Notes under the pieces: generated by a model
What the model saw: the letters and a program-made list of their open reading frames with translations, nothing else
The model's database searches: none
What the model was told of the DNA's origin: nothing
In this document: piece after piece, positions 1 through 50,895 of the stretch
Layout of the letters: each line of letters opens with the position of its first letter
How positions within the stretch are numbered: the first letter of the stretch is position 1
Translations under genes and position numbers: made by a program
From: a virus
DNA length: 50,895 nt
Direction: 5' to 3' (one strand)
IMG/VR virus record: IMGVR_UViG_3300035670_000304
Coordinates: 1 to 50,895 of that record

Positions 1-954
1 TATCCTTTTCGAACCCGAGCCTATGGTCCTAATGCAAAAGGTTCAACATTAACTTGGGAAGATTTAGATTATAGCTTATTATTTTTATCTGAATCTGTAA
101 ATGAGGTTTTATTAAATCCCTTATCTGGATCAAATTATTCATTTGTTGAAGCTAGTGGAACGCCTACTCAAAACGCGTTTTCACTTTCTTCATCTTATGT
201 AGCTGCTAAAGCACTTAATCCAACAAGCCCTAATAGATATTCAATCTTAGTTGCACCTGGTAAATATGAATTTACATCTTCATTCTCTTTAGATACACAA
301 TACATAGATGTTGTATCTATCACCGGAGAAAGAGATGTATTAATTACTGGTAGTGGTGCTTTTAGTGTTACTGCTGATGATGTATATGTAAGAGGAATTG
401 ATACTGGAACCAATAATTTTACAATTAGTAATAATTTATCTTTACTTAAAATAAAAAATTGTAAAGGCGGTGATTTAAGTTTTGGTGGAAGTAACACAAC
501 AGCCTCTCTTATTACTGTAGCAGGAACATTTGTAGATTGTGAAGGTGGCAACTATAGCTTTGCTGGTAATGGATTAGCGTATGGTACATTTACAAATTGT
601 ATAGGAGGAGATAATTCTTTTGGTTTACATTGTAATGGTACATTTACAAATTGTGCAGGTGGGAATTGGAGTTTTGCAAACCAAGGAAATATTGATGGTG
701 GAATATTTATAGAATGCACAGCAGGACAATATAGTTTTGCTACTATAGGAACTATTAGTGCAAGTGCCTCTTTAGAACGATGTACCAGCGGATTAAATAG
801 CTTTGCGGCTTCCCCTGGAAACTCTAACATATACGGAAAACTTTACAATTGCATCCTCACATCAGGAAGCTTTAACCAAGCAGCAGTCCAATCACCTGGA
901 AAAATATTTTCTGGAATTCAATCTGAAACTAATACTATAGTAACATTCCCTTAA
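1..954 (+). CDS. Beta-helix repeat virion protein (tail spike/fibre-like), 5'-truncated
   Basis: The open frame enters from the window edge and runs 317 codons to a TAA at 952-954, so the start is missing. From about residue 130 the protein is built of repeats of roughly 20-25 residues, each with a TNC or DC turn followed by a G-G-x-x-SF step (for example TFTNCIGGDNSFG, then TFTNCAGGNWSFA). This is the look of a right-handed parallel beta-helix (pectin-lyase-like), common in phage tail spikes and adhesins. The N-terminal visible part (YPFRTRAYGPNAKG) may be a virion attachment domain. It is followed after 15 bases by the next large surface-type protein. No catalytic residues can be assigned, so an enzymatic depolymerase role is only a possibility. 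Confidence 0.75.
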   Translation, partial: YPFRTRAYGPNAKGSTLTWEDLDYSLLFLSESVNEVLLNPLSGSNYSFVEASGTPTQNAFSLSSSYVAAKALNPTSPNRYSILVAPGKYEFTSSFSLDTQYIDVVSITGERDVLITGSGAFSVTADDVYVRGIDTGTNNFTISNNLSLLKIKNCKGGDLSFGGSNTTASLITVAGTFVDCEGGNYSFAGNGLAYGTFTNCIGGDNSFGLHCNGTFTNCAGGNWSFANQGNIDGGIFIECTAGQYSFATIGTISASASLERCTSGLNSFAASPGNSNIYGKLYNCILTSGSFNQAAVQSPGKIFSGIQSETNTIVTFP

Positions 955-969
955 TTTAATAAAATAAAA

Positions 970-3900
970 ATGGCAACTTATTCATTAATACAATATGATG
1001 TTTTAAAAAATGTAATGTACTTTAAAGGAACTCCTACTCCTGACATTGAAAGTTATATAGAGGATGGGGGTTTTTCTAATGAATCAAACCAAGACTTAAT
1101 TCAAAGTGTTGTAGATGAAGGAAATTCCCTTGTACCTTCAGCAGCATCTACCTACATAATTAACTACATCAATAGCTCACTACCAGAAATAGATTTAAAT
1201 AATGCTATAAGTGTTACTTTAAACTTAACTATTATTGTTGTAGGAATAAGGGAAAAAGTAGATAAAATATATGTAACATCTTTTAATACAGATGGAACTA
1301 GAACATATACTATAGGTTCAGGGTTATCTTTTCCTGATAATATAGTAGCGTTTATTAATCCAATAATAAAATTTCCTCCATTAGCAAAATGTAGAAACTG
1401 TTTAAAGTTTACATTCCAAAAAGATCACACTTTTAATTTTGTAGGTAACTTAGGAGGCCAATTTAACCCTACATTAGGTAACGCAGGTTTTATAAACGGA
1501 CAAAAAGCATACTCAGTAACAATCCCTGACTATTCAGTTTCACCAACAGATTTTGTTGACTACTTAATATTTTGGAAACCAGGAGTAAACTTTTCAGGAA
1601 CAGATTATAATGGAGCCCCATTTACAGTAACTGGAAATAGATGGGTTGCTAACCCTGTATCTAATGGCACTGGTATAATAAATAGTAAAACATTTTTCCA
1701 TGTATTGTCAGGAAGTAGCGCTCCATGTGCTTATACTCCTCCTGTTTCTACATGGTACAATTATTTTGGAACGGATGGATTTTTTCTTTTAGAAAATCCT
1801 GATCCAATTTTTAGTAAAATATGTCCTGATTTTTATCATTACCCAACTTCAGGTTCTAACACTGGAAGTGTTAGTTATAACTGTAGTGATGGAGGGTGTG
1901 TTCAAGCAGCATCAGGTTCTACTGGACAGTATGCTACGTTAGAAGATTGCCTACTTAATTGTGACTGGCCAGGTACAGGGAGTGGTTACGATTGTACACC
2001 AAACGGGTGTGTTATATCAACAGGTAGTGGGATGTTTGCTACATTAATAGAATGTGAAGCAGTATGTATAATTGATGACTTCCCTACTTCTTGTTCTTGT
2101 AATCCACTTACTAACTTAGCAATTAATGGTGAATTTTTAAATGGAGGGACTAACTGGGTTGCCTTACCAACTACTTATACTCCTGGAGTAGGTAATGTAT
2201 CTTTTACAGGAACAGAGGTTTTAGTTGGAGTTGAAAATGTGTTTAACTCACAAGGAACTTCTAGTGTTTCTTTAACACAAACAGGAATACTTCAACCATC
2301 ATGTTCATATGATATTTGTTTCCAAGCATGGACACCTGGAGTTACTAACCCATCATGTTCTATATCAATAGCTACAGGTAATCCTAGCTTACCAGCTATA
2401 TCTTTACCACTTGGAAATCTTACTTCAACACCAACAGCATTTACTCTTACTATAGACCCAATATATACTTCAGATCTTACATTTTATTTTGGGTTAACAA
2501 ATCCTTCTGCTTCTCTTACAAGAATAAATATTGATGGTATTTGTGTAACAAATGTTAAATGCCCTCCTCCAACCCCATCATCAAGTATTGATGATTGTTT
2601 TATAACAGGGTCTGTTGGGATATATGAAGAAATAGAATATGATTGTATTTGTCCTGAAGGGTATATTTCTGATGGAAGTGGAAGTTGTGTTTCTCTTTTA
2701 AACCCAACAGTAACAGTTGCTAATGCTGGTATAACTTCTTCTACAAATATAAATAATGGAGATGTAATCTTAGGATTCTCTGTTAACCAACCAGACCCTT
2801 CAGGGGCTTACACTTTAAATTTTAATAACCCTTCAGATATTATACCACCGCATACAGGAATAGCTCAACCTATCTTATATTATGATTGGAATTTTAATGG
2901 AACTGGAAACTCTTCTACTAATAATTCTTCTTCATTTTCAGGAAGTTCTTATGTTTATAATACACAATATACATTTGATATATTAAAAAATGATTTTTGG
3001 TACCAACCAAGTTTAGGTCAAAATTGTGCTTTAAGATGGGTAACTCAATTAGTAAGAAATACTACTTTAGGAATACCTATGATTAATGGAGGTAATTATA
3101 GATGGTCTGGGTTTGGGGCCACTATCAATGTTCCATCACCAAAAACATACTATATAGGAATTATAGGGCAAGGTGCTATGAAAATAAAACTAGACGGTAC
3201 TACAATACTATGCACTTCCCCAAATGAAACATACCCAGGCAACAGCAACACAATCCCATCATATAGTGAAATTAATTACCCAGCATATGCCCAATCAGGA
3301 TATGCTAGAAATGCAACAAATGGACCATTTGGATCATTAGTTGTGCCGCCACCACTTTATGGGTTTAACCCCCATATTACAAGCCCTATTCAAGGGGCAT
3401 ACGTAGATTTTAACTTTTCAACCCCAGGACCAGAATACCCAGATTTTTCATATGCATCTATTACACAAATTAATTACGGCAAATTCTTTTCAGGGTATAA
3501 TCTATATATTTACCCAGTAACTATGTCTGCTGGGTGCCACAAACTTAATTTTGAAGCTTGTCCTGATGAGTTTAAATATTGCAGCAATTTTCAAGGAACA
3601 TTAGGAGCTATTATATTAGACAATACAGCTGAACAGTTAGTTAGTGCTAGTAGCTACAATGATTTAAACATTGTGTGGGATTCTACTTATTTGGACCCTA
3701 TAACACAATCAATGGTCTTTTCAACCACACCTGGAGTATTTGCTACTCAAAGTTATTATTTATACACATATGATATAGGAATTACTCCTTCGGCATCAGC
3801 ATATTCTTCATGGTGTCCTACTGGATCTGTGCCTGCTGGAGGAAACCCATGTAATGGATGTATTTCTTCTGGAAGTATATCTTTACCTTCTCTCCCATGT

Positions 3901-4989
3901 GGTTCATGTTTAGAATGTGTAAATGGTATTCTATACAACGGATATGTAGTAGATAAAGGTGGATTTATATTACAAGGACGTGGTCCTGGAGGTATTGTAA
4001 ATACTGATGTAGTAGATAACCCAATTAATACTTGGGTTATACCTGGAGAAACAGAATGGAATAATTTAATTACATCATTAAACGGAGGAACAACCCCAAG
4101 CACTACTACAGGCGCTTTAGGAACTAATGCTGTTGGTGGTAAGTTAAAAGATTACACTAGAGATTTAACAGCAACATGTTGGGAAAATCCAAACATTGGA
4201 GCTCAAACAGATGCAAATGCTAGTGGATGGGCTGGAGCTGCGGGTGGTAAACGTTTACCTGTAGGAACATATGAAGGTTTAGGATTCGAAGGAATTTGGT
4301 GGAGTGCTAACTCAAACTCACCAACACCTTATCTATACACTAGAGAATTAAAACATTATTCTTCTGATGTATTTAGAAATTTAGAATCTAAAAACCATGG
4401 TTTCTCAATTCGCTTATGTCGCCCTGTAGAAACAGGAGAAACAAACGGAGATTTTATTACAGATGCGTATGTAGATAATAATGGAACTATCTACGATGGA
4501 GTTGTACTTGGAGATTATGTTTGGATTACTAAAAACTTATCCGATACATTATACAATGACGCTACATCAGTAGTTAATATGATTAATACTACAAACTGGT
4601 TTAATGCTACTTCAACTGGAGACCCATATTTTGCATACTATGATAATAACCCTATTAACACTAACATACTAGTAGGCAACTTCAACCCAGTTACTTCTCA
4701 ATGTTATGAATTCCCAACATACTATGTTTACCGAAGTTGTGAATCTGATACATACATAATTCAAACTGAATCTGGTTCTACTACAACTCCAGGTGATGTG
4801 CAAAAAGATTCAAATGGTAACTGTTGGTCATTCCTTGAAGAAACAAATGGAAACCCTAACTTCCCAGCATCATCAGTTACAAACTATACAGGAAATTATT
4901 TTTCAGGAAGTAATGTAGTATATAATGATTGTGAAGAATGCCAAGCTATTCATACAATTTATATGTCTTTTAACACCAAAAATTGCTAA
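970..4989 (+). CDS. Large tail/adhesin-like protein with FISUMP-type C-terminal region
   Basis: 1339 aa, rich in Asn, Ser, Thr, Pro and Gly, with no signal peptide, as expected for a virion surface protein. Visible parts: a start-proximal domain (MATYSLIQYDVLKNVMYF); two Cys-rich repeats near residues 300-370 (YNCSDGGCVQAAS..ATLEDCLLNC and YDCTPNGCVISTG..ATLIECEAVC); a carbohydrate-binding-module-like beta-sandwich near 383-530 (NGEFLNGGTNW..SLTQTG..YDICFQAW); and a C-terminal region (about 1019-1231) matching the Fibrobacter succinogenes major paralogous (FISUMP) type, with WWSANS, GFSIRLCR and YDGVVLGDYVWITKNL. FISUMP domains are typical of Bacteroidota/Fibrobacterota surface proteins. Likely role: receptor or glycan binding at the tail tip. 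Exact function unknown. Confidence 0.7.
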   Translation: MATYSLIQYDVLKNVMYFKGTPTPDIESYIEDGGFSNESNQDLIQSVVDEGNSLVPSAASTYIINYINSSLPEIDLNNAISVTLNLTIIVVGIREKVDKIYVTSFNTDGTRTYTIGSGLSFPDNIVAFINPIIKFPPLAKCRNCLKFTFQKDHTFNFVGNLGGQFNPTLGNAGFINGQKAYSVTIPDYSVSPTDFVDYLIFWKPGVNFSGTDYNGAPFTVTGNRWVANPVSNGTGIINSKTFFHVLSGSSAPCAYTPPVSTWYNYFGTDGFFLLENPDPIFSKICPDFYHYPTSGSNTGSVSYNCSDGGCVQAASGSTGQYATLEDCLLNCDWPGTGSGYDCTPNGCVISTGSGMFATLIECEAVCIIDDFPTSCSCNPLTNLAINGEFLNGGTNWVALPTTYTPGVGNVSFTGTEVLVGVENVFNSQGTSSVSLTQTGILQPSCSYDICFQAWTPGVTNPSCSISIATGNPSLPAISLPLGNLTSTPTAFTLTIDPIYTSDLTFYFGLTNPSASLTRINIDGICVTNVKCPPPTPSSSIDDCFITGSVGIYEEIEYDCICPEGYISDGSGSCVSLLNPTVTVANAGITSSTNINNGDVILGFSVNQPDPSGAYTLNFNNPSDIIPPHTGIAQPILYYDWNFNGTGNSSTNNSSSFSGSSYVYNTQYTFDILKNDFWYQPSLGQNCALRWVTQLVRNTTLGIPMINGGNYRWSGFGATINVPSPKTYYIGIIGQGAMKIKLDGTTILCTSPNETYPGNSNTIPSYSEINYPAYAQSGYARNATNGPFGSLVVPPPLYGFNPHITSPIQGAYVDFNFSTPGPEYPDFSYASITQINYGKFFSGYNLYIYPVTMSAGCHKLNFEACPDEFKYCSNFQGTLGAIILDNTAEQLVSASSYNDLNIVWDSTYLDPITQSMVFSTTPGVFATQSYYLYTYDIGITPSASAYSSWCPTGSVPAGGNPCNGCISSGSISLPSLPCGSCLECVNGILYNGYVVDKGGFILQGRGPGGIVNTDVVDNPINTWVIPGETEWNNLITSLNGGTTPSTTTGALGTNAVGGKLKDYTRDLTATCWENPNIGAQTDANASGWAGAAGGKRLPVGTYEGLGFEGIWWSANSNSPTPYLYTRELKHYSSDVFRNLESKNHGFSIRLCRPVETGETNGDFITDAYVDNNGTIYDGVVLGDYVWITKNLSDTLYNDATSVVNMINTTNWFNATSTGDPYFAYYDNNPINTNILVGNFNPVTSQCYEFPTYYVYRSCESDTYIIQTESGSTTTPGDVQKDSNGNCWSFLEETNGNPNFPASSVTNYTGNYFSGSNVVYNDCEECQAIHTIYMSFNTKNC

Positions 4990-5007
4990 TTATAAAAAAT
5001 AAATAAA

Positions 5008-6555
5008 ATGGCTTTTGATTACAATAATGAAATAAAAAATACGCTAATATCAATGTCCCTTGAACCTACATTACCACTAGGTTCAAGTGTAGGATATGGA
5101 TTTGAAATGGCATATAGTGGCTCTGAAACCGGATCTTTAACTGGGGTTATAACTATATATGATAGTTACATTGAGTCTACCGGGACAGCTTCATTACAAA
5201 TCTTTATCCCATACTCTGAGTATGCTACCAGAAAAGATTACTCAGCGTCATTAGCTCAATTAGTAAATACTTACACCGGTCCTAATTTAGGATTAACAGG
5301 TGCTAATAGCAATATTGGAACTCAAATTGTATACGCCCCTGGAGAAATCTCAACTGATGCTTGTAGTGGTACTTGCTACCAAGGAGAACTCCAATGGTCA
5401 GAATACATTGGAGGCCCATTATACTCACCTGGAAATTATTCAGGATTAGCAAACAGACAAACTCAAAGGCCAGTAAAGGGAGGAATTTCAATTACATCAA
5501 CTTCAAAACAAGGTAGTGTTGGAACAATGGGACTAGTTTGTCAAGACTCTGCTTCTGGCGCTTTAGTAGGTTTAACAAATAATCACGTAGTAATTAGAGA
5601 TGCTTTTTATACAAATCAAAGAACATTTGTAAACCCACAAAATGAATATGATTTAATAGATTCAAGTAATACTGTTGAAGGGGATTATGTTTACCAAACA
5701 GGTGAACCTTCAACATCAAATCCTGTTCCAAATCCTGGAGGACCATTTGAGGTTGGTAGAGTATTAAGGTATGTTCCTATATATACTTCTGCTTCAATTG
5801 CTGCTAACCCTACATTAATAAACAAAGTAGATGGAGCCATATTTTCTTTATATTGCACTTCAAGTACAGGTCAGACAATTATAGATTTTACATCTTCATT
5901 CCAACAATTAGGATTAAGTTATACCTCATCTATGCCTTTTGCTTCAACAGCAGAGATAGACAACTTACTTAATACTAACCCAGAACTTTATAGCTCAGGT
6001 AGAACTACAGGCCCTAAAGGGTCTCCTGATACGTTATGCCCTTTAAGAATATTAGGCAATGCATCTTTTCCAATTCAATACCCACTTCAAGGAGTTCAAA
6101 CCTTATCATATTTTACAGATGTAATAGCATTCGTTAAACCTTTTAACAGTGCTTCATATGCCCCTCCATCAGGTAGCTCTACTGTATCTGTCTGCTTTTA
6201 CCCAGTTTGGGGAGGCGATTCAGGCTCAACATTAATAGCCAATATAGGTGGAGTTTGGAAAATTGTAGGTTTAGTATTTGCTGGAAATGGTACTCCTTAT
6301 AATCTTAATACTAATTACCCATCTGGGCCAAACGGAGCATATCAAGTAGCTTCAACTATTGGGTTTGCTTGTCGCATAGACCAAGTAGCGTCCCAATTAG
6401 GCATAAAAGCTTGGACAGGAAGTATAGCTCCAGTTGTAGATAACAGCACAATTTCGTACAGAACAGTATCTGGAAGTAACGACACTAAAACTTTAACATG
6501 TAGTGGTTCAACATATTGGCAAGTTGGGCTTACTGAAAGACATAATATTTGTTAA
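5008..6555 (+). CDS. Trypsin-like (PA clan) serine protease, virion-associated candidate
   Basis: 515 aa. The chymotrypsin-type catalytic triad can be read: His193 in LTNNHVV, Asp275 in KVDGAIFSL, and Ser405 in WGGDSGSTLI. The ~150-residue N-terminal part (YDSYIESTGTASLQIFIPYSEYATRKDYS) has no recognised fold and may attach the protein to the virion. There is no secretion signal. It lies between two very large tail-like proteins with 18-20 base gaps, so it is probably co-transcribed and may be a structural component. Possible roles are cleavage of a host surface protein, processing of neighbouring tail proteins, or a protease-fold binding domain. The intact triad favours activity. Peptidase family inferred from motifs only. 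Confidence 0.75.
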   Translation: MAFDYNNEIKNTLISMSLEPTLPLGSSVGYGFEMAYSGSETGSLTGVITIYDSYIESTGTASLQIFIPYSEYATRKDYSASLAQLVNTYTGPNLGLTGANSNIGTQIVYAPGEISTDACSGTCYQGELQWSEYIGGPLYSPGNYSGLANRQTQRPVKGGISITSTSKQGSVGTMGLVCQDSASGALVGLTNNHVVIRDAFYTNQRTFVNPQNEYDLIDSSNTVEGDYVYQTGEPSTSNPVPNPGGPFEVGRVLRYVPIYTSASIAANPTLINKVDGAIFSLYCTSSTGQTIIDFTSSFQQLGLSYTSSMPFASTAEIDNLLNTNPELYSSGRTTGPKGSPDTLCPLRILGNASFPIQYPLQGVQTLSYFTDVIAFVKPFNSASYAPPSGSSTVSVCFYPVWGGDSGSTLIANIGGVWKIVGLVFAGNGTPYNLNTNYPSGPNGAYQVASTIGFACRIDQVASQLGIKAWTGSIAPVVDNSTISYRTVSGSNDTKTLTCSGSTYWQVGLTERHNIC

Positions 6556-6566
6556 TATTTATAATA
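6556..6566 (+). promoter_or_regulatory. T4-late-like promoter motif
   Basis: TATTTATAATA lies 9 bases before the ATG of the 844-aa protein. The same TATKTATAAWA pattern precedes several other late-type genes in the window and resembles the T4 late promoter TATAAATA. Assignment is by pattern only. Confidence 0.45.
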
Positions 6567-6575
6567 AAATAAAAC

Positions 6576-9110
6576 ATGAGTACATTTGCAATTTGTTTAG
6601 ACCCAAATTCACCAAATTTTAGCACAAGCACACTTTCAAGCAATGGTTTTAGTGTTTACAGCAACGCTGACAATTTTACAACCCCAGTAGCTCAAAATAT
6701 ACCGCTTGCTAACTTACTACCACCACCAAATGGTAACTGCCCTACTATAGTAAGCATTCCCCAAGGAGCAACCCAAATTATAGTTATAGATCAATGTGAT
6801 GATGCAATAGATACAGCAGCTATATTTAATCCTATTGATGTATCTGCAGGAACTTTAGCGACAAACTGTTGTTATTCTATAATTGATCTTCCCCCTATCC
6901 CTTTAGGATGGTGTGCTGAATGTGGGATTGAATTTGATACTTACCAAACAAGCTCAGTAGGCCGCCTTATAGCAGGCAACGTTATAAGTAGTTGTGGCCC
7001 TGTTACAGATTATATAATTGGATGGTATCTAAATGGAGATTACTCAGCACCCGCTATTACTACAGGATATGGCACTACATTCCCTAATTACCAGTTTCCT
7101 CACCCATTAACAGGAAATAATTCTCCTTTAGTATTAGCAGGTAGTTATGAGGGTATCATACATGATATAATAATAAATGGAATTACTTACAGTAGTATTA
7201 GTGGCTCAGCAAACGGAATTCCAATACCATTTGAAAGCTGCTTTGATACAGTAGTGATAGACCCCCTTACTTGCATTAATGGTACATCCCCAGGCAAATA
7301 CTCCCACCAATTTAATTTTAATAGCCAATCTCCTGGAGCTACTTCATCGCCTACTTCAGTAACATACCAATTGTCTCCTACAACTCAGTATTTTGCTTTT
7401 GCTTTTAGAGCATTTAACATATGGGATGAATTAGAAATAAAATTTATTTCAGGTAACCCAAATGCAACTAGTAATCCTAACTTATATTCTCAACCTATTT
7501 ATTTAGAAAAAATTAGAATAGGAACTAATTCTACTAGTAATATAGGTACTCAAGATGGTATATATGGATCTACATTTCTTTTTAATCCAAATCCTACAAT
7601 ATTTAATTTAAATAATTTATGGCCTAAAAAAGCACAAGCATCGAATTGGGTTCAAAAAGTACTAACTTTAACTAATTTAGAAACAAGTAGTAATCCTTTT
7701 ACTCCTGACTCACTTGAAATTACTTTTACTCCTAACCCAAGTAATAATAATACTCAGTGGCGAGTTGCACTTCAATGTTTAGATACTTTTGATTGTACTG
7801 AATGTACCTGGGAAGACTATCCAAACAATCTACCAAAAATTTGGAAAGTTGAATTAGATAAAATACATCCTTGTGACTCTCAACGGCTAGTCTTATATCA
7901 TACTGGATGCGCTGATTATTCTGACTGGATGGGGCTTAACATCCTTGATGGCTACTCATTAGATAACCCAAATATAAACCTTATAGGCTCAAACCAAGAA
8001 CAACCAGATACCCACCCTTTCGTCCAATCACCTTATCCTGGTTATATATCATTAGTAGGTACTACTAATTGTTCAAATCCTCCAAACTATTCTTCAAAGA
8101 TTTGTGGTACCCCTTTAACAGGATCAATAAGTACAATTAAATCATACAATCAAATTCAACTAACATTTAACATAGAAAATGACTATTTATTCTACAAAAA
8201 TGATTTAATAAACCAAGTTAATTCTTACAACGGGGGAATTTTAAATAGCCCTAATCTTTTCCCTTGCAACTTCCCAGTTGGAGTAAGCCCATACTATACT
8301 ACTTTTCAAATTAGAACCCCTTACCCAGCAAATGGTCTTTCAACTATTAACTGTGGTGATAATACTACCCCTTTAGAATACCAATTTAATTCAAATGATT
8401 ATCAAAATATTGCGTATACTGAAGATCCTGCAAATAACTATTGGTCTATAACAATACCCCAAACACCACTAGTAAATTGTATTACACCTTCTAATTGTAG
8501 CACCTGCTATAGTGTAGTTAATACTTTTATTAATAATTATAATGCTTCTATTAATTATAATACTCCTTTTACTTATACTTCTACTGTAGGATCTACATAC
8601 CAAACTCCATTTTCTATAAGAAGTTTATCTAAAAATGTTTATGGATCATTAAGTGGGTCATATTGTTATGCAAATGGTACATATATGAGAATGCAATATG
8701 ATTGGTATAGCATAAATACAATTCCTTTTATATCATCTTCAAATGGATGGGTTAATTTACCATTTTTAGGAGGTTCATTACCTTGTGATACTTCCCCTTA
8801 TACTCTTACTGGAGGAAATGATTTTGGAAGGTATTTTAGAACATATACGGCTGCATATCAAATTCGTTTTCCTAATTTAACAAGTAGTTTTAACACTTCT
8901 CTTTCAACTAATGATTTTGAAATATATGCTTTAGCAGGTTTTGGGCCTACTGGATCAACTCATTATACCCAAAATCTTTACCCTTACTTTCTCCCATGCC
9001 CTGAAACTTCAGGTTCACTGATATATTCTTATATTGGAGGAGTAGCTACAATGTATAGTTCATCTCATTTTTGGCAAGGGAATACTCCAACATTAATAAT
9101 TGACCCGTGA
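6576..9110 (+). CDS. Large Cys-containing tail/adhesin-like protein, unknown
   Basis: 844 aa, rich in Asn, Ser, Thr, Pro and Tyr, with scattered paired cysteines (WCAECGIEF near residue 115; DCTECTWEDYP near 406; CSTCYS near 644). Composition is like the 1339-aa protein upstream, and the same late-type start context precedes it. No enzyme motif is seen. Being last of a run of four surface-type genes, followed directly by a terminator hairpin, it is most simply a tail fibre or adhesin subunit. I do not recognise a named family. Confidence 0.6.
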   Translation: MSTFAICLDPNSPNFSTSTLSSNGFSVYSNADNFTTPVAQNIPLANLLPPPNGNCPTIVSIPQGATQIIVIDQCDDAIDTAAIFNPIDVSAGTLATNCCYSIIDLPPIPLGWCAECGIEFDTYQTSSVGRLIAGNVISSCGPVTDYIIGWYLNGDYSAPAITTGYGTTFPNYQFPHPLTGNNSPLVLAGSYEGIIHDIIINGITYSSISGSANGIPIPFESCFDTVVIDPLTCINGTSPGKYSHQFNFNSQSPGATSSPTSVTYQLSPTTQYFAFAFRAFNIWDELEIKFISGNPNATSNPNLYSQPIYLEKIRIGTNSTSNIGTQDGIYGSTFLFNPNPTIFNLNNLWPKKAQASNWVQKVLTLTNLETSSNPFTPDSLEITFTPNPSNNNTQWRVALQCLDTFDCTECTWEDYPNNLPKIWKVELDKIHPCDSQRLVLYHTGCADYSDWMGLNILDGYSLDNPNINLIGSNQEQPDTHPFVQSPYPGYISLVGTTNCSNPPNYSSKICGTPLTGSISTIKSYNQIQLTFNIENDYLFYKNDLINQVNSYNGGILNSPNLFPCNFPVGVSPYYTTFQIRTPYPANGLSTINCGDNTTPLEYQFNSNDYQNIAYTEDPANNYWSITIPQTPLVNCITPSNCSTCYSVVNTFINNYNASINYNTPFTYTSTVGSTYQTPFSIRSLSKNVYGSLSGSYCYANGTYMRMQYDWYSINTIPFISSSNGWVNLPFLGGSLPCDTSPYTLTGGNDFGRYFRTYTAAYQIRFPNLTSSFNTSLSTNDFEIYALAGFGPTGSTHYTQNLYPYFLPCPETSGSLIYSYIGGVATMYSSSHFWQGNTPTLIIDP

Positions 9111-9132
9111 TAAAAAAATAAACTAAAAAATA

Positions 9133-9165
9133 TTTGGAGGAGCGAAAGCTCCTCCTTATATTTTA
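9133..9165 (+). promoter_or_regulatory. Terminator hairpin nested inside a -33/-7 promoter
   Basis: GGAGGAGC (9136-9143), GAAA loop, GCTCCTCC (9148-9155), followed by TTATATTTTAT, looks like an intrinsic terminator for the structural operon. The same bases read as a Bacteroidota promoter: TTTG at 9133-9136, exactly 20 bases, then TATATTTT at 9157-9164, 15 bases before the next ATG. Three more sites in the window have the same nesting. Confidence 0.65.
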
Positions 9166-9179
9166 TAAAAATTAAAGTT

Positions 9180-9464
9180 ATGGGAAGAGGCAGACCTTCT
9201 AAAAAAACCGCACCTAAAACACCTATAGTAAGGACAGGTAGACCGGCATCGGAAAAAATAACTATATGTGTTGTTTATAAAAAAGGCAAAAAACACTTTT
9301 TAAACACATATCAAAATTATGAGTTAGATTCTATAATTTCTACTCGTAAACACATCCCTCTTATACCAAATGATTATGAAATCCTTGATATCGGGATAGG
9401 AAAATCGTTTATTAAGCGATATATGAAAGAATATAAAATAAATCAAATAACAATTCAAGATTAA
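9180..9464 (+). CDS. Small basic protein with AT-hook-like N-terminus
   Basis: 94 aa. The N-terminus carries two GRP cores (GRGRPSKK and RTGRPAS), the motif of AT-hook minor-groove binders, followed by a compact region without a recognised fold (ICVVYKKGKKHFLNTYQNYELDSIIS). A GRPAK core also starts the 118-aa protein at 17101. It is the first gene after the terminator/promoter at 9133, so probably early. It ends one base before the GTP cyclohydrolase start. A DNA-binding role is plausible but unproven. Confidence 0.6.
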   Translation: MGRGRPSKKTAPKTPIVRTGRPASEKITICVVYKKGKKHFLNTYQNYELDSIISTRKHIPLIPNDYEILDIGIGKSFIKRYMKEYKINQITIQD

Positions 9465-9465
9465 C

Positions 9466-10164
9466 ATGACAGAAAACAAACGTAAAAAAAGTCACACTGA
9501 TTTAGAATGTGTGCAAGTAGGTTTTGCAAATGGTATTGCACCTGGTTTTCCACTTACCGAAAGAGAAAAATGGGATATGGTAGAAAATGCTGCTTATGCT
9601 TATGGTAAATTTTTAGATGCTCTAGGTTGTGATTGGAAAAATGATCCAAACTCACAAGATACACCTCGACGTGTAGCTAAAGCATATGTATTTGATTTAT
9701 GGAAAGGCAGATACGATGAAATGTCTGAAATTACATCTTTCCCATCAGACGGATATGATGGTATTGTAATTGAAAGAAATATTCCATTAACTTCAATGTG
9801 TTCACATCACCATCAAACAATTGGAGGAGTTGTACATATTGGGTATGTAGTTGGAGAACATGGTAGGGTAATTGGCCTATCTAAACTAAACCGCATTGTA
9901 GAATTATTTGGCCGTAGAGGGGCCATTCAAGAACAATTAACATCAGCCATCCACAATGCTGTAAACAAAATCTGTGAGAACAATAGAGGTGTAATCGTTA
10001 CAACTGTAGCAACACATAATTGTGTATCTTGTAGAGGTGTTAAACACCAAGGGGCCTCAATGGTCACAACAAAAGCATCAGGTGTGTTTATGGACAATAA
10101 CAATCAAGCACGTAAAGAATTTTTTGATTCATTAAAAATTAATAACGGAGGACACCAAATATGA
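9466..10164 (+). CDS. folE: GTP cyclohydrolase I (FolE family)
   Basis: 232 aa, close to the usual ~220. Converts GTP to 7,8-dihydroneopterin triphosphate, entry point for folate and for 7-deazaguanine (preQ0/queuosine) pathways. Motifs: DTPRRVAKAY (65-74); the zinc/active-site segment MCSHHHQTIGG with Cys112 and His114-116; VIGLSKLNRIVELFGRR (135-151); and THNCVSCRGVKHQG, where Cys186 aligns with the third zinc ligand. It overlaps the start of the next gene by 4 bases, so the two are coupled. In phages FolE usually serves 7-deazaguanine DNA modification or nucleotide/folate supply; no QueC/D/E or DpdA partner is in this window, so which applies is open. Confidence 0.93.
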   Translation: MTENKRKKSHTDLECVQVGFANGIAPGFPLTEREKWDMVENAAYAYGKFLDALGCDWKNDPNSQDTPRRVAKAYVFDLWKGRYDEMSEITSFPSDGYDGIVIERNIPLTSMCSHHHQTIGGVVHIGYVVGEHGRVIGLSKLNRIVELFGRRGAIQEQLTSAIHNAVNKICENNRGVIVTTVATHNCVSCRGVKHQGASMVTTKASGVFMDNNNQARKEFFDSLKINNGGHQI

Positions 10165-10778
10165 ACTCATTAGAACAAAAACAAGAAGAGCTAATTAAAG
10201 TCCTGTATGGACAAATGATAGATTTATCTTTAATGTCCAAAATTGAACTTGGAAATGATGTTATCACTAAAATTAGAGAACTTCAAAATGACATATATGA
10301 CCTTACAGATGAAACCTATGTACCCTTTATATCAGAAGTTGAAGAGTTTAATGCTATAATGGGGAAACCTAATAATTATAACCCGGTCATTCCCGATGAG
10401 AAGGAGTGGATGTTTGTTTATAATTTTATTTTGGAGGAACTTGAAGAATACAAACACGCTTGTCAAACCGGGAATATTGTTGAAATTCTTGATGCTCTGT
10501 GTGACATCACGTATGTTTCCTTGGGCAATGGGGCTATGCTACATGGCCTTAAGGATAAAGTATGGCCGGCGTATCAAGAAGTACAAGCGTCAAATCTTAG
10601 CAAAGCTTGTACAAGCGAGGAGGAAGCACAAGATACCGTTAGAGTACGGTCCGAAGAGCAAAAAGAACCATGTCACTATGAAAAGGTTGGAGAGTATTAT
10701 ATCGTCTATAGAACGCGTGATAGAAAAGTAATGAAAAACATAAATTACTTTAGACCTGATCTAAGCAAATTTTTCTAA
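10161..10778 (+). CDS. MazG-like NTP pyrophosphohydrolase (all-alpha NTP-PPase)
   Basis: 205 aa. The central helix pair carries the MazG/HisE-type acidic motif: ILEELEEYKHACQTG (E-E-x-x-E) followed by NIVEILDALCDITYVSLGNG (E-x-x-D-A-x-x-D), with the downstream SNLSKA segment that contacts substrate in this superfamily. These enzymes hydrolyse (d)NTPs to (d)NMP and pyrophosphate and in phages clean the nucleotide pool. The C-terminal ~50 residues (HYEKVGEYYIVYRTRDRKVMKN) are an added domain of unknown role. It is coupled to the upstream folE-type gene by a 4-base overlap, consistent with a nucleotide metabolism unit. Confidence 0.75.
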   Translation: MNSLEQKQEELIKVLYGQMIDLSLMSKIELGNDVITKIRELQNDIYDLTDETYVPFISEVEEFNAIMGKPNNYNPVIPDEKEWMFVYNFILEELEEYKHACQTGNIVEILDALCDITYVSLGNGAMLHGLKDKVWPAYQEVQASNLSKACTSEEEAQDTVRVRSEEQKEPCHYEKVGEYYIVYRTRDRKVMKNINYFRPDLSKFF

Positions 10779-10790
10779 TATGTATAAATA
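10779..10790 (+). promoter_or_regulatory. T4-late-like promoter motif
   Basis: TATGTATAAATA, including a perfect TATAAATA, begins at the stop of the upstream gene and ends 8 bases before the ATG at 10799. If it works like a T4 late promoter, transcription would begin at or next to the start codon, giving an almost leaderless late mRNA for the tagged protein. Confidence 0.55.
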
Positions 10791-10798
10791 AAAATAAA

Positions 10799-11248
10799 AT
10801 GAACAAAGAAACACTTAGAATGCAAATGTTGGCTGGAATCATTACTGAAAGCCAATATAAAACAATACTAAATGAAAATGCTCCTGCTTGGGATGATTAT
10901 GAAGGATATGAATTAATTCTTCAAATGTATTTTGATGATTATGATTTAGAAGATCCTCAAACTTTTAAAGATGAGGTATATGATAATGGAGATGTTCAAA
11001 ATAATTTAGCTTTAGACATTGCTAAAAGAGCAGGATTTGAAGGAGATTTAGGAGACTTAATTAATGATGATGAATTCAATAGATATTGTAACGGTTTAGC
11101 TAAATTATTCTTATTACAATATGGTGCTGATATGGGGGTTGTTGATGAAAATGATCCTGAATATAAGAATGAACTTAGACAAACTAATAATTGGGTTGAT
11201 TCTTATGGGGATAAATTTGATGATCTTCCTACAAAGAATTTTGATTAA
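10799..11248 (+). CDS. Tagged small acidic protein (candidate capsid-targeted), paralogue of 16088
   Basis: 149 aa. It begins MNKETLRMQMLAGIITES, the tag shared by many genes here; I-T-E at its end fits the (L/I)-x-E cut site of T4-type prohead protease. The rest is strongly acidic. The C-terminal ~75 residues (AGFEGDLGDLINDDEF, LFLLQYGADMGVV, DPEYKNEL) match the C-terminal half of the 315-aa product at 16088 (AGFDKDIIYVNEDIG, IFLLQYGAETGVV, DPEYNKRL), so they form one small paralogous family. A late-type motif lies upstream and a terminator/promoter downstream, making a self-contained cassette before the polymerase gene. Function of the body is unknown. Confidence 0.7.
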   Translation: MNKETLRMQMLAGIITESQYKTILNENAPAWDDYEGYELILQMYFDDYDLEDPQTFKDEVYDNGDVQNNLALDIAKRAGFEGDLGDLINDDEFNRYCNGLAKLFLLQYGADMGVVDENDPEYKNELRQTNNWVDSYGDKFDDLPTKNFD

Positions 11249-11266
11249 ATTTAAATAAAACTCTTA

Positions 11267-11304
11267 AAAAAGCTTGCCTAACCGCAGGCTTTTTCTTATT
11301 TTTA
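11267..11304 (+). promoter_or_regulatory. Terminator hairpin nested inside a -33/-7 promoter
   Basis: Stem AAAAAGCTTGC (11267-11277) pairs with GCAGGCTTTTT (11284-11294) with one G-T wobble, then a T run: an intrinsic-terminator shape. CTTG at 11273-11276 lies in the 5' arm and is followed after exactly 20 bases by TATTTTTA (11297-11304), a promoter for the polymerase gene at 11319. Closely similar sequences occur at 14520 and 25401. Confidence 0.7.
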
Positions 11305-11318
11305 TATAAATTAAGTCT

Positions 11319-14048
11319 ATGTATCAAAGTGTTTTTTATAACAGATTACCCGGAGAAGATCAATGGCATTACTATCTAAGGGACGATAAAAAAGGAATAC
11401 ATAAATTCCAATATTGGCCTACTCTATATAAACTAGATGATGAAGGAGAACACACAACACTCTTTGGTGAAAGATGTTCTCCTATCTCTGGTAAAGTAGA
11501 TAAAAAAGATCCTACTATATATGAAAAAGATATTGACCGTGAATTAGTAATCTTAAGAGATTTATACTACCAGACAGATGAAATGCCTTCCTATCATAAT
11601 ACAATTTATTTAGATATTGAGATTGAAATTTTAGGAGCACTTACACCACAAACGATTAAAGAAGCAAACGCTGAAATAACCGCCATCGCTTTAATTGACA
11701 CTACAACTAAAGAAAAAATATGTTTTATTTTAGATAAAGCCGGCAAGATTGAAGAGTTAAATCAAGATGGTAAAGTAGTTGTACCTTGTCCTGATGAGAA
11801 TACTTTACTACGTAAATTTTTAAATAAATGGGAACAAATGGATCCTACCATCGTTGTAGGATATAACAGTGATTTCTTTGATATTCCGTATTTATATTAC
11901 AGAATTAAAAAACGTTTAGGAGACGAGGTAAACCGTTTATCTCCTGTGGGTAAAATTGAAGAAATACCATCTCAACCAAATTCGCCGATTCGTATCGGAT
12001 TAGTTAATTGCCTCGACTTTATGCATTTACTTCGTAAGTATATCATGAAGGAAGAATCATCATATAAATTAGGTGATATTGGAACTAAATACGCTAAGTT
12101 AGGTAAAATTGAATATAATGGTAATTTAGATGCTTTATTTAGAGAAGACCCAATTAAATTTATAGACTATAACATTCGAGATGTTGAGATTATAGAGGCA
12201 TTAGAGGAAAAATTAAAATTTATTGAATTAACAATCCTAATATCTCACCTATGCCATACACCATATGAATCTATCTATTACAACACAGCATTAAATGAGG
12301 GTGCTATTTTAACATATTTAAAACGTAAAGGTATTATTGCACCAAATAAACCTACTACTACGAACCCTTCGATTAGAGAATTAGAGTTAGGGGACCCTGT
12401 TCAACATCAACGAGGTACCCCAACGATTGAAGGTATAGTTTATAGTTTTGAAGAAAATCAAGTTATAGTTAAAACAGCAGCTGGAAAATATATTCAACGC
12501 AACTCTAAAACAATAAAGAAAAAAGATAGTTATGCTGGAGGATACTTACTAGACCCTATACCTGGATTATACTCAGATGTAAGTGACTTGGACTTTACCT
12601 CACTATATCCCTCAATTATTAAATCACTTAATTTAGGTATTGAAACTTTAATGGGTAGGATTGTTACAAAAAATAACTACGAACAATACAACTCATTAGA
12701 ACAACTTAAAAAACTTGATCCTGAACAAAACATCCATATACAAAAATTAAACCGTAAAACCTACAAATTAAAAGATGCTACAATACCTGCAGCTGCTTTA
12801 ATTCGTTTAATAGAAGACAATGGATGGACAATATCTGCTAGTGGAGCATTTTTTACAACTGATAAAAAAAGTATTGCTTGTGAAGTACTAGAGGATTGGT
12901 TTGAACAGAGGGAACATTATAGGGCATTAAAGAAAAAAGCAGGTAAAGCAGAAGATTGGGCAAATTATAAATTATATGATTTGTACCAAATGGCATTTAA
13001 AATCTTACAAAACGCCTTATATGGTACATACGCTATTAACTCATGGCGCTTTACCGATGGAGCTAAAATATGCTCATCAGCTATTACAAACAGCGGACAA
13101 AGACTAACTAAAGAATCAATTGCTTATGTAAACCAATATATCTCAGACCAACTAAACATAGATCCTCGAACATTTGTTATTGCATCAGATACAGATTCCT
13201 TATATATGGAATTAACAGATTTATTAAAACATAGAAACCCTGATTTAAATTATGAAGACCGTGAAGAGAAAATTAAACGGCTATTAGTTTTAACAAGTGA
13301 ATTACAAACAGTAGCAAACACAAACTTAAACAATATTACTCAAGATCTATTTAATATGCATGGTAAACATTACTTTGAATTAAAACAAGAAGTAATTGCT
13401 GAAAAAGCATATTGGTCTGGTAAACGTCGTTACGCAATGTATATTGTAAACAAAGAAGGTGTTGAGATTGAAGAATTAGAGATGAAAGGTTTAGATATTA
13501 TGAAATCAAACTTTCCTCCATATTTTAAAAACTTTGGAGAAGAATTAATTAAATCTATCCTGTTTAGTAAACCAAAAGAAGATATAGATAAATTTGTAAT
13601 GGATTTTAAAAATTCAATGCAAACTGTAGAATGGATAAAGTTGCTTAAACCAATGGGATTAAAGAAAATGGGTGAGTATATTGAACGTAAACCTATGCCT
13701 GGTGAATTATTCTCTAAATTGAAATTAAAATGCCCAATTAATACTAAAGCAGCAATCATCTATAATGATTTTTTACGACATAAAAATCTTCATATAAAAT
13801 ATCCTGAATTTACAATTGGAGATAAAATGTATATTGCTTATTTAAAACAAAACCCGTACCATATAGATGTAATAGGATATAACGGATATAATGACCCACC
13901 TGAAATTACAGAATTAATCAACAGATATATTGACCGTGATGGTTTATTTGATAGTGTTATTAGAAACAAATTAGAAGGCGTTTATAATGACATTGGATGG
14001 TCTTTGAACTTGAATCCGTTTAAAGCAAAATTTTTTAACTTTTCATAA
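11319..14048 (+). CDS. Replicative family B DNA polymerase with 3'-5' exonuclease (T4 gp43-like)
   Basis: 909 aa, near T4 gp43 (898). Exonuclease motifs: Exo I D99-I-E101 (YLDIEIE), Exo II N183..FFD188 (GYNSDFFD), Exo III Y284..D288 (DYNIRDVE). Polymerase motifs: A DFTSLYPSII with D425, B K561..NALYG569, C DTDS 624-627 (ASDTDSLY). All catalytic acids are present. Between the exonuclease and motif A, residues about 360-405 form a small beta-rich insert (GDPVQHQRGT..VIVKTAAGKY) that looks like an SH3/KOW-type barrel. The C-terminus ends FKAKFFNFS, like the clamp-binding tail of T4 polymerase. The sliding clamp gene follows at 14560 and the clamp loader at 20607 and 21962. Confidence 0.95.
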   Translation: MYQSVFYNRLPGEDQWHYYLRDDKKGIHKFQYWPTLYKLDDEGEHTTLFGERCSPISGKVDKKDPTIYEKDIDRELVILRDLYYQTDEMPSYHNTIYLDIEIEILGALTPQTIKEANAEITAIALIDTTTKEKICFILDKAGKIEELNQDGKVVVPCPDENTLLRKFLNKWEQMDPTIVVGYNSDFFDIPYLYYRIKKRLGDEVNRLSPVGKIEEIPSQPNSPIRIGLVNCLDFMHLLRKYIMKEESSYKLGDIGTKYAKLGKIEYNGNLDALFREDPIKFIDYNIRDVEIIEALEEKLKFIELTILISHLCHTPYESIYYNTALNEGAILTYLKRKGIIAPNKPTTTNPSIRELELGDPVQHQRGTPTIEGIVYSFEENQVIVKTAAGKYIQRNSKTIKKKDSYAGGYLLDPIPGLYSDVSDLDFTSLYPSIIKSLNLGIETLMGRIVTKNNYEQYNSLEQLKKLDPEQNIHIQKLNRKTYKLKDATIPAAALIRLIEDNGWTISASGAFFTTDKKSIACEVLEDWFEQREHYRALKKKAGKAEDWANYKLYDLYQMAFKILQNALYGTYAINSWRFTDGAKICSSAITNSGQRLTKESIAYVNQYISDQLNIDPRTFVIASDTDSLYMELTDLLKHRNPDLNYEDREEKIKRLLVLTSELQTVANTNLNNITQDLFNMHGKHYFELKQEVIAEKAYWSGKRRYAMYIVNKEGVEIEELEMKGLDIMKSNFPPYFKNFGEELIKSILFSKPKEDIDKFVMDFKNSMQTVEWIKLLKPMGLKKMGEYIERKPMPGELFSKLKLKCPINTKAAIIYNDFLRHKNLHIKYPEFTIGDKMYIAYLKQNPYHIDVIGYNGYNDPPEITELINRYIDRDGLFDSVIRNKLEGVYNDIGWSLNLNPFKAKFFNFS

Positions 14049-14060
14049 TATGTATAATAA
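14049..14060 (+). promoter_or_regulatory. T4-late-like promoter motif
   Basis: TATGTATAATAA sits directly after the polymerase stop and 13 bases before the ATG at 14074. An in-frame ATG at 14050 lies inside the motif, so it is unlikely to be the true start. Confidence 0.5.
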
Positions 14061-14073
14061 AAACCTAAATAAA

Positions 14074-14499
14074 ATGACACAAGAACAACTTAGAATGCAA
14101 GTACTAGCTGGTATCATCACTGAAAGCCAGTATAAAAGAAAATTAAGTGAAGGTAAATTTAGTGAGTTTATTAAAAATACTTTTACTTCTGCAACTAAAA
14201 ATCAAGAATTAGCACAAGACGCTGCTGAAGCTGCTGAAGCTGCAGCTCAAAAGGCATCAGATGATGAAGTTGCTAAATTAGAAGCTTTAGTAAGTGACCC
14301 TAAATTTAAAGAAGAATTAATAAAAACATCAAAAGACTTATCCTCAAAAGCTGAAGATACTGCTTTTAGCACAACAGGAGATAGAAGCAATGCCCAATAT
14401 GTGTATGCCTCAGGTATGGCTGAATATCTTAAAGCAAAAGGGATTAACCCTGATGTTATAAAAACTTTTAGTGATGTTTTAGCCAATGCTATGAAGTAA
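14074..14499 (+). CDS. Tagged Ala-rich helical protein (candidate capsid-targeted)
   Basis: 141 aa from the chosen start. The upstream in-frame ATG (14050) is rejected because it lies within the promoter-like motif and because starting at 14074 puts the tag (MTQEQLRMQVLAGIITES) at the N-terminus, as in the other family members. The body is predicted helical with an Ala/Glu-rich stretch (QDAAEAAEAAAQKASDDEVAKLEAL), possibly a coiled coil. No enzyme motif. It sits alone between the polymerase and clamp genes, with a late-type motif before and a terminator/promoter after. If cleaved after I-T-E, about 124 residues would remain. Function unknown. Confidence 0.7.
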   Translation: MTQEQLRMQVLAGIITESQYKRKLSEGKFSEFIKNTFTSATKNQELAQDAAEAAEAAAQKASDDEVAKLEALVSDPKFKEELIKTSKDLSSKAEDTAFSTTGDRSNAQYVYASGMAEYLKAKGINPDVIKTFSDVLANAMK

Positions 14500-14519
14500 T
14501 TATTTAAAATAAATTTAAG

Positions 14520-14555
14520 AAAGCTTGCCTACCAGCAGGCTTTTTCTTATCTTTA
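14520..14555 (+). promoter_or_regulatory. Terminator hairpin nested inside a -33/-7 promoter
   Basis: AAAGCTTGC (14520-14528) pairs with GCAGGCTTT (14535-14543), followed by TTTC. CTTG at 14524-14527, then exactly 20 bases, then TATCTTTA at 14548-14555; the clamp ATG follows after only 4 bases, so the early transcript would be leaderless or nearly so. Confidence 0.7.
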
Positions 14556-14559
14556 ACAT

Positions 14560-15294
14560 ATGGTAAATAAATTAGTTCTACAATCAGTTATAAACAAATA
14601 CTACTTGGGAGAAAATGAATCCGTCAAGTGGAAAATCAAAGATAAAACACTTACCATTGACTTTATGTCTGTAAATAAAGAAGTCATTGGTAAAATTGTA
14701 CATCAAAACTTTGATGTAGAGGACAGTGAATTGGCTATCTTTGATACAAAGAAATTTTTAAATTTATTAAGCATCACTCAAGGTGATTTAATGTTTAACT
14801 TAGAAAAAGGTAAAAATGTTTACACTAAATTACACTTTGCAGATGCTTCCTTTAACTTAACATATGCTTTAGCAGACCCTTTATTGATTGGGAAAGTAGG
14901 TTCTGTAACGGAACCAGAGTGGGATGCAGTTTTGCCTTTAGAAAAAGAATTTGTTGATAATTTAGTTAAAGCAAAGAATGCTTTATCTGGGGTTGATGCA
15001 ATGACTGTTTCTATAGACGTTGATATGCAAGGAGATAATATGTGTGTGTTTACTTTTGGAGACGAAAAAGGTCATAACAATAAAATCACATATCAAATGT
15101 ATGGTAAAATCAAATATGAAAAAGTAGAAATACCATTCAACTCAGATATGCTTCGAAATATTTTAAAGGAAAATAAAGATTTAGAGGAAGGTTTTATATT
15201 TTTAAGCTATCAAGGTTTGATGAAACTTGAATTTAAATCAGAAGACACTATGTGTGAATATTACATGGTACGTAAAGAGGAATCAGCTTTTTAG
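14560..15294 (+). CDS. DNA polymerase sliding clamp (T4 gp45-like)
   Basis: 244 aa against 228 for T4 gp45. The beginning (VLQSVINKYYLGENESVKWKIKDKTLTI) and the DTKKFLNLLSI segment resemble T4-type clamps, as does the end (LSYQGLMKLEF, then MCEYYMV). The protein would form a trimeric ring that tethers the polymerase encoded immediately upstream. In T4 the clamp is also the activator of late transcription, relevant here because T4-late-like motifs precede many genes. It starts 4 bases after a TATCTTTA promoter element. Identification rests on sequence resemblance and context with polymerase and clamp-loader genes. Confidence 0.85.
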   Translation: MVNKLVLQSVINKYYLGENESVKWKIKDKTLTIDFMSVNKEVIGKIVHQNFDVEDSELAIFDTKKFLNLLSITQGDLMFNLEKGKNVYTKLHFADASFNLTYALADPLLIGKVGSVTEPEWDAVLPLEKEFVDNLVKAKNALSGVDAMTVSIDVDMQGDNMCVFTFGDEKGHNNKITYQMYGKIKYEKVEIPFNSDMLRNILKENKDLEEGFIFLSYQGLMKLEFKSEDTMCEYYMVRKEESAF

Positions 15295-15304
15295 TATGTA
15301 TAAA
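15295..15304 (+). promoter_or_regulatory. T4-late-like motif abutting a start codon
   Basis: TATGTATAAA ends one base before the ATG at 15306. A T4-type late transcript would start inside the gene, so either initiation occurs nearer the motif, the motif also acts in translation, or the true start is a later Met. The conserved tag upstream of Met8 argues for the first ATG. Confidence 0.4.
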
Positions 15305-15346
15305 CATGGATAAGGAATTTAAACGCATGCAAGAGTTAGCAGGATT
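15301..15346 (+). repeat. 46-bp direct repeat, copy 1
   Basis: The segment spanning the start codon and first 13 codons of the gene at 15306 is repeated exactly at 15693-15738 at the start of the next gene, 392 bases away. It marks a recent duplication of the tag-coding region or of a whole gene. Confidence 0.85.
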
Positions 15347-15695
15347 GAATGAAATTAAAATTAACCAGCCTGCTCCTGTATTTAAAACAAATGATCAATT
15401 TGTTAAATATTTAGAAAAAAATTCTAAATTTAGAAAAGAACTTATAAATACTATTTTTAACTCACCTAATTTTAATAAAAGTGATGACCCATCTTGGGAA
15501 GATGTAAGACAAGGATGGATTAATAACCCTATAGAAAGGTTTACAGACTTTAATGAAGAAGATGAACTTATGATTGATGATAATAATGATAACAGAATAT
15601 ACATCTCAATAAACCCAATGAGTAGTGATCCAACAGCATTTGCTTCTTTTGAAGTAAAATTACCTCCAAATAAATTTTACTGTGAATATTATTAA
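15306..15695 (+). CDS. Tagged small acidic protein (candidate capsid-targeted)
   Basis: 129 aa starting MDKEFKRMQELAGLNEIKI; the tag ends L-N-E, fitting the prohead-protease consensus (L/I)-x-E. The following IKIN segment is shared with the genes at 15698 and 24535. The body is acidic, with a DEDELMIDDNNDNR-like patch and no recognised domain (NSPNFNKSDDPSWEDVRQGWINNPIERF). It is first in a row of three tagged genes between the clamp gene and the GroES/EL unit, with a 2-base gap to the next. Function unknown. Confidence 0.7.
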   Translation: MDKEFKRMQELAGLNEIKINQPAPVFKTNDQFVKYLEKNSKFRKELINTIFNSPNFNKSDDPSWEDVRQGWINNPIERFTDFNEEDELMIDDNNDNRIYISINPMSSDPTAFASFEVKLPPNKFYCEYY

Positions 15696-15738
15696 ACATG
15701 GATAAGGAATTTAAACGCATGCAAGAGTTAGCAGGATT
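15693..15738 (+). repeat. 46-bp direct repeat, copy 2
   Basis: Identical to 15301-15346. The two copies diverge immediately after the codon for the tag glycine (LAGLNE versus LAGLDE), and the gene bodies downstream are different, so the repeat behaves like a shuffled N-terminal module. Confidence 0.85.
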
Positions 15739-16081
15739 AGATGAAATTAAAATCAATAAACCTACATCTAATTTAGATATTCTTAACAGAATGTTAGAAC
15801 CTGATGAATACGATGACTACATTCTCAGTGCTATTGTTACACAAGATTCATTAGAAGACTGGATGGACTATGAAGGTCTAGATGAAAATGAACCAGATGA
15901 TGCTGAAAAGATACAATTAGGTAAAATATATTTTGCATGGAAAAGCAGAAATGATATTTATACATTTACTGTAAGTGATGAAGAAGATGCAGGTGATATA
16001 GTTTTTCCTAAACCATACAAAAGCGCTATAACATATGGGTTAGGAGATAGTCTTGTTCAAATAATAATGCATAATTTTTAA
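15698..16081 (+). CDS. Tagged small acidic protein (candidate capsid-targeted)
   Basis: 127 aa starting MDKEFKRMQELAGLDEIKI with the tag ending L-D-E. The next residues NKPTSNLDILNRMLEPDEYDDY resemble an internal segment of the 287-aa protein at 24535 (NKPTSLLDNLLWTPELYNFF), so the two share a domain. The remainder (GKIYFAWKSRNDIYTFTVSDEEDAGDIVFPKP) is acidic with possible beta structure. It shares the first 41 coding bases exactly with the preceding gene. Function unknown. Confidence 0.7.
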   Translation: MDKEFKRMQELAGLDEIKINKPTSNLDILNRMLEPDEYDDYILSAIVTQDSLEDWMDYEGLDENEPDDAEKIQLGKIYFAWKSRNDIYTFTVSDEEDAGDIVFPKPYKSAITYGLGDSLVQIIMHNF

Positions 16082-16087
16082 GATATT

Positions 16088-17035
16088 ATGAATAAAGAAT
16101 TTTTACGTATGCAAAAATTAGCTGGCTTAACCGAGATTAAAGTTACCAGCCCACTTAGTGCAGATAAAAATGCAACAATAAAAGATAACTTAAAAGGTTG
16201 GTTAAGATACCAACTAACACAATTTGACACACACCCAGAAAACCCATATTGGAAAGGTATTGATACTGTATTAAAAAGTAAAAAAGTTTATGATTATATC
16301 TTAAGTCAACTCCAAGAAATAATAAGCGAAGAAAACCCAGAAGATGAAGATGATTATAATTCATTAGAAATGATACTTTGGGATACTATAGAATTAGAAG
16401 TAATGGATTATTTCTTCCCTATCTTTATTAAAAATTTAAAAAATAACGAAATAAATATTAGCCGAAATACAATAGATCCAAAACCATTCCCACACTTTAT
16501 ACTAGACCCTAAATCCCCAGAAATAAATAAAGCTCATATATATAAAAGTGATAAACCAGGTTGGGATAAATACCCTCAATATAAATCATTAATAAAAAAT
16601 AAATATGTTGATATTTATGATTTAAATAATCCTGAAGAATTTCGAGACCAAATAATACTAGACACAGCTGATCCTATAAATGAGTTAGCTGAAGATATAG
16701 TTGAGAAAGCTGGGTTTGATAAAGATATTATATATGTTAATGAGGATATTGGTTTATATTGTAATCTTTTAGCTACAATATTTTTATTACAGTATGGAGC
16801 AGAAACAGGAGTTGTTAGTAAAGATGATCCTGAATATAATAAAAGGTTAAAAGATGCTATTGAGTATATAGGAGGAGAATATAAAAGTAAATTTAAAGAT
16901 GGTTTATATTATTATTACTTAAACTATGAAGAAGCATTTGATTTGTTAGATTTTAAAAGTGATATAAATGAGAATGTTTATGATGCGTTTGAACGTTTTT
17001 GTGAAAAAGGTGATTTTGATCTTTATGATATATAA
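16088..17035 (+). CDS. Tagged acidic protein (candidate capsid-targeted), paralogue of 10799
   Basis: 315 aa starting MNKEFLRMQKLAGLTEIKV; the tag ends L-T-E. The N-terminal half (RYQLTQFDTHPENPYWKGIDTVLKSKKVYDYIL) is unique here. The region around residues 205-275 (DIVEKAGFDKDIIYVNEDIGLYCNLLATIFLLQYGAETGVVSKDDPEY) is homologous to the 149-aa tagged product at 10799. Last of three tagged genes; a YTTG-N20-TATATTAA promoter for the chaperonin unit follows. No enzyme motif is seen, and the function is unknown. Confidence 0.7.
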   Translation: MNKEFLRMQKLAGLTEIKVTSPLSADKNATIKDNLKGWLRYQLTQFDTHPENPYWKGIDTVLKSKKVYDYILSQLQEIISEENPEDEDDYNSLEMILWDTIELEVMDYFFPIFIKNLKNNEINISRNTIDPKPFPHFILDPKSPEINKAHIYKSDKPGWDKYPQYKSLIKNKYVDIYDLNNPEEFRDQIILDTADPINELAEDIVEKAGFDKDIIYVNEDIGLYCNLLATIFLLQYGAETGVVSKDDPEYNKRLKDAIEYIGGEYKSKFKDGLYYYYLNYEEAFDLLDFKSDINENVYDAFERFCEKGDFDLYDI

Positions 17036-17046
17036 TTTAAAAACAA

Positions 17047-17080
17047 CTTGATTTTTAAAAATAGTTTTCGTATATTAAAG
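17047..17080 (+). promoter_or_regulatory. Bacteroidota-type -33/-7 promoter
   Basis: CTTG at 17047-17050, 20 bases, then TATATTAAAG at 17071-17080. It lies between the tagged gene ending at 17035 and the GRPAK/GroES/GroEL unit. The spacer contains the palindrome ATTTTTAAAAAT, similar to T-tract/A-tract spacers at other sites. Confidence 0.65.
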
Positions 17081-17100
17081 TTATAAATTTAAAGTAAGTT

Positions 17101-17453
17101 ATGGCAGAAACAAAAAGCAAAGGTCGTCCTGCTAAGGACGAAAATGACACACAATCAAATTATTGTACAATTAAAGACCCTTTAATTGAACCTTACTACA
17201 TTGTAAAAGACTCATCTAACTTTACAGTAATGGAAAAAAAAATTGCTGAAAAAGGATTTAGGGGAGCTGAAGCATCTGGTAAGGAAAGAGAAAACGTTGT
17301 AGGATATTATACAAGTTTTTCAAATGCTTTAAATCGCATCGCAAAAGAAAAATTCTATGTAAATCAAAATGATTATTCTTCAATTAAAGAATATATCGCT
17401 ACATGGAACATAGTTAAAGAAGGAATAGAATCAATGTTAAATAAAATAGAAAT

Positions 17454-17457
<4 letters not shown>
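17101..17457 (+). CDS. Unknown protein with GRPAK N-terminus
   Basis: 118 aa. It starts MAETKSKGRPAKDEND, with an AT-hook-like GRP core similar to the 94-aa protein at 9180, then a compact region (YYIVKDSSNFTVMEKKIAEKGFRG..VVGYYTSFSNALNRIAKEKFYVNQNDYSSIKEYI) that is probably alpha/beta. It overlaps the GroES start by 4 bases and is first in the chaperonin transcript. Comparable small proteins with GRP starts occur in other phages as hypotheticals; I do not know the function. Confidence 0.65.
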
Positions 17458-19392
<1,935 letters not shown>

Positions 19393-19393
19393 T

Positions 19394-19657
19394 ATGGAAA
19401 CAAAAGAAATAGAATATAACCATCTAATCGCAGAACGAGTTCCACCTGGAGACAGGTGGAGGCTTGTTTCTGAATTTAAAGATAAAACAGTGTATGAGTC
19501 ACTAACAGACACTCTAGAAGCATATTTTCAAGCTGCTGGTGAGCCATGTCATTTTAGGCTTGAACCTTTAAATGCTAAATTATTTGCTATTAAAAAAGAA
19601 GTTGAAGAAGTGCGCCCTGAACCTCCTAAACGTTTCAATATCTATGGGGATTATTAA
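19394..19657 (+). CDS. Small unknown protein in chaperonin operon
   Basis: 87 aa starting one base after the groEL stop. Sequence KEIEYNHLIAERVPPGDRWRL, then FKDKTVYESLTDTLEAYFQAAGEPCHFRLEPL and a Pro-rich end (VRPEPPKRFNIYGDY). No domain recognised and no membrane segment. Tight spacing suggests co-transcription with groEL. A late-type TATGTATAAATA motif follows its stop. Confidence 0.65.
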   Translation: METKEIEYNHLIAERVPPGDRWRLVSEFKDKTVYESLTDTLEAYFQAAGEPCHFRLEPLNAKLFAIKKEVEEVRPEPPKRFNIYGDY

Positions 19658-19669
19658 TATGTATAAATA
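19658..19669 (+). promoter_or_regulatory. T4-late-like motif overlapping a start codon
   Basis: TATGTATAAATA with its last A being the first base of the ATG at 19669. As at 15295, a classic T4 late start point would fall inside the gene, so the position is unusual. Confidence 0.4.
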
Positions 19670-20568
19670 TGAAATTAACAGATATGCTATTTGAAATGGA
19701 TGATCAAAACGGGTCAGGCGCATCTAGAGAAGCTAGAGAAGTTGTCTTAAGGACAAAAACAACCCCACTAGCAGATGTGGAAGATGCTTTAAATGATTTA
19801 GACAATTATGGAGAGTATAAATCATACAAACAAAATACTAGTTTAGATGTTAAAAAAATAAAAGATGCATATTTTGGCCCTAGCGGTATGGGCCCTAATG
19901 CTAAAGCTAAAGTTACAAGAACCATTTGGAATGAGGCGGACACAGCATGGAGGAAATTTAAATTAGAAGACATCAAATCAAGACACCCAGAGTTAGATAT
20001 TACAGGGTTAGAAGATGTAAGATTTGAAGAATTACCTAAAGAAGTTAGTGACCCACGAGTTTACTTTATTTCTCCGTATACTAAAGATAAACTTGATGCT
20101 TTAATAGCATCATTAGCTGGAAGTGCTGATATTTTAAATTGGTACGAAGATAATGATGCTTTAATTTTTCCTCGAGACAGAAATGAAAACATACCTGGAG
20201 ATGTTGCTATGGTAAATATCATAAAAACAGTAATGAAAAATGCAGGTATAACAGATATTCGAGTAGGTAAAGAAAGAGATGTAGATGGAGAAACAGAATT
20301 TAAAAGTGTTTCCAAAACTACCCAATTAAAAGTACCTGTTAATTCAAGACCAGAAGCAGCTATATTAAGAAAAGAATTACAAGCAAAATTCTCAATACCA
20401 GAAGCAGGATATAGAGTTAAAGAAGATGAGAACGGAGTTTATTTATCTATAACAGGTATAACTACAACTCAAAAAGCTAAAATTAGTATATATCTTGAAG
20501 ATAAAGGTATATTACAAGAAAATTGGGAAATGAAAAAAATGCTTAGATTAGCTGGTATTATAAAATAA
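19669..20568 (+). CDS. Late-type unknown protein with possible processing sites
   Basis: 299 aa. It starts MKLTDMLFEMDDQNG; L-F-E at residues 7-9 fits the (L/I)-x-E prohead-protease site, though the rest of the common tag is absent. The C-terminus MKKMLRLAGIIK resembles the tag core (RMQMLAGIITE) placed at the other end, and a similar end occurs at 23726. The body has alpha/beta character with two possible repeats (VYFISPYTKDKLDALIASLAGS; VYLSITGITTTQKAKISIYLED). A late-type motif is directly upstream and an early-type promoter follows. It may be another internal virion protein; function unknown. Confidence 0.6.
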   Translation: MKLTDMLFEMDDQNGSGASREAREVVLRTKTTPLADVEDALNDLDNYGEYKSYKQNTSLDVKKIKDAYFGPSGMGPNAKAKVTRTIWNEADTAWRKFKLEDIKSRHPELDITGLEDVRFEELPKEVSDPRVYFISPYTKDKLDALIASLAGSADILNWYEDNDALIFPRDRNENIPGDVAMVNIIKTVMKNAGITDIRVGKERDVDGETEFKSVSKTTQLKVPVNSRPEAAILRKELQAKFSIPEAGYRVKEDENGVYLSITGITTTQKAKISIYLEDKGILQENWEMKKMLRLAGIIK

Positions 20569-20570
20569 TA

Positions 20571-20604
20571 TTTGTTTTTAATAAAAGGTTTTAGTATATT
20601 AAAG
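20571..20604 (+). promoter_or_regulatory. Bacteroidota-type -33/-7 promoter
   Basis: TTTG at 20571-20574, 20 bases, TATATTAA at 20595-20602, and then 4 bases to the clamp-loader ATG at 20607. The transcript would be leaderless or nearly so. Confidence 0.7.
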
Positions 20605-20606
20605 TT

Positions 20607-21515
20607 ATGAAAGAAAATACGTTATATGTAGAGCGTTTCCGCCCTACTAAACTTGAATATTATGTTGGAAACGAAAACGTTAAAGATATAATCCAAAAAT
20701 ATCTTGACCAGGGTGATATCCAAAACTTTATTTTTTACGGTCCTGCTGGCACAGGTAAAACTACCCTAGCCAAAATTATAGTCAAAAATCTAGACTGTGA
20801 TTATCTTTATATAAACGCAAGTGATGAAAATGGGATTGACACTATTAGAGATAAAGTAAAGGGGTTCGCTAGTGCTGCATCTTGGAAAGGAGTTAAAGTA
20901 GTGATATTAGATGAAGCAGATTTTATCACCATTCAAGGGCAAGCCGCTTTACGAAACGTAATCGAAACATTCTCACGCTCAACCCGTTTTATTTTAACTT
21001 GTAACTTTATAGAGCGAATTATTGACCCTTTACAATCCAGATGTCAGGTACTTAAAATTGTACCTCCAACTAAACAAGATGTTTATAACCATTTAACCTG
21101 GATACTAGCAGACCAATTAAATTTATCTTACACACCTGAAGACCTTAAGACACTCATTATACAGAATTATCCTGATATGAGAAAAATGTTGAATGTAATT
21201 CAAATGTCTGTAAAAGATGATTTTGTTCAATTAGATAAAACAGTTCTAGCATCAAATAATTATGTTAAAGATGTGTTGAAAGAATTGATGGGTGATAAAA
21301 AATGGCTTACTATTCGACAAATTATAGCAGATTCGAATGTTAAAGATTTTGAAGAACTGTATCGTAAACTATTTGAACATAGTTCAAAATATGCACATGG
21401 AAAAGAAGGTATGGTTGCAATTATATTAAACGAGCATTTATATCAAGCAAACTTTAGAGTAGATAAAGAAATTAATATAATGTCTGCAATTGCAAAGATT
21501 ATAAATGCTATATGA
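20607..21515 (+). CDS. Clamp-loader ATPase large subunit (T4 gp44-like, RFC/AAA+)
   Basis: 302 aa against 319 for T4 gp44. Opens with the RFC box ENTLYVERFRPTKLEYYVG; Walker A GPAGTGKT at 45-52; Walker B VVILDEADF with DEAD at 102-105; sensor/trans-acting arginine motif QSRC at 143-146. These define an AAA+ clamp-loader ATPase that opens the gp45-type clamp (14560) and loads it for the polymerase (11319). The gp62-like partner is at 21962. It overlaps the next small gene by 4 bases. Confidence 0.93.
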   Translation: MKENTLYVERFRPTKLEYYVGNENVKDIIQKYLDQGDIQNFIFYGPAGTGKTTLAKIIVKNLDCDYLYINASDENGIDTIRDKVKGFASAASWKGVKVVILDEADFITIQGQAALRNVIETFSRSTRFILTCNFIERIIDPLQSRCQVLKIVPPTKQDVYNHLTWILADQLNLSYTPEDLKTLIIQNYPDMRKMLNVIQMSVKDDFVQLDKTVLASNNYVKDVLKELMGDKKWLTIRQIIADSNVKDFEELYRKLFEHSSKYAHGKEGMVAIILNEHLYQANFRVDKEINIMSAIAKIINAI

Positions 21516-21715
21516 AGTATTTTTTAAAATATACATTATCTTGGATTTCACAAAATTTATCTATACCTTTTTGGATGGTAGGACATATCCATTTAAGTAC
21601 AAATGTATATGAAGATGTATATGAAATATTAGCCTCAATCGGTATGAACATAATAGTTGCGGCAGGATTTATACACGATTTTATAGAATATAAAAAAGAA
21701 AAAACAAATAAATAA
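21512..21715 (+). CDS. Small hydrophobic protein, possible membrane protein
   Basis: 67 aa, overlapping the clamp-loader stop by 4 bases. Contains a hydrophobic stretch near residues 38-55 (EILASIGMNIIVAAGFIHDF) and ends in lysines (EYKKEKTNK). One membrane pass is possible. No family recognised. Confidence 0.55.
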   Translation: MKYFLKYTLSWISQNLSIPFWMVGHIHLSTNVYEDVYEILASIGMNIIVAAGFIHDFIEYKKEKTNK

Positions 21716-21726
21716 ATAAATAAACA

Positions 21727-21969
21727 ATGGAAAAACCACAAATGAACATTGACTTCACACAAACAACTTCTGTTGAAGGATTTGATGGAGGCAAACTATT
21801 TGGACAAGCTGTCCTTATTCGTAAAATTTCTAAATTTTTAGTTGGAGCTGATGAAGATGCTTTAATTCCAATCCCTGTATTTTATGATTTGGAGTCAAAG
21901 AAAATCTTAGTAGATTCACTTCCACCTGAACTTAGAGAAGAATATAAAGATCTTTGCTTAAATGCCTAA
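21727..21969 (+). CDS. Small unknown protein between clamp-loader genes
   Basis: 80 aa (MNIDFTQTTSVEGFDGGKLFGQAVLIRKISKFLVG, then IPIPVFYDLESKKILVDSLPPELREEY). It overlaps the gp62-like gene by 8 bases, so is probably translated with it. Compact and soluble by composition. In T4-related phages small genes sit among the clamp-loader genes, but I cannot link this one to any of them. Confidence 0.65.
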   Translation: MEKPQMNIDFTQTTSVEGFDGGKLFGQAVLIRKISKFLVGADEDALIPIPVFYDLESKKILVDSLPPELREEYKDLCLNA

Positions 21970-22390
21970 AAAGCAAATAAAAGATTTATGGGGGTGGTTA
22001 AATGAAATCACCCTCTATAAAACTCCTATAGAAGAAATTTCGGAAGAATCATGGGAGAAATGGAACTCTTACATGATACATAGGTACGTATCGATGGATA
22101 TACGTTATATTGAATTAGTAAACTATATTCAAATAATCCCATACGATAATAAACAACAACTGTACCAAATCTATAGAGAAATGATTCCAAAAGCTAAAAC
22201 ATTTTTTAAATACATTAAAACAAAAACCCAGAAAAAACCAGTTACTGTACTAGAGTATGTAGCAAAACATTTTGAATGTAGTTTAGGTGAAGCAGAAGAA
22301 TATATTGACATCTTAAGGGAACATGGTACTAGAAGAGTATTGTATGATATGGGGTTAGAAGACAAAGAAATTAAAAAGTTATTAAAATAA
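21962..22390 (+). CDS. Clamp-loader small subunit (T4 gp62-like)
   Basis: 142 aa. The order WGWLNEITLYKTPI, then WNSYMIHRYVSMD, ELVNYIQIIPYDNKQQLYQIYREMIPKAKTFFKYIK matches the pattern of gp62 proteins in T4-related phages (LN-x-I, PF/SY-M-I/V-N/HR-x-LS, and a Pro-Lys end segment), although the protein is shorter than T4 gp62 (187 aa). The position just after the gp44-like gene supports this. The product would form a 4:1 complex with the ATPase subunit. It overlaps the next gene by 1 base. Confidence 0.75.
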   Translation: MPKKQIKDLWGWLNEITLYKTPIEEISEESWEKWNSYMIHRYVSMDIRYIELVNYIQIIPYDNKQQLYQIYREMIPKAKTFFKYIKTKTQKKPVTVLEYVAKHFECSLGEAEEYIDILREHGTRRVLYDMGLEDKEIKKLLK

Positions 22391-22641
22391 TGGAACACGA
22401 CAGCGCCCAAAGAACTGTATTAACAGAGTACAGACATATCCAAACAACAGATTCAATTGTTGACTCAATCATTGACCAGTTTGTTGAAAGAGCAACATTT
22501 GGTAAAACAAAATATGGAGTAGATTTAGATCGTGAAGATTTAAGTGTTTTAGAGTGGATTGAACATGCTAAACAAGAACATATGGATGCTATATTATATT
22601 TAGAAAAATTAAAGAAAATTGTAGAGGCAAAAGGACTCTAA
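22390..22641 (+). CDS. Small MazG-like NTP pyrophosphohydrolase
   Basis: 83 aa. The core FVERATFGKTKYGVDLDREDLSVLEWIEHAKQEHMDAILYLEKL has the compact phage form of the all-alpha NTP-PPase fold, with EW-x-x-H-x-x-x-E and the D of HMDA in the usual metal-binding spacing. Such enzymes act on dNTPs or on modified or damaged nucleotides. It is the second MazG-like gene in the window (the other is at 10161). The start overlaps the preceding stop (TAATGG). Confidence 0.7.
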   Translation: MEHDSAQRTVLTEYRHIQTTDSIVDSIIDQFVERATFGKTKYGVDLDREDLSVLEWIEHAKQEHMDAILYLEKLKKIVEAKGL

Positions 22642-22652
22642 TATTTATAATA
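22642..22652 (+). promoter_or_regulatory. T4-late-like promoter motif
   Basis: TATTTATAATA begins at the stop of the MazG-like gene and ends 10 bases before the ATG at 22663. It is identical to the motifs before 6576 and 48185. Confidence 0.5.
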
Positions 22653-22662
22653 AAATACTAAA

Positions 22663-23724
22663 ATGAACGAAGCTTACAAATCATTAGTTGATTGGTACTA
22701 CATAGAAGAGTGGAGCGACTACCCAGGCCCAAAAGGTAGAGTAGTTCCTGATGTTGAAGGGTATGATAATCCAAGTAGCTACGATGGAACTGAACTTTAT
22801 ATACCTCAAGGAACTGTAGGGAATAAAAATGGCAATATGTTTATAGATGAAGAAGGAAATGATGTTCCTTTTGAAGACCAATATTTTGAAAAAACAAATC
22901 CACTTAACGAAAACAAAATGAATAAAGAAACACTACGTATGCAAATGCTTTCAGGCATTATTACAGAAAGCGAATATAAAGAAAAATTAGAAGAGATTGG
23001 AATTGGGGCAGTATTAGGTACTGCTGCTGTAGCTGCTCTTGCTAAAAAAGCTTATGATAAATATAAAAACTATTCTTTAAAAAAAGGAATGGAAGAAACT
23101 GGAAATGAAAAAAAAGGAACAAATGGTGTTACTGCTAAAGAGTTTAAATCTAAAGATGGTAATACATATTGGGGTGTATTTTTTCAAGATAGTACAAGAG
23201 ATCAAGGATATGAAAAACCAAGAATTCTTTTATTTACTCAAGACAAAATTGATAAAGTATTAAATACTAAATTACAAGGTGGTGACCCTGATGAAGATAG
23301 AATGGCTGATAATTTTGATAAAAGATTAGGCCAATTTACAGCTGATAAAGTCATAATGTTAGAAGGAAAAAAATCACTTAACGAAAATTTTGTTGGTATG
23401 GGAATGGTTGGAAACATTTTCGATCGTGAAAAAACAGATTACGAACTTGCATTTGAACACTTCACAAAAGGTACTTCATTAAATGAAATGGAAGACGAAA
23501 TGCCTGAAGCGCCATCACACGAAGAAACAGATGCTAACCAAGTGTATGAAATGGAAGGCGAAGATGTTATGCCAAAATTTAGAAGAGGTGTTTTAAGACA
23601 ACTTATAGCATACGCTGAAGAATCTGGTTCATCTCAAGAAGCAATTGACGATCTTAAAGCAGCTTTAGATAGAATTGAAGCAGAAATCGAAGCAGAAAAA
23701 AACAAAAAACCTTTACCTAGATAA
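22663..23724 (+). CDS. Tagged scaffold/core-like protein with several L-N-E sites
   Basis: 353 aa. Residues 1-85 (SLVDWYYIEEWSDYPGPKGRV) end with PLNENK; an internal Met (22918) then starts the common tag MNKETLRMQMLSGIITESEY, so the tag is internal here. Further L-N-E sites occur at SLNENFVG and SLNEMEDE. The middle has a hydrophobic helix (AVLGTAAVAALAKKAYDKYKNY), and the C-terminus is Glu/Lys-rich and helical (ALDRIEAEIEAEKNKK). Repeated (L/I)-x-E sites recall T4 prohead core proteins that are cut into fragments. An internal start at 22918 is possible. The role as scaffold or internal protein is inferred. Confidence 0.65.
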   Translation: MNEAYKSLVDWYYIEEWSDYPGPKGRVVPDVEGYDNPSSYDGTELYIPQGTVGNKNGNMFIDEEGNDVPFEDQYFEKTNPLNENKMNKETLRMQMLSGIITESEYKEKLEEIGIGAVLGTAAVAALAKKAYDKYKNYSLKKGMEETGNEKKGTNGVTAKEFKSKDGNTYWGVFFQDSTRDQGYEKPRILLFTQDKIDKVLNTKLQGGDPDEDRMADNFDKRLGQFTADKVIMLEGKKSLNENFVGMGMVGNIFDREKTDYELAFEHFTKGTSLNEMEDEMPEAPSHEETDANQVYEMEGEDVMPKFRRGVLRQLIAYAEESGSSQEAIDDLKAALDRIEAEIEAEKNKKPLPR

Positions 23725-23725
23725 C

Positions 23726-23962
23726 ATGAACCCAAGAGATATAATCACAGTTGATGTTCCTTTATTTATTCGTTTACTTGAATACGCTAGAGAGGACGCT
23801 CAAACAGATATGGACCTACATAATGTAGCTGAAAACATAATCTCATTATCAATGTCTGGCAAAGCATTAACTATGAATGATTATAACATGATTGTTGGGG
23901 GTTCTCAAGAAGAATTAGCTGAACGTAGAATAATGCTAGTTAGAGCAGGAATTATAAAATAA
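23726..23962 (+). CDS. Small unknown protein with LVRAGIIK C-terminus
   Basis: 78 aa from ATG 23726; an upstream in-frame ATG (23675) overlaps the previous gene and gives an unlikely Lys-rich leader. The sequence PRDIITVDVPLFIRLLEYAREDAQTDMDLHNVAENIISLS is helical; it ends RRIMLVRAGIIK, close to the end of the 299-aa protein at 19669. Placed one base after the scaffold-like gene in the same late-type unit. Function unknown. Confidence 0.65.
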   Translation: MNPRDIITVDVPLFIRLLEYAREDAQTDMDLHNVAENIISLSMSGKALTMNDYNMIVGGSQEELAERRIMLVRAGIIK

Positions 23963-23968
23963 AACAAA

Positions 23969-24430
23969 ATGAACACTGAGTTTAAACGTATGATGGAATT
24001 AGCTGGTTTAACTGAAATTGTAGTTAAATCACCTAACAAATTTACTAAACTTAATTTACCATACGATTCATCAAGTGACACAAATGTAAATATTCCTTTT
24101 GGAGAATTAATAGACTCATATGATGATTTAATAAATGATCTTGTAAGACTTAACCCACAAATAGACCCTTACTTTTTCCAAGCAGACAATGACGGCCTAT
24201 ATGAGGATGTATTAGATATACTATACACTGATAACCCAGACGGAGCAACATTACTAGAATTTTATAAAATTTACTTCCAGTGGTTGTTTTCAAATCTTAT
24301 AGCAGATTTTAATAAGTATAATGGGGATGAAATAGATGAAAGAATCAATAAGTTTTCTGATTATGTTGATGAATTCGCAGATAATGCTTTAAAAGGCAAG
24401 TGGTTAAATGTTGAAAAAGTAACAGTATAG
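23969..24430 (+). CDS. Tagged small acidic protein (candidate capsid-targeted)
   Basis: 153 aa starting MNTEFKRMMELAGLTEIVV; the tag ends L-T-E. The body is very acidic (SYDDLINDLVRLNPQIDPYFFQADNDGLYEDVLDIL), with aromatic-rich helices (YKIYFQWLFSNLIADF). It has a general resemblance in composition to the other tagged proteins but no clear domain match. Gap of 6 bases from the preceding gene, so probably the same transcript as 22663. Function unknown. Confidence 0.7.
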   Translation: MNTEFKRMMELAGLTEIVVKSPNKFTKLNLPYDSSSDTNVNIPFGELIDSYDDLINDLVRLNPQIDPYFFQADNDGLYEDVLDILYTDNPDGATLLEFYKIYFQWLFSNLIADFNKYNGDEIDERINKFSDYVDEFADNALKGKWLNVEKVTV

Positions 24431-24434
24431 TAAG

Positions 24435-24545
24435 ATGGCTAAAGCAAAAAAAGAAGGTAAACCTAAGCGTAATAGAACAAATCTAGCTAAACGTTTAAAA
24501 ATGATTGAACGTAATCAACAATTATTAAAGCAGTATGAATTCTGA
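24435..24545 (+). CDS. Very small basic protein
   Basis: 36 aa (MAKAKKEGKPKRNRTNLAKR, then LKMIERNQQLLKQYEF). Starts 4 bases after the preceding stop and overlaps the next gene by 11 bases. About one third Lys/Arg, in contrast to its acidic neighbours. The start context (AAG ATG) and tight packing support translation, but the size makes it uncertain. Confidence 0.5.
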   Translation: MAKAKKEGKPKRNRTNLAKRLKMIERNQQLLKQYEF

Positions 24546-25398
24546 ATTCAAACGCATGATGGAGTTAGCGGGTTTATCTGAAATTAAAATCAATAAACCT
24601 AAAAAATCTCGAATTCGAGTTGGAGAATTTTATGTAGAATTTACTCCTGAATATTATAAGAATATTGAAGAATATGGTGATATGTTCTACTATGAAAAAG
24701 GTTTAACAAATAAACCTGAGATAAGAAATGGTAAAAAAGTAAGAGGAATTACAGCTTATTATGAATATGAAGATGATGCTGAATTGGTTGAAGATTTTGA
24801 TACTATTGGTTATATTTACCCTGTATCTGAAAAAGATATAGAATCTTATTCTGAAGATGAACTAGATGATGCCTTTATAAAAGCGATTAACCCAAGCTTA
24901 ACCGAAATCAAAATCAACAAGCCTACATCTTTATTAGACAACCTACTTTGGACCCCAGAGTTATACAACTTCTTTAAAAACGACCAAGACATATTTAAAA
25001 ATTCAGGAATAGACTCTATTATTAAGACTAATTTACATAAAATAATAGACAACATTTGGGAAGCTTATACAAATGGGTGGCAAGAAAATGATATAGAAGA
25101 GTATAATGAAGGAGATATTACTGACTACCCTAAAACAAGAGACGACCTATTAAACCCAGACAAACAAACTGGTAGTACTTCTGATGTAGAATATTATATA
25201 ATAGGTGAATTTTTGTTCCCTTATATTTTAAAACACTTAAAAGAAAATGGATGGGAACATATAGAAGATGATTTCTTTTCTAAAGATGGAAGAGAAGCAG
25301 AAATATTTTATTACATAAAACCTCTTGAATCCCAAGATACTAGTCCTAGAGAAAACCTATGGGAAAGATTTTTAAACTATATAGAAGATAATTATTAA
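24535..25398 (+). CDS. Tagged acidic protein, apparent fusion of two family members
   Basis: 287 aa. Starts MNSEFKRMMELAGLSEIKI with the tag ending L-S-E. Around residue 121 a second half begins with PSLTEIKINKPTSLLDNLL, which repeats the post-tag IKINKP segment and resembles the body of the 127-aa protein at 15698; L-T-E here gives a second possible protease site that would release two products. The first domain (RIRVGEFYVEFTPEYYKNIEEYGDMFYYE) and the second (YIIGEFLFPYILKHLKENGW) have no known family. It is followed by a terminator/promoter. Function unknown. Confidence 0.7.
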   Translation: MNSEFKRMMELAGLSEIKINKPKKSRIRVGEFYVEFTPEYYKNIEEYGDMFYYEKGLTNKPEIRNGKKVRGITAYYEYEDDAELVEDFDTIGYIYPVSEKDIESYSEDELDDAFIKAINPSLTEIKINKPTSLLDNLLWTPELYNFFKNDQDIFKNSGIDSIIKTNLHKIIDNIWEAYTNGWQENDIEEYNEGDITDYPKTRDDLLNPDKQTGSTSDVEYYIIGEFLFPYILKHLKENGWEHIEDDFFSKDGREAEIFYYIKPLESQDTSPRENLWERFLNYIEDNY

Positions 25399-25400
25399 GT

Positions 25401-25435
25401 AAGCTTGCTTACCCACAAGCTTTTTCTTATCTTTA
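25401..25435 (+). promoter_or_regulatory. Terminator hairpin nested inside a -33/-7 promoter
   Basis: AAGCTTG (25401-25407) pairs with CAAGCTT (25416-25422), followed by TTTC. CTTG at 25404-25407, exactly 20 bases, TATCTTTA at 25428-25435; the nuclease ATG follows after 4 bases. Sequence closely follows the copies at 11267 and 14520, although the hairpin loop differs. Confidence 0.7.
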
Positions 25436-25439
25436 GGTT

Positions 25440-26384
25440 ATGTCAAAGAAAAAGGTTATCCCTCAAATTGTGAAAGACATTCGCAATAAAATCAAACGTG
25501 ATATAGATTGGGCAAATGAAAAATCTGTTTCATACTCTCAATTCTCCATGTATAGTGAATGCCCTAAAAAATGGTCTTTACAATATGTTGAAGGACATAA
25601 ACAATTCACCTCAACAATTCATACTGTATTTGGAACTGCATTGCATGAAGTAATACAACATTACTTAACAGTAATGTATGAACAAAGTGGAACAGCAGCA
25701 GATAAAATCAATACATCTGAAATGTTTGAAGATACATTACGTGAAGAATACACTAAACAATACATAGCAAATAATAAACAGCATTTTTCTTCACCTGATG
25801 AGTTAAGAGAATTTTATGATGATGGGATTGAAATTATAAGAGATTTTGCTAAAAATAGAGGTAAACATTTTTCTAAACGTGGGTGGCATTTAGTTGGAGT
25901 AGAAATACCTATTGTACTTTCTCCTCATCAAGAACTACAAAATGTAGTATATCAAGGGTACTTAGATATAGTAATGTACCATGAACCTACAAATCGAATC
26001 CAAATCATAGACTTAAAAACATCTACTAAAGGATGGAATGATAAACAAAAAAAAGATGAAATAAAACAATTCCAACTTATATTCTATAAAAAATATTTTT
26101 CTCAACATTTTAATTTCCCTGAAGAAAACATTGATGTAGAATTTTTTATTGTGAAAAGAAAGTTGTTTGAAAGTGAAGATTTTGTAATTAAACGAATTCA
26201 AATCTTTAAACCTGCTGCTGGTAAAATCAAAATGAAGAAAGCAACAGAGGCAATGAATAAATTTATAGAAGAAGCATTTGATGAGAATGGTTATAAAAAA
26301 GTAGAGCATCAACCAACAATAAATGACAATTGTAAATGGTGCCCTTTCTTTAAAACCCATTTGTGCTCTATAACCTACACCTAA
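25440..26384 (+). CDS. PD-(D/E)XK nuclease, Cas4/RecB-like with Fe-S cysteine pattern
   Basis: 314 aa. The order YSQFSMYSECPKKWSLQYV (Cys41), FGTALHEVIQHYL (His69), YQGYLDIVMY (Asp176) and IIDLKTSTKGW (Asp191, Lys193) matches the RecB/Cas4 family nuclease core. The C-terminal CKWCPFFKTHLC (Cys298, 301, 309) together with Cys41 gives the four-cysteine Fe-S arrangement of AddB and Cas4. Such enzymes process DNA ends in recombination or packaging. No helicase or CRISPR genes accompany it. It starts at an early-type promoter, consistent with replication or recombination use. Confidence 0.88.
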   Translation: MSKKKVIPQIVKDIRNKIKRDIDWANEKSVSYSQFSMYSECPKKWSLQYVEGHKQFTSTIHTVFGTALHEVIQHYLTVMYEQSGTAADKINTSEMFEDTLREEYTKQYIANNKQHFSSPDELREFYDDGIEIIRDFAKNRGKHFSKRGWHLVGVEIPIVLSPHQELQNVVYQGYLDIVMYHEPTNRIQIIDLKTSTKGWNDKQKKDEIKQFQLIFYKKYFSQHFNFPEENIDVEFFIVKRKLFESEDFVIKRIQIFKPAAGKIKMKKATEAMNKFIEEAFDENGYKKVEHQPTINDNCKWCPFFKTHLCSITYT

Positions 26385-26424
26385 TCCCCATATATGTATA
26401 TACGATAATATTAAATTAAAGTAT

Positions 26425-26622
26425 ATGAGTGATAAAAATCAAGTATTAACAAGTGTTAAAATAGATAAAGACTTGTTTGAAAACTTTAGAGTAGAGTGCA
26501 TTAAGCGCAAATTTTCGTTCCAAAAATTAAGTGAACGAGCAATCCATTTGTATTTAACAGATGAGGATTTTAGAAAAAAAGTTCACAACCACAACAACTT
26601 AAACTTGGAATCCGAAGATTAA
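26425..26622 (+). CDS. Ribbon-helix-helix (CopG/Arc-like) DNA-binding protein
   Basis: 65 aa. VLTSVKIDKDLFENFRVECIKRKFSFQKLSERAIHLYL fits one beta strand followed by two helices, the ribbon-helix-helix fold; dimers insert the strand pair into the DNA major groove. The tail (HNHNNLNLESED) is acidic. It is preceded by an AT-rich 40-base stretch without a clear promoter match and is immediately upstream of the glycosyltransferase promoter whose CTTG element lies within its last codons, so it might regulate that region. Confidence 0.7.
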   Translation: MSDKNQVLTSVKIDKDLFENFRVECIKRKFSFQKLSERAIHLYLTDEDFRKKVHNHNNLNLESED

Positions 26623-26635
26623 AATCTTATATTAC
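26604..26635 (+). promoter_or_regulatory. Bacteroidota-type -33/-7 promoter
   Basis: CTTG at 26604-26607 (inside the end of the preceding gene), 20 bases, TATATTAC at 26628-26635, 15 bases before the glycosyltransferase ATG at 26651. It would drive the long sugar gene cluster. Confidence 0.55.
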
Positions 26636-26650
26636 TAAAAAATAAGTTAC

Positions 26651-28090
26651 ATGAAAGAAAAATTTAGTTATTTACCCCAAAACCAAAGAAAAAAAATCCT
26701 TTTAATTTGTGATGACATTAGAGTACATTCGGGTGTAGCAACAGTAGCACGTGAATTAGTACTAAACACATGCCATCATTTTAATTGGGTAAACATTGCA
26801 GGAGCAATCAACCACCCTGAAAAAGGTAAGAAATTTGATTTATCAGCAGACACAAACACAAATGCAGGAATAACAGATGCATCTGTTTTCTTATACCCAA
26901 CAGATGGATATGGAGAACCAGATTTGATCCGTTACATGATTGAAATGGAAAAGCCAGATGCAATTATGTTAATTACTGACCCAAGATATTTTGAGTGGTT
27001 GTTTATGATTGAAAACGAGGTTAGAAAACATTGTCCAATTATTTATTTAAACATCTGGGATGATTATCCGGCACCATTGTATAACAAAGCATTTTATGAG
27101 TCATGTGATGCATTGTTAGCAATTTCAAAACAAACAAAATTAATTAATGAGCTTGTTTTAGGTGAGAAACGTGGGGACAAAGTAATAGAGTATGTGCCTC
27201 ATGGTTTAAATGAAAAACATTTTTATCCAATTAAAGATGAAGCAGAGGTAAAAGAATTAGAGCAATTTAGAAATACTTTGTTTGGAGGTGAGCAAAAGGA
27301 TTTTGTAGTGTTTTTTAATTCAAGAAACATTAGACGTAAACAAATCCCGGATACAATGCTTGCATTTAGGTATTTTTTAGATACATTACCAAAAGAAAAA
27401 GCAGAGAAATGTGCTATGGTGCTTCATACAGAAGTAGTAAGTGAACATGGAACGGATTTAGAGGCAGTAAGGAAAATATTATTCCAAGATTATCCAAGTG
27501 CAATTTACTTTTCAACAAACAAATTAACACCACAACAGTTAAACCAATTATATAACATCGCAGATGCTCAAATTTTATTAACATCTAATGAAGGTTGGGG
27601 TCTGTCATTAACAGAGGCAATTTTAGCAGGAACACCAATTATTGCAAACGTAACAGGTGGAATGCAAGACCAAATGCGTTTTGAAGATGAAGATGGAAAT
27701 TGGTTTGAACCAACACCTGAATTACCTTCAAACCATACAGGTAAATTAAGAAAACATGGTGTGTGGGCGTTTCCGGTTTACCCAACAAATCGTTCAATTC
27801 AAGGTTCACCTAAAACACCTTATATTTTTGATGATAGATGTACATCTGAAGATGCCGCTGATCAAATTAAAAGGTTATATAAAATGACTAGAGAAGAACG
27901 TAAAGCATTTGGTGCAAGAGGTAGAGAATGGGCACTTAATGAAGCAGGATTAACTGGAGGAGCAATGGGTGTTCGCGCAATTAAAGCGATAGATAAATTA
28001 TTTGACACGTGGACTCCACGCGAAAGGTATGAGTTAATCAACTGTAATGAAGTAAAAGAAGATACAATTAAACACGAATTATTATACTAA
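26651..28090 (+). CDS. Glycosyltransferase, group 1 / GT4-like (GT-B fold)
   Basis: 479 aa. Two Rossmann-like halves: N-terminal KKILLICDDIRVHSGVATVARELV, and a C-terminal nucleotide-sugar domain with VVFFNSRNIRRKQIPDTMLAF and the E-x7-E-type segment SNEGWGLSLTEAILAGTPIIANVTGGMQDQM, typical of group 1 glycosyltransferases. No signal or membrane segment. First gene of a cluster of sugar genes ending at 39890. The acceptor may be virion proteins or modified DNA; the sequence does not decide. Confidence 0.85.
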   Translation: MKEKFSYLPQNQRKKILLICDDIRVHSGVATVARELVLNTCHHFNWVNIAGAINHPEKGKKFDLSADTNTNAGITDASVFLYPTDGYGEPDLIRYMIEMEKPDAIMLITDPRYFEWLFMIENEVRKHCPIIYLNIWDDYPAPLYNKAFYESCDALLAISKQTKLINELVLGEKRGDKVIEYVPHGLNEKHFYPIKDEAEVKELEQFRNTLFGGEQKDFVVFFNSRNIRRKQIPDTMLAFRYFLDTLPKEKAEKCAMVLHTEVVSEHGTDLEAVRKILFQDYPSAIYFSTNKLTPQQLNQLYNIADAQILLTSNEGWGLSLTEAILAGTPIIANVTGGMQDQMRFEDEDGNWFEPTPELPSNHTGKLRKHGVWAFPVYPTNRSIQGSPKTPYIFDDRCTSEDAADQIKRLYKMTREERKAFGARGREWALNEAGLTGGAMGVRAIKAIDKLFDTWTPRERYELINCNEVKEDTIKHELLY

Positions 28091-28095
28091 AAGTT

Positions 28096-29397
28096 ATGAG
28101 TAAACCAACATTTGTAATATCGTGCCCAATAGATACTTATAGTGGTTATGGAGCACGTTCTAGGGATATTGTTAGAGCAATTATTGAACTAGATAAATAT
28201 GATGTAAAAATATTACCTCAACGATGGGGTGCAACACCAAAAGGATTTATTAAAGATAACCCTGAATGGTCATTTTTAACAAAACATTTTTTAAATACTC
28301 CTCAACTACCAGCACAACCTGAAATTTGGATGCAAATTACAGTACCAAATGAATTCCAACCAATTGGAAAATATAATATCGGTTGTACAGCAGGTATTGA
28401 AACAACAATTGCACCTGCTGAATGGGTTGAAGGATGTAATCGAATGAATTTGATTTTAGGTTCTTCTGAGCACACTATTAAAGTATTAAAAGAAAGTAGA
28501 TTTGAAAAACGTGATCAAAATACAAACCAAACAATAGGGTATGCTGAATGGAAAGGTGATAGTGAAGTTATATTTGAGGGTGCAAACACTGAAGTATATA
28601 CTCCATTATCATTACCTACTAAAATGAAATTAGCAGATGAAATAAATGAAGATTTTTGCTTTCTATTTGTAGGACATTGGATGCAAGGTGCTTTAGGTGA
28701 AGATAGAAAAAATGTAGGATTGTTAGTTAAAGCATTCTATGAAACATTTAAAAACAAAACCAAAAAGCCAGCTTTAATTTTAAAAACATCTCAAGTAGGT
28801 TCTTCATATATGGATCGTGATGAAATTTTAAAACGAATCCAAACCATCAAATCTACAGTTAAATCAAACAATTTACCAAATGTTTATTTACTACATGGTG
28901 AATTTACAGATGTAGAAATGAATGAGATTTATAATCAATCCAAAGTTAAAGCAATGATTAATTTAACTAAAGGAGAAGGATTTGGTCGCCCATTACTTGA
29001 ATTTTCACTTGTAAATAAACCAATTATCACAACAAATTGGAGTGGACATACTGATTATTTAAACCCTGAATTTACTACATTATTACCTGGTACTTTAACA
29101 AACGTACATCCATCAGCTGCTAATAACATGTTAATGAAAGAAGCACAATGGTTTAGTGTAGATCATGGTCATGTAGGTCATTATATGAAGGATATGTTTG
29201 AAAACTATAAAGAATATAAAGATAAAGCAAAACGTCAAGGATATCATTCAAGAATAAATTTTTCATTTGATAAAATGAAAGAAAAGTTGGATGATGTTTT
29301 TACTAAACGTATACCTGAATTCCCAAAACAAGTACAACTTCAATTACCTAAATTAAATAAAATTGAATTACCAAAACTTAAAAAAGTAGAAGCCTAA
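28096..29397 (+). CDS. Glycosyltransferase, group 1-like
   Basis: 433 aa. Opens PTFVISCPIDTYSGYGARSRDIVRAIIE, a G-Y-G-x-x-S/A-R start common in GT-B enzymes; later FCFLFVGHWMQGALGEDRKNVGLLVKAF and the donor-binding segment NLTKGEGFGRPLLEFSLVNKPIITTNWSGHTDYL. The C-terminal ~30 residues are a Lys/Leu-Pro repeat (VQLQLPKLNKIELPKLKKVE). Tightly linked to 26651 (5-base gap) and overlaps the next gene by 1 base. Substrate unknown. Confidence 0.82.
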   Translation: MSKPTFVISCPIDTYSGYGARSRDIVRAIIELDKYDVKILPQRWGATPKGFIKDNPEWSFLTKHFLNTPQLPAQPEIWMQITVPNEFQPIGKYNIGCTAGIETTIAPAEWVEGCNRMNLILGSSEHTIKVLKESRFEKRDQNTNQTIGYAEWKGDSEVIFEGANTEVYTPLSLPTKMKLADEINEDFCFLFVGHWMQGALGEDRKNVGLLVKAFYETFKNKTKKPALILKTSQVGSSYMDRDEILKRIQTIKSTVKSNNLPNVYLLHGEFTDVEMNEIYNQSKVKAMINLTKGEGFGRPLLEFSLVNKPIITTNWSGHTDYLNPEFTTLLPGTLTNVHPSAANNMLMKEAQWFSVDHGHVGHYMKDMFENYKEYKDKAKRQGYHSRINFSFDKMKEKLDDVFTKRIPEFPKQVQLQLPKLNKIELPKLKKVEA

Positions 29398-29846
29398 TGC
29401 AAAACGAAGAAATAATTAATTGCCCTAAATCTGGAGGTGACTTGTGCTATAAAGTACAAGTTGCCCCCGAAATTTATAACTACATGAGTTTATCTTGTGG
29501 TTTTTGGACTAACAGTTTGATGACTGAAGACCATGAGTTTTATAAACAACAGATAGAAACTTTGCCTGAGTTGTATAAAGATTTAACTTGGGTTGATCCT
29601 GAGACGAATTTAATATGGTTACCAAATACAATTAATCAACCTGAGGTAGGAATGATTTTTGCATACGGGCATAATGCTTCGGATTGGGGTTGGGCAGCTG
29701 TAAAAGCAGTTGAAGTACCTGAAGAAGAAAGAAAAGAAGTTATGGGTAAAATGCAAACTCATAAGATGGATATGCCTAATATGAAAATATTCCCTGAAAG
29801 AGATTATATTGAGGCTCTAAGTTTCCTTGGAATTTTACCAGAATAA
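29397..29846 (+). CDS. Unknown protein in glycosyltransferase cluster
   Basis: 149 aa starting on the last base of the preceding stop (TAATG). Contains a mixed region FWTNSLMTEDHEFYKQQIETLPELYKDLTWVDPETNLIWLPNT and GMIFAYGHNASDWGWAAVKAVEVP, a Trp/Gly-rich pattern I recognise only as a hypothetical in large phages. Its C-terminal coding region contains a CTTG-N20-TATATTTA promoter for the next gene. No catalytic motif seen. Confidence 0.65.
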   Translation: MQNEEIINCPKSGGDLCYKVQVAPEIYNYMSLSCGFWTNSLMTEDHEFYKQQIETLPELYKDLTWVDPETNLIWLPNTINQPEVGMIFAYGHNASDWGWAAVKAVEVPEEERKEVMGKMQTHKMDMPNMKIFPERDYIEALSFLGILPE

Positions 29847-29857
29847 TAGTATATTTA
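29826..29857 (+). promoter_or_regulatory. Bacteroidota-type -33/-7 promoter
   Basis: CTTG at 29826-29829, 20 bases, TATATTTA at 29850-29857, then 5 bases to the ATG at 29863. It overlaps the end of the preceding gene and supports 29863 as the true start of the next. Confidence 0.6.
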
Positions 29858-29862
29858 AATAT

Positions 29863-30528
29863 ATGAAAATAAGTTATGCAGTTACAGTATGTAACGAATT
29901 TATAGAAATTCAACGGTTATTAACATTTTTACTTGAACATAAACGCCCACAAGACGAGATTGTAGTTCAAATGGATTTGAATGTAGATGATACGAAAAAT
30001 CATCCTGAAGATAAAAGCCAAGTACATGTTTATCTTATGAAACATAATACACAAGGTAATATTCGAGTTGTATTTTATCCATTAAATAATGACTTTGGGG
30101 CATTTAAAAACAACTTAACTCAACATTGTACTGGTGATTATATTTTTCAAATTGATGCTGATGAAATTCCTAACGAAAACCTAATAATGGTTTTACCTGA
30201 GATAATAGAAGAAAATCCTGAAGTTGAGGTGTATCTAGTTCCTAGAGTGAACACAGTAAAAGGTTTAACTCCTGAACATATTTCAAAATGGGGTTGGAGA
30301 GTAACGGATACCGGATCTGGGTTAGATGAAGAGTGGGTTAATTGGCCTGATTACCAATGGCGTATTTGGAGAAATAAACCGGAGATTCAATGGGTAAATA
30401 AAGTACATGAGCGTTTAGATGGCTTTACACATTATACTGCTATGCCCGATGTAGAGTATTTTGCTTTATACCACCCCAAAACAATTGATAAACAAGAAAA
30501 ACAAAACAGTTATTACAATACATTATGA
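29863..30528 (+). CDS. Family 2-like glycosyltransferase (GT-A)
   Basis: 221 aa from ATG 29863; longer in-frame starts from TTG at 29827 would place the coding start within the promoter. Features: SYAVTVCNEFIEIQRLLTFLLEH at the start, and GDYIFQIDADEIPNENLI with the D-A-D metal/nucleotide motif near residue 105. The C-terminal half (NWPDYQWRIWRNKPEIQWVNKVHERLDGF) resembles the W/R-rich part of phage and bacterial GT2 enzymes that glycosylate surface sugars. Overlaps the next gene by 4 bases. Confidence 0.82.
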   Translation: MKISYAVTVCNEFIEIQRLLTFLLEHKRPQDEIVVQMDLNVDDTKNHPEDKSQVHVYLMKHNTQGNIRVVFYPLNNDFGAFKNNLTQHCTGDYIFQIDADEIPNENLIMVLPEIIEENPEVEVYLVPRVNTVKGLTPEHISKWGWRVTDTGSGLDEEWVNWPDYQWRIWRNKPEIQWVNKVHERLDGFTHYTAMPDVEYFALYHPKTIDKQEKQNSYYNTL

Positions 30529-31715
30529 GTAAAAAAAAGAAAATATTAATTTTTTCCTCTAGTGAAAGAAGTACTTTAGAAGTTATAAATGTAGTTAAAG
30601 AAATTAAAAAACGAAACCATGACTTTTTTTTCCTTTACTCAAACTCTACAGATACTCAATACCCAACATACTCATTAGAAAATTTTTCTTATGATACTAA
30701 TATAGAAAACCCTACTCCTGTATATTCTGCTAAAACATTAGGGAACATAACCTTACCTTTTATACCAGATGTATTATTAGTAAGCAGAGAAAATTGGGAA
30801 CCTGAAAAATCTATATTTATCGAATTTAAACAATTAGGCACATTAATCTGTTGTATTGAAAACTCTAGCTGGTTATACTCAGAAATAGAATCTAAATTAG
30901 AATTACGTAGTAGAAAAAACTTCCCTACAAATTTAATAGATGTATTTTTTGATCATAGTGATTGGACGTTTGATACTAAAGTATTAGCTAGTTGGGTTAC
31001 CCATAAAACTAAAATAGTTGGAACATCTAAATATGATGATTTAGTTAATATAGAACCTTATAATAAAACTAAACCTGTTATTATAATATATGGTTCTATG
31101 AATTCTTTTATGCATCAAAACATACTCCAAAAAACTAAACATATAGTTAATGAATTTAAAGATCAATATGAAATATTTTATAAACCTCACCCTGTAGAAT
31201 TTAATGATTTTAAAGAAGATTTTACTAATAACTCCACTAACCTTAATAATATTCCAAATGTTAACGTAATAAAAGACGAAAAAGTATTCCAATCAATAGT
31301 TAAATCTTCAGATATTAATATAGGAATATTAAGTTCCATTATGTATTACCCTTTAGTTCTAAATAAAAAAGTAGTACTATTTGACCTAAACGCTTCAGGC
31401 TTAGAAAATGCTTATAATATTGAAAAGTTTCAAGGAAAATTATTTGAGTTTTGGGCGCCTATTGTTAAAGTAAATTCTTTTGAAGAATTTAAACAATTAG
31501 TAGGAGAAAAATTTTTAAATGAAACTATAAAAAGAAAAAATAATTTAATGAAGGATATTTATAATAATTTGGATATATACGATGAAGATCATACATTTAA
31601 AGAAAATCAATGGGATATAGAAAATAACAAGAAAGTATTAAAGTATTTTGATAATTTTAATGATTTCAAAGCATCAGAAAGAATAGTAAACGAAATAGAA
31701 AATTTATATGTTTAA
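30525..31715 (+). CDS. Possible GT-B-type transferase (CDP-glycerol/glycosyltransferase-like)
   Basis: 396 aa. The N-terminal part KKKILIFSSSERSTLEVINVVKEIKKRNHDFFFLYS is Rossmann-like; the middle has KTKIVGTSKYDDL, PVIIIYGSMNSF and EIFYKPHPVEF, the K-P-H-P step seen in CDP-glycerol:polyglycerophosphate transferases and in capsule-type GT-B enzymes. The C-terminal SDINIGILSSIMYYPLVLNKKVVLFDLN fits a nucleotide-sugar site. Coding sequence is notably A/T-rich. Overlaps the dehydratase gene by 8 bases. Family assignment is tentative. Confidence 0.55.
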   Translation: MSKKKKILIFSSSERSTLEVINVVKEIKKRNHDFFFLYSNSTDTQYPTYSLENFSYDTNIENPTPVYSAKTLGNITLPFIPDVLLVSRENWEPEKSIFIEFKQLGTLICCIENSSWLYSEIESKLELRSRKNFPTNLIDVFFDHSDWTFDTKVLASWVTHKTKIVGTSKYDDLVNIEPYNKTKPVIIIYGSMNSFMHQNILQKTKHIVNEFKDQYEIFYKPHPVEFNDFKEDFTNNSTNLNNIPNVNVIKDEKVFQSIVKSSDINIGILSSIMYYPLVLNKKVVLFDLNASGLENAYNIEKFQGKLFEFWAPIVKVNSFEEFKQLVGEKFLNETIKRKNNLMKDIYNNLDIYDEDHTFKENQWDIENNKKVLKYFDNFNDFKASERIVNEIENLYV

Positions 31716-32709
31716 TAACAAAACCATTTTAATTACCGGAGGAACAGGCTCATTAGGTAGAGCTATAATTCAAAAATTAAAACAATACAACTGCAAAATT
31801 ATAGTTTACAGCCGTGATGAAGGTAAACAAGCTTTATATTTTGGACAAGACAAATCAATTATTAGAGTAATTGGTGATGTTAGAGATTATGAACAATTAA
31901 CCAAAATATTCCGCTTATATAAACCTAACTACATAATACATACAGCTGCTTTAAAACGAATAGATGATATGGAATATTATCCTGAAGAATGTGTTAAAAC
32001 AAATATTCAAGGATCTATCAATGTAGCTAATGCTTGTTTGGAAACAAAAGTTGATAAATGTATTTTAGTATCAACTGATAAAGCATGTGTTCCTATTAAT
32101 GTATATGGAGCTTCTAAGTTTACAGCTGAACGTTTATTTTCCAATTTTGATTATAACTCACCACACACTATTTTTAGCTCAGTGCGTTATGGGAATGTAA
32201 TAGCTAGTAGAGGATCATTTATTCCTTTATGGATGGATTTATTATCTCAAGACAAAGACATTAACGTCACATCATTAGATTGTACTCGATTCTTATTTAC
32301 ATTAGAAGATGCAGTAAACACGGTTTTATCTTCTTTAATTAATAGTATTGGAGGAGAAGTATTTATTCCATATTTTGATTCATTTAATATGGAAACTATA
32401 ATTAAGGCATTATCTAAAAAATTAGATAAAGAAATAAAATACAATATTGTAGGAATGCGCCCTGGAGAGAAATTCCATGAGGATATGATAGCTAAAACAG
32501 AATTGCCTTTTACTTATGAATCTAAATTCTTAGATGGGTTTACCACAGAACATTGTAATAGATTATTATGTGTTATCCCCCAATACACTGAAAAAGAATA
32601 CCCCCTTAACAAATATAACGGCCCTGAATTTAATTCAGGGATATTTTTAAATTATAATACTGAGTATTTAATAAAATTAATTAACAAAGGTTTACAAGAT
32701 GCTAACTAG
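31708..32709 (+). CDS. UDP-GlcNAc 4,6-dehydratase-like SDR (PseB/FlaA1 type)
   Basis: 333 aa, the usual length of PseB. NAD(P) motif GGTGSLG (11-17), VIGDVRD (54-60), HTAALKRIDDME (78-89), VSTDKAC (121-127), and the catalytic Tyr133-x3-Lys137 in NVYGASKFTAE. PseB starts pseudaminic acid synthesis by converting UDP-GlcNAc to the 4-keto-6-deoxy sugar. Neighbours supply an aminotransferase, NeuB-type synthase and CMP-transferase, making a nonulosonic acid route likely. Which C5 epimer (pseudaminic or legionaminic type) is not decided by motifs alone. Confidence 0.85.
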   Translation: MFNNKTILITGGTGSLGRAIIQKLKQYNCKIIVYSRDEGKQALYFGQDKSIIRVIGDVRDYEQLTKIFRLYKPNYIIHTAALKRIDDMEYYPEECVKTNIQGSINVANACLETKVDKCILVSTDKACVPINVYGASKFTAERLFSNFDYNSPHTIFSSVRYGNVIASRGSFIPLWMDLLSQDKDINVTSLDCTRFLFTLEDAVNTVLSSLINSIGGEVFIPYFDSFNMETIIKALSKKLDKEIKYNIVGMRPGEKFHEDMIAKTELPFTYESKFLDGFTTEHCNRLLCVIPQYTEKEYPLNKYNGPEFNSGIFLNYNTEYLIKLINKGLQDAN

Positions 32710-33976
32710 AAAAAAAATCAATGAAGAAAAACTTTGGGAAAATGCCCTCAAGTTAATGCCTAGAGGTACCCAAACAATGAGTAAATGCCCTGACCAGTTT
32801 GTAGATGGTGTTTACCCTAAATTTGTTAAATCAGGCAAAGGGGCTTATTTATATGGTTTAGATGGAAAAAAGTATTTAGATTATATGTGTGCATTAGGGC
32901 CTATTATTTTAGGTTATAATCACTCTTCTATTAATAGAGCTATCAAAAAACAACTTAAAAAAGGTATTATATTTTCCTGGCCTACTCTCCTAGAGCAGGA
33001 ACTAGCCCAGCTAATAACAGACATTGTTCCTTGTGCTGAACAAGTAAGATTTTGTAAAAATGGTACTGATGCCGATTTAGCAGCAGTTCGTATTGCCCGT
33101 TCATATACAGGCAAAGAAAAAATTCTTAAACCCTCAGGAGGGTATCATGGTTGGGGAGATTGGCATGCTATTACAATGAGAGAGTATGGTGTTCCTAAGT
33201 GTTTGAAAAAATTAATTGATGAATTTGAATTTAATAATTTAGATAGTTTAGAAAAATTGCTTAAAAAAGGAGATGTAGCAGCTGTTATTTTAGAGCCTCA
33301 AGCATTAACTACACCTAAATCTGGGTATTTAGAAGGAGTTAGGGAACTATGTACTAAATATAAAGCTATACTTATTTTTGATGAAGTAGTAACTGGTTTT
33401 AGGTGGAGTTTAGGCGGTGCTCAAGAATATTTTGGGGTAACTCCTGATTTATGCTGTATGGGCAAAGCAATAGCTAATGGGATGCCATTAGGGGTTATTG
33501 CTGGTAAAGCTGAGTACATGAATGAATTAAATCATGTGTTTTTTTCAATGACATTTGGAGGAGAAGCATTATCATTAGCAGCTGCGATTGCTACTATTAA
33601 AGAGCTTAAAACTAAAGATTACAATTATATTTGGGAGTTAGGGAACATGTTAGATAAAGGCATAAAAGAAGCTGCTAAAAAGCATAATCTAGATATTATA
33701 TTCGCAGGAGACGCCCCCAGACATAACTTATCATTTAACCCTCAAACATACTCAGATGTAGATGGATTAAAAGCATTATTTTACCAAGAAATGGTTAAGC
33801 AAGGAATTTTATTCCCAAATGTTATTTATATAAGTTTTGCTCATACTAAAAAGGATATCCAAAAAACAATTAATACTGCTGAGAATGCTTTTAAGATAGT
33901 AAGTGAAAATTTAAATAATATAGACCAAATTTTAGAAGGGAAACGAGCAGTAGCAATCTTTAGAAAAAATAACTAA
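32699..33976 (+). CDS. Class III PLP aminotransferase (glutamate-1-semialdehyde aminomutase-like)
   Basis: 425 aa. Family landmarks: GKGAYLYGLDGKKYLDYMCALGP, CKNGTDADLAAVRIAR (119-134), the PLP aspartate in LIFDEVVTGFR (D228), and Lys256 in MGKAIANGMPLG as the Schiff-base residue. Overlaps the dehydratase by 11 bases. In the classical pseudaminic route the C4 amine is installed by PseC, a DegT-type enzyme; here a class III enzyme stands in that position, so it is the likely substitute. True hemL activity (tetrapyrrole synthesis) is unlikely in this context. Confidence 0.85.
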   Translation: MLTRKKINEEKLWENALKLMPRGTQTMSKCPDQFVDGVYPKFVKSGKGAYLYGLDGKKYLDYMCALGPIILGYNHSSINRAIKKQLKKGIIFSWPTLLEQELAQLITDIVPCAEQVRFCKNGTDADLAAVRIARSYTGKEKILKPSGGYHGWGDWHAITMREYGVPKCLKKLIDEFEFNNLDSLEKLLKKGDVAAVILEPQALTTPKSGYLEGVRELCTKYKAILIFDEVVTGFRWSLGGAQEYFGVTPDLCCMGKAIANGMPLGVIAGKAEYMNELNHVFFSMTFGGEALSLAAAIATIKELKTKDYNYIWELGNMLDKGIKEAAKKHNLDIIFAGDAPRHNLSFNPQTYSDVDGLKALFYQEMVKQGILFPNVIYISFAHTKKDIQKTINTAENAFKIVSENLNNIDQILEGKRAVAIFRKNN

Positions 33977-33977
33977 T

Positions 33978-34577
33978 ATGAATAATATCGTTATCAACAA
34001 CTACCAATATAGTGAATTTTTTACCCACTACTTTTCAAGCCAAGACGAATGGCTACACAAACCAGAACAACCATTACTAGATTATGTTAAAGAAAACATC
34101 CCAGACTATATTAATACTGTAATCATTTTTGGGTGTGCAGGAGGAAGAGATTTTATACCATTTCATGATGAATATAATTGTATAGGCTTTGATTTAGCAT
34201 CTCCTTCTATAGTTAAATGGGTTTGTAAAACAGATAATCTAACATATTATCAATGTAGTATAGAAGACTATTTAAGTAAATTTGACCATAATGATGTAGA
34301 TTTATCCTCATGTTTAGTTTATACCCAAGGGACATTAATGTATGTAGACTACAAAACCCAAACTCAGTTTATAAACCATCTAACCCAACATGGATGTAAA
34401 AATATAGTAATTCATGAATACCCCCCTGAGTGTCCGGTATATGATCAAGGTCATAACGGTAATAACCCTAATGCTAATTTTAATCCTTCTCCTGAGGTTT
34501 TAAATTTATTTGAAAGGAAACATTTTAGGTTAACAATTGAAAGGCAACCTACTGGGTTTTTATATTTAAATAAGTAA
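33978..34577 (+). CDS. SAM-dependent methyltransferase-like protein
   Basis: 199 aa. VIIFGCAGGRDFIPF (about 50-64) resembles the glycine-rich motif I of class I methyltransferases, followed by CIGFDLASPSIV with the acidic residue expected to bind the SAM ribose, and a C-terminal NIVIHEYPPEC strand. It lies between the aminotransferase and cytidylyltransferase of the sugar cluster with 1-base gaps, so it may methylate the nonulosonic acid or an intermediate. The substrate is not visible. Confidence 0.6.
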   Translation: MNNIVINNYQYSEFFTHYFSSQDEWLHKPEQPLLDYVKENIPDYINTVIIFGCAGGRDFIPFHDEYNCIGFDLASPSIVKWVCKTDNLTYYQCSIEDYLSKFDHNDVDLSSCLVYTQGTLMYVDYKTQTQFINHLTQHGCKNIVIHEYPPECPVYDQGHNGNNPNANFNPSPEVLNLFERKHFRLTIERQPTGFLYLNK

Positions 34578-34578
34578 T

Positions 34579-35268
34579 ATGAAAGATATTAAAGATGTAA
34601 TTTTTATAATTCAAGCTAGAACACAATCAACTCGTGTCCCTAACAAAATGCTTAAACCATTTGCTCATTCAAGTTTATTTGAAATAGCAATTGAAAAAAT
34701 ACTCCAATCATCTGTCATTCCAAAAGATAATTTTTACCTTTCAATTATGGATGATGAATTAATTAACATCGCTAAAAAATACAATGTAAATTACTTTACC
34801 CGAAGTGAAGAATCAACCCAAGAACCAATTACATTACAAAAAGCACTTGAATGGTACAATAAACTTCCATTTAAATATTTTGTAATTATTAATGCTTGTA
34901 ATCCGTTACTAAAAGTAGAAACAATAGATAATTTTATTAAACGATTTTTAGAAGTAGATTCAAATGGTTTATTTGGGGTATTTGAGAAAAAAACATTTTT
35001 ATTCAATAACGATGGAGTTATGATAAATCGTTTTTTTGGAGAAGATAAATATTTAGCTACTTTAGAAACCAAATTTGTAGAAACATGTTATGAAGCAGCT
35101 CACTCATTATATGCTGGGTCTAATGAAGACATAGCAAATGGGATATATATGGGCACATTTAAAGAACCAGGCAATCCAAATTTCTTTATAATGGATGAAA
35201 TTGAATGCTTTGATATAGATTGGCCTTGGCAATTTGAAGTAGCAGAAAAATTATATTTAAATAAATGA
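34579..35268 (+). CDS. CMP-sugar cytidylyltransferase (NeuA/PseF/SpsF-like)
   Basis: 229 aa. The nucleotide-binding start IFIIQARTQSTRVPNKMLKPF is the R-x-x-S-x-R-x-P-x-K motif of the family; FVIINACNPLLKVETIDNFI corresponds to the N-x-x-x-P segment; the end MDEIECFDIDWPWQFEVAEKL is the metal-binding D-I-D-x-x-x-D/E type. It would activate the sugar made by the NeuB-type synthase (36071) as its CMP derivative. Overlaps the next gene by 4 bases. Confidence 0.85.
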   Translation: MKDIKDVIFIIQARTQSTRVPNKMLKPFAHSSLFEIAIEKILQSSVIPKDNFYLSIMDDELINIAKKYNVNYFTRSEESTQEPITLQKALEWYNKLPFKYFVIINACNPLLKVETIDNFIKRFLEVDSNGLFGVFEKKTFLFNNDGVMINRFFGEDKYLATLETKFVETCYEAAHSLYAGSNEDIANGIYMGTFKEPGNPNFFIMDEIECFDIDWPWQFEVAEKLYLNK

Positions 35269-36074
35269 AAGCAGTTATAATTGGGGGCGGCTCTATAGGA
35301 AAACGCCACTCAACTAATTTAACTAATCTAGGAATTAAAACTAGAATAGTTGATATAGATGAAATAAGTAATATAGATAATATATTACAAGAAGGTTTTG
35401 ATATTGGTTTAGTATGTTCACCTAATATAAAACATATTGAACACTGTTTTAAATTAGCTCAACATGATATTCCTATATTTTGTGAAAAACCATTTTATTC
35501 ATCAAGTGAAGGAATAGAAGAATTATTAAACGTAGTTAAAGAAAAAAATTTAATTACAATGGTGGGGTGTAATTTACGATTTACAGATGAGGTAAAATCA
35601 ATTAATTCAAACTCTAAATACATTAGTGTATATTTTGGTTATAACTTAAAAAAATGGAGACCACAAACTGATTATTTAAAATCTTATAGTGCTAATAAAC
35701 ATTTAGGAGGTGGAGTACTTTTAGATGTTATACATGAGTTAGACTATCTTTACTTTAAATTTGGAGATATTAAAAATGTTTCATATACTAAAAATAAGTT
35801 AACAAATATAACAAATGATACTGAAGATTTAGTTGTTGGGCGAATTGAATTCCAAAATGGGACAATAGCAGACTTTACCTTAAACTACCTTTCAGAAGAA
35901 TATCAACGTTATTTTGATATTTTAGAAGATGATATATTACGTAGAGTGCATTTTGAAATAAAAAATGATATGTATGTTGAAGAAATAAAGTATTTTGTTA
36001 ATTGTGTTGAAAATAATATACATTGTATAAATAGTTTTAAAGAAGCAAATAAGTTATTAAAATATTTAGTATGA
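35265..36074 (+). CDS. Gfo/Idh/MocA-type oxidoreductase
   Basis: 269 aa. N-terminal Rossmann motif MKAVIIGGGSIGKRHSTNL, VCSPNIKHIEHCFKLAQ, and the E-K-P motif in PIFCEKPFYSS, with the catalytic Lys in that loop. The C-terminal half (GGGVLLDVIHELDYLYFKFGD) has the His-x-x-D-like step of the family. It is shorter than the usual 330 aa. Lies between the cytidylyltransferase and NeuB-type synthase with 4-base overlaps; in legionaminic/pseudaminic clusters such an enzyme modifies the sugar chain, but the precise reaction is not known here. Confidence 0.8.
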   Translation: MKAVIIGGGSIGKRHSTNLTNLGIKTRIVDIDEISNIDNILQEGFDIGLVCSPNIKHIEHCFKLAQHDIPIFCEKPFYSSSEGIEELLNVVKEKNLITMVGCNLRFTDEVKSINSNSKYISVYFGYNLKKWRPQTDYLKSYSANKHLGGGVLLDVIHELDYLYFKFGDIKNVSYTKNKLTNITNDTEDLVVGRIEFQNGTIADFTLNYLSEEYQRYFDILEDDILRRVHFEIKNDMYVEEIKYFVNCVENNIHCINSFKEANKLLKYLV

Positions 36075-37042
36075 ATACATTTGTAATTGCTGAAGCTGGG
36101 GCAAACCATAATCGTGATTTTAATCAAGCATTAGCATTAATTGATATCGCTGTTGAAGCAGGAGCATCTGCTTGCAAATTCCAAACATATTCCTCAAATA
36201 CTTTATATAGTAAAAATACTCCAGATTTTGCTGGTTACACAAATATTAATCAATTAATTGACAATATAGCTTTGCCTCGTGAATGGCAAAAAGATTTAAA
36301 ACAATATTGTGATGAAAAAAATATTGAATTTATGTCTACTCCATTTGATGAAAAAGCAGTTGATGAATTAGTTAATTTAGGAGTTAAGCGATTAAAAATT
36401 TCTGGTTTTGAATCTACTGATTTTCGATTTATTGAAATGGTAGCTTCATCTAAATTACCTTTAATTATATCTTTAGGTATTGGTTTTGAAATGAATTACT
36501 TAGGTAAAATATTTGAAATAGCTAATAAATATGGTAATGGTTTAACATTAATGCATTGCAATAATGCCTACCCAACCCCAATGCAAGATGCGGGGTTAAA
36601 GATAATCCAATCATTAGCATTTAATTCTAGATATAAAGCTGGCTTTTCAGATCACACAATGTCTACTTTAACTCCTGCTTTAGCTGTAGCTATGGGAGCA
36701 ACAGTAATTGAAAAACACTTTACCCTAAGCCAATATTTACCAGGACCTGATCATCCGTTTGCTTTAGAACCAAATCAATTAAAAGAAATGATTAATTTAA
36801 TCAAACAAGCAGAATTAACCATTACACCACAATTGAACCTATTTTCTGAGTCAGAAAAACCCTTCAAACAAGCAATGCGCTCAGTAGTAGCTAAAACTAA
36901 TATTAAAAAAGGAGAGATATTAACAGTAGATAATATTACTACTAAACGTCCATTTTTAAAAGGTAATATACCTGCAAAATATTTTGAATTTACTTTAGGT
37001 AAAATAGCAGATAGAGATTATAACGAAGATGATTTTATATAA
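36071..37042 (+). CDS. NeuB-family nonulosonic acid synthase (PseI/LegI-like)
   Basis: 323 aa. TIM-barrel core: FVIAEAGANHNRDFNQALALIDIAVEAGASACKFQTY, EFMSTPFDEKAVDELVNLGVKRLKISG, GFSDHTMSTLTPALAVAMGATVIEKHFTLSQYLPGPDH, with the metal-binding and phosphoenolpyruvate-binding residues; C-terminal antifreeze-like SAF domain AMRSVVAKTNIKKGEILTVDNITTKRP. It condenses a six-carbon sugar with phosphoenolpyruvate to a nine-carbon acid. The synthase is the defining enzyme of this cluster. Overlaps the preceding gene by 4 bases. Confidence 0.9.
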   Translation: MNTFVIAEAGANHNRDFNQALALIDIAVEAGASACKFQTYSSNTLYSKNTPDFAGYTNINQLIDNIALPREWQKDLKQYCDEKNIEFMSTPFDEKAVDELVNLGVKRLKISGFESTDFRFIEMVASSKLPLIISLGIGFEMNYLGKIFEIANKYGNGLTLMHCNNAYPTPMQDAGLKIIQSLAFNSRYKAGFSDHTMSTLTPALAVAMGATVIEKHFTLSQYLPGPDHPFALEPNQLKEMINLIKQAELTITPQLNLFSESEKPFKQAMRSVVAKTNIKKGEILTVDNITTKRPFLKGNIPAKYFEFTLGKIADRDYNEDDFI

Positions 37043-37048
37043 AAAATT

Positions 37049-37585
37049 ATGATAAAAGGAGACCTTGTTTATTTAATTAAACCTCAAAAAGAAGACATGT
37101 CTTTACTTCTTGAGTGGAGAAATAATCCTAACAATAGGAAATATTTTAGAGAATATAAAGAAACAAACTTAGAAGACCAATTAAATTGGTATGAACACAC
37201 AATGATGAAAGACCCAAGTTGGCACCACTTTATAGTTAAACCCATAACCCAACCAAATAAAACTATAGGTATAGTTTTACTTAATCACATTCATCCTGTA
37301 TATAGAACTGGAGAATTTGGGATTACATTGGGTGATCCTGAATATAGAGGTAAAGGTTATGGGAAAGATATGCTTATAACCCTTATTAAATACGGGTTTG
37401 ATCAATTGAATTTAAATAGAATTTGGTGTGAAGTGTACTCAAATAATGATTCTATCCATTTATATAGAAAAATAGGATTTAAAGATGAAGGAATTTTAAG
37501 GCAGCATGTTTTTAAAGATGGAGAATATTTAGATTCTTATATGTTAGGAATGTTAAAAGATGAGTATGAGCTACTATATAAATAA
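37049..37585 (+). CDS. GNAT acetyltransferase (PseH/RimJ-like)
   Basis: 178 aa. Acetyl-CoA motif GEFGITLGDPEYRGKGYGKDMLITLIKYGF (the R-G-K-G-Y-G loop), followed by the family's NLNRIWCEVYSNNDSIHLYRKIGFKDEGILRQHVF. In pseudaminic synthesis PseH acetylates the 4-amino group, which fits the position next to the NeuB-type gene; a ribosomal-protein or other acetyltransferase is the alternative. The A/T-rich sequence resembles its neighbours. The next gene starts 26 bases before its stop. Confidence 0.8.
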   Translation: MIKGDLVYLIKPQKEDMSLLLEWRNNPNNRKYFREYKETNLEDQLNWYEHTMMKDPSWHHFIVKPITQPNKTIGIVLLNHIHPVYRTGEFGITLGDPEYRGKGYGKDMLITLIKYGFDQLNLNRIWCEVYSNNDSIHLYRKIGFKDEGILRQHVFKDGEYLDSYMLGMLKDEYELLYK

Positions 37586-38468
37586 TAACTGGAAGAATAT
37601 AGCTAAAGGGCAAACCGCGTTTTGTATCTTAGGAGGCCCATCAGCTAAACAAACTTCTAATATACAGGAAATTATAAAAAATAATTTTACAATAACTGTT
37701 AACCATAATATTAAGGATTATCCTAATTGTGATCTATACATAACTGCTGATAATGGGCTAGCTAGAGAGTATTTTGAAGATAAAGAATTTTTTCTTCATA
37801 AATGTATTAGAACCCATTCTTTTTCTAAAAATCAATGGGTTGGGGAGTATAATGAAGATTTAATTTGGATTAAAGGTAAAAGAGACTTTTTACTCCAACA
37901 CCCAAACCAAATCAGGATTATAGCCTGTAATGATTTTCCATCATATAACCACTCATGGACTGTAGGTCAATTATATAAAGGATATGGAGAACAATTTTGT
38001 AAAGAAGTCCCCAACACTTATCTTTGTATTGAACATCGAGACACTTCAGGAGAATCATATCCTGTGTTAAGTAGATCTATATCTGAATCTGTAGAAACCT
38101 ATGGGACCAACCCACTAGACCTTTACCCTGGGGGTAACATTTCTGGAGTTGTATTCCAGTTGCTGTATTATATGGGATTTGATAAAGTTATAGTTGTAGG
38201 GTATGGAGATAATGGTATATCTAATGGGTATGATGATAATAGGATTTTTACTTGGAATAATGAAGAAATCCATGCTTTAACTGTTCATTATGATAAATGG
38301 GGAGATAAAATTAAAACATTACATGGAGGAGAAATATGCAGGGAATATGTTAATTTTTCCCAAGCATCATATGATGAGCTAGAAACAACCCCAGAAAATA
38401 AAAATAAACTAATAAATAAACTTTTAAATTTAAAAAACCTTAATGAAAATAATCTACCGAATATCTGA
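37560..38468 (+). CDS. MAF/MptE-like or sialyltransferase-like protein
   Basis: 302 aa. The N-terminal QTAFCILGGPSAKQTSNIQEIIKNNFTITVNHNIKDYPNCDLYITAD has the G-G-P-S-x-K/A step and following D-x-x-x-x-T/A-D shared by motility accessory factor (MAF/DUF115) proteins and by some bacterial sialyltransferases. SGVVFQLLYYMGFDKVIVVGYGDNG is the second conserved block. MAF enzymes attach nonulosonic acids to protein in flagellated bacteria, so in this cluster it may transfer the CMP-activated sugar to a protein. ATG at 37560 chosen; 37566 is an alternative. Confidence 0.6.
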   Translation: MSMSYYINNNWKNIAKGQTAFCILGGPSAKQTSNIQEIIKNNFTITVNHNIKDYPNCDLYITADNGLAREYFEDKEFFLHKCIRTHSFSKNQWVGEYNEDLIWIKGKRDFLLQHPNQIRIIACNDFPSYNHSWTVGQLYKGYGEQFCKEVPNTYLCIEHRDTSGESYPVLSRSISESVETYGTNPLDLYPGGNISGVVFQLLYYMGFDKVIVVGYGDNGISNGYDDNRIFTWNNEEIHALTVHYDKWGDKIKTLHGGEICREYVNFSQASYDELETTPENKNKLINKLLNLKNLNENNLPNI

Positions 38469-39138
38469 TTCAGGATATAATAAAGTAAAACCTGACTACA
38501 TAGATAATGAAAAGTGTTTAAAAAACTTTTGTAATGTGTTTTATGATTATATTTACGATATTCATGTCATAGCAGATAACTGTAGTGAATCTACAGTTAG
38601 TATGATTAATAAGTATATTGATCCTGCAAACATTAAAAAGGTATCTGTAGGACATGGTGCCGGAACATTTAATTTAGCTTTAGATAAAGCGTTAAAATGG
38701 GAAGATGATGAAATCGTTTATTTTGTAGAAAATGACTATTTACATAAACAAGGTTCTCCTAAAATATTAAAGGAAGGATTTGATTTAGGAGCTTCATTTG
38801 TAGCATTGTATGACCACCCTGATAAATACTTAGACCCAAGGTCTGGGGGAAACCCATATTGTGAGGGAGGGGCTGAAGATACAAGAGTATATTTAACGGA
38901 TTCATGTCATTGGAAGATAACTAATTCAACTACTATGACTTTAGCCTCTAAAGTGTCTACTTTAAAACAAACAGAAAATATTTTAAGAAAACATACTTCA
39001 GGGACCCACCCAAACGACTTCCATATGTTTATTGAATTAAGAGAAAATAACCATTTATTAATTACCTCTATACCAGGTTATGCTACTCACGGAGAAACAG
39101 CTTGGTTATCACCCCTAACAAACTGGAGTAAAATCTGA
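38443..39138 (+). CDS. GT-A-like glycosyltransferase
   Basis: 231 aa. The NCSESTVSMINKYIDPANIKKVSVGHGAG segment and EDDEIVYFVENDYLHKQGSPKILKEGF with an E-N-D motif in place of D-x-D suggest a GT-A fold enzyme; the C-terminal half (TDSCHWKITNSTTMTLASKVSTLKQ) includes a His-containing segment. Its start overlaps the preceding gene by 26 bases. No signal or membrane part. Acceptor unknown. Confidence 0.6.
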   Translation: MKIIYRISDSGYNKVKPDYIDNEKCLKNFCNVFYDYIYDIHVIADNCSESTVSMINKYIDPANIKKVSVGHGAGTFNLALDKALKWEDDEIVYFVENDYLHKQGSPKILKEGFDLGASFVALYDHPDKYLDPRSGGNPYCEGGAEDTRVYLTDSCHWKITNSTTMTLASKVSTLKQTENILRKHTSGTHPNDFHMFIELRENNHLLITSIPGYATHGETAWLSPLTNWSKI

Positions 39139-39890
39139 TATCAGTAATTATACCGACATATAAATCACCCGATGCTTTAGATTTATGTTTGCGTTCTGCC
39201 ATTGAAGGGCAACAGAATAAAAATCAAATTATAGTTGTTGTAGATGGTTTTTATGATATAAACAAAGAAGTACTTGAAAAATGGTCTGGGCATATTGATA
39301 TTTTAAACTTAGAACAGAATGTAGGTTTATGTAGAGGAACAAATTTAGGCGTTTACAATGCACAGCATAGTAAAATTCTTATTGTAAATGATGATAATGT
39401 ATTTCCTCGTTTTTGGGATGTTATATTAGAGGAAGAATGGGAAGATGGAGCTGTAATTTCACCAAATCAGATTGAACCATATCCTTCAATGTTTAAACAG
39501 TTCCATATTAAAGATTTAGGGACAAACCCTAAAACATTTGACCTAGAACAATTTTGGCAATACAATTATCACTACATTTCAGGTGATAAAAAAGAAGAAA
39601 GTGGTTCTACATTACCTATTCTTATGAACAAATATGATTACATTCGTTTAGGTGGATGGGATGAAAATTATGAACTTGGAATGGTAGCTGATTGGGATTT
39701 CTTTTTAAAATGTTCTATGTCTAGTTTAAAAATGGTTAGGACATGGAATTGTCATTTTTATCATTTTGCTTCAATTTCAACTAATGGAGAAAAGAGGCGA
39801 CAAGCAGAACAAACAGGACATGGGTATGCTAAATATAAATGGGGTAGTTATATTAAACACAACCCTTTGAATAATTTAAAATATTTATAA
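39135..39890 (+). CDS. Family 2 glycosyltransferase with a non-ATG start
   Basis: 251 aa if begun at the CTG at 39135, which overlaps the preceding stop (CTGA). There is no ATG in the right place: the conserved first strand ISVIIPTYKSPDALDLCLRSAIEG is encoded before the first usual alternative start (TTG at 39189), which would delete it. Further motifs: QIIVVVDGFYDINKEVL, NVGLCRGTNLGVYNA, KILIVNDDNVFPRFW (D-D-N in place of D-x-D), and MVADWDFFLKCSMSSLKMVRTW. Last gene of the sugar cluster. Confidence 0.7.
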   Translation: MISVIIPTYKSPDALDLCLRSAIEGQQNKNQIIVVVDGFYDINKEVLEKWSGHIDILNLEQNVGLCRGTNLGVYNAQHSKILIVNDDNVFPRFWDVILEEEWEDGAVISPNQIEPYPSMFKQFHIKDLGTNPKTFDLEQFWQYNYHYISGDKKEESGSTLPILMNKYDYIRLGGWDENYELGMVADWDFFLKCSMSSLKMVRTWNCHFYHFASISTNGEKRRQAEQTGHGYAKYKWGSYIKHNPLNNLKYL

Positions 39891-39894
39891 TAAA

Positions 39895-39926
39895 TTTGGT
39901 TTTTAAAATTTTTTTTCTTATATTTA
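39895..39926 (+). promoter_or_regulatory. Bacteroidota-type -33/-7 promoter
   Basis: TTTG at 39895-39898, 20 bases, TATATTTA at 39919-39926, 7 bases before ATG 39934. It starts the unit of small genes after the sugar cluster. Confidence 0.65.
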
Positions 39927-39933
39927 ACAAAAT

Positions 39934-40095
39934 ATGAAGGTATTTATATATTATAACAAACTAGATCCTTCTAAAGAATCTTATGGTATGTTTGAAGCAA
40001 TTGATTTAGAAGATGCAATTTTAATAGCATCATATATTAAACAAATGACCATAGATGACTTTTTAAATATTTTTGTTGTAGAAGAAAAAAAATAA
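39934..40095 (+). CDS. Small unknown protein
   Basis: 53 aa (MKVFIYYNKLDPSKESYGMF, then EAIDLEDAILIASYIKQMTIDDFLNIFVVEEKK). Preceded by a well-formed promoter and followed after 4 bases by the next gene, which supports it as a real gene although it is short. The pattern beta strand, loop, helix suggests a small alpha/beta fold. Function unknown. Confidence 0.6.
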   Translation: MKVFIYYNKLDPSKESYGMFEAIDLEDAILIASYIKQMTIDDFLNIFVVEEKK

Positions 40096-40099
40096 ATTT

Positions 40100-40477
40100 A
40101 TGGATGTATATATAAAAAGTTTAAAGAACATAGCGGGTGATGGAGCAAGCATAGCTGAGAATCCTAAATCAATTGCTAAACGAGACAAAAAATTTTTTAT
40201 GTTTATGATTGATTCTTTGTCTAAATTTGATGATCGTACCCAAGCATTGTTAGATCTAGGGATAGATATGATAAAATATGAAGATCCATATTTCCATGTA
40301 ATAGAAGGGTTAATTATGAAATCGTATGGCCCTTTAAAAGGTGGGGTTATATTGTGGTGGTGCGGAGAAAGAAAACTACTAGATGTAACCAATTACAACA
40401 TGATAGATGAAGAAGGAAATGCTACTATGATATCAAACGTCAACCAGTTATATAATTATTTAAACAAACTAAAATGA
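40100..40477 (+). CDS. Unknown small protein
   Basis: 125 aa, helical N-terminus (IKSLKNIAGDGASIAENPKSIAKRDKKFFMFMIDSLSKFDDRTQALLDLG) and a Trp-rich C-terminal part (YGPLKGGVILWWCGERKLLDVTNYNM). Overlaps the next gene by 4 bases. No domain recognised. Confidence 0.65.
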   Translation: MDVYIKSLKNIAGDGASIAENPKSIAKRDKKFFMFMIDSLSKFDDRTQALLDLGIDMIKYEDPYFHVIEGLIMKSYGPLKGGVILWWCGERKLLDVTNYNMIDEEGNATMISNVNQLYNYLNKLK

Positions 40478-40773
40478 AATGTATCCATTGCTCAGAAGAA
40501 ATTAATCCATTACGATTAAAAGCACTTCCTGGGACTAAAACTTGTGTTGGATGTTCAACAACAGGAGCTAAAAGGGGAGTAATAGTTACTCTAGGTGAAA
40601 AAGACCACACATGTAATGAGATTATGTTCTTAGAAGATGATAATCAATACGAAAAATATTTACAATCTCAATCTCCAACTAGTTTTGATGAAATCAAGAC
40701 TGATGAAGAAGAAAATGAAGATGAAAATATAGAAGATAAAGATGCCGAAAGCACGTCCACTATCGAAGACTGA
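40474..40773 (+). CDS. DksA/TraR-type zinc finger-like protein
   Basis: 99 aa. MKCIHCSEEINPLRLKALPGTKTCVGCSTTGAKRG has two C-x-x-C pairs with the LKALPGTKTCVGC spacing of DksA/TraR C4 zinc fingers (typically RLEALPWATLCxxC). The C-terminal half is very acidic (DEIKTDEEENEDENIEDKDAESTSTIED). DksA-like proteins alter RNA polymerase behaviour; whether this short protein reaches the secondary channel is unknown. Overlaps the next gene by 32 bases. Confidence 0.6.
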   Translation: MKCIHCSEEINPLRLKALPGTKTCVGCSTTGAKRGVIVTLGEKDHTCNEIMFLEDDNQYEKYLQSQSPTSFDEIKTDEEENEDENIEDKDAESTSTIED

Positions 40774-41392
40774 AATATTGAATGCAATGGCTAAAACCAA
40801 GTCGGTTAAAGCTGCTGCTCGATATTTAAACTGCTCTTACCAACATCTAAAACCTTGGATGAAACATTATAAAGATGAAGAAACGGGTTTAACTTTATTT
40901 GAACTTCATAAAAACCAATGTGGTAAAGGCATTCCTAAATTTGTAACTCAATCAAACTTTAATAAAAAAGAACCTGCTATACTAGATATAGTTGAAGGTA
41001 GAGTAGATGCTTCACATTGGAACCCTGAAAAACTTAAATATAGAATGGTTGAAGCAGGGTTGATTGAGGAATGCTGTGGTGATTGTGGTTTTAAAGAGAG
41101 GCGAGTAACTGACTATAAAATGCCTTTAATATTACATTTTAAAGATGGGAATACAAAACACTATAATTTAAACAACGTACAATTACTTTGTTATAATTGT
41201 TATTTTCTTTATTATGGTCAAGTGTTTACTGAAAGAGAAATAGAGAAGCTTGAAGGGCATGGTGTAGTTACTATGAAAACAGAAGAAGAAAAATTACATT
41301 TGGATGATTACCATATCAAAATGTTGCGTGAACTAGGATTACAAGACAAAGATGATAATGAAGACCCTTATTCACTAGTATCATACAAGTAA
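40742..41392 (+). CDS. Helix-turn-helix plus HNH-like zinc protein
   Basis: 216 aa. Residues 9-35 (KTEILNAMAKTKSVKAAARYLNCSYQHLKPWM) look like a helix-turn-helix. Residues about 111-165 carry an HNH-type scaffold: ECCGDCGFKERRV, LILHFKDGNTKHYNLNNVQLLCYNCYFLYYG, with the four zinc cysteines and the first His and Asp-Gly-Asn, but Tyr where the final HNH His is usually found. It might be a DNA-binding or nicking protein with reduced or lost catalysis. The start overlaps the preceding acidic tail in another frame. Confidence 0.65.
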   Translation: MPKARPLSKTEILNAMAKTKSVKAAARYLNCSYQHLKPWMKHYKDEETGLTLFELHKNQCGKGIPKFVTQSNFNKKEPAILDIVEGRVDASHWNPEKLKYRMVEAGLIEECCGDCGFKERRVTDYKMPLILHFKDGNTKHYNLNNVQLLCYNCYFLYYGQVFTEREIEKLEGHGVVTMKTEEEKLHLDDYHIKMLRELGLQDKDDNEDPYSLVSYK

Positions 41393-41402
41393 TATTTATA
41401 AC
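41393..41402 (+). promoter_or_regulatory. Possible T4-late-like motif (weak)
   Basis: TATTTATAAC lies directly after the preceding stop and 4 bases before the ATG at 41407. It matches the first eight positions of TATTTATAATA. Confidence 0.3.
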
Positions 41403-41406
41403 CAGA

Positions 41407-41562
41407 ATGAAGAAAAAAAAACATACTAAAATAGTCAAAGATTACGACAAACAAAAAGAAAAACATCTTGAAAAACTAGCATCTAAGATTCTAGACAACG
41501 ATGAAAAACTACAACGATTAAAAGAAAAAAATATTAACCCTGATTTTTTAAATTTATTTTAA
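41407..41562 (+). CDS. Small Lys-rich helical protein
   Basis: 51 aa (MKKKKHTKIVKDYDKQKEKH, then LEKLASKILDNDEKLQRLKEKNINPDFLNLF). Highly charged, probably a single helix or coiled coil. Followed after 1 base by the next gene. No family recognised. Confidence 0.5.
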   Translation: MKKKKHTKIVKDYDKQKEKHLEKLASKILDNDEKLQRLKEKNINPDFLNLF

Positions 41563-41563
41563 C

Positions 41564-41878
41564 ATGGCAACTAAAATGGAATCATTTGATGTAAACAATA
41601 GCGAAGAATTTGAAAGCATGGTAGAGCGGGGTGATATTCGAATAGCCAAAGCTTTAGTAGAAACCATCCTTAAAAACCTTAAAGGCAGAAAACGACACAT
41701 TCCAGCTATGTCTATATTTTTAAAAGACGAAGAATTAATATTAGATGTGACTGTAGACCGTGAAGACTTCGCATATGTATTAGAGACCAATTTACCTAAA
41801 TATGAAGCACACGAATTATATGAGCAATGTGCCGAGATAGTTAGGGCATTGGAATTTTTAAAGAAAAAGAAAAAATAA
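41564..41878 (+). CDS. Unknown small protein
   Basis: 104 aa. Helix-rich with a short beta hairpin (AMSIFLKDEELILDVTVDREDFAYVLETN) and a Lys-rich end (EFLKKKKK). Ends directly at the next start with no gap. Similar-sized proteins are common in T4-type phage genomes as hypotheticals; function unknown. Confidence 0.65.
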   Translation: MATKMESFDVNNSEEFESMVERGDIRIAKALVETILKNLKGRKRHIPAMSIFLKDEELILDVTVDREDFAYVLETNLPKYEAHELYEQCAEIVRALEFLKKKKK

Positions 41879-42544
41879 ATGGCTACATTTGAATTCCAAA
41901 ATCCATCAGGAGGATCAGCTTATTTCTTCCTAGAAACAATAACAACATCCTCTTTATATCCAATAGGAACACCTAAATATATGGAAGGTACTTGGAATGT
42001 TAATGGGGTTAAGACAAATGCATTTGCTTACGCAGACATGACCCTAATTTCAGAAAGTTATGATTCAAATGGTTCGGGTTCAATTTCAATAAATACCATA
42101 AATTTTGTTTATACAGGCTCAGCTCCTTCAAACACAAACGACACTATTTATCTAGATGTAACAGCTTTTGTTGATACAACTATTACCGGATTTTTAAGTG
42201 AGTTAAATACTGCTTTTTACACTTATAAATTCATTGCTCCTTACGATACTCCCCTATCAAATATAGATATAGATCCTTCTACTTACTCACCACAAGTTTT
42301 TATATACTATGTAGGAACTAACCAAGATGAAGGCAACACAATTCCTTATGCTGTTAATGGAGTTAGTGGAATACTTTCCGGTGGTTTAAATTATAACTTT
42401 GGCTTAGTAACAAGTTCCTTTATAGCAGGAGTTGTTATACAACCAGGTTATTCTAGTTTTGAATTTATCCCAAACATAACAATCCCTGTTGGCGCTATTG
42501 AATTTAGAGGAACAGGTGAATATACAGTAACTATAACCCCATAA
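41879..42544 (+). CDS. Probable virion/tail accessory protein
   Basis: 221 aa, Asn/Ser/Thr-rich and predicted all-beta (MATFEFQNPSGGSAYFFLET at the start; SSFEFIPNITIPVGAIEFRGTGEYTVTITP at the end). The style is like the large surface proteins of 970-9110. It pairs with the next gene in the same style, spaced 4 bases apart. A tail fibre tip, head decoration or neck protein is possible, but there is no specific family match. Confidence 0.5.
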   Translation: MATFEFQNPSGGSAYFFLETITTSSLYPIGTPKYMEGTWNVNGVKTNAFAYADMTLISESYDSNGSGSISINTINFVYTGSAPSNTNDTIYLDVTAFVDTTITGFLSELNTAFYTYKFIAPYDTPLSNIDIDPSTYSPQVFIYYVGTNQDEGNTIPYAVNGVSGILSGGLNYNFGLVTSSFIAGVVIQPGYSSFEFIPNITIPVGAIEFRGTGEYTVTITP

Positions 42545-42548
42545 AAAT

Positions 42549-43157
42549 ATGTCTTTCATTTATCAAGCCCGAGACTTAGCAAATAGAATACCAAATTCTT
42601 TTTATATCCCAGGAGATGGTCTTCCTAGAGAAACATATGAATCTACAGTTATATTTAATTATAGTGTAACTAATACTAACTGGACAGCAGCTAGATTAGA
42701 CAATATTAGCACTGTAAGTAACACAGTACTTGTAGTAAATCGTTTTTCAGCTCCAAGTTATACTATATCAAGAACGGGGATCCAATTTTCAACAACTTGG
42801 GGGGTAGTGCCTGTAGGAATGAAAATAGAATTTGTAGCTGATACTGAGGAAAATTTACCATTTAAAATAAGAGTATTTAAAGGTACAACTACCACTTTAA
42901 CAGGTGATGAAAGTGAATATAAAACCCCTATAGATGAAGGTTTAGTTCCTTTTTCTGAGGAACTTGAAGTAACTAGTTTAGAAGGAAGTTTATCTTTATA
43001 TTTTAATCAAACAGCAATTGATGCTTTTTTAGCTAACCCTGATCAAAATATTTTTATATTGGGTGAATATGATTATAATGATATTGAACCAACAGTAAAT
43101 TATACTGTAGGTGATACTAATCCTGCTAATTTTGTAGGCTTAAGTGGTCAAACTTAA
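42549..43157 (+). CDS. Probable virion/tail accessory protein
   Basis: 202 aa, beta-rich (TWGVVPVGMKIEFVADTEENLPFKIRVFKGTTTTLTGD and the EELEVTSLEGSLSLYFNQTAIDAFL region). N-terminal SFIYQARDLANRIPNSFYIPGDGLPRETYEST is polar. Paired with 41879 and similar in composition. It ends 18 bases before the next promoter. Structural role inferred from style only. Confidence 0.45.
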   Translation: MSFIYQARDLANRIPNSFYIPGDGLPRETYESTVIFNYSVTNTNWTAARLDNISTVSNTVLVVNRFSAPSYTISRTGIQFSTTWGVVPVGMKIEFVADTEENLPFKIRVFKGTTTTLTGDESEYKTPIDEGLVPFSEELEVTSLEGSLSLYFNQTAIDAFLANPDQNIFILGEYDYNDIEPTVNYTVGDTNPANFVGLSGQT

Positions 43158-43175
43158 AATTTTTATTATAGAGGA

Positions 43176-43207
43176 TTAAGTTTTTAAAAAAAAGTTTCGT
43201 ATATTTA
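43176..43207 (+). promoter_or_regulatory. Bacteroidota-type -33/-7 promoter (variant -33)
   Basis: TTAA at 43176-43179 in place of TTTG, exactly 20 bases, then TATATTTA at 43200-43207, with a 21-base leader before ATG 43229. Spacer has the same TTTTTAAAAA core and TTTCG end as the other sites, which supports it. Confidence 0.55.
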
Positions 43208-43228
43208 GATAAATTAAAAATAAAAGTT

Positions 43229-43528
43229 ATGATAAAAAAAAGTTTAACAAAATTTCCATTTACAAACAAGTTTGAAACTCTTAAACAGATGTATAAGAGT
43301 AAAGATTTTGACATCGAGTTATTTGATGAAATGTCTACAAGTATGATTACTGTACTAGGTGAATGTACTGTAAGAGGTATAGATGAAATTGAAAGAATAC
43401 CTATTGAAAAATGGAAAGATAGAGTATGGAATCTGATTGAAAATGCTGGGTTATTGCCTGAGTATAAAGATGAAGATGATTATATGTTAGAAGAAATAAT
43501 TGATACTTGGTATGATACAGAAGACTAA
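43229..43528 (+). CDS. Unknown small protein
   Basis: 99 aa, mostly helical and acidic at the end (EYKDEDDYMLEEIIDTWYDTED). N-terminus IKKSLTKFPFTNKFETLKQMYKSKDF. First gene of a run of small genes leading to thymidylate synthase. No domain recognised. Confidence 0.65.
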   Translation: MIKKSLTKFPFTNKFETLKQMYKSKDFDIELFDEMSTSMITVLGECTVRGIDEIERIPIEKWKDRVWNLIENAGLLPEYKDEDDYMLEEIIDTWYDTED

Positions 43529-43529
43529 C

Positions 43530-43739
43530 ATGGAATCACTCCTAGACAAAAAGTTAAAGAAACCTAAAGAACCTGAATTTATCATATTAAACGAGTATTG
43601 CCAATGCTTCTCAGGGTTGAGAAGAGGATACCCAGCGTTTAGCGATAATTTAGATGAGGCTAGGCCTTTAACTAATATAGAACAATTTAAAAAAGTACAA
43701 TATGGAACCTCTTATAAACTTGAAATCGTCTATGTCTAA
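43530..43739 (+). CDS. Unknown small protein
   Basis: 69 aa from ATG 43530 (MESLLDKKLKKPKEPEFIIL). An in-frame ATA/ATG upstream at 43500 lies within the preceding gene and is less likely. Contains EYCQCFSGLRRGYPAFSDNLDEARPL, a compact Cys/Arg region, and ends EIVYV. Overlaps the next small gene. Confidence 0.55.
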   Translation: MESLLDKKLKKPKEPEFIILNEYCQCFSGLRRGYPAFSDNLDEARPLTNIEQFKKVQYGTSYKLEIVYV

Positions 43740-43836
43740 TATTGTAAGTGATATAGGTTGGATGTTTTCTGTAACAATATTAGGTAGTATAGTAATAATA
43801 GTTTTAGCAGATTATTTTAAAGATAAATTTAATTAA
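43732..43836 (+). CDS. Tiny single-pass membrane protein
   Basis: 34 aa. Middle is hydrophobic (GWMFSVTILGSIVIIVLA), ending in charged DYFKDKFN. Overlaps the preceding gene by 8 bases and is followed after 1 base by the next, the packing expected of a real phage gene. Function unknown. Confidence 0.5.
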   Translation: MSNIVSDIGWMFSVTILGSIVIIVLADYFKDKFN

Positions 43837-43837
43837 C

Positions 43838-44098
43838 ATGGCATTATCACCACAATCAATTAGAAAAAATATTACTATAACATTTGATGGTGTTGTAGTA
43901 AGTAAAGAGTACATTTTAGAGGTAAGTAAATCTTGGGATGAAAAACAAGAAACATTATTTAAAAAAATGATTAAACAAGGAGGCAAATTTAGAATTAACG
44001 GAGTAATAATTAATACAATCCCACCAGAAACTATCTTAACATCTAGAGGTGAAAAAGATGGTGGCACGCAAAAAGTAGATCCTTTAGCTAGATTTTAA
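43838..44098 (+). CDS. Unknown small protein
   Basis: 86 aa (MALSPQSIRKNITITFDGVV then SKEYILEVSKSWDEKQETLFKKMIKQGGKFRINGVIINTIPPETI). Beta-helix-beta pattern. C-terminal tail charged (SRGEKDGGTQKVDPLARF). One base before the next gene. No known family. Confidence 0.6.
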   Translation: MALSPQSIRKNITITFDGVVVSKEYILEVSKSWDEKQETLFKKMIKQGGKFRINGVIINTIPPETILTSRGEKDGGTQKVDPLARF

Positions 44099-44099
44099 G

Positions 44100-44315
44100 A
44101 TGAAACAGTTATACGTTCATAATGGTAGTGCTTACCTCGTTTTAAGAAGAGTACCTATAGGGAAGTTTGAAGTAGACCAACACCCAGAAAATATGGAGCA
44201 AGTTAAAATGTATAGAGATTGGGTTGGGGCGGATCATGTTTTAAGAGACCAAACTCATTTTTTATTTGTAGAAACAATACAAGATGTAGAATTTGAAGAA
44301 ATAGAAAAGTTATGA
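44100..44315 (+). CDS. Unknown small protein
   Basis: 71 aa, beginning MKQLYVHNGSAYLVLRRVPI. Basic and polar, with VDQHPENMEQVKMYRDWVGADHVLRDQTHFLFVETI. Overlaps the next gene by 4 bases. No recognisable domain. Confidence 0.6.
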   Translation: MKQLYVHNGSAYLVLRRVPIGKFEVDQHPENMEQVKMYRDWVGADHVLRDQTHFLFVETIQDVEFEEIEKL

Positions 44316-44560
44316 CAGAAAAAGAAGTACAATTATTAAGATTTGAAAGAGAAGAATATGGTGATTGGGATGGAGACCACCACTACTATTCATACCAGAT
44401 TACAAATGGAATGTCCTTTATCTCAAGTGCAAGTGATGAAATCGGAGAAGATGGACAATGGTATGTAGATGTGTTTAACACACAAGATCCAATTCGTTTT
44501 TGGAAATTCGAGGAAGTTCAAAATCTTCTTAATATATTAGAGAAACATTTAATAAAATGA
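44312..44560 (+). CDS. Unknown small acidic protein
   Basis: 82 aa with EREEYGDWDGDHHYYSYQIT and DEIGEDGQWYVDVFNTQDP. Aromatic and acidic; overlaps genes on either side by 4 bases. Function unknown. Confidence 0.6.
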   Translation: MTEKEVQLLRFEREEYGDWDGDHHYYSYQITNGMSFISSASDEIGEDGQWYVDVFNTQDPIRFWKFEEVQNLLNILEKHLIK

Positions 44561-44778
44561 CAGTAAAAGAGTTAATAGAAAAACTAAGTGAGTTAGACCC
44601 TGAATTACATGTTTTTATCCCTGGTTATGAAGGTGGATACCACTACGCAGAAATTTCAGAAGTTAAAAATGTTTGTCTAAACGTAAACACAGCTTGGTAT
44701 TATGGACCACATGATGATCCAAAGATGTGCGCTAATGATCCAAATAGTTATAAACAAGTAAAAGGAATAGTATTATGA
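44557..44778 (+). CDS. Unknown small protein (phage T4-type hypothetical)
   Basis: 73 aa. MTVKELIEKLSELDPELHVFIPGYEGGYHYAEISEVKNV is a pattern (helix then acidic strand) seen in many small phage proteins annotated as hypothetical. Overlaps preceding and following genes by 4 bases. Function unknown. Confidence 0.65.
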   Translation: MTVKELIEKLSELDPELHVFIPGYEGGYHYAEISEVKNVCLNVNTAWYYGPHDDPKMCANDPNSYKQVKGIVL

Positions 44779-44882
44779 TGAAATGGTTTGAGACACACCT
44801 CGGTTTTTTATTTATTAAACCAAGACGAAGAGCAGCATATGCAGAATATTTAAGAAAAAAATATAACAATGAACAATATTGA
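44775..44882 (+). CDS. Very small basic protein
   Basis: 35 aa (MMKWFETHLGFLFIKPRRRA then AYAEYLRKKYNNEQY). Amphipathic N-terminal helix and Arg/Lys-rich end. Overlaps the previous gene by 4 and the thymidylate synthase gene by 14 bases. Packing supports it, size does not. Confidence 0.45.
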   Translation: MMKWFETHLGFLFIKPRRRAAYAEYLRKKYNNEQY

Positions 44883-45975
44883 ACACCAATATCTTAAACT
44901 CCTTAAAGACATTTTAGATAACGGAGTACAAAAACAAGATAGAACAGGTACAGGTACATTAGCTGTGTTTGGAAGACAGATTCGACACAAGATGTCAGAA
45001 GGGTTTCCTTTGCTCACAACAAAGAAAATGCCATTCCGTCTTATAGCAACAGAGTTGATGTGGTTCCTACGTGGTGATACAAACATTAAATTCCTTGTTG
45101 ATAATGATTGTCATATTTGGGATGGTGATGCGTATAAGAACTATTTGAAACACAATGATGAAGTATCTAATTATTGGATTAAGAAAAATCCCGAAATTGA
45201 AAGTAGATGGAAACCATACTCACAAGAAGAATTTATTAATAAATGTAAAACAGATCCCAAGTTTGCTAAAAAGTGGGGTGAATTAGGTCCAATTTATGGT
45301 AAGCAATGGAGAAATTGGAAAACGGTATATGATTCCAACATAAGTAAATGGGATGGTGAAGGTGAAAATGCAATACCTGTTTTTGAAGTAATCAACAAAC
45401 ATGACCAAATCGCAAACCTAATCCGTGACCTTAAAACAAACCCAGACTCAAGACGATTAATGGTTTCGGCTTGGAATGTTGGAGAATTGGATTCAATGGT
45501 TCTTCCTCCTTGTCATTATGGATTTCAAGTTTATACCCGAGAGTTGAGTTTCGCAGAGAGAGTTAGGTATTATGAAACTACATTTGGAAGACTACATTTT
45601 ATTCCACCATCACCAGATGCACTTGATGCTAGAAATATCCCAACACGAGCAATCTCGCTAATGTGGAATCAACGATCAGTAGATACATTCTTAGGTTTAC
45701 CATTCAATATTGCATCTTATGGATTGTTATTACAAATCATTGCAAAAGAAGTTAATATGGTTCCTGATGAATTGATTGGTAACTTAGGTGATACACATTT
45801 GTACTTAAACCATTTAGATCAAGCAAAGGAACAGTTAAACAGAGAACCATATCCACTACCAAAACTATTTTTCAAATATGGAAAAGAAACATATATTGAT
45901 GATTACGAGTTAGATGGATTTGTATTAAAAGACTATCAAGCGCATCCACACATTAAAGCACCATTATCAAATTAA
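44869..45975 (+). CDS. thyA: Thymidylate synthase (ThyA)
   Basis: 368 aa, longer than the usual 264-286. Landmarks: QDRTGTGTLAVFGRQIRHKM, ELMWFLRGDTNI, PIYGKQWRNW, DSRRLMVSAWNV, the catalytic Cys215 in VLPPCHYGFQVY, LMWNQRSVDTFLGLPFNIASYGLLLQIIA and GDTHLYLNHLDQ. The added length comes from two in-frame insertions, about residues 90-135 and 230-265, which keep the core motifs intact. It converts dUMP to dTMP with methylene-tetrahydrofolate. No intron break is seen, unlike T4 td. Confidence 0.95.
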   Translation: MNNIEHQYLKLLKDILDNGVQKQDRTGTGTLAVFGRQIRHKMSEGFPLLTTKKMPFRLIATELMWFLRGDTNIKFLVDNDCHIWDGDAYKNYLKHNDEVSNYWIKKNPEIESRWKPYSQEEFINKCKTDPKFAKKWGELGPIYGKQWRNWKTVYDSNISKWDGEGENAIPVFEVINKHDQIANLIRDLKTNPDSRRLMVSAWNVGELDSMVLPPCHYGFQVYTRELSFAERVRYYETTFGRLHFIPPSPDALDARNIPTRAISLMWNQRSVDTFLGLPFNIASYGLLLQIIAKEVNMVPDELIGNLGDTHLYLNHLDQAKEQLNREPYPLPKLFFKYGKETYIDDYELDGFVLKDYQAHPHIKAPLSN

Positions 45976-45979
45976 TCCA

Positions 45980-45991
45980 TATTTATTAATA
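45980..45991 (+). promoter_or_regulatory. Possible T4-late-like motif
   Basis: TATTTATTAATA ends on the first base of the ATG at 45991, similar in placing to 19658. One base differs from the common form. Confidence 0.35.
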
Positions 45992-46425
45992 TGATACGAC
46001 TAATTGATTTACTAAGGGAAAGTTTAGATAATGAAATATTTAAACTAAAAGCTATAGGTTATGAAATAATAGATAAATACACTTCAGGCATATATACTGC
46101 TTTTTTACTTTATGATCCTAAAGAAGATGTATATGAAATAGCTCTTACATCTAATGATCAAGAATTTACAACTTTCCAATCTCAAATTAAAAAATCCCCA
46201 CAAGACAGTAAAACATCTGTAATATCTTTTAAAGATATAGTTTTTAAAATTAAAGAATGGTTAGATAAATATGGTGATTTAGTAGTAGGATCATTAAATA
46301 AAAATAGAACATACAAATACCATCAATTATTAAAAAAGTTTGGTTTTAATGTAGGGGATATATCACATGATAAACCCACAACATATTTTCCCGAATCGTG
46401 GAATTTTAACATTATGTCAACATAA
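45991..46425 (+). CDS. Unknown protein with possible processing site
   Basis: 144 aa. It starts MIRLIDLLRESLDNE; L-R-E at residues 8-10 fits the prohead-protease pattern, and the late-type motif before it matches other tagged genes. The body has alternating strands and helices (YEIIDKYTSGIYTAFLLYDPKEDVYEIALTSND), ending in KFGFNVGDISHDKPTTYFPESW. Whether it is a packaged protein is uncertain. Confidence 0.6.
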   Translation: MIRLIDLLRESLDNEIFKLKAIGYEIIDKYTSGIYTAFLLYDPKEDVYEIALTSNDQEFTTFQSQIKKSPQDSKTSVISFKDIVFKIKEWLDKYGDLVVGSLNKNRTYKYHQLLKKFGFNVGDISHDKPTTYFPESWNFNIMST

Positions 46426-46432
46426 ATTAAAA

Positions 46433-46855
46433 ATGGAATTACTAAATTCACACCCAATTAAAAAATCCGATTTAGGTTTTCACGGTAACCTATTTGGTGG
46501 CAAACTTTTAGCATGGATAGACGCTTCAGCAGCAGGCTACGCAATGCAACTATGTGATACACCTCGTATGGTAACAGTTTCAATTGACCAATGTAATTTT
46601 GAAAGACCGGCTCGTGAAGGTCAATTGCTTAAAATTTATGGTTGGCCTAAAGAAATTGGAAATAGCTCTATAAACCTATATATGGAAGCTAGAGCCCATA
46701 ACGTTTATACAGGCAATCAAGCTGTTGTTTTAAAAACACATATTACATTTGTTCATATAGATGAAGAAGGACATTCTATACCATTAGGTGAAAAAGCAAG
46801 AAGTAGGGTAAAAAATCTTTTAGTTGAAAAATCTAAAGGAGAACTTGGAAAATAG
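46433..46855 (+). CDS. Hotdog-fold acyl-CoA thioesterase (YciA-like)
   Basis: 140 aa from ATG 46433; longer in-frame starts overlap the previous gene. HGNLFGGKLLAWIDASAAGYAMQLC carries the family's G-x-x-x-G-G-x-x-L-x-x-x-D/N active-site helix (Asp in place of the usual), then VDQCNFERPAREGQLLKIYGW, and the C-terminal strand TGNQAVVLKTHITFVHIDEEGHSIPLG. YciA-type enzymes hydrolyse long-chain acyl-CoA. It is an uncommon cargo for a phage; a role in membrane lipid supply or in modifying host fatty acids is conceivable. Confidence 0.75.
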   Translation: MELLNSHPIKKSDLGFHGNLFGGKLLAWIDASAAGYAMQLCDTPRMVTVSIDQCNFERPAREGQLLKIYGWPKEIGNSSINLYMEARAHNVYTGNQAVVLKTHITFVHIDEEGHSIPLGEKARSRVKNLLVEKSKGELGK

Positions 46856-46875
46856 AATATCTTTTCGTATATTAA
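46844..46875 (+). promoter_or_regulatory. Bacteroidota-type -33/-7 promoter
   Basis: CTTG at 46844-46847, 20 bases, TATATTAA at 46868-46875, 9 bases before ATG 46885. The -33 element lies within the last codons of the thioesterase gene. Confidence 0.65.
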
Positions 46876-46884
46876 AATAAAAAA

Positions 46885-46992
46885 ATGAGTAAAACATCAA
46901 GTAAACAAAAATTAGAAGTCTTACACAGTTGGATTTCATGGGTGTCAAAACAAAAAGGATATCCAAAAAGCAAACCTAAAACCAAAGTATAA
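46885..46992 (+). CDS. Very small basic protein
   Basis: 35 aa (MSKTSSKQKLEVLHSWISWV then SKQKGYPKSKPKTKV), with a clear promoter just upstream and an A-rich start context. Its stop overlaps the TATAAATA motif at 46988. Function unknown. Confidence 0.5.
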   Translation: MSKTSSKQKLEVLHSWISWVSKQKGYPKSKPKTKV

Positions 46993-46995
46993 ATA
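46988..46995 (+). promoter_or_regulatory. T4-late-like promoter TATAAATA before RNA locus
   Basis: A perfect TATAAATA at the end of the small gene, just upstream of the structured RNA region. If used, transcription would start near 47002 and run into the RNA locus at late times. Confidence 0.5.
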
Positions 46996-47074
46996 AGTAG
47001 ATGACCATGAAATGAAACCAAACAAACTAAAAGCGCCCACAGTGGTACATGGATCAGGCGCTTTATCTACTGGA

Positions 47075-47147
47075 AGTCAGGTGTACTTAAATGGTAAAGT
47101 ACCTAACGCTTAATTAGGAAATGCAGGTTCGAATCCTGTCCTGGCTA
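47075..47147 (+). tRNA. tRNA-like element, anticodon loop CGCTTAA (possible tRNA-Lys CTT)
   Basis: A full cloverleaf can be drawn: acceptor AGTCAGG/CCTGGCT (one G-T pair), D arm ACTT-AAATGGTA-AAGT, anticodon stem CCTAA/TTAGG with loop CGCTTAA, a 4-base variable region, T arm GCAGG-TTCGAAT-CCTGT, discriminator A. The T loop is canonical and the D loop has the expected GG. The loop has G where U33 is almost universal, and three bases join acceptor and D arm instead of two. No CCA is encoded. It may be a degenerate tRNA-Lys, or a tRNA mimic within the larger RNA. Confidence 0.6.
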
Positions 47148-47672
47148 CAGCAGTTACTTGACGTCCTATAGTACAGTAACAACCATTGGCATGTGGGGCA
47201 TTGCATGAATGGGGGCGCAAGGTAAGAGAAACTTGCAACGGTGGAGTGCCGAAAACATTAGAAACGCTCGTATGGGTGATCATGCGTTAGATGACAAATC
47301 TCCACTTTTTAAACACATAAACTCAGGTACCCATACAGCGGTGAGATGGGCTAAGTTAGATACAATTCCTCGGAGCTGGGAGTAGAATGCCTGAGAGTGT
47401 GTTTTTAAATATGTATAGAAAACACCCCACCAACATGAAAATGTTGGGACCATCTAGTGATACTGTTGCTAGATCCTCCCCTGTAGATAGTATCTACAGG
47501 TCAAGTACCAGACAGCATGCCGTAAGATCTGCTCACTATATCTGGTCTTTTTGGATATTGGGAAATTGGATTGCTGTAATACCTGTCCGGCCAGACACAC
47601 TTACTCAACCATATAACCAACTATCGCCCTCTAACAAGTACTAAGGACGCTTGGAAAACTGTTAGAGGGGAC

Positions 47673-47687
47673 AATGTAGGAGTTCTT
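47673..47687 (+). repeat. Left arm of 15-bp inverted repeat
   Basis: AATGTAGGAGTTCTT is the perfect reverse complement of AAGAACTCCTACATT at 48139-48153. The two arms enclose only the gene at 47711-48124. They could pair in RNA as a closing helix, or be the ends of an inserted segment. Confidence 0.85.
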
Positions 47688-47710
47688 TGACATTTTAAAA
47701 ATTAGAAAAC

Positions 47711-48124
47711 ATGGAAATAACATCATTTGTTTTAGGTATGCTTACGATTGTAGCAGCAATTATGATAACCGCTATTGTTGTAGGTATGGTTAAAATTAAT
47801 CAATTAAAAAACAAAACAGAAAATCTAACACAATTGTGTGCAGCAATTGAAAGTGATTTAAGACATGAAATCACAAATGTATATGATAGTATGAACCGTG
47901 AAGATGAAGGTATACGACGTATTATTGAAGATACAAATCGTGATATCACATTGGTTGAACGAACCATTATGCAACGTATTGACAAAGTCGATGAAGAACA
48001 TAACAAGCATGAAGATGATATTCATCGTCAAATTGATCAAACTAAATCTTATATCGATTCTCGAATTGATAAGGTAATAGTAAAAGGAACCTTAGATGGT
48101 TCTAAACAAGTAATAAAAGGATAA
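47711..48124 (+). CDS. Membrane-anchored coiled-coil protein
   Basis: 137 aa. One N-terminal membrane helix (SFVLGMLTIVAAIMITAIVVGMV, residues 5-27), then a long heptad-rich coiled coil (INQLKNKTENLTQLCAAIESDL and onward through RIDKVDEEHNKHEDDIHRQIDQTKSYIDSRIDKVI). Anchored with most of the protein on one side of the membrane. Size and shape resemble phage spanin- or lysis-inhibition-like or membrane-organising proteins, but no match can be claimed. It sits between the two arms of the 15-bp inverted repeat. Confidence 0.7.
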   Translation: MEITSFVLGMLTIVAAIMITAIVVGMVKINQLKNKTENLTQLCAAIESDLRHEITNVYDSMNREDEGIRRIIEDTNRDITLVERTIMQRIDKVDEEHNKHEDDIHRQIDQTKSYIDSRIDKVIVKGTLDGSKQVIKG

Positions 48125-48138
48125 AAATAACCAGTCAC

Positions 48139-48153
48139 AAGAACTCCTACATT
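48139..48153 (+). repeat. Right arm of 15-bp inverted repeat
   Basis: AAGAACTCCTACATT, exact complement of 47673-47687; lies 14 bases after the stop of the coiled-coil gene. Followed by TTATTTCCTC, not a typical terminator tail. Confidence 0.85.
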
Positions 48154-48166
48154 TATTTCCTCATAG

Positions 48167-48177
48167 TATTTATAATA
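48167..48177 (+). promoter_or_regulatory. T4-late-like promoter motif
   Basis: TATTTATAATA, identical to those at 6556 and 22642, ends 7 bases before ATG 48185 of the secreted protein. Confidence 0.5.
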
Positions 48178-48184
48178 AAATGCT

Positions 48185-49258
48185 ATGAAAAAATTTTTAT
48201 TTGTCTTTGTTTTCCTTTCAACATTTATTAACGCTCAAACAGTTATCCGTTACGATTACATGGAAACATGGGATTGGGCAGGTTTATGGTGGACACCAGC
48301 GGCTTCAGCAGGTTGGTTCACTAATGCTTCAGTTACACCTACTGAAAGCGCTGTATTATATGGTTTAGGTAGTGGCACATCTATTGTAGAGCAAGATTGG
48401 TATTCTTTACCTAATGTAACAGGTTTAAATATAAACAACCAATATCAACTTAAATTTAAATTAGCATCTTATACATTTTCAAATCCAACAGCTACAACTA
48501 GAGGTGTAGATGTAGCAGATTATGTTTCTGTTCAAGTATCCACTAACGGTGGAGTATCTTATGTTACTGAAATGAGAATAACAGGAAACAGTAACGCTAC
48601 TTGGCCATATACAGCAACAGGTGCTCTTACCCATACAGCAAATGGCACATTTACAAATTCAGCTGCACCTGCAGGTGATGTATATCAATCTCCTATTGGG
48701 GCATCTACAACAGGCCCTTCAACAATTACATTAAATTTACCTTTAAATATTTCACAAGTTGCAGTTGATATTTACTGCAGAGCAAATTCAGCAGGAGAAG
48801 AATGGTGGATTGATAATATTCAATTAATTGAAATAGTATCTTTACCTGTTGAAATGGTTTCATTTGAAGGTTCAAATACAGAACAAGGGAATCTTTTAAT
48901 TTGGAAAACAGCCTCAGAATATAATTCATCTCACTATTTAATTGAACGTTCAACAACAGGTGAATTTAATGAAAATACAATTATTGGAATTAAACAAGCA
49001 GCAGGAAACAGCACAGAACTTTTAACATATACTTTTGTTGACAACGATTATCGTTCTGAAATAAATTATTATCGTATTACTCAAGTTGATGTAGATGGGC
49101 AATTTAAAATATATGGCCCTATTTCAATCAACAATACTGAGAGTATTAAAAAGATGGTTAAAATAGTAAATGCTTTAGGTCAAGAAGTAGATGAAACAGC
49201 AACAGGTGTTTTATATGAGGTGTATGAAGATGGTACTTCAAAGAAAATTATTAGATAA
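48185..49258 (+). CDS. Secreted protein with Bacteroidota LPVE domain and T9SS-like tail
   Basis: 357 aa. Sec signal MKKFLFVFVFLSTFINA ending before Gln18. Residues 18-215 form a beta-sandwich-like domain (NNQYQLKFKLASYTFSNPTATT; EEWWIDNIQLIEI) like a carbohydrate-binding module. Then comes LPVEMVSFEGSNTEQGNLLIWKTASEYNSSHYLIERSTTGEF through INYYRITQVDVDGQFKIYGPI, a domain very common in exported Bacteroidota proteins. It ends KIVNALGQEVDETATGVLYEVYEDGTSKKII, resembling type A sorting tails of the type IX secretion system. A phage protein built to be exported by the host; a role on the cell surface is inferred. Confidence 0.8.
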   Translation: MKKFLFVFVFLSTFINAQTVIRYDYMETWDWAGLWWTPAASAGWFTNASVTPTESAVLYGLGSGTSIVEQDWYSLPNVTGLNINNQYQLKFKLASYTFSNPTATTRGVDVADYVSVQVSTNGGVSYVTEMRITGNSNATWPYTATGALTHTANGTFTNSAAPAGDVYQSPIGASTTGPSTITLNLPLNISQVAVDIYCRANSAGEEWWIDNIQLIEIVSLPVEMVSFEGSNTEQGNLLIWKTASEYNSSHYLIERSTTGEFNENTIIGIKQAAGNSTELLTYTFVDNDYRSEINYYRITQVDVDGQFKIYGPISINNTESIKKMVKIVNALGQEVDETATGVLYEVYEDGTSKKIIR

Positions 49259-49290
49259 TTTGTTTTTTTAAAAAGGTTTTCGTATATTAA
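49259..49290 (+). promoter_or_regulatory. Bacteroidota-type -33/-7 promoter
   Basis: TTTG at 49259-49262, 20 bases, TATATTAA at 49283-49290, then 4 bases to ATG 49295, so a nearly leaderless transcript is expected. Confidence 0.7.
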
Positions 49291-49294
49291 GATT

Positions 49295-49627
49295 ATGAGT
49301 AAATTAAATCAAGTTAAGATCCCAATAACACTAGATAACCTAAGTGATATGTTACCACCACCAGAACAACCTAAATGGAAGCTTGTTAGGGAACGAGATG
49401 GTTTAACTAAACAATCTGCTGAAGTAAAGTGGATTGAATGGGATGAAAATGGTTTTTTCGAAGCAACACATGATTACCCAGATATAGGAAGATCTTTAAT
49501 AATGTCTCCATTCAACTATTACTTCACTTGGCAAACCACACCAATGACAGGTATACAAGAGCAACGAGAAGATTATATTTGTTTTGATACAGAAAATAGT
49601 AGATATGAATTATTTAAAATAAAATGA
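49295..49627 (+). CDS. Unknown small protein
   Basis: 110 aa (QVKIPITLDNLSDMLPPPEQPKWKLVRERDGL and WIEWDENGFFEATHDYPDIGRSLIMSPFNYYFTWQTTPM). Trp/Pro-rich alpha/beta protein. First gene after a strong promoter and overlaps the next by 4 bases. No family recognised. Confidence 0.65.
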   Translation: MSKLNQVKIPITLDNLSDMLPPPEQPKWKLVRERDGLTKQSAEVKWIEWDENGFFEATHDYPDIGRSLIMSPFNYYFTWQTTPMTGIQEQREDYICFDTENSRYELFKIK

Positions 49628-49875
49628 AACGAACAATAATATATGCAGGTGATGCCGCCTGGAGCCGTAAAGCATATCTAACCATAGAAGATGATACAGT
49701 TGAATTTGATTGTTCAGATGGTGAATATGGTCCAATCCGTTTCCCTTTACAAACATTACTTAACGCTTTAGACTCCCATATGGAAGAAGATATGTCTGAT
49801 TGGGATGTTACATTAATGGATGGATTAGAAGATGAAGACTTTTCTGATTGGGACCCAGATTCAAACGGATATTAA
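49624..49875 (+). CDS. Unknown small acidic protein
   Basis: 83 aa. Starts MKRTIIYAGDAAWSRKAYLT; acidic C-terminal half (SHMEEDMSDWDVTLMDGLEDEDFSDWDPDSNGY) that could be a DNA-mimic-like tail, though that is speculation. Overlaps the preceding gene by 4 bases. Confidence 0.65.
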   Translation: MKRTIIYAGDAAWSRKAYLTIEDDTVEFDCSDGEYGPIRFPLQTLLNALDSHMEEDMSDWDVTLMDGLEDEDFSDWDPDSNGY

Positions 49876-49882
49876 AAAAATT

Positions 49883-50584
49883 ATGGGAAAGCTTAAAATT
49901 ACACTAATTTCAGATACACATGCTAAACACCTCCAAATTACAAAGGATTTACCTGGAGGTGACATTTTGATACATGCTGGCGATTTTATGTCTTCAGGAT
50001 ATGGCTCATACGAAGCAGAAGAATTTTTTAAATGGTTTGATGAAATAGATAATTACGATACAAAAGTATTTATTGCTGGTAATCATGACCGCATAATGGA
50101 AGATGAACCTGAATGGGTTCAAAGGACTTTACCTGGTTATAAAACAATAGAATACTTACAAGATAAAGGTATGGGTGTTATTGTAGGAAATGAACCTGAA
50201 ATTAAACTGTATGGTTCACCTTGGCAACCAGAATTTTTCAATTGGGCATTTAACTTGCTTCGTAACGGAGAGGAAATGAAAGCAAGATGGGATGCAATAC
50301 TAGACAATACAGATATTTTAATCACACATGGCCCCCCATTTGGGTATTTAGATATACCAGGTGGACAAAGTATACGAGTTGGATGTGAAATGTTACGTGA
50401 ACGAGTAGATACAATACGCCCAAAAATTCATGTGTTTGGACATATACATGGAAGTTGGGGACATTATTTTGATGGACATACACATTTCTTTAACGCATCT
50501 GTTTTAGATGAACGTTACACGTATGCTCATGAACCATGGGTTTTTGAATGGGATAATATTACAAATGAAATAACTTGGTTATGA
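49883..50584 (+). CDS. Calcineurin-like metallophosphoesterase
   Basis: 233 aa from ATG 49883; upstream in-frame ATG at 49832 overlaps the acidic gene. Motif order D-x-H (LISDTHAKH), G-D (LIHAGDFM), G-N-H-D (IAGNHDRIM), H (LITHGPPFGYLD), G-H-x-H (HVFGHIHGSW), all five metal-binding blocks present. Substrate may be a nucleotide, a 2'-3'-cyclic phosphate, DNA ends or a phosphoprotein; phages carry such enzymes for several jobs. Overlaps the next gene by 4 bases. Confidence 0.9.
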   Translation: MGKLKITLISDTHAKHLQITKDLPGGDILIHAGDFMSSGYGSYEAEEFFKWFDEIDNYDTKVFIAGNHDRIMEDEPEWVQRTLPGYKTIEYLQDKGMGVIVGNEPEIKLYGSPWQPEFFNWAFNLLRNGEEMKARWDAILDNTDILITHGPPFGYLDIPGGQSIRVGCEMLRERVDTIRPKIHVFGHIHGSWGHYFDGHTHFFNASVLDERYTYAHEPWVFEWDNITNEITWL

Positions 50585-50790
50585 AACAGACAGCGGTAGA
50601 GTGGTTGGTTGAACAAATTCTTAAAGAAAAAGGATTAGTTGATTTAGATATACAAGCAGCCAAAGAAATGGAGAAAGAGCAGATATGTGAAGCATATACT
50701 ATGGGAGTAAGTCCTATGTTGAGTATATGGAGATTTGGTGAAGATTACTACAACGAAACCTTTAAATCAGAACAGAATGAAACCATTTAA
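50581..50790 (+). CDS. Small unknown protein
   Basis: 69 aa from ATG 50581 (MKQTAVEWLVEQILKEKGLV), a start often seen in phage hypotheticals, followed by helical DLDIQAAKEMEKEQICEAYTMGVSPMLSIWRFGEDYYNETF. A TTG six bases earlier is not needed. Overlaps genes on both sides. Function unknown. Confidence 0.65.
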   Translation: MKQTAVEWLVEQILKEKGLVDLDIQAAKEMEKEQICEAYTMGVSPMLSIWRFGEDYYNETFKSEQNETI

Positions 50791-50895
50791 TGAATTAAAA
50801 GTTGGAGACAGAGTTAAAACAAATTATAGTGGCTGGGCAACTGTAGTTCAAGTAGGTTGTTATAATGGAACTATGGTTAAACTTGATTGTGATGA
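50777..50895 (+). CDS. Unknown protein, 3'-truncated by the window edge
   Basis: At least 39 codons (MKPFNELKVGDRVKTNYSGW and onward), open to the window end. The GDRVKTNYSGWATVVQV stretch looks like the start of a small SH3/KOW-type beta barrel. Overlaps the preceding gene by 14 bases. Confidence 0.55.
   Translation, partial: MKPFNELKVGDRVKTNYSGWATVVQVGCYNGTMVKLDCD

Follow-up and report, generated by a model that had tools for sequence, protein, structure and literature searches.

A noncoding region of separate structured RNAs beside tRNA-type elements in a phage genome

The window, which is the whole stretch of DNA analysed (50,895 nt; a 50.9-kb IMG/VR virus record), encodes a family-B DNA polymerase, a clamp loader, a thymidylate synthase, a chaperonin and a protein with a Fib_succ_major domain, and the host of the phage is likely a Bacteroidota-type bacterium. 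The phage-encoded chaperonin (17746-19392) belongs to the Cpn60/TCP-1 family. The array region (46997-47670) is flanked by a 35-aa ORF (46885-46992) and a 137-aa ORF (47711-48124). Nowhere else in the window are two long ORFs so far apart, in agreement with the earlier note, which had described a gene-free stretch. The GC content of 46997-47670 was approximately 44% vs. approximately 31%, with values of 0.42-0.46 in the region and roughly 0.25-0.35 across most of the flanks. The features of the locus are as follows.

46885-46992, plus strand: 35-aa ORF (MSKTSSKQKLEVLHSWISWVSKQKG...), directly 5' of the array (ORF listing)
46997-47070, plus strand: 5' hairpin, outer stem GTAGAT...ATCTAC, inner stem AAAGCGCC/GGCGCTTT (sequence, homologue in locus L038)
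47075-47147, plus strand: tRNA-like, called tRNA-Lys(ctt) (Rfam, ARAGORN)
47148-47305, plus strand: RNA module A (~158 nt), four hairpin domains, closing stem 47240-47246 x 47300-47306 (covariation)
47311-47404, plus strand: RNA module B (~95 nt), outer 8-bp and second 8-bp stems, two inner helices (covariation)
47430-47670, plus strand: RNA module C (~240 nt), GNRA hairpin, further hairpins, core and 3' hairpin (covariation)
47477-47664, plus strand: conserved core of module C
47626-47670, plus strand: 3' hairpin of module C
47673-47710, plus strand: conserved leader (GTAGGAGTTCTTTGACAT...) of the 137-aa ORF 47711-48124 (blastn)

The short internal ORFs of the region (e.g., 47387-47644) were considered as coding and rejected, because the homologues carry indels that are not multiples of three and show covariation between paired bases; codon-type covariation, which had been named beforehand as evidence against an RNA, was not what the homologues showed. 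With blastn, the leader at 47673-47710 was matched directly 5' of the same gene in L002, L003, L004, L005, L006 and L008. A protein partner was also sought, and no universal neighbour was found, the commonest ORF cluster being present in 25 of 234 loci.

At the 5' side, the sequence TATAAATA at 46988-46995 had been taken as a promoter cue. This octamer was counted 20 times vs. 15 expected and is thus not enriched. As a T4-late-type promoter it was rejected: it overlaps the TAA stop (46990-46992) of the 35-aa ORF, and in L038, whose 5' hairpin is the closest homologue, it is missing 5' of that hairpin. A similar short ORF (MSKVSAKQRVEQLQGWITFVK...) was read by eye directly 5' of the arrays in L003 and L005. 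The homologue of the 5' hairpin (L038 14225-14141) also stands directly before a near-identical tRNA-like, and in L038 these two occur alone and are followed by a terminator-like hairpin. A second candidate pseudoknot, TGACCATG (47002-47009) with CATGGATCA (47048-47056), is possible within the 5' hairpin, which is known from two sequences, both identical at the candidate strands.

The earlier note had read this locus as one large ornate RNA of approximately 700 nt beside a tRNA. That a structured noncoding RNA lies next to a tRNA in a phage was supported by covariation and by the tRNA match; the single large RNA gave way to separate modules. The stretch 46997-47700 folded only weakly better than its shuffles (z -1.69), and 1 of the 20 shuffles equalled or surpassed it. 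The paired segments that had been noticed correspond to covariation-supported helices in modules A, B and C, and the covariation score of each module was reached by 0 of 500 shuffles, in a test that ignores relatedness; slid controls, which account for relatedness, scored far lower, with the caveat that each structure was built from the alignment on which it was scored.

The related loci were found via the 137-aa protein, and the RNA of the window occurs there in pieces, which argues for modules instead of one RNA. In relatives, tRNAs, tRNA-likes and ORFs separate the modules, which are also found without one another. The order in L003 is tRNA-Glu, A, tRNA-like, B, tRNA-like, a further element, an ORF, C, tRNA-Thr and more tRNAs; between A and C there is a tRNA-Met in L002, and there are tRNA-type elements plus an ORF in L005. 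When whole records were searched with the models, C was found without A in G003, G005, G006, G007, G010, G012 and G014, most of which span 63-174 kb, and B was found in only 3 of 16 records; these absences are only suggestive, because the records are metagenomic and of uncertified completeness.

A permissive Rfam search (cmscan, 46800-47800, E<=10) found no tmRNA, RNase P, group I intron or group II intron, as the earlier note had judged from the letters, and ARAGORN found no tmRNA in the window. The same search gave no match to GOLLD or ROOL, the large phage RNAs that had been offered as candidates, and both were also without a match in the related loci at the gathering score. The sole Rfam match in the region was the tRNA. 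The suggestion of a new class fared better, since A, B and C match no Rfam family.

Could A, B and C nevertheless fold together into one GOLLD- or ROOL-like RNA, maybe a cage, with the tRNAs of relatives as linker insertions? The modules are contiguous in the window and lie beside a tRNA, 47145-47700 folds better than its shuffles (z -2.48), and tRNAs are known in the linker of GOLLD (PMC12286853). However, ORFs as well as tRNAs separate the modules, C occurs without A and B while B occurs in many records, every module is closed or bounded by itself, the Rfam models of GOLLD and ROOL were not matched, and L038 holds the 5' hairpin and the tRNA-like alone. We regard this explanation as quite improbable; 46997-47670 is a real noncoding RNA region of separate structured RNAs, not one giant RNA.

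The alignment of module A contained 10 sequences and 39 pairs, with 97.2% of the cells paired and 9 pairs with changes on both sides. Its covariation score was 0.267 vs. 0.152 for the shuffles, and the slid controls scored 0.03-0.10. A search with the 16-mer of the A junction gave 77 contigs, mostly by chance, from which the covariance model retained five new A loci, including two with the same score. Once five further loci had been added by covariance model, a kissing interaction of loops 1 and 2 (47163-47170 x 47192-47199) was seen, in line with the pseudoknot that had been thought likely. Its strands are complementary in different versions: GUCCUAUA:UGUGGGGC in the window, and UUCCGA:UCGGAA, GUCAAAU:AUUUGGC and ACUUGC:GCAAGU in L003, L311 and L077, respectively. 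The duplexes of own loops had a mean of -7.9 kcal/mol vs. -4.6 kcal/mol for mismatched loops (0 of 5000 permutations). The minimum-energy fold of A alone was no better than shuffles (z 0.0), and it differs from the covariation-supported structure, which includes a pseudoknot.

Module B is present in at least 119 viral contigs. Among the listed matches there were 105 copies, 82 of them distinct, with 96.6% of the cells paired, 411 cells with double changes, and helices supported by covariation at 17 of 23 pairs (82 distinct sequences). The score was 0.564 vs. 0.175 for the shuffles in this alignment, which was fitted to the model, and 0.493 vs. 0.199 in an unfitted alignment of 9 sequences. The GGG side of a candidate CCC/GGG pseudoknot in B is invariant. 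Two copies of B lie close together in one phage (L211 2587-2689 and 2761-2866), and L192 also has two copies.

For module C, the alignment of 15 sequences showed double changes at 33 of 48 pairs, and the score was 0.445 vs. 0.159 for the shuffles. The GNRA tetraloop hairpin that had been noticed is present (CCAACAT-GAAA-ATGTTGG, 47430-47447), and its stem is compensated in relatives (CCGTTAT-GAAA-ATAACGG in L002). Module E, a conserved hairpin of ~68 nt (GTACCTACC...GGTAGGTC), precedes C in relatives (L002 4641-4708, L003 3530-3598, L005 4578-4646 and others); it is absent in the window, where B occupies its place. The 3' hairpin of C is followed by a terminator-like T-run in many relatives, and just downstream there is either a tRNA (L003, L008, L004, L034, L006) or the 137-aa gene (L002, L005, L019), as would suit a cis-acting attenuator in which a structured leader and a terminator control the downstream tRNAs or gene. 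However, no T-run follows the hairpin in the window and the downstream gene varies, and we consider an attenuator rather unlikely.

The embedded tRNA-like fold that had been recognized at 47075-47147 was scored by Rfam as tRNA (36.3 bits) and called tRNA-Lys(ctt) by ARAGORN, and it forms a complete cloverleaf (acceptor, D, anticodon and T arms). In its anticodon loop (CGCTTAA), G (47108) replaces U33, as it does in L038. U33 is near-universal in tRNAs. Judging from this loop, the tRNA-like of the window is apparently non-decoding. An ordinary decoding tRNA-Lys(CUU) with an inert spacer as the remainder would explain why both programs call a tRNA and why the loop departs from the usual tRNA-Lys(CUU) loop at position 33 only. 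The replaced U33, shared with L038, and the strong compensatory change in the supposed spacers make this explanation very improbable.

By its acceptor and T arm, the tRNA-like of the window belongs to a phage-specific family of tRNA-like shells: the 5' acceptor strand AGTCAGG and the 3' end CAGGTTCGAATCCTGTCCTG(A/G)CTA are both present, the latter with a single variant base. The tRNA-Leu-type D arm of the family (GGCGGAATnGGTAGACGC) is not found in the window member, whose D arm is GTACTTAAATGGTAAAGTAC; for the family, this 5' D arm is an independent observation that the search did not set. The family was found via its 24-base 3' end, which is therefore constant by construction and occurs in at least 120 viral stretches. 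Among the listed matches, 133 of 154 such ends had a matching 5' AGTCAGG within 260 nt, giving 128 distinct shells with a median length of 102. Of these listed distinct shells, 114 fold with acceptor and T arms, and ARAGORN called only 29 as tRNA. The 126 cores of at least 20 nt among the listed matches fell into 111 clusters, 99 of them singletons, and the cores folded slightly better than shuffles (mean z -0.61).

The sequence AGTCAGGTGGCGGAATnGGTAGACGC was found in only 3 contigs across 84,980 bacterial and archaeal genomes, and searches for the shell in isolated phages gave ordinary tRNA matches or none. Our literature search found no relevant publication on hypervariable or tRNA-like phage RNAs. 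Shell-type genes were seen in L014 (2786-3444), L041, L047, L069, L097, L104 and ~100 further loci, with several copies per phage in some. Some variants carry a second insertion within the D loop (L097, L122, L053, L091), and others contain an internal T-arm-like hairpin (L014, L060).

We tentatively speculated, at well below even confidence, that these phages carry a diversifying RNA system of tRNA-Leu-like shells with hypervariable cores beside A, B and C, in which the shells are scaffolds for effector or decoy RNAs. In these shells, the acceptor arm and the T arm (5' AGTCAGGTGGCGGAATnGGTAGACGC, 3' CAGGTTCGAATCCTGTCCTGACTA) are near-constant, and the anticodon and variable region, and sometimes the D loop, would be swapped for a hypervariable core. 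The shells would then be scaffolds for the processing and stability of a rapidly changing repertoire, and possibly also handles for its recombination, and the tRNA-like of the window would be a short member.

Module A starts 0 nt after the discriminator base of a tRNA or tRNA-like in 15 of 15 distinct copies, ten by alignment and then L077, L308, L311, L338 and L282; the first ten copies and L077 were not chosen for this abutment, but four of the five later copies were found via a junction pattern including TACAG, so the abutment is partly by construction there. In L308, where the upstream tRNA-like escaped the script, the abutment was judged by eye. The tRNA 5' of A varies among phages (Glu, Met, Leu, others and tRNA-likes), which indicates that the position is kept and not the identity of the tRNA. 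The next tRNA-type element usually lies 1-7 nt past the end of A; the window, where B follows, is an exception. A tRNA-type element was within 12 nt of B in 55 of 75 copies, compared with 10 of 595 positions taken at random from these loci.

Other RNAs were also seen in such arrays. Module G, a further conserved element of ~120 nt, starts 0 nt after the end of a tRNA-type element (L002 4509-4630, L013 707-818, L014 4120-4231, L075 and L031). In L013 and L014 it ends 0 nt before the next tRNA-type element, as a second tRNA-punctuated RNA. tmRNA genes were observed within phage tRNA arrays at L097 5724-6218 and L077 4975-5349.

In this study, we believe that the region is probably a tRNA-punctuated array that is cut by tRNA-processing enzymes into separate stable RNAs. 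A single transcript, entered by transcription from upstream, would most likely carry the 5' hairpin, the tRNA-like, A, B and C, and host RNase P and tRNA 3'-end nucleases would cut it at the tRNA-type elements. Cuts at the tRNA ends would free A, and in relatives also B, with exact ends as a stable RNA acting in trans; C would be freed by tRNA processing or end at its terminator-like 3' hairpin. Because the window has no tRNA between A and B, these two may stay joined or be cut otherwise, and C likewise follows B there without tRNA punctuation to explain cutting. Processing, stability and action in trans are, like co-transcription, the most likely course, and action in trans is suggested by the structures and the absence of a fixed neighbouring gene. 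The company of tRNAs and tRNA-likes would point to the translation or tRNA machinery as the target. The likeliest role, a guess which we hold with low confidence, is that the freed RNAs and the tRNA-like act on tRNA or translation during infection, or decoy factors such as tRNA-cleaving defences.

Structured RNAs of phage tRNA arrays are an already known kind. The tRNA cluster of phage T4 holds the small stable RNAs C and D, of unassigned function. They resemble the present RNAs in being small and in lying within a tRNA cluster of a phage. Among 50,697 phage records, the region, A and C had no match beyond tRNAs. The freshwater-1 RNA (RF02979), a small structured RNA observed in the tRNA/tRNA-like arrays of two related loci (L004 1435-1496, L014 2478-2540), is a different family and is not in the window.

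GOLLD is phage-borne and is one RNA, often of more than 800 nt, that forms a cage and sometimes has tRNAs in its linker (PMC12286853). It is similar to the RNAs described here in its phage context, its structure, its place near tRNAs and its likewise unassigned function, but the RNAs here are separate, of 95-240 nt, and have no Rfam match. ROOL, a single RNA of ~660 nt from phages and prophages, is often near tRNA islands and contains pseudoknots (PMC12286853); the neighbouring tRNAs and the pseudoknot are shared, whereas a single RNA and an Rfam match are not. Phage tRNAs with mutated anticodon loops may evade tRNA-cleaving nucleases and have been proposed to be still functional (PMC10264068). 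The window tRNA-like is similarly a phage tRNA gene whose anticodon loop is altered; in contrast, the U33 position is lost here, and in relatives the entire anticodon domain is replaced.

As far as Rfam 15 and the searched collections go, at least three RNA families (A, B and C) are new. They add three structured RNA families with strong covariation, set in a tRNA-punctuated array, and the freshwater-1 orphan family gains a phage context from its place in related arrays. The punctuation model predicts exact RNA ends, and the tRNA-like family with constant ends and hypervariable cores bears on the purpose of phage tRNA arrays.
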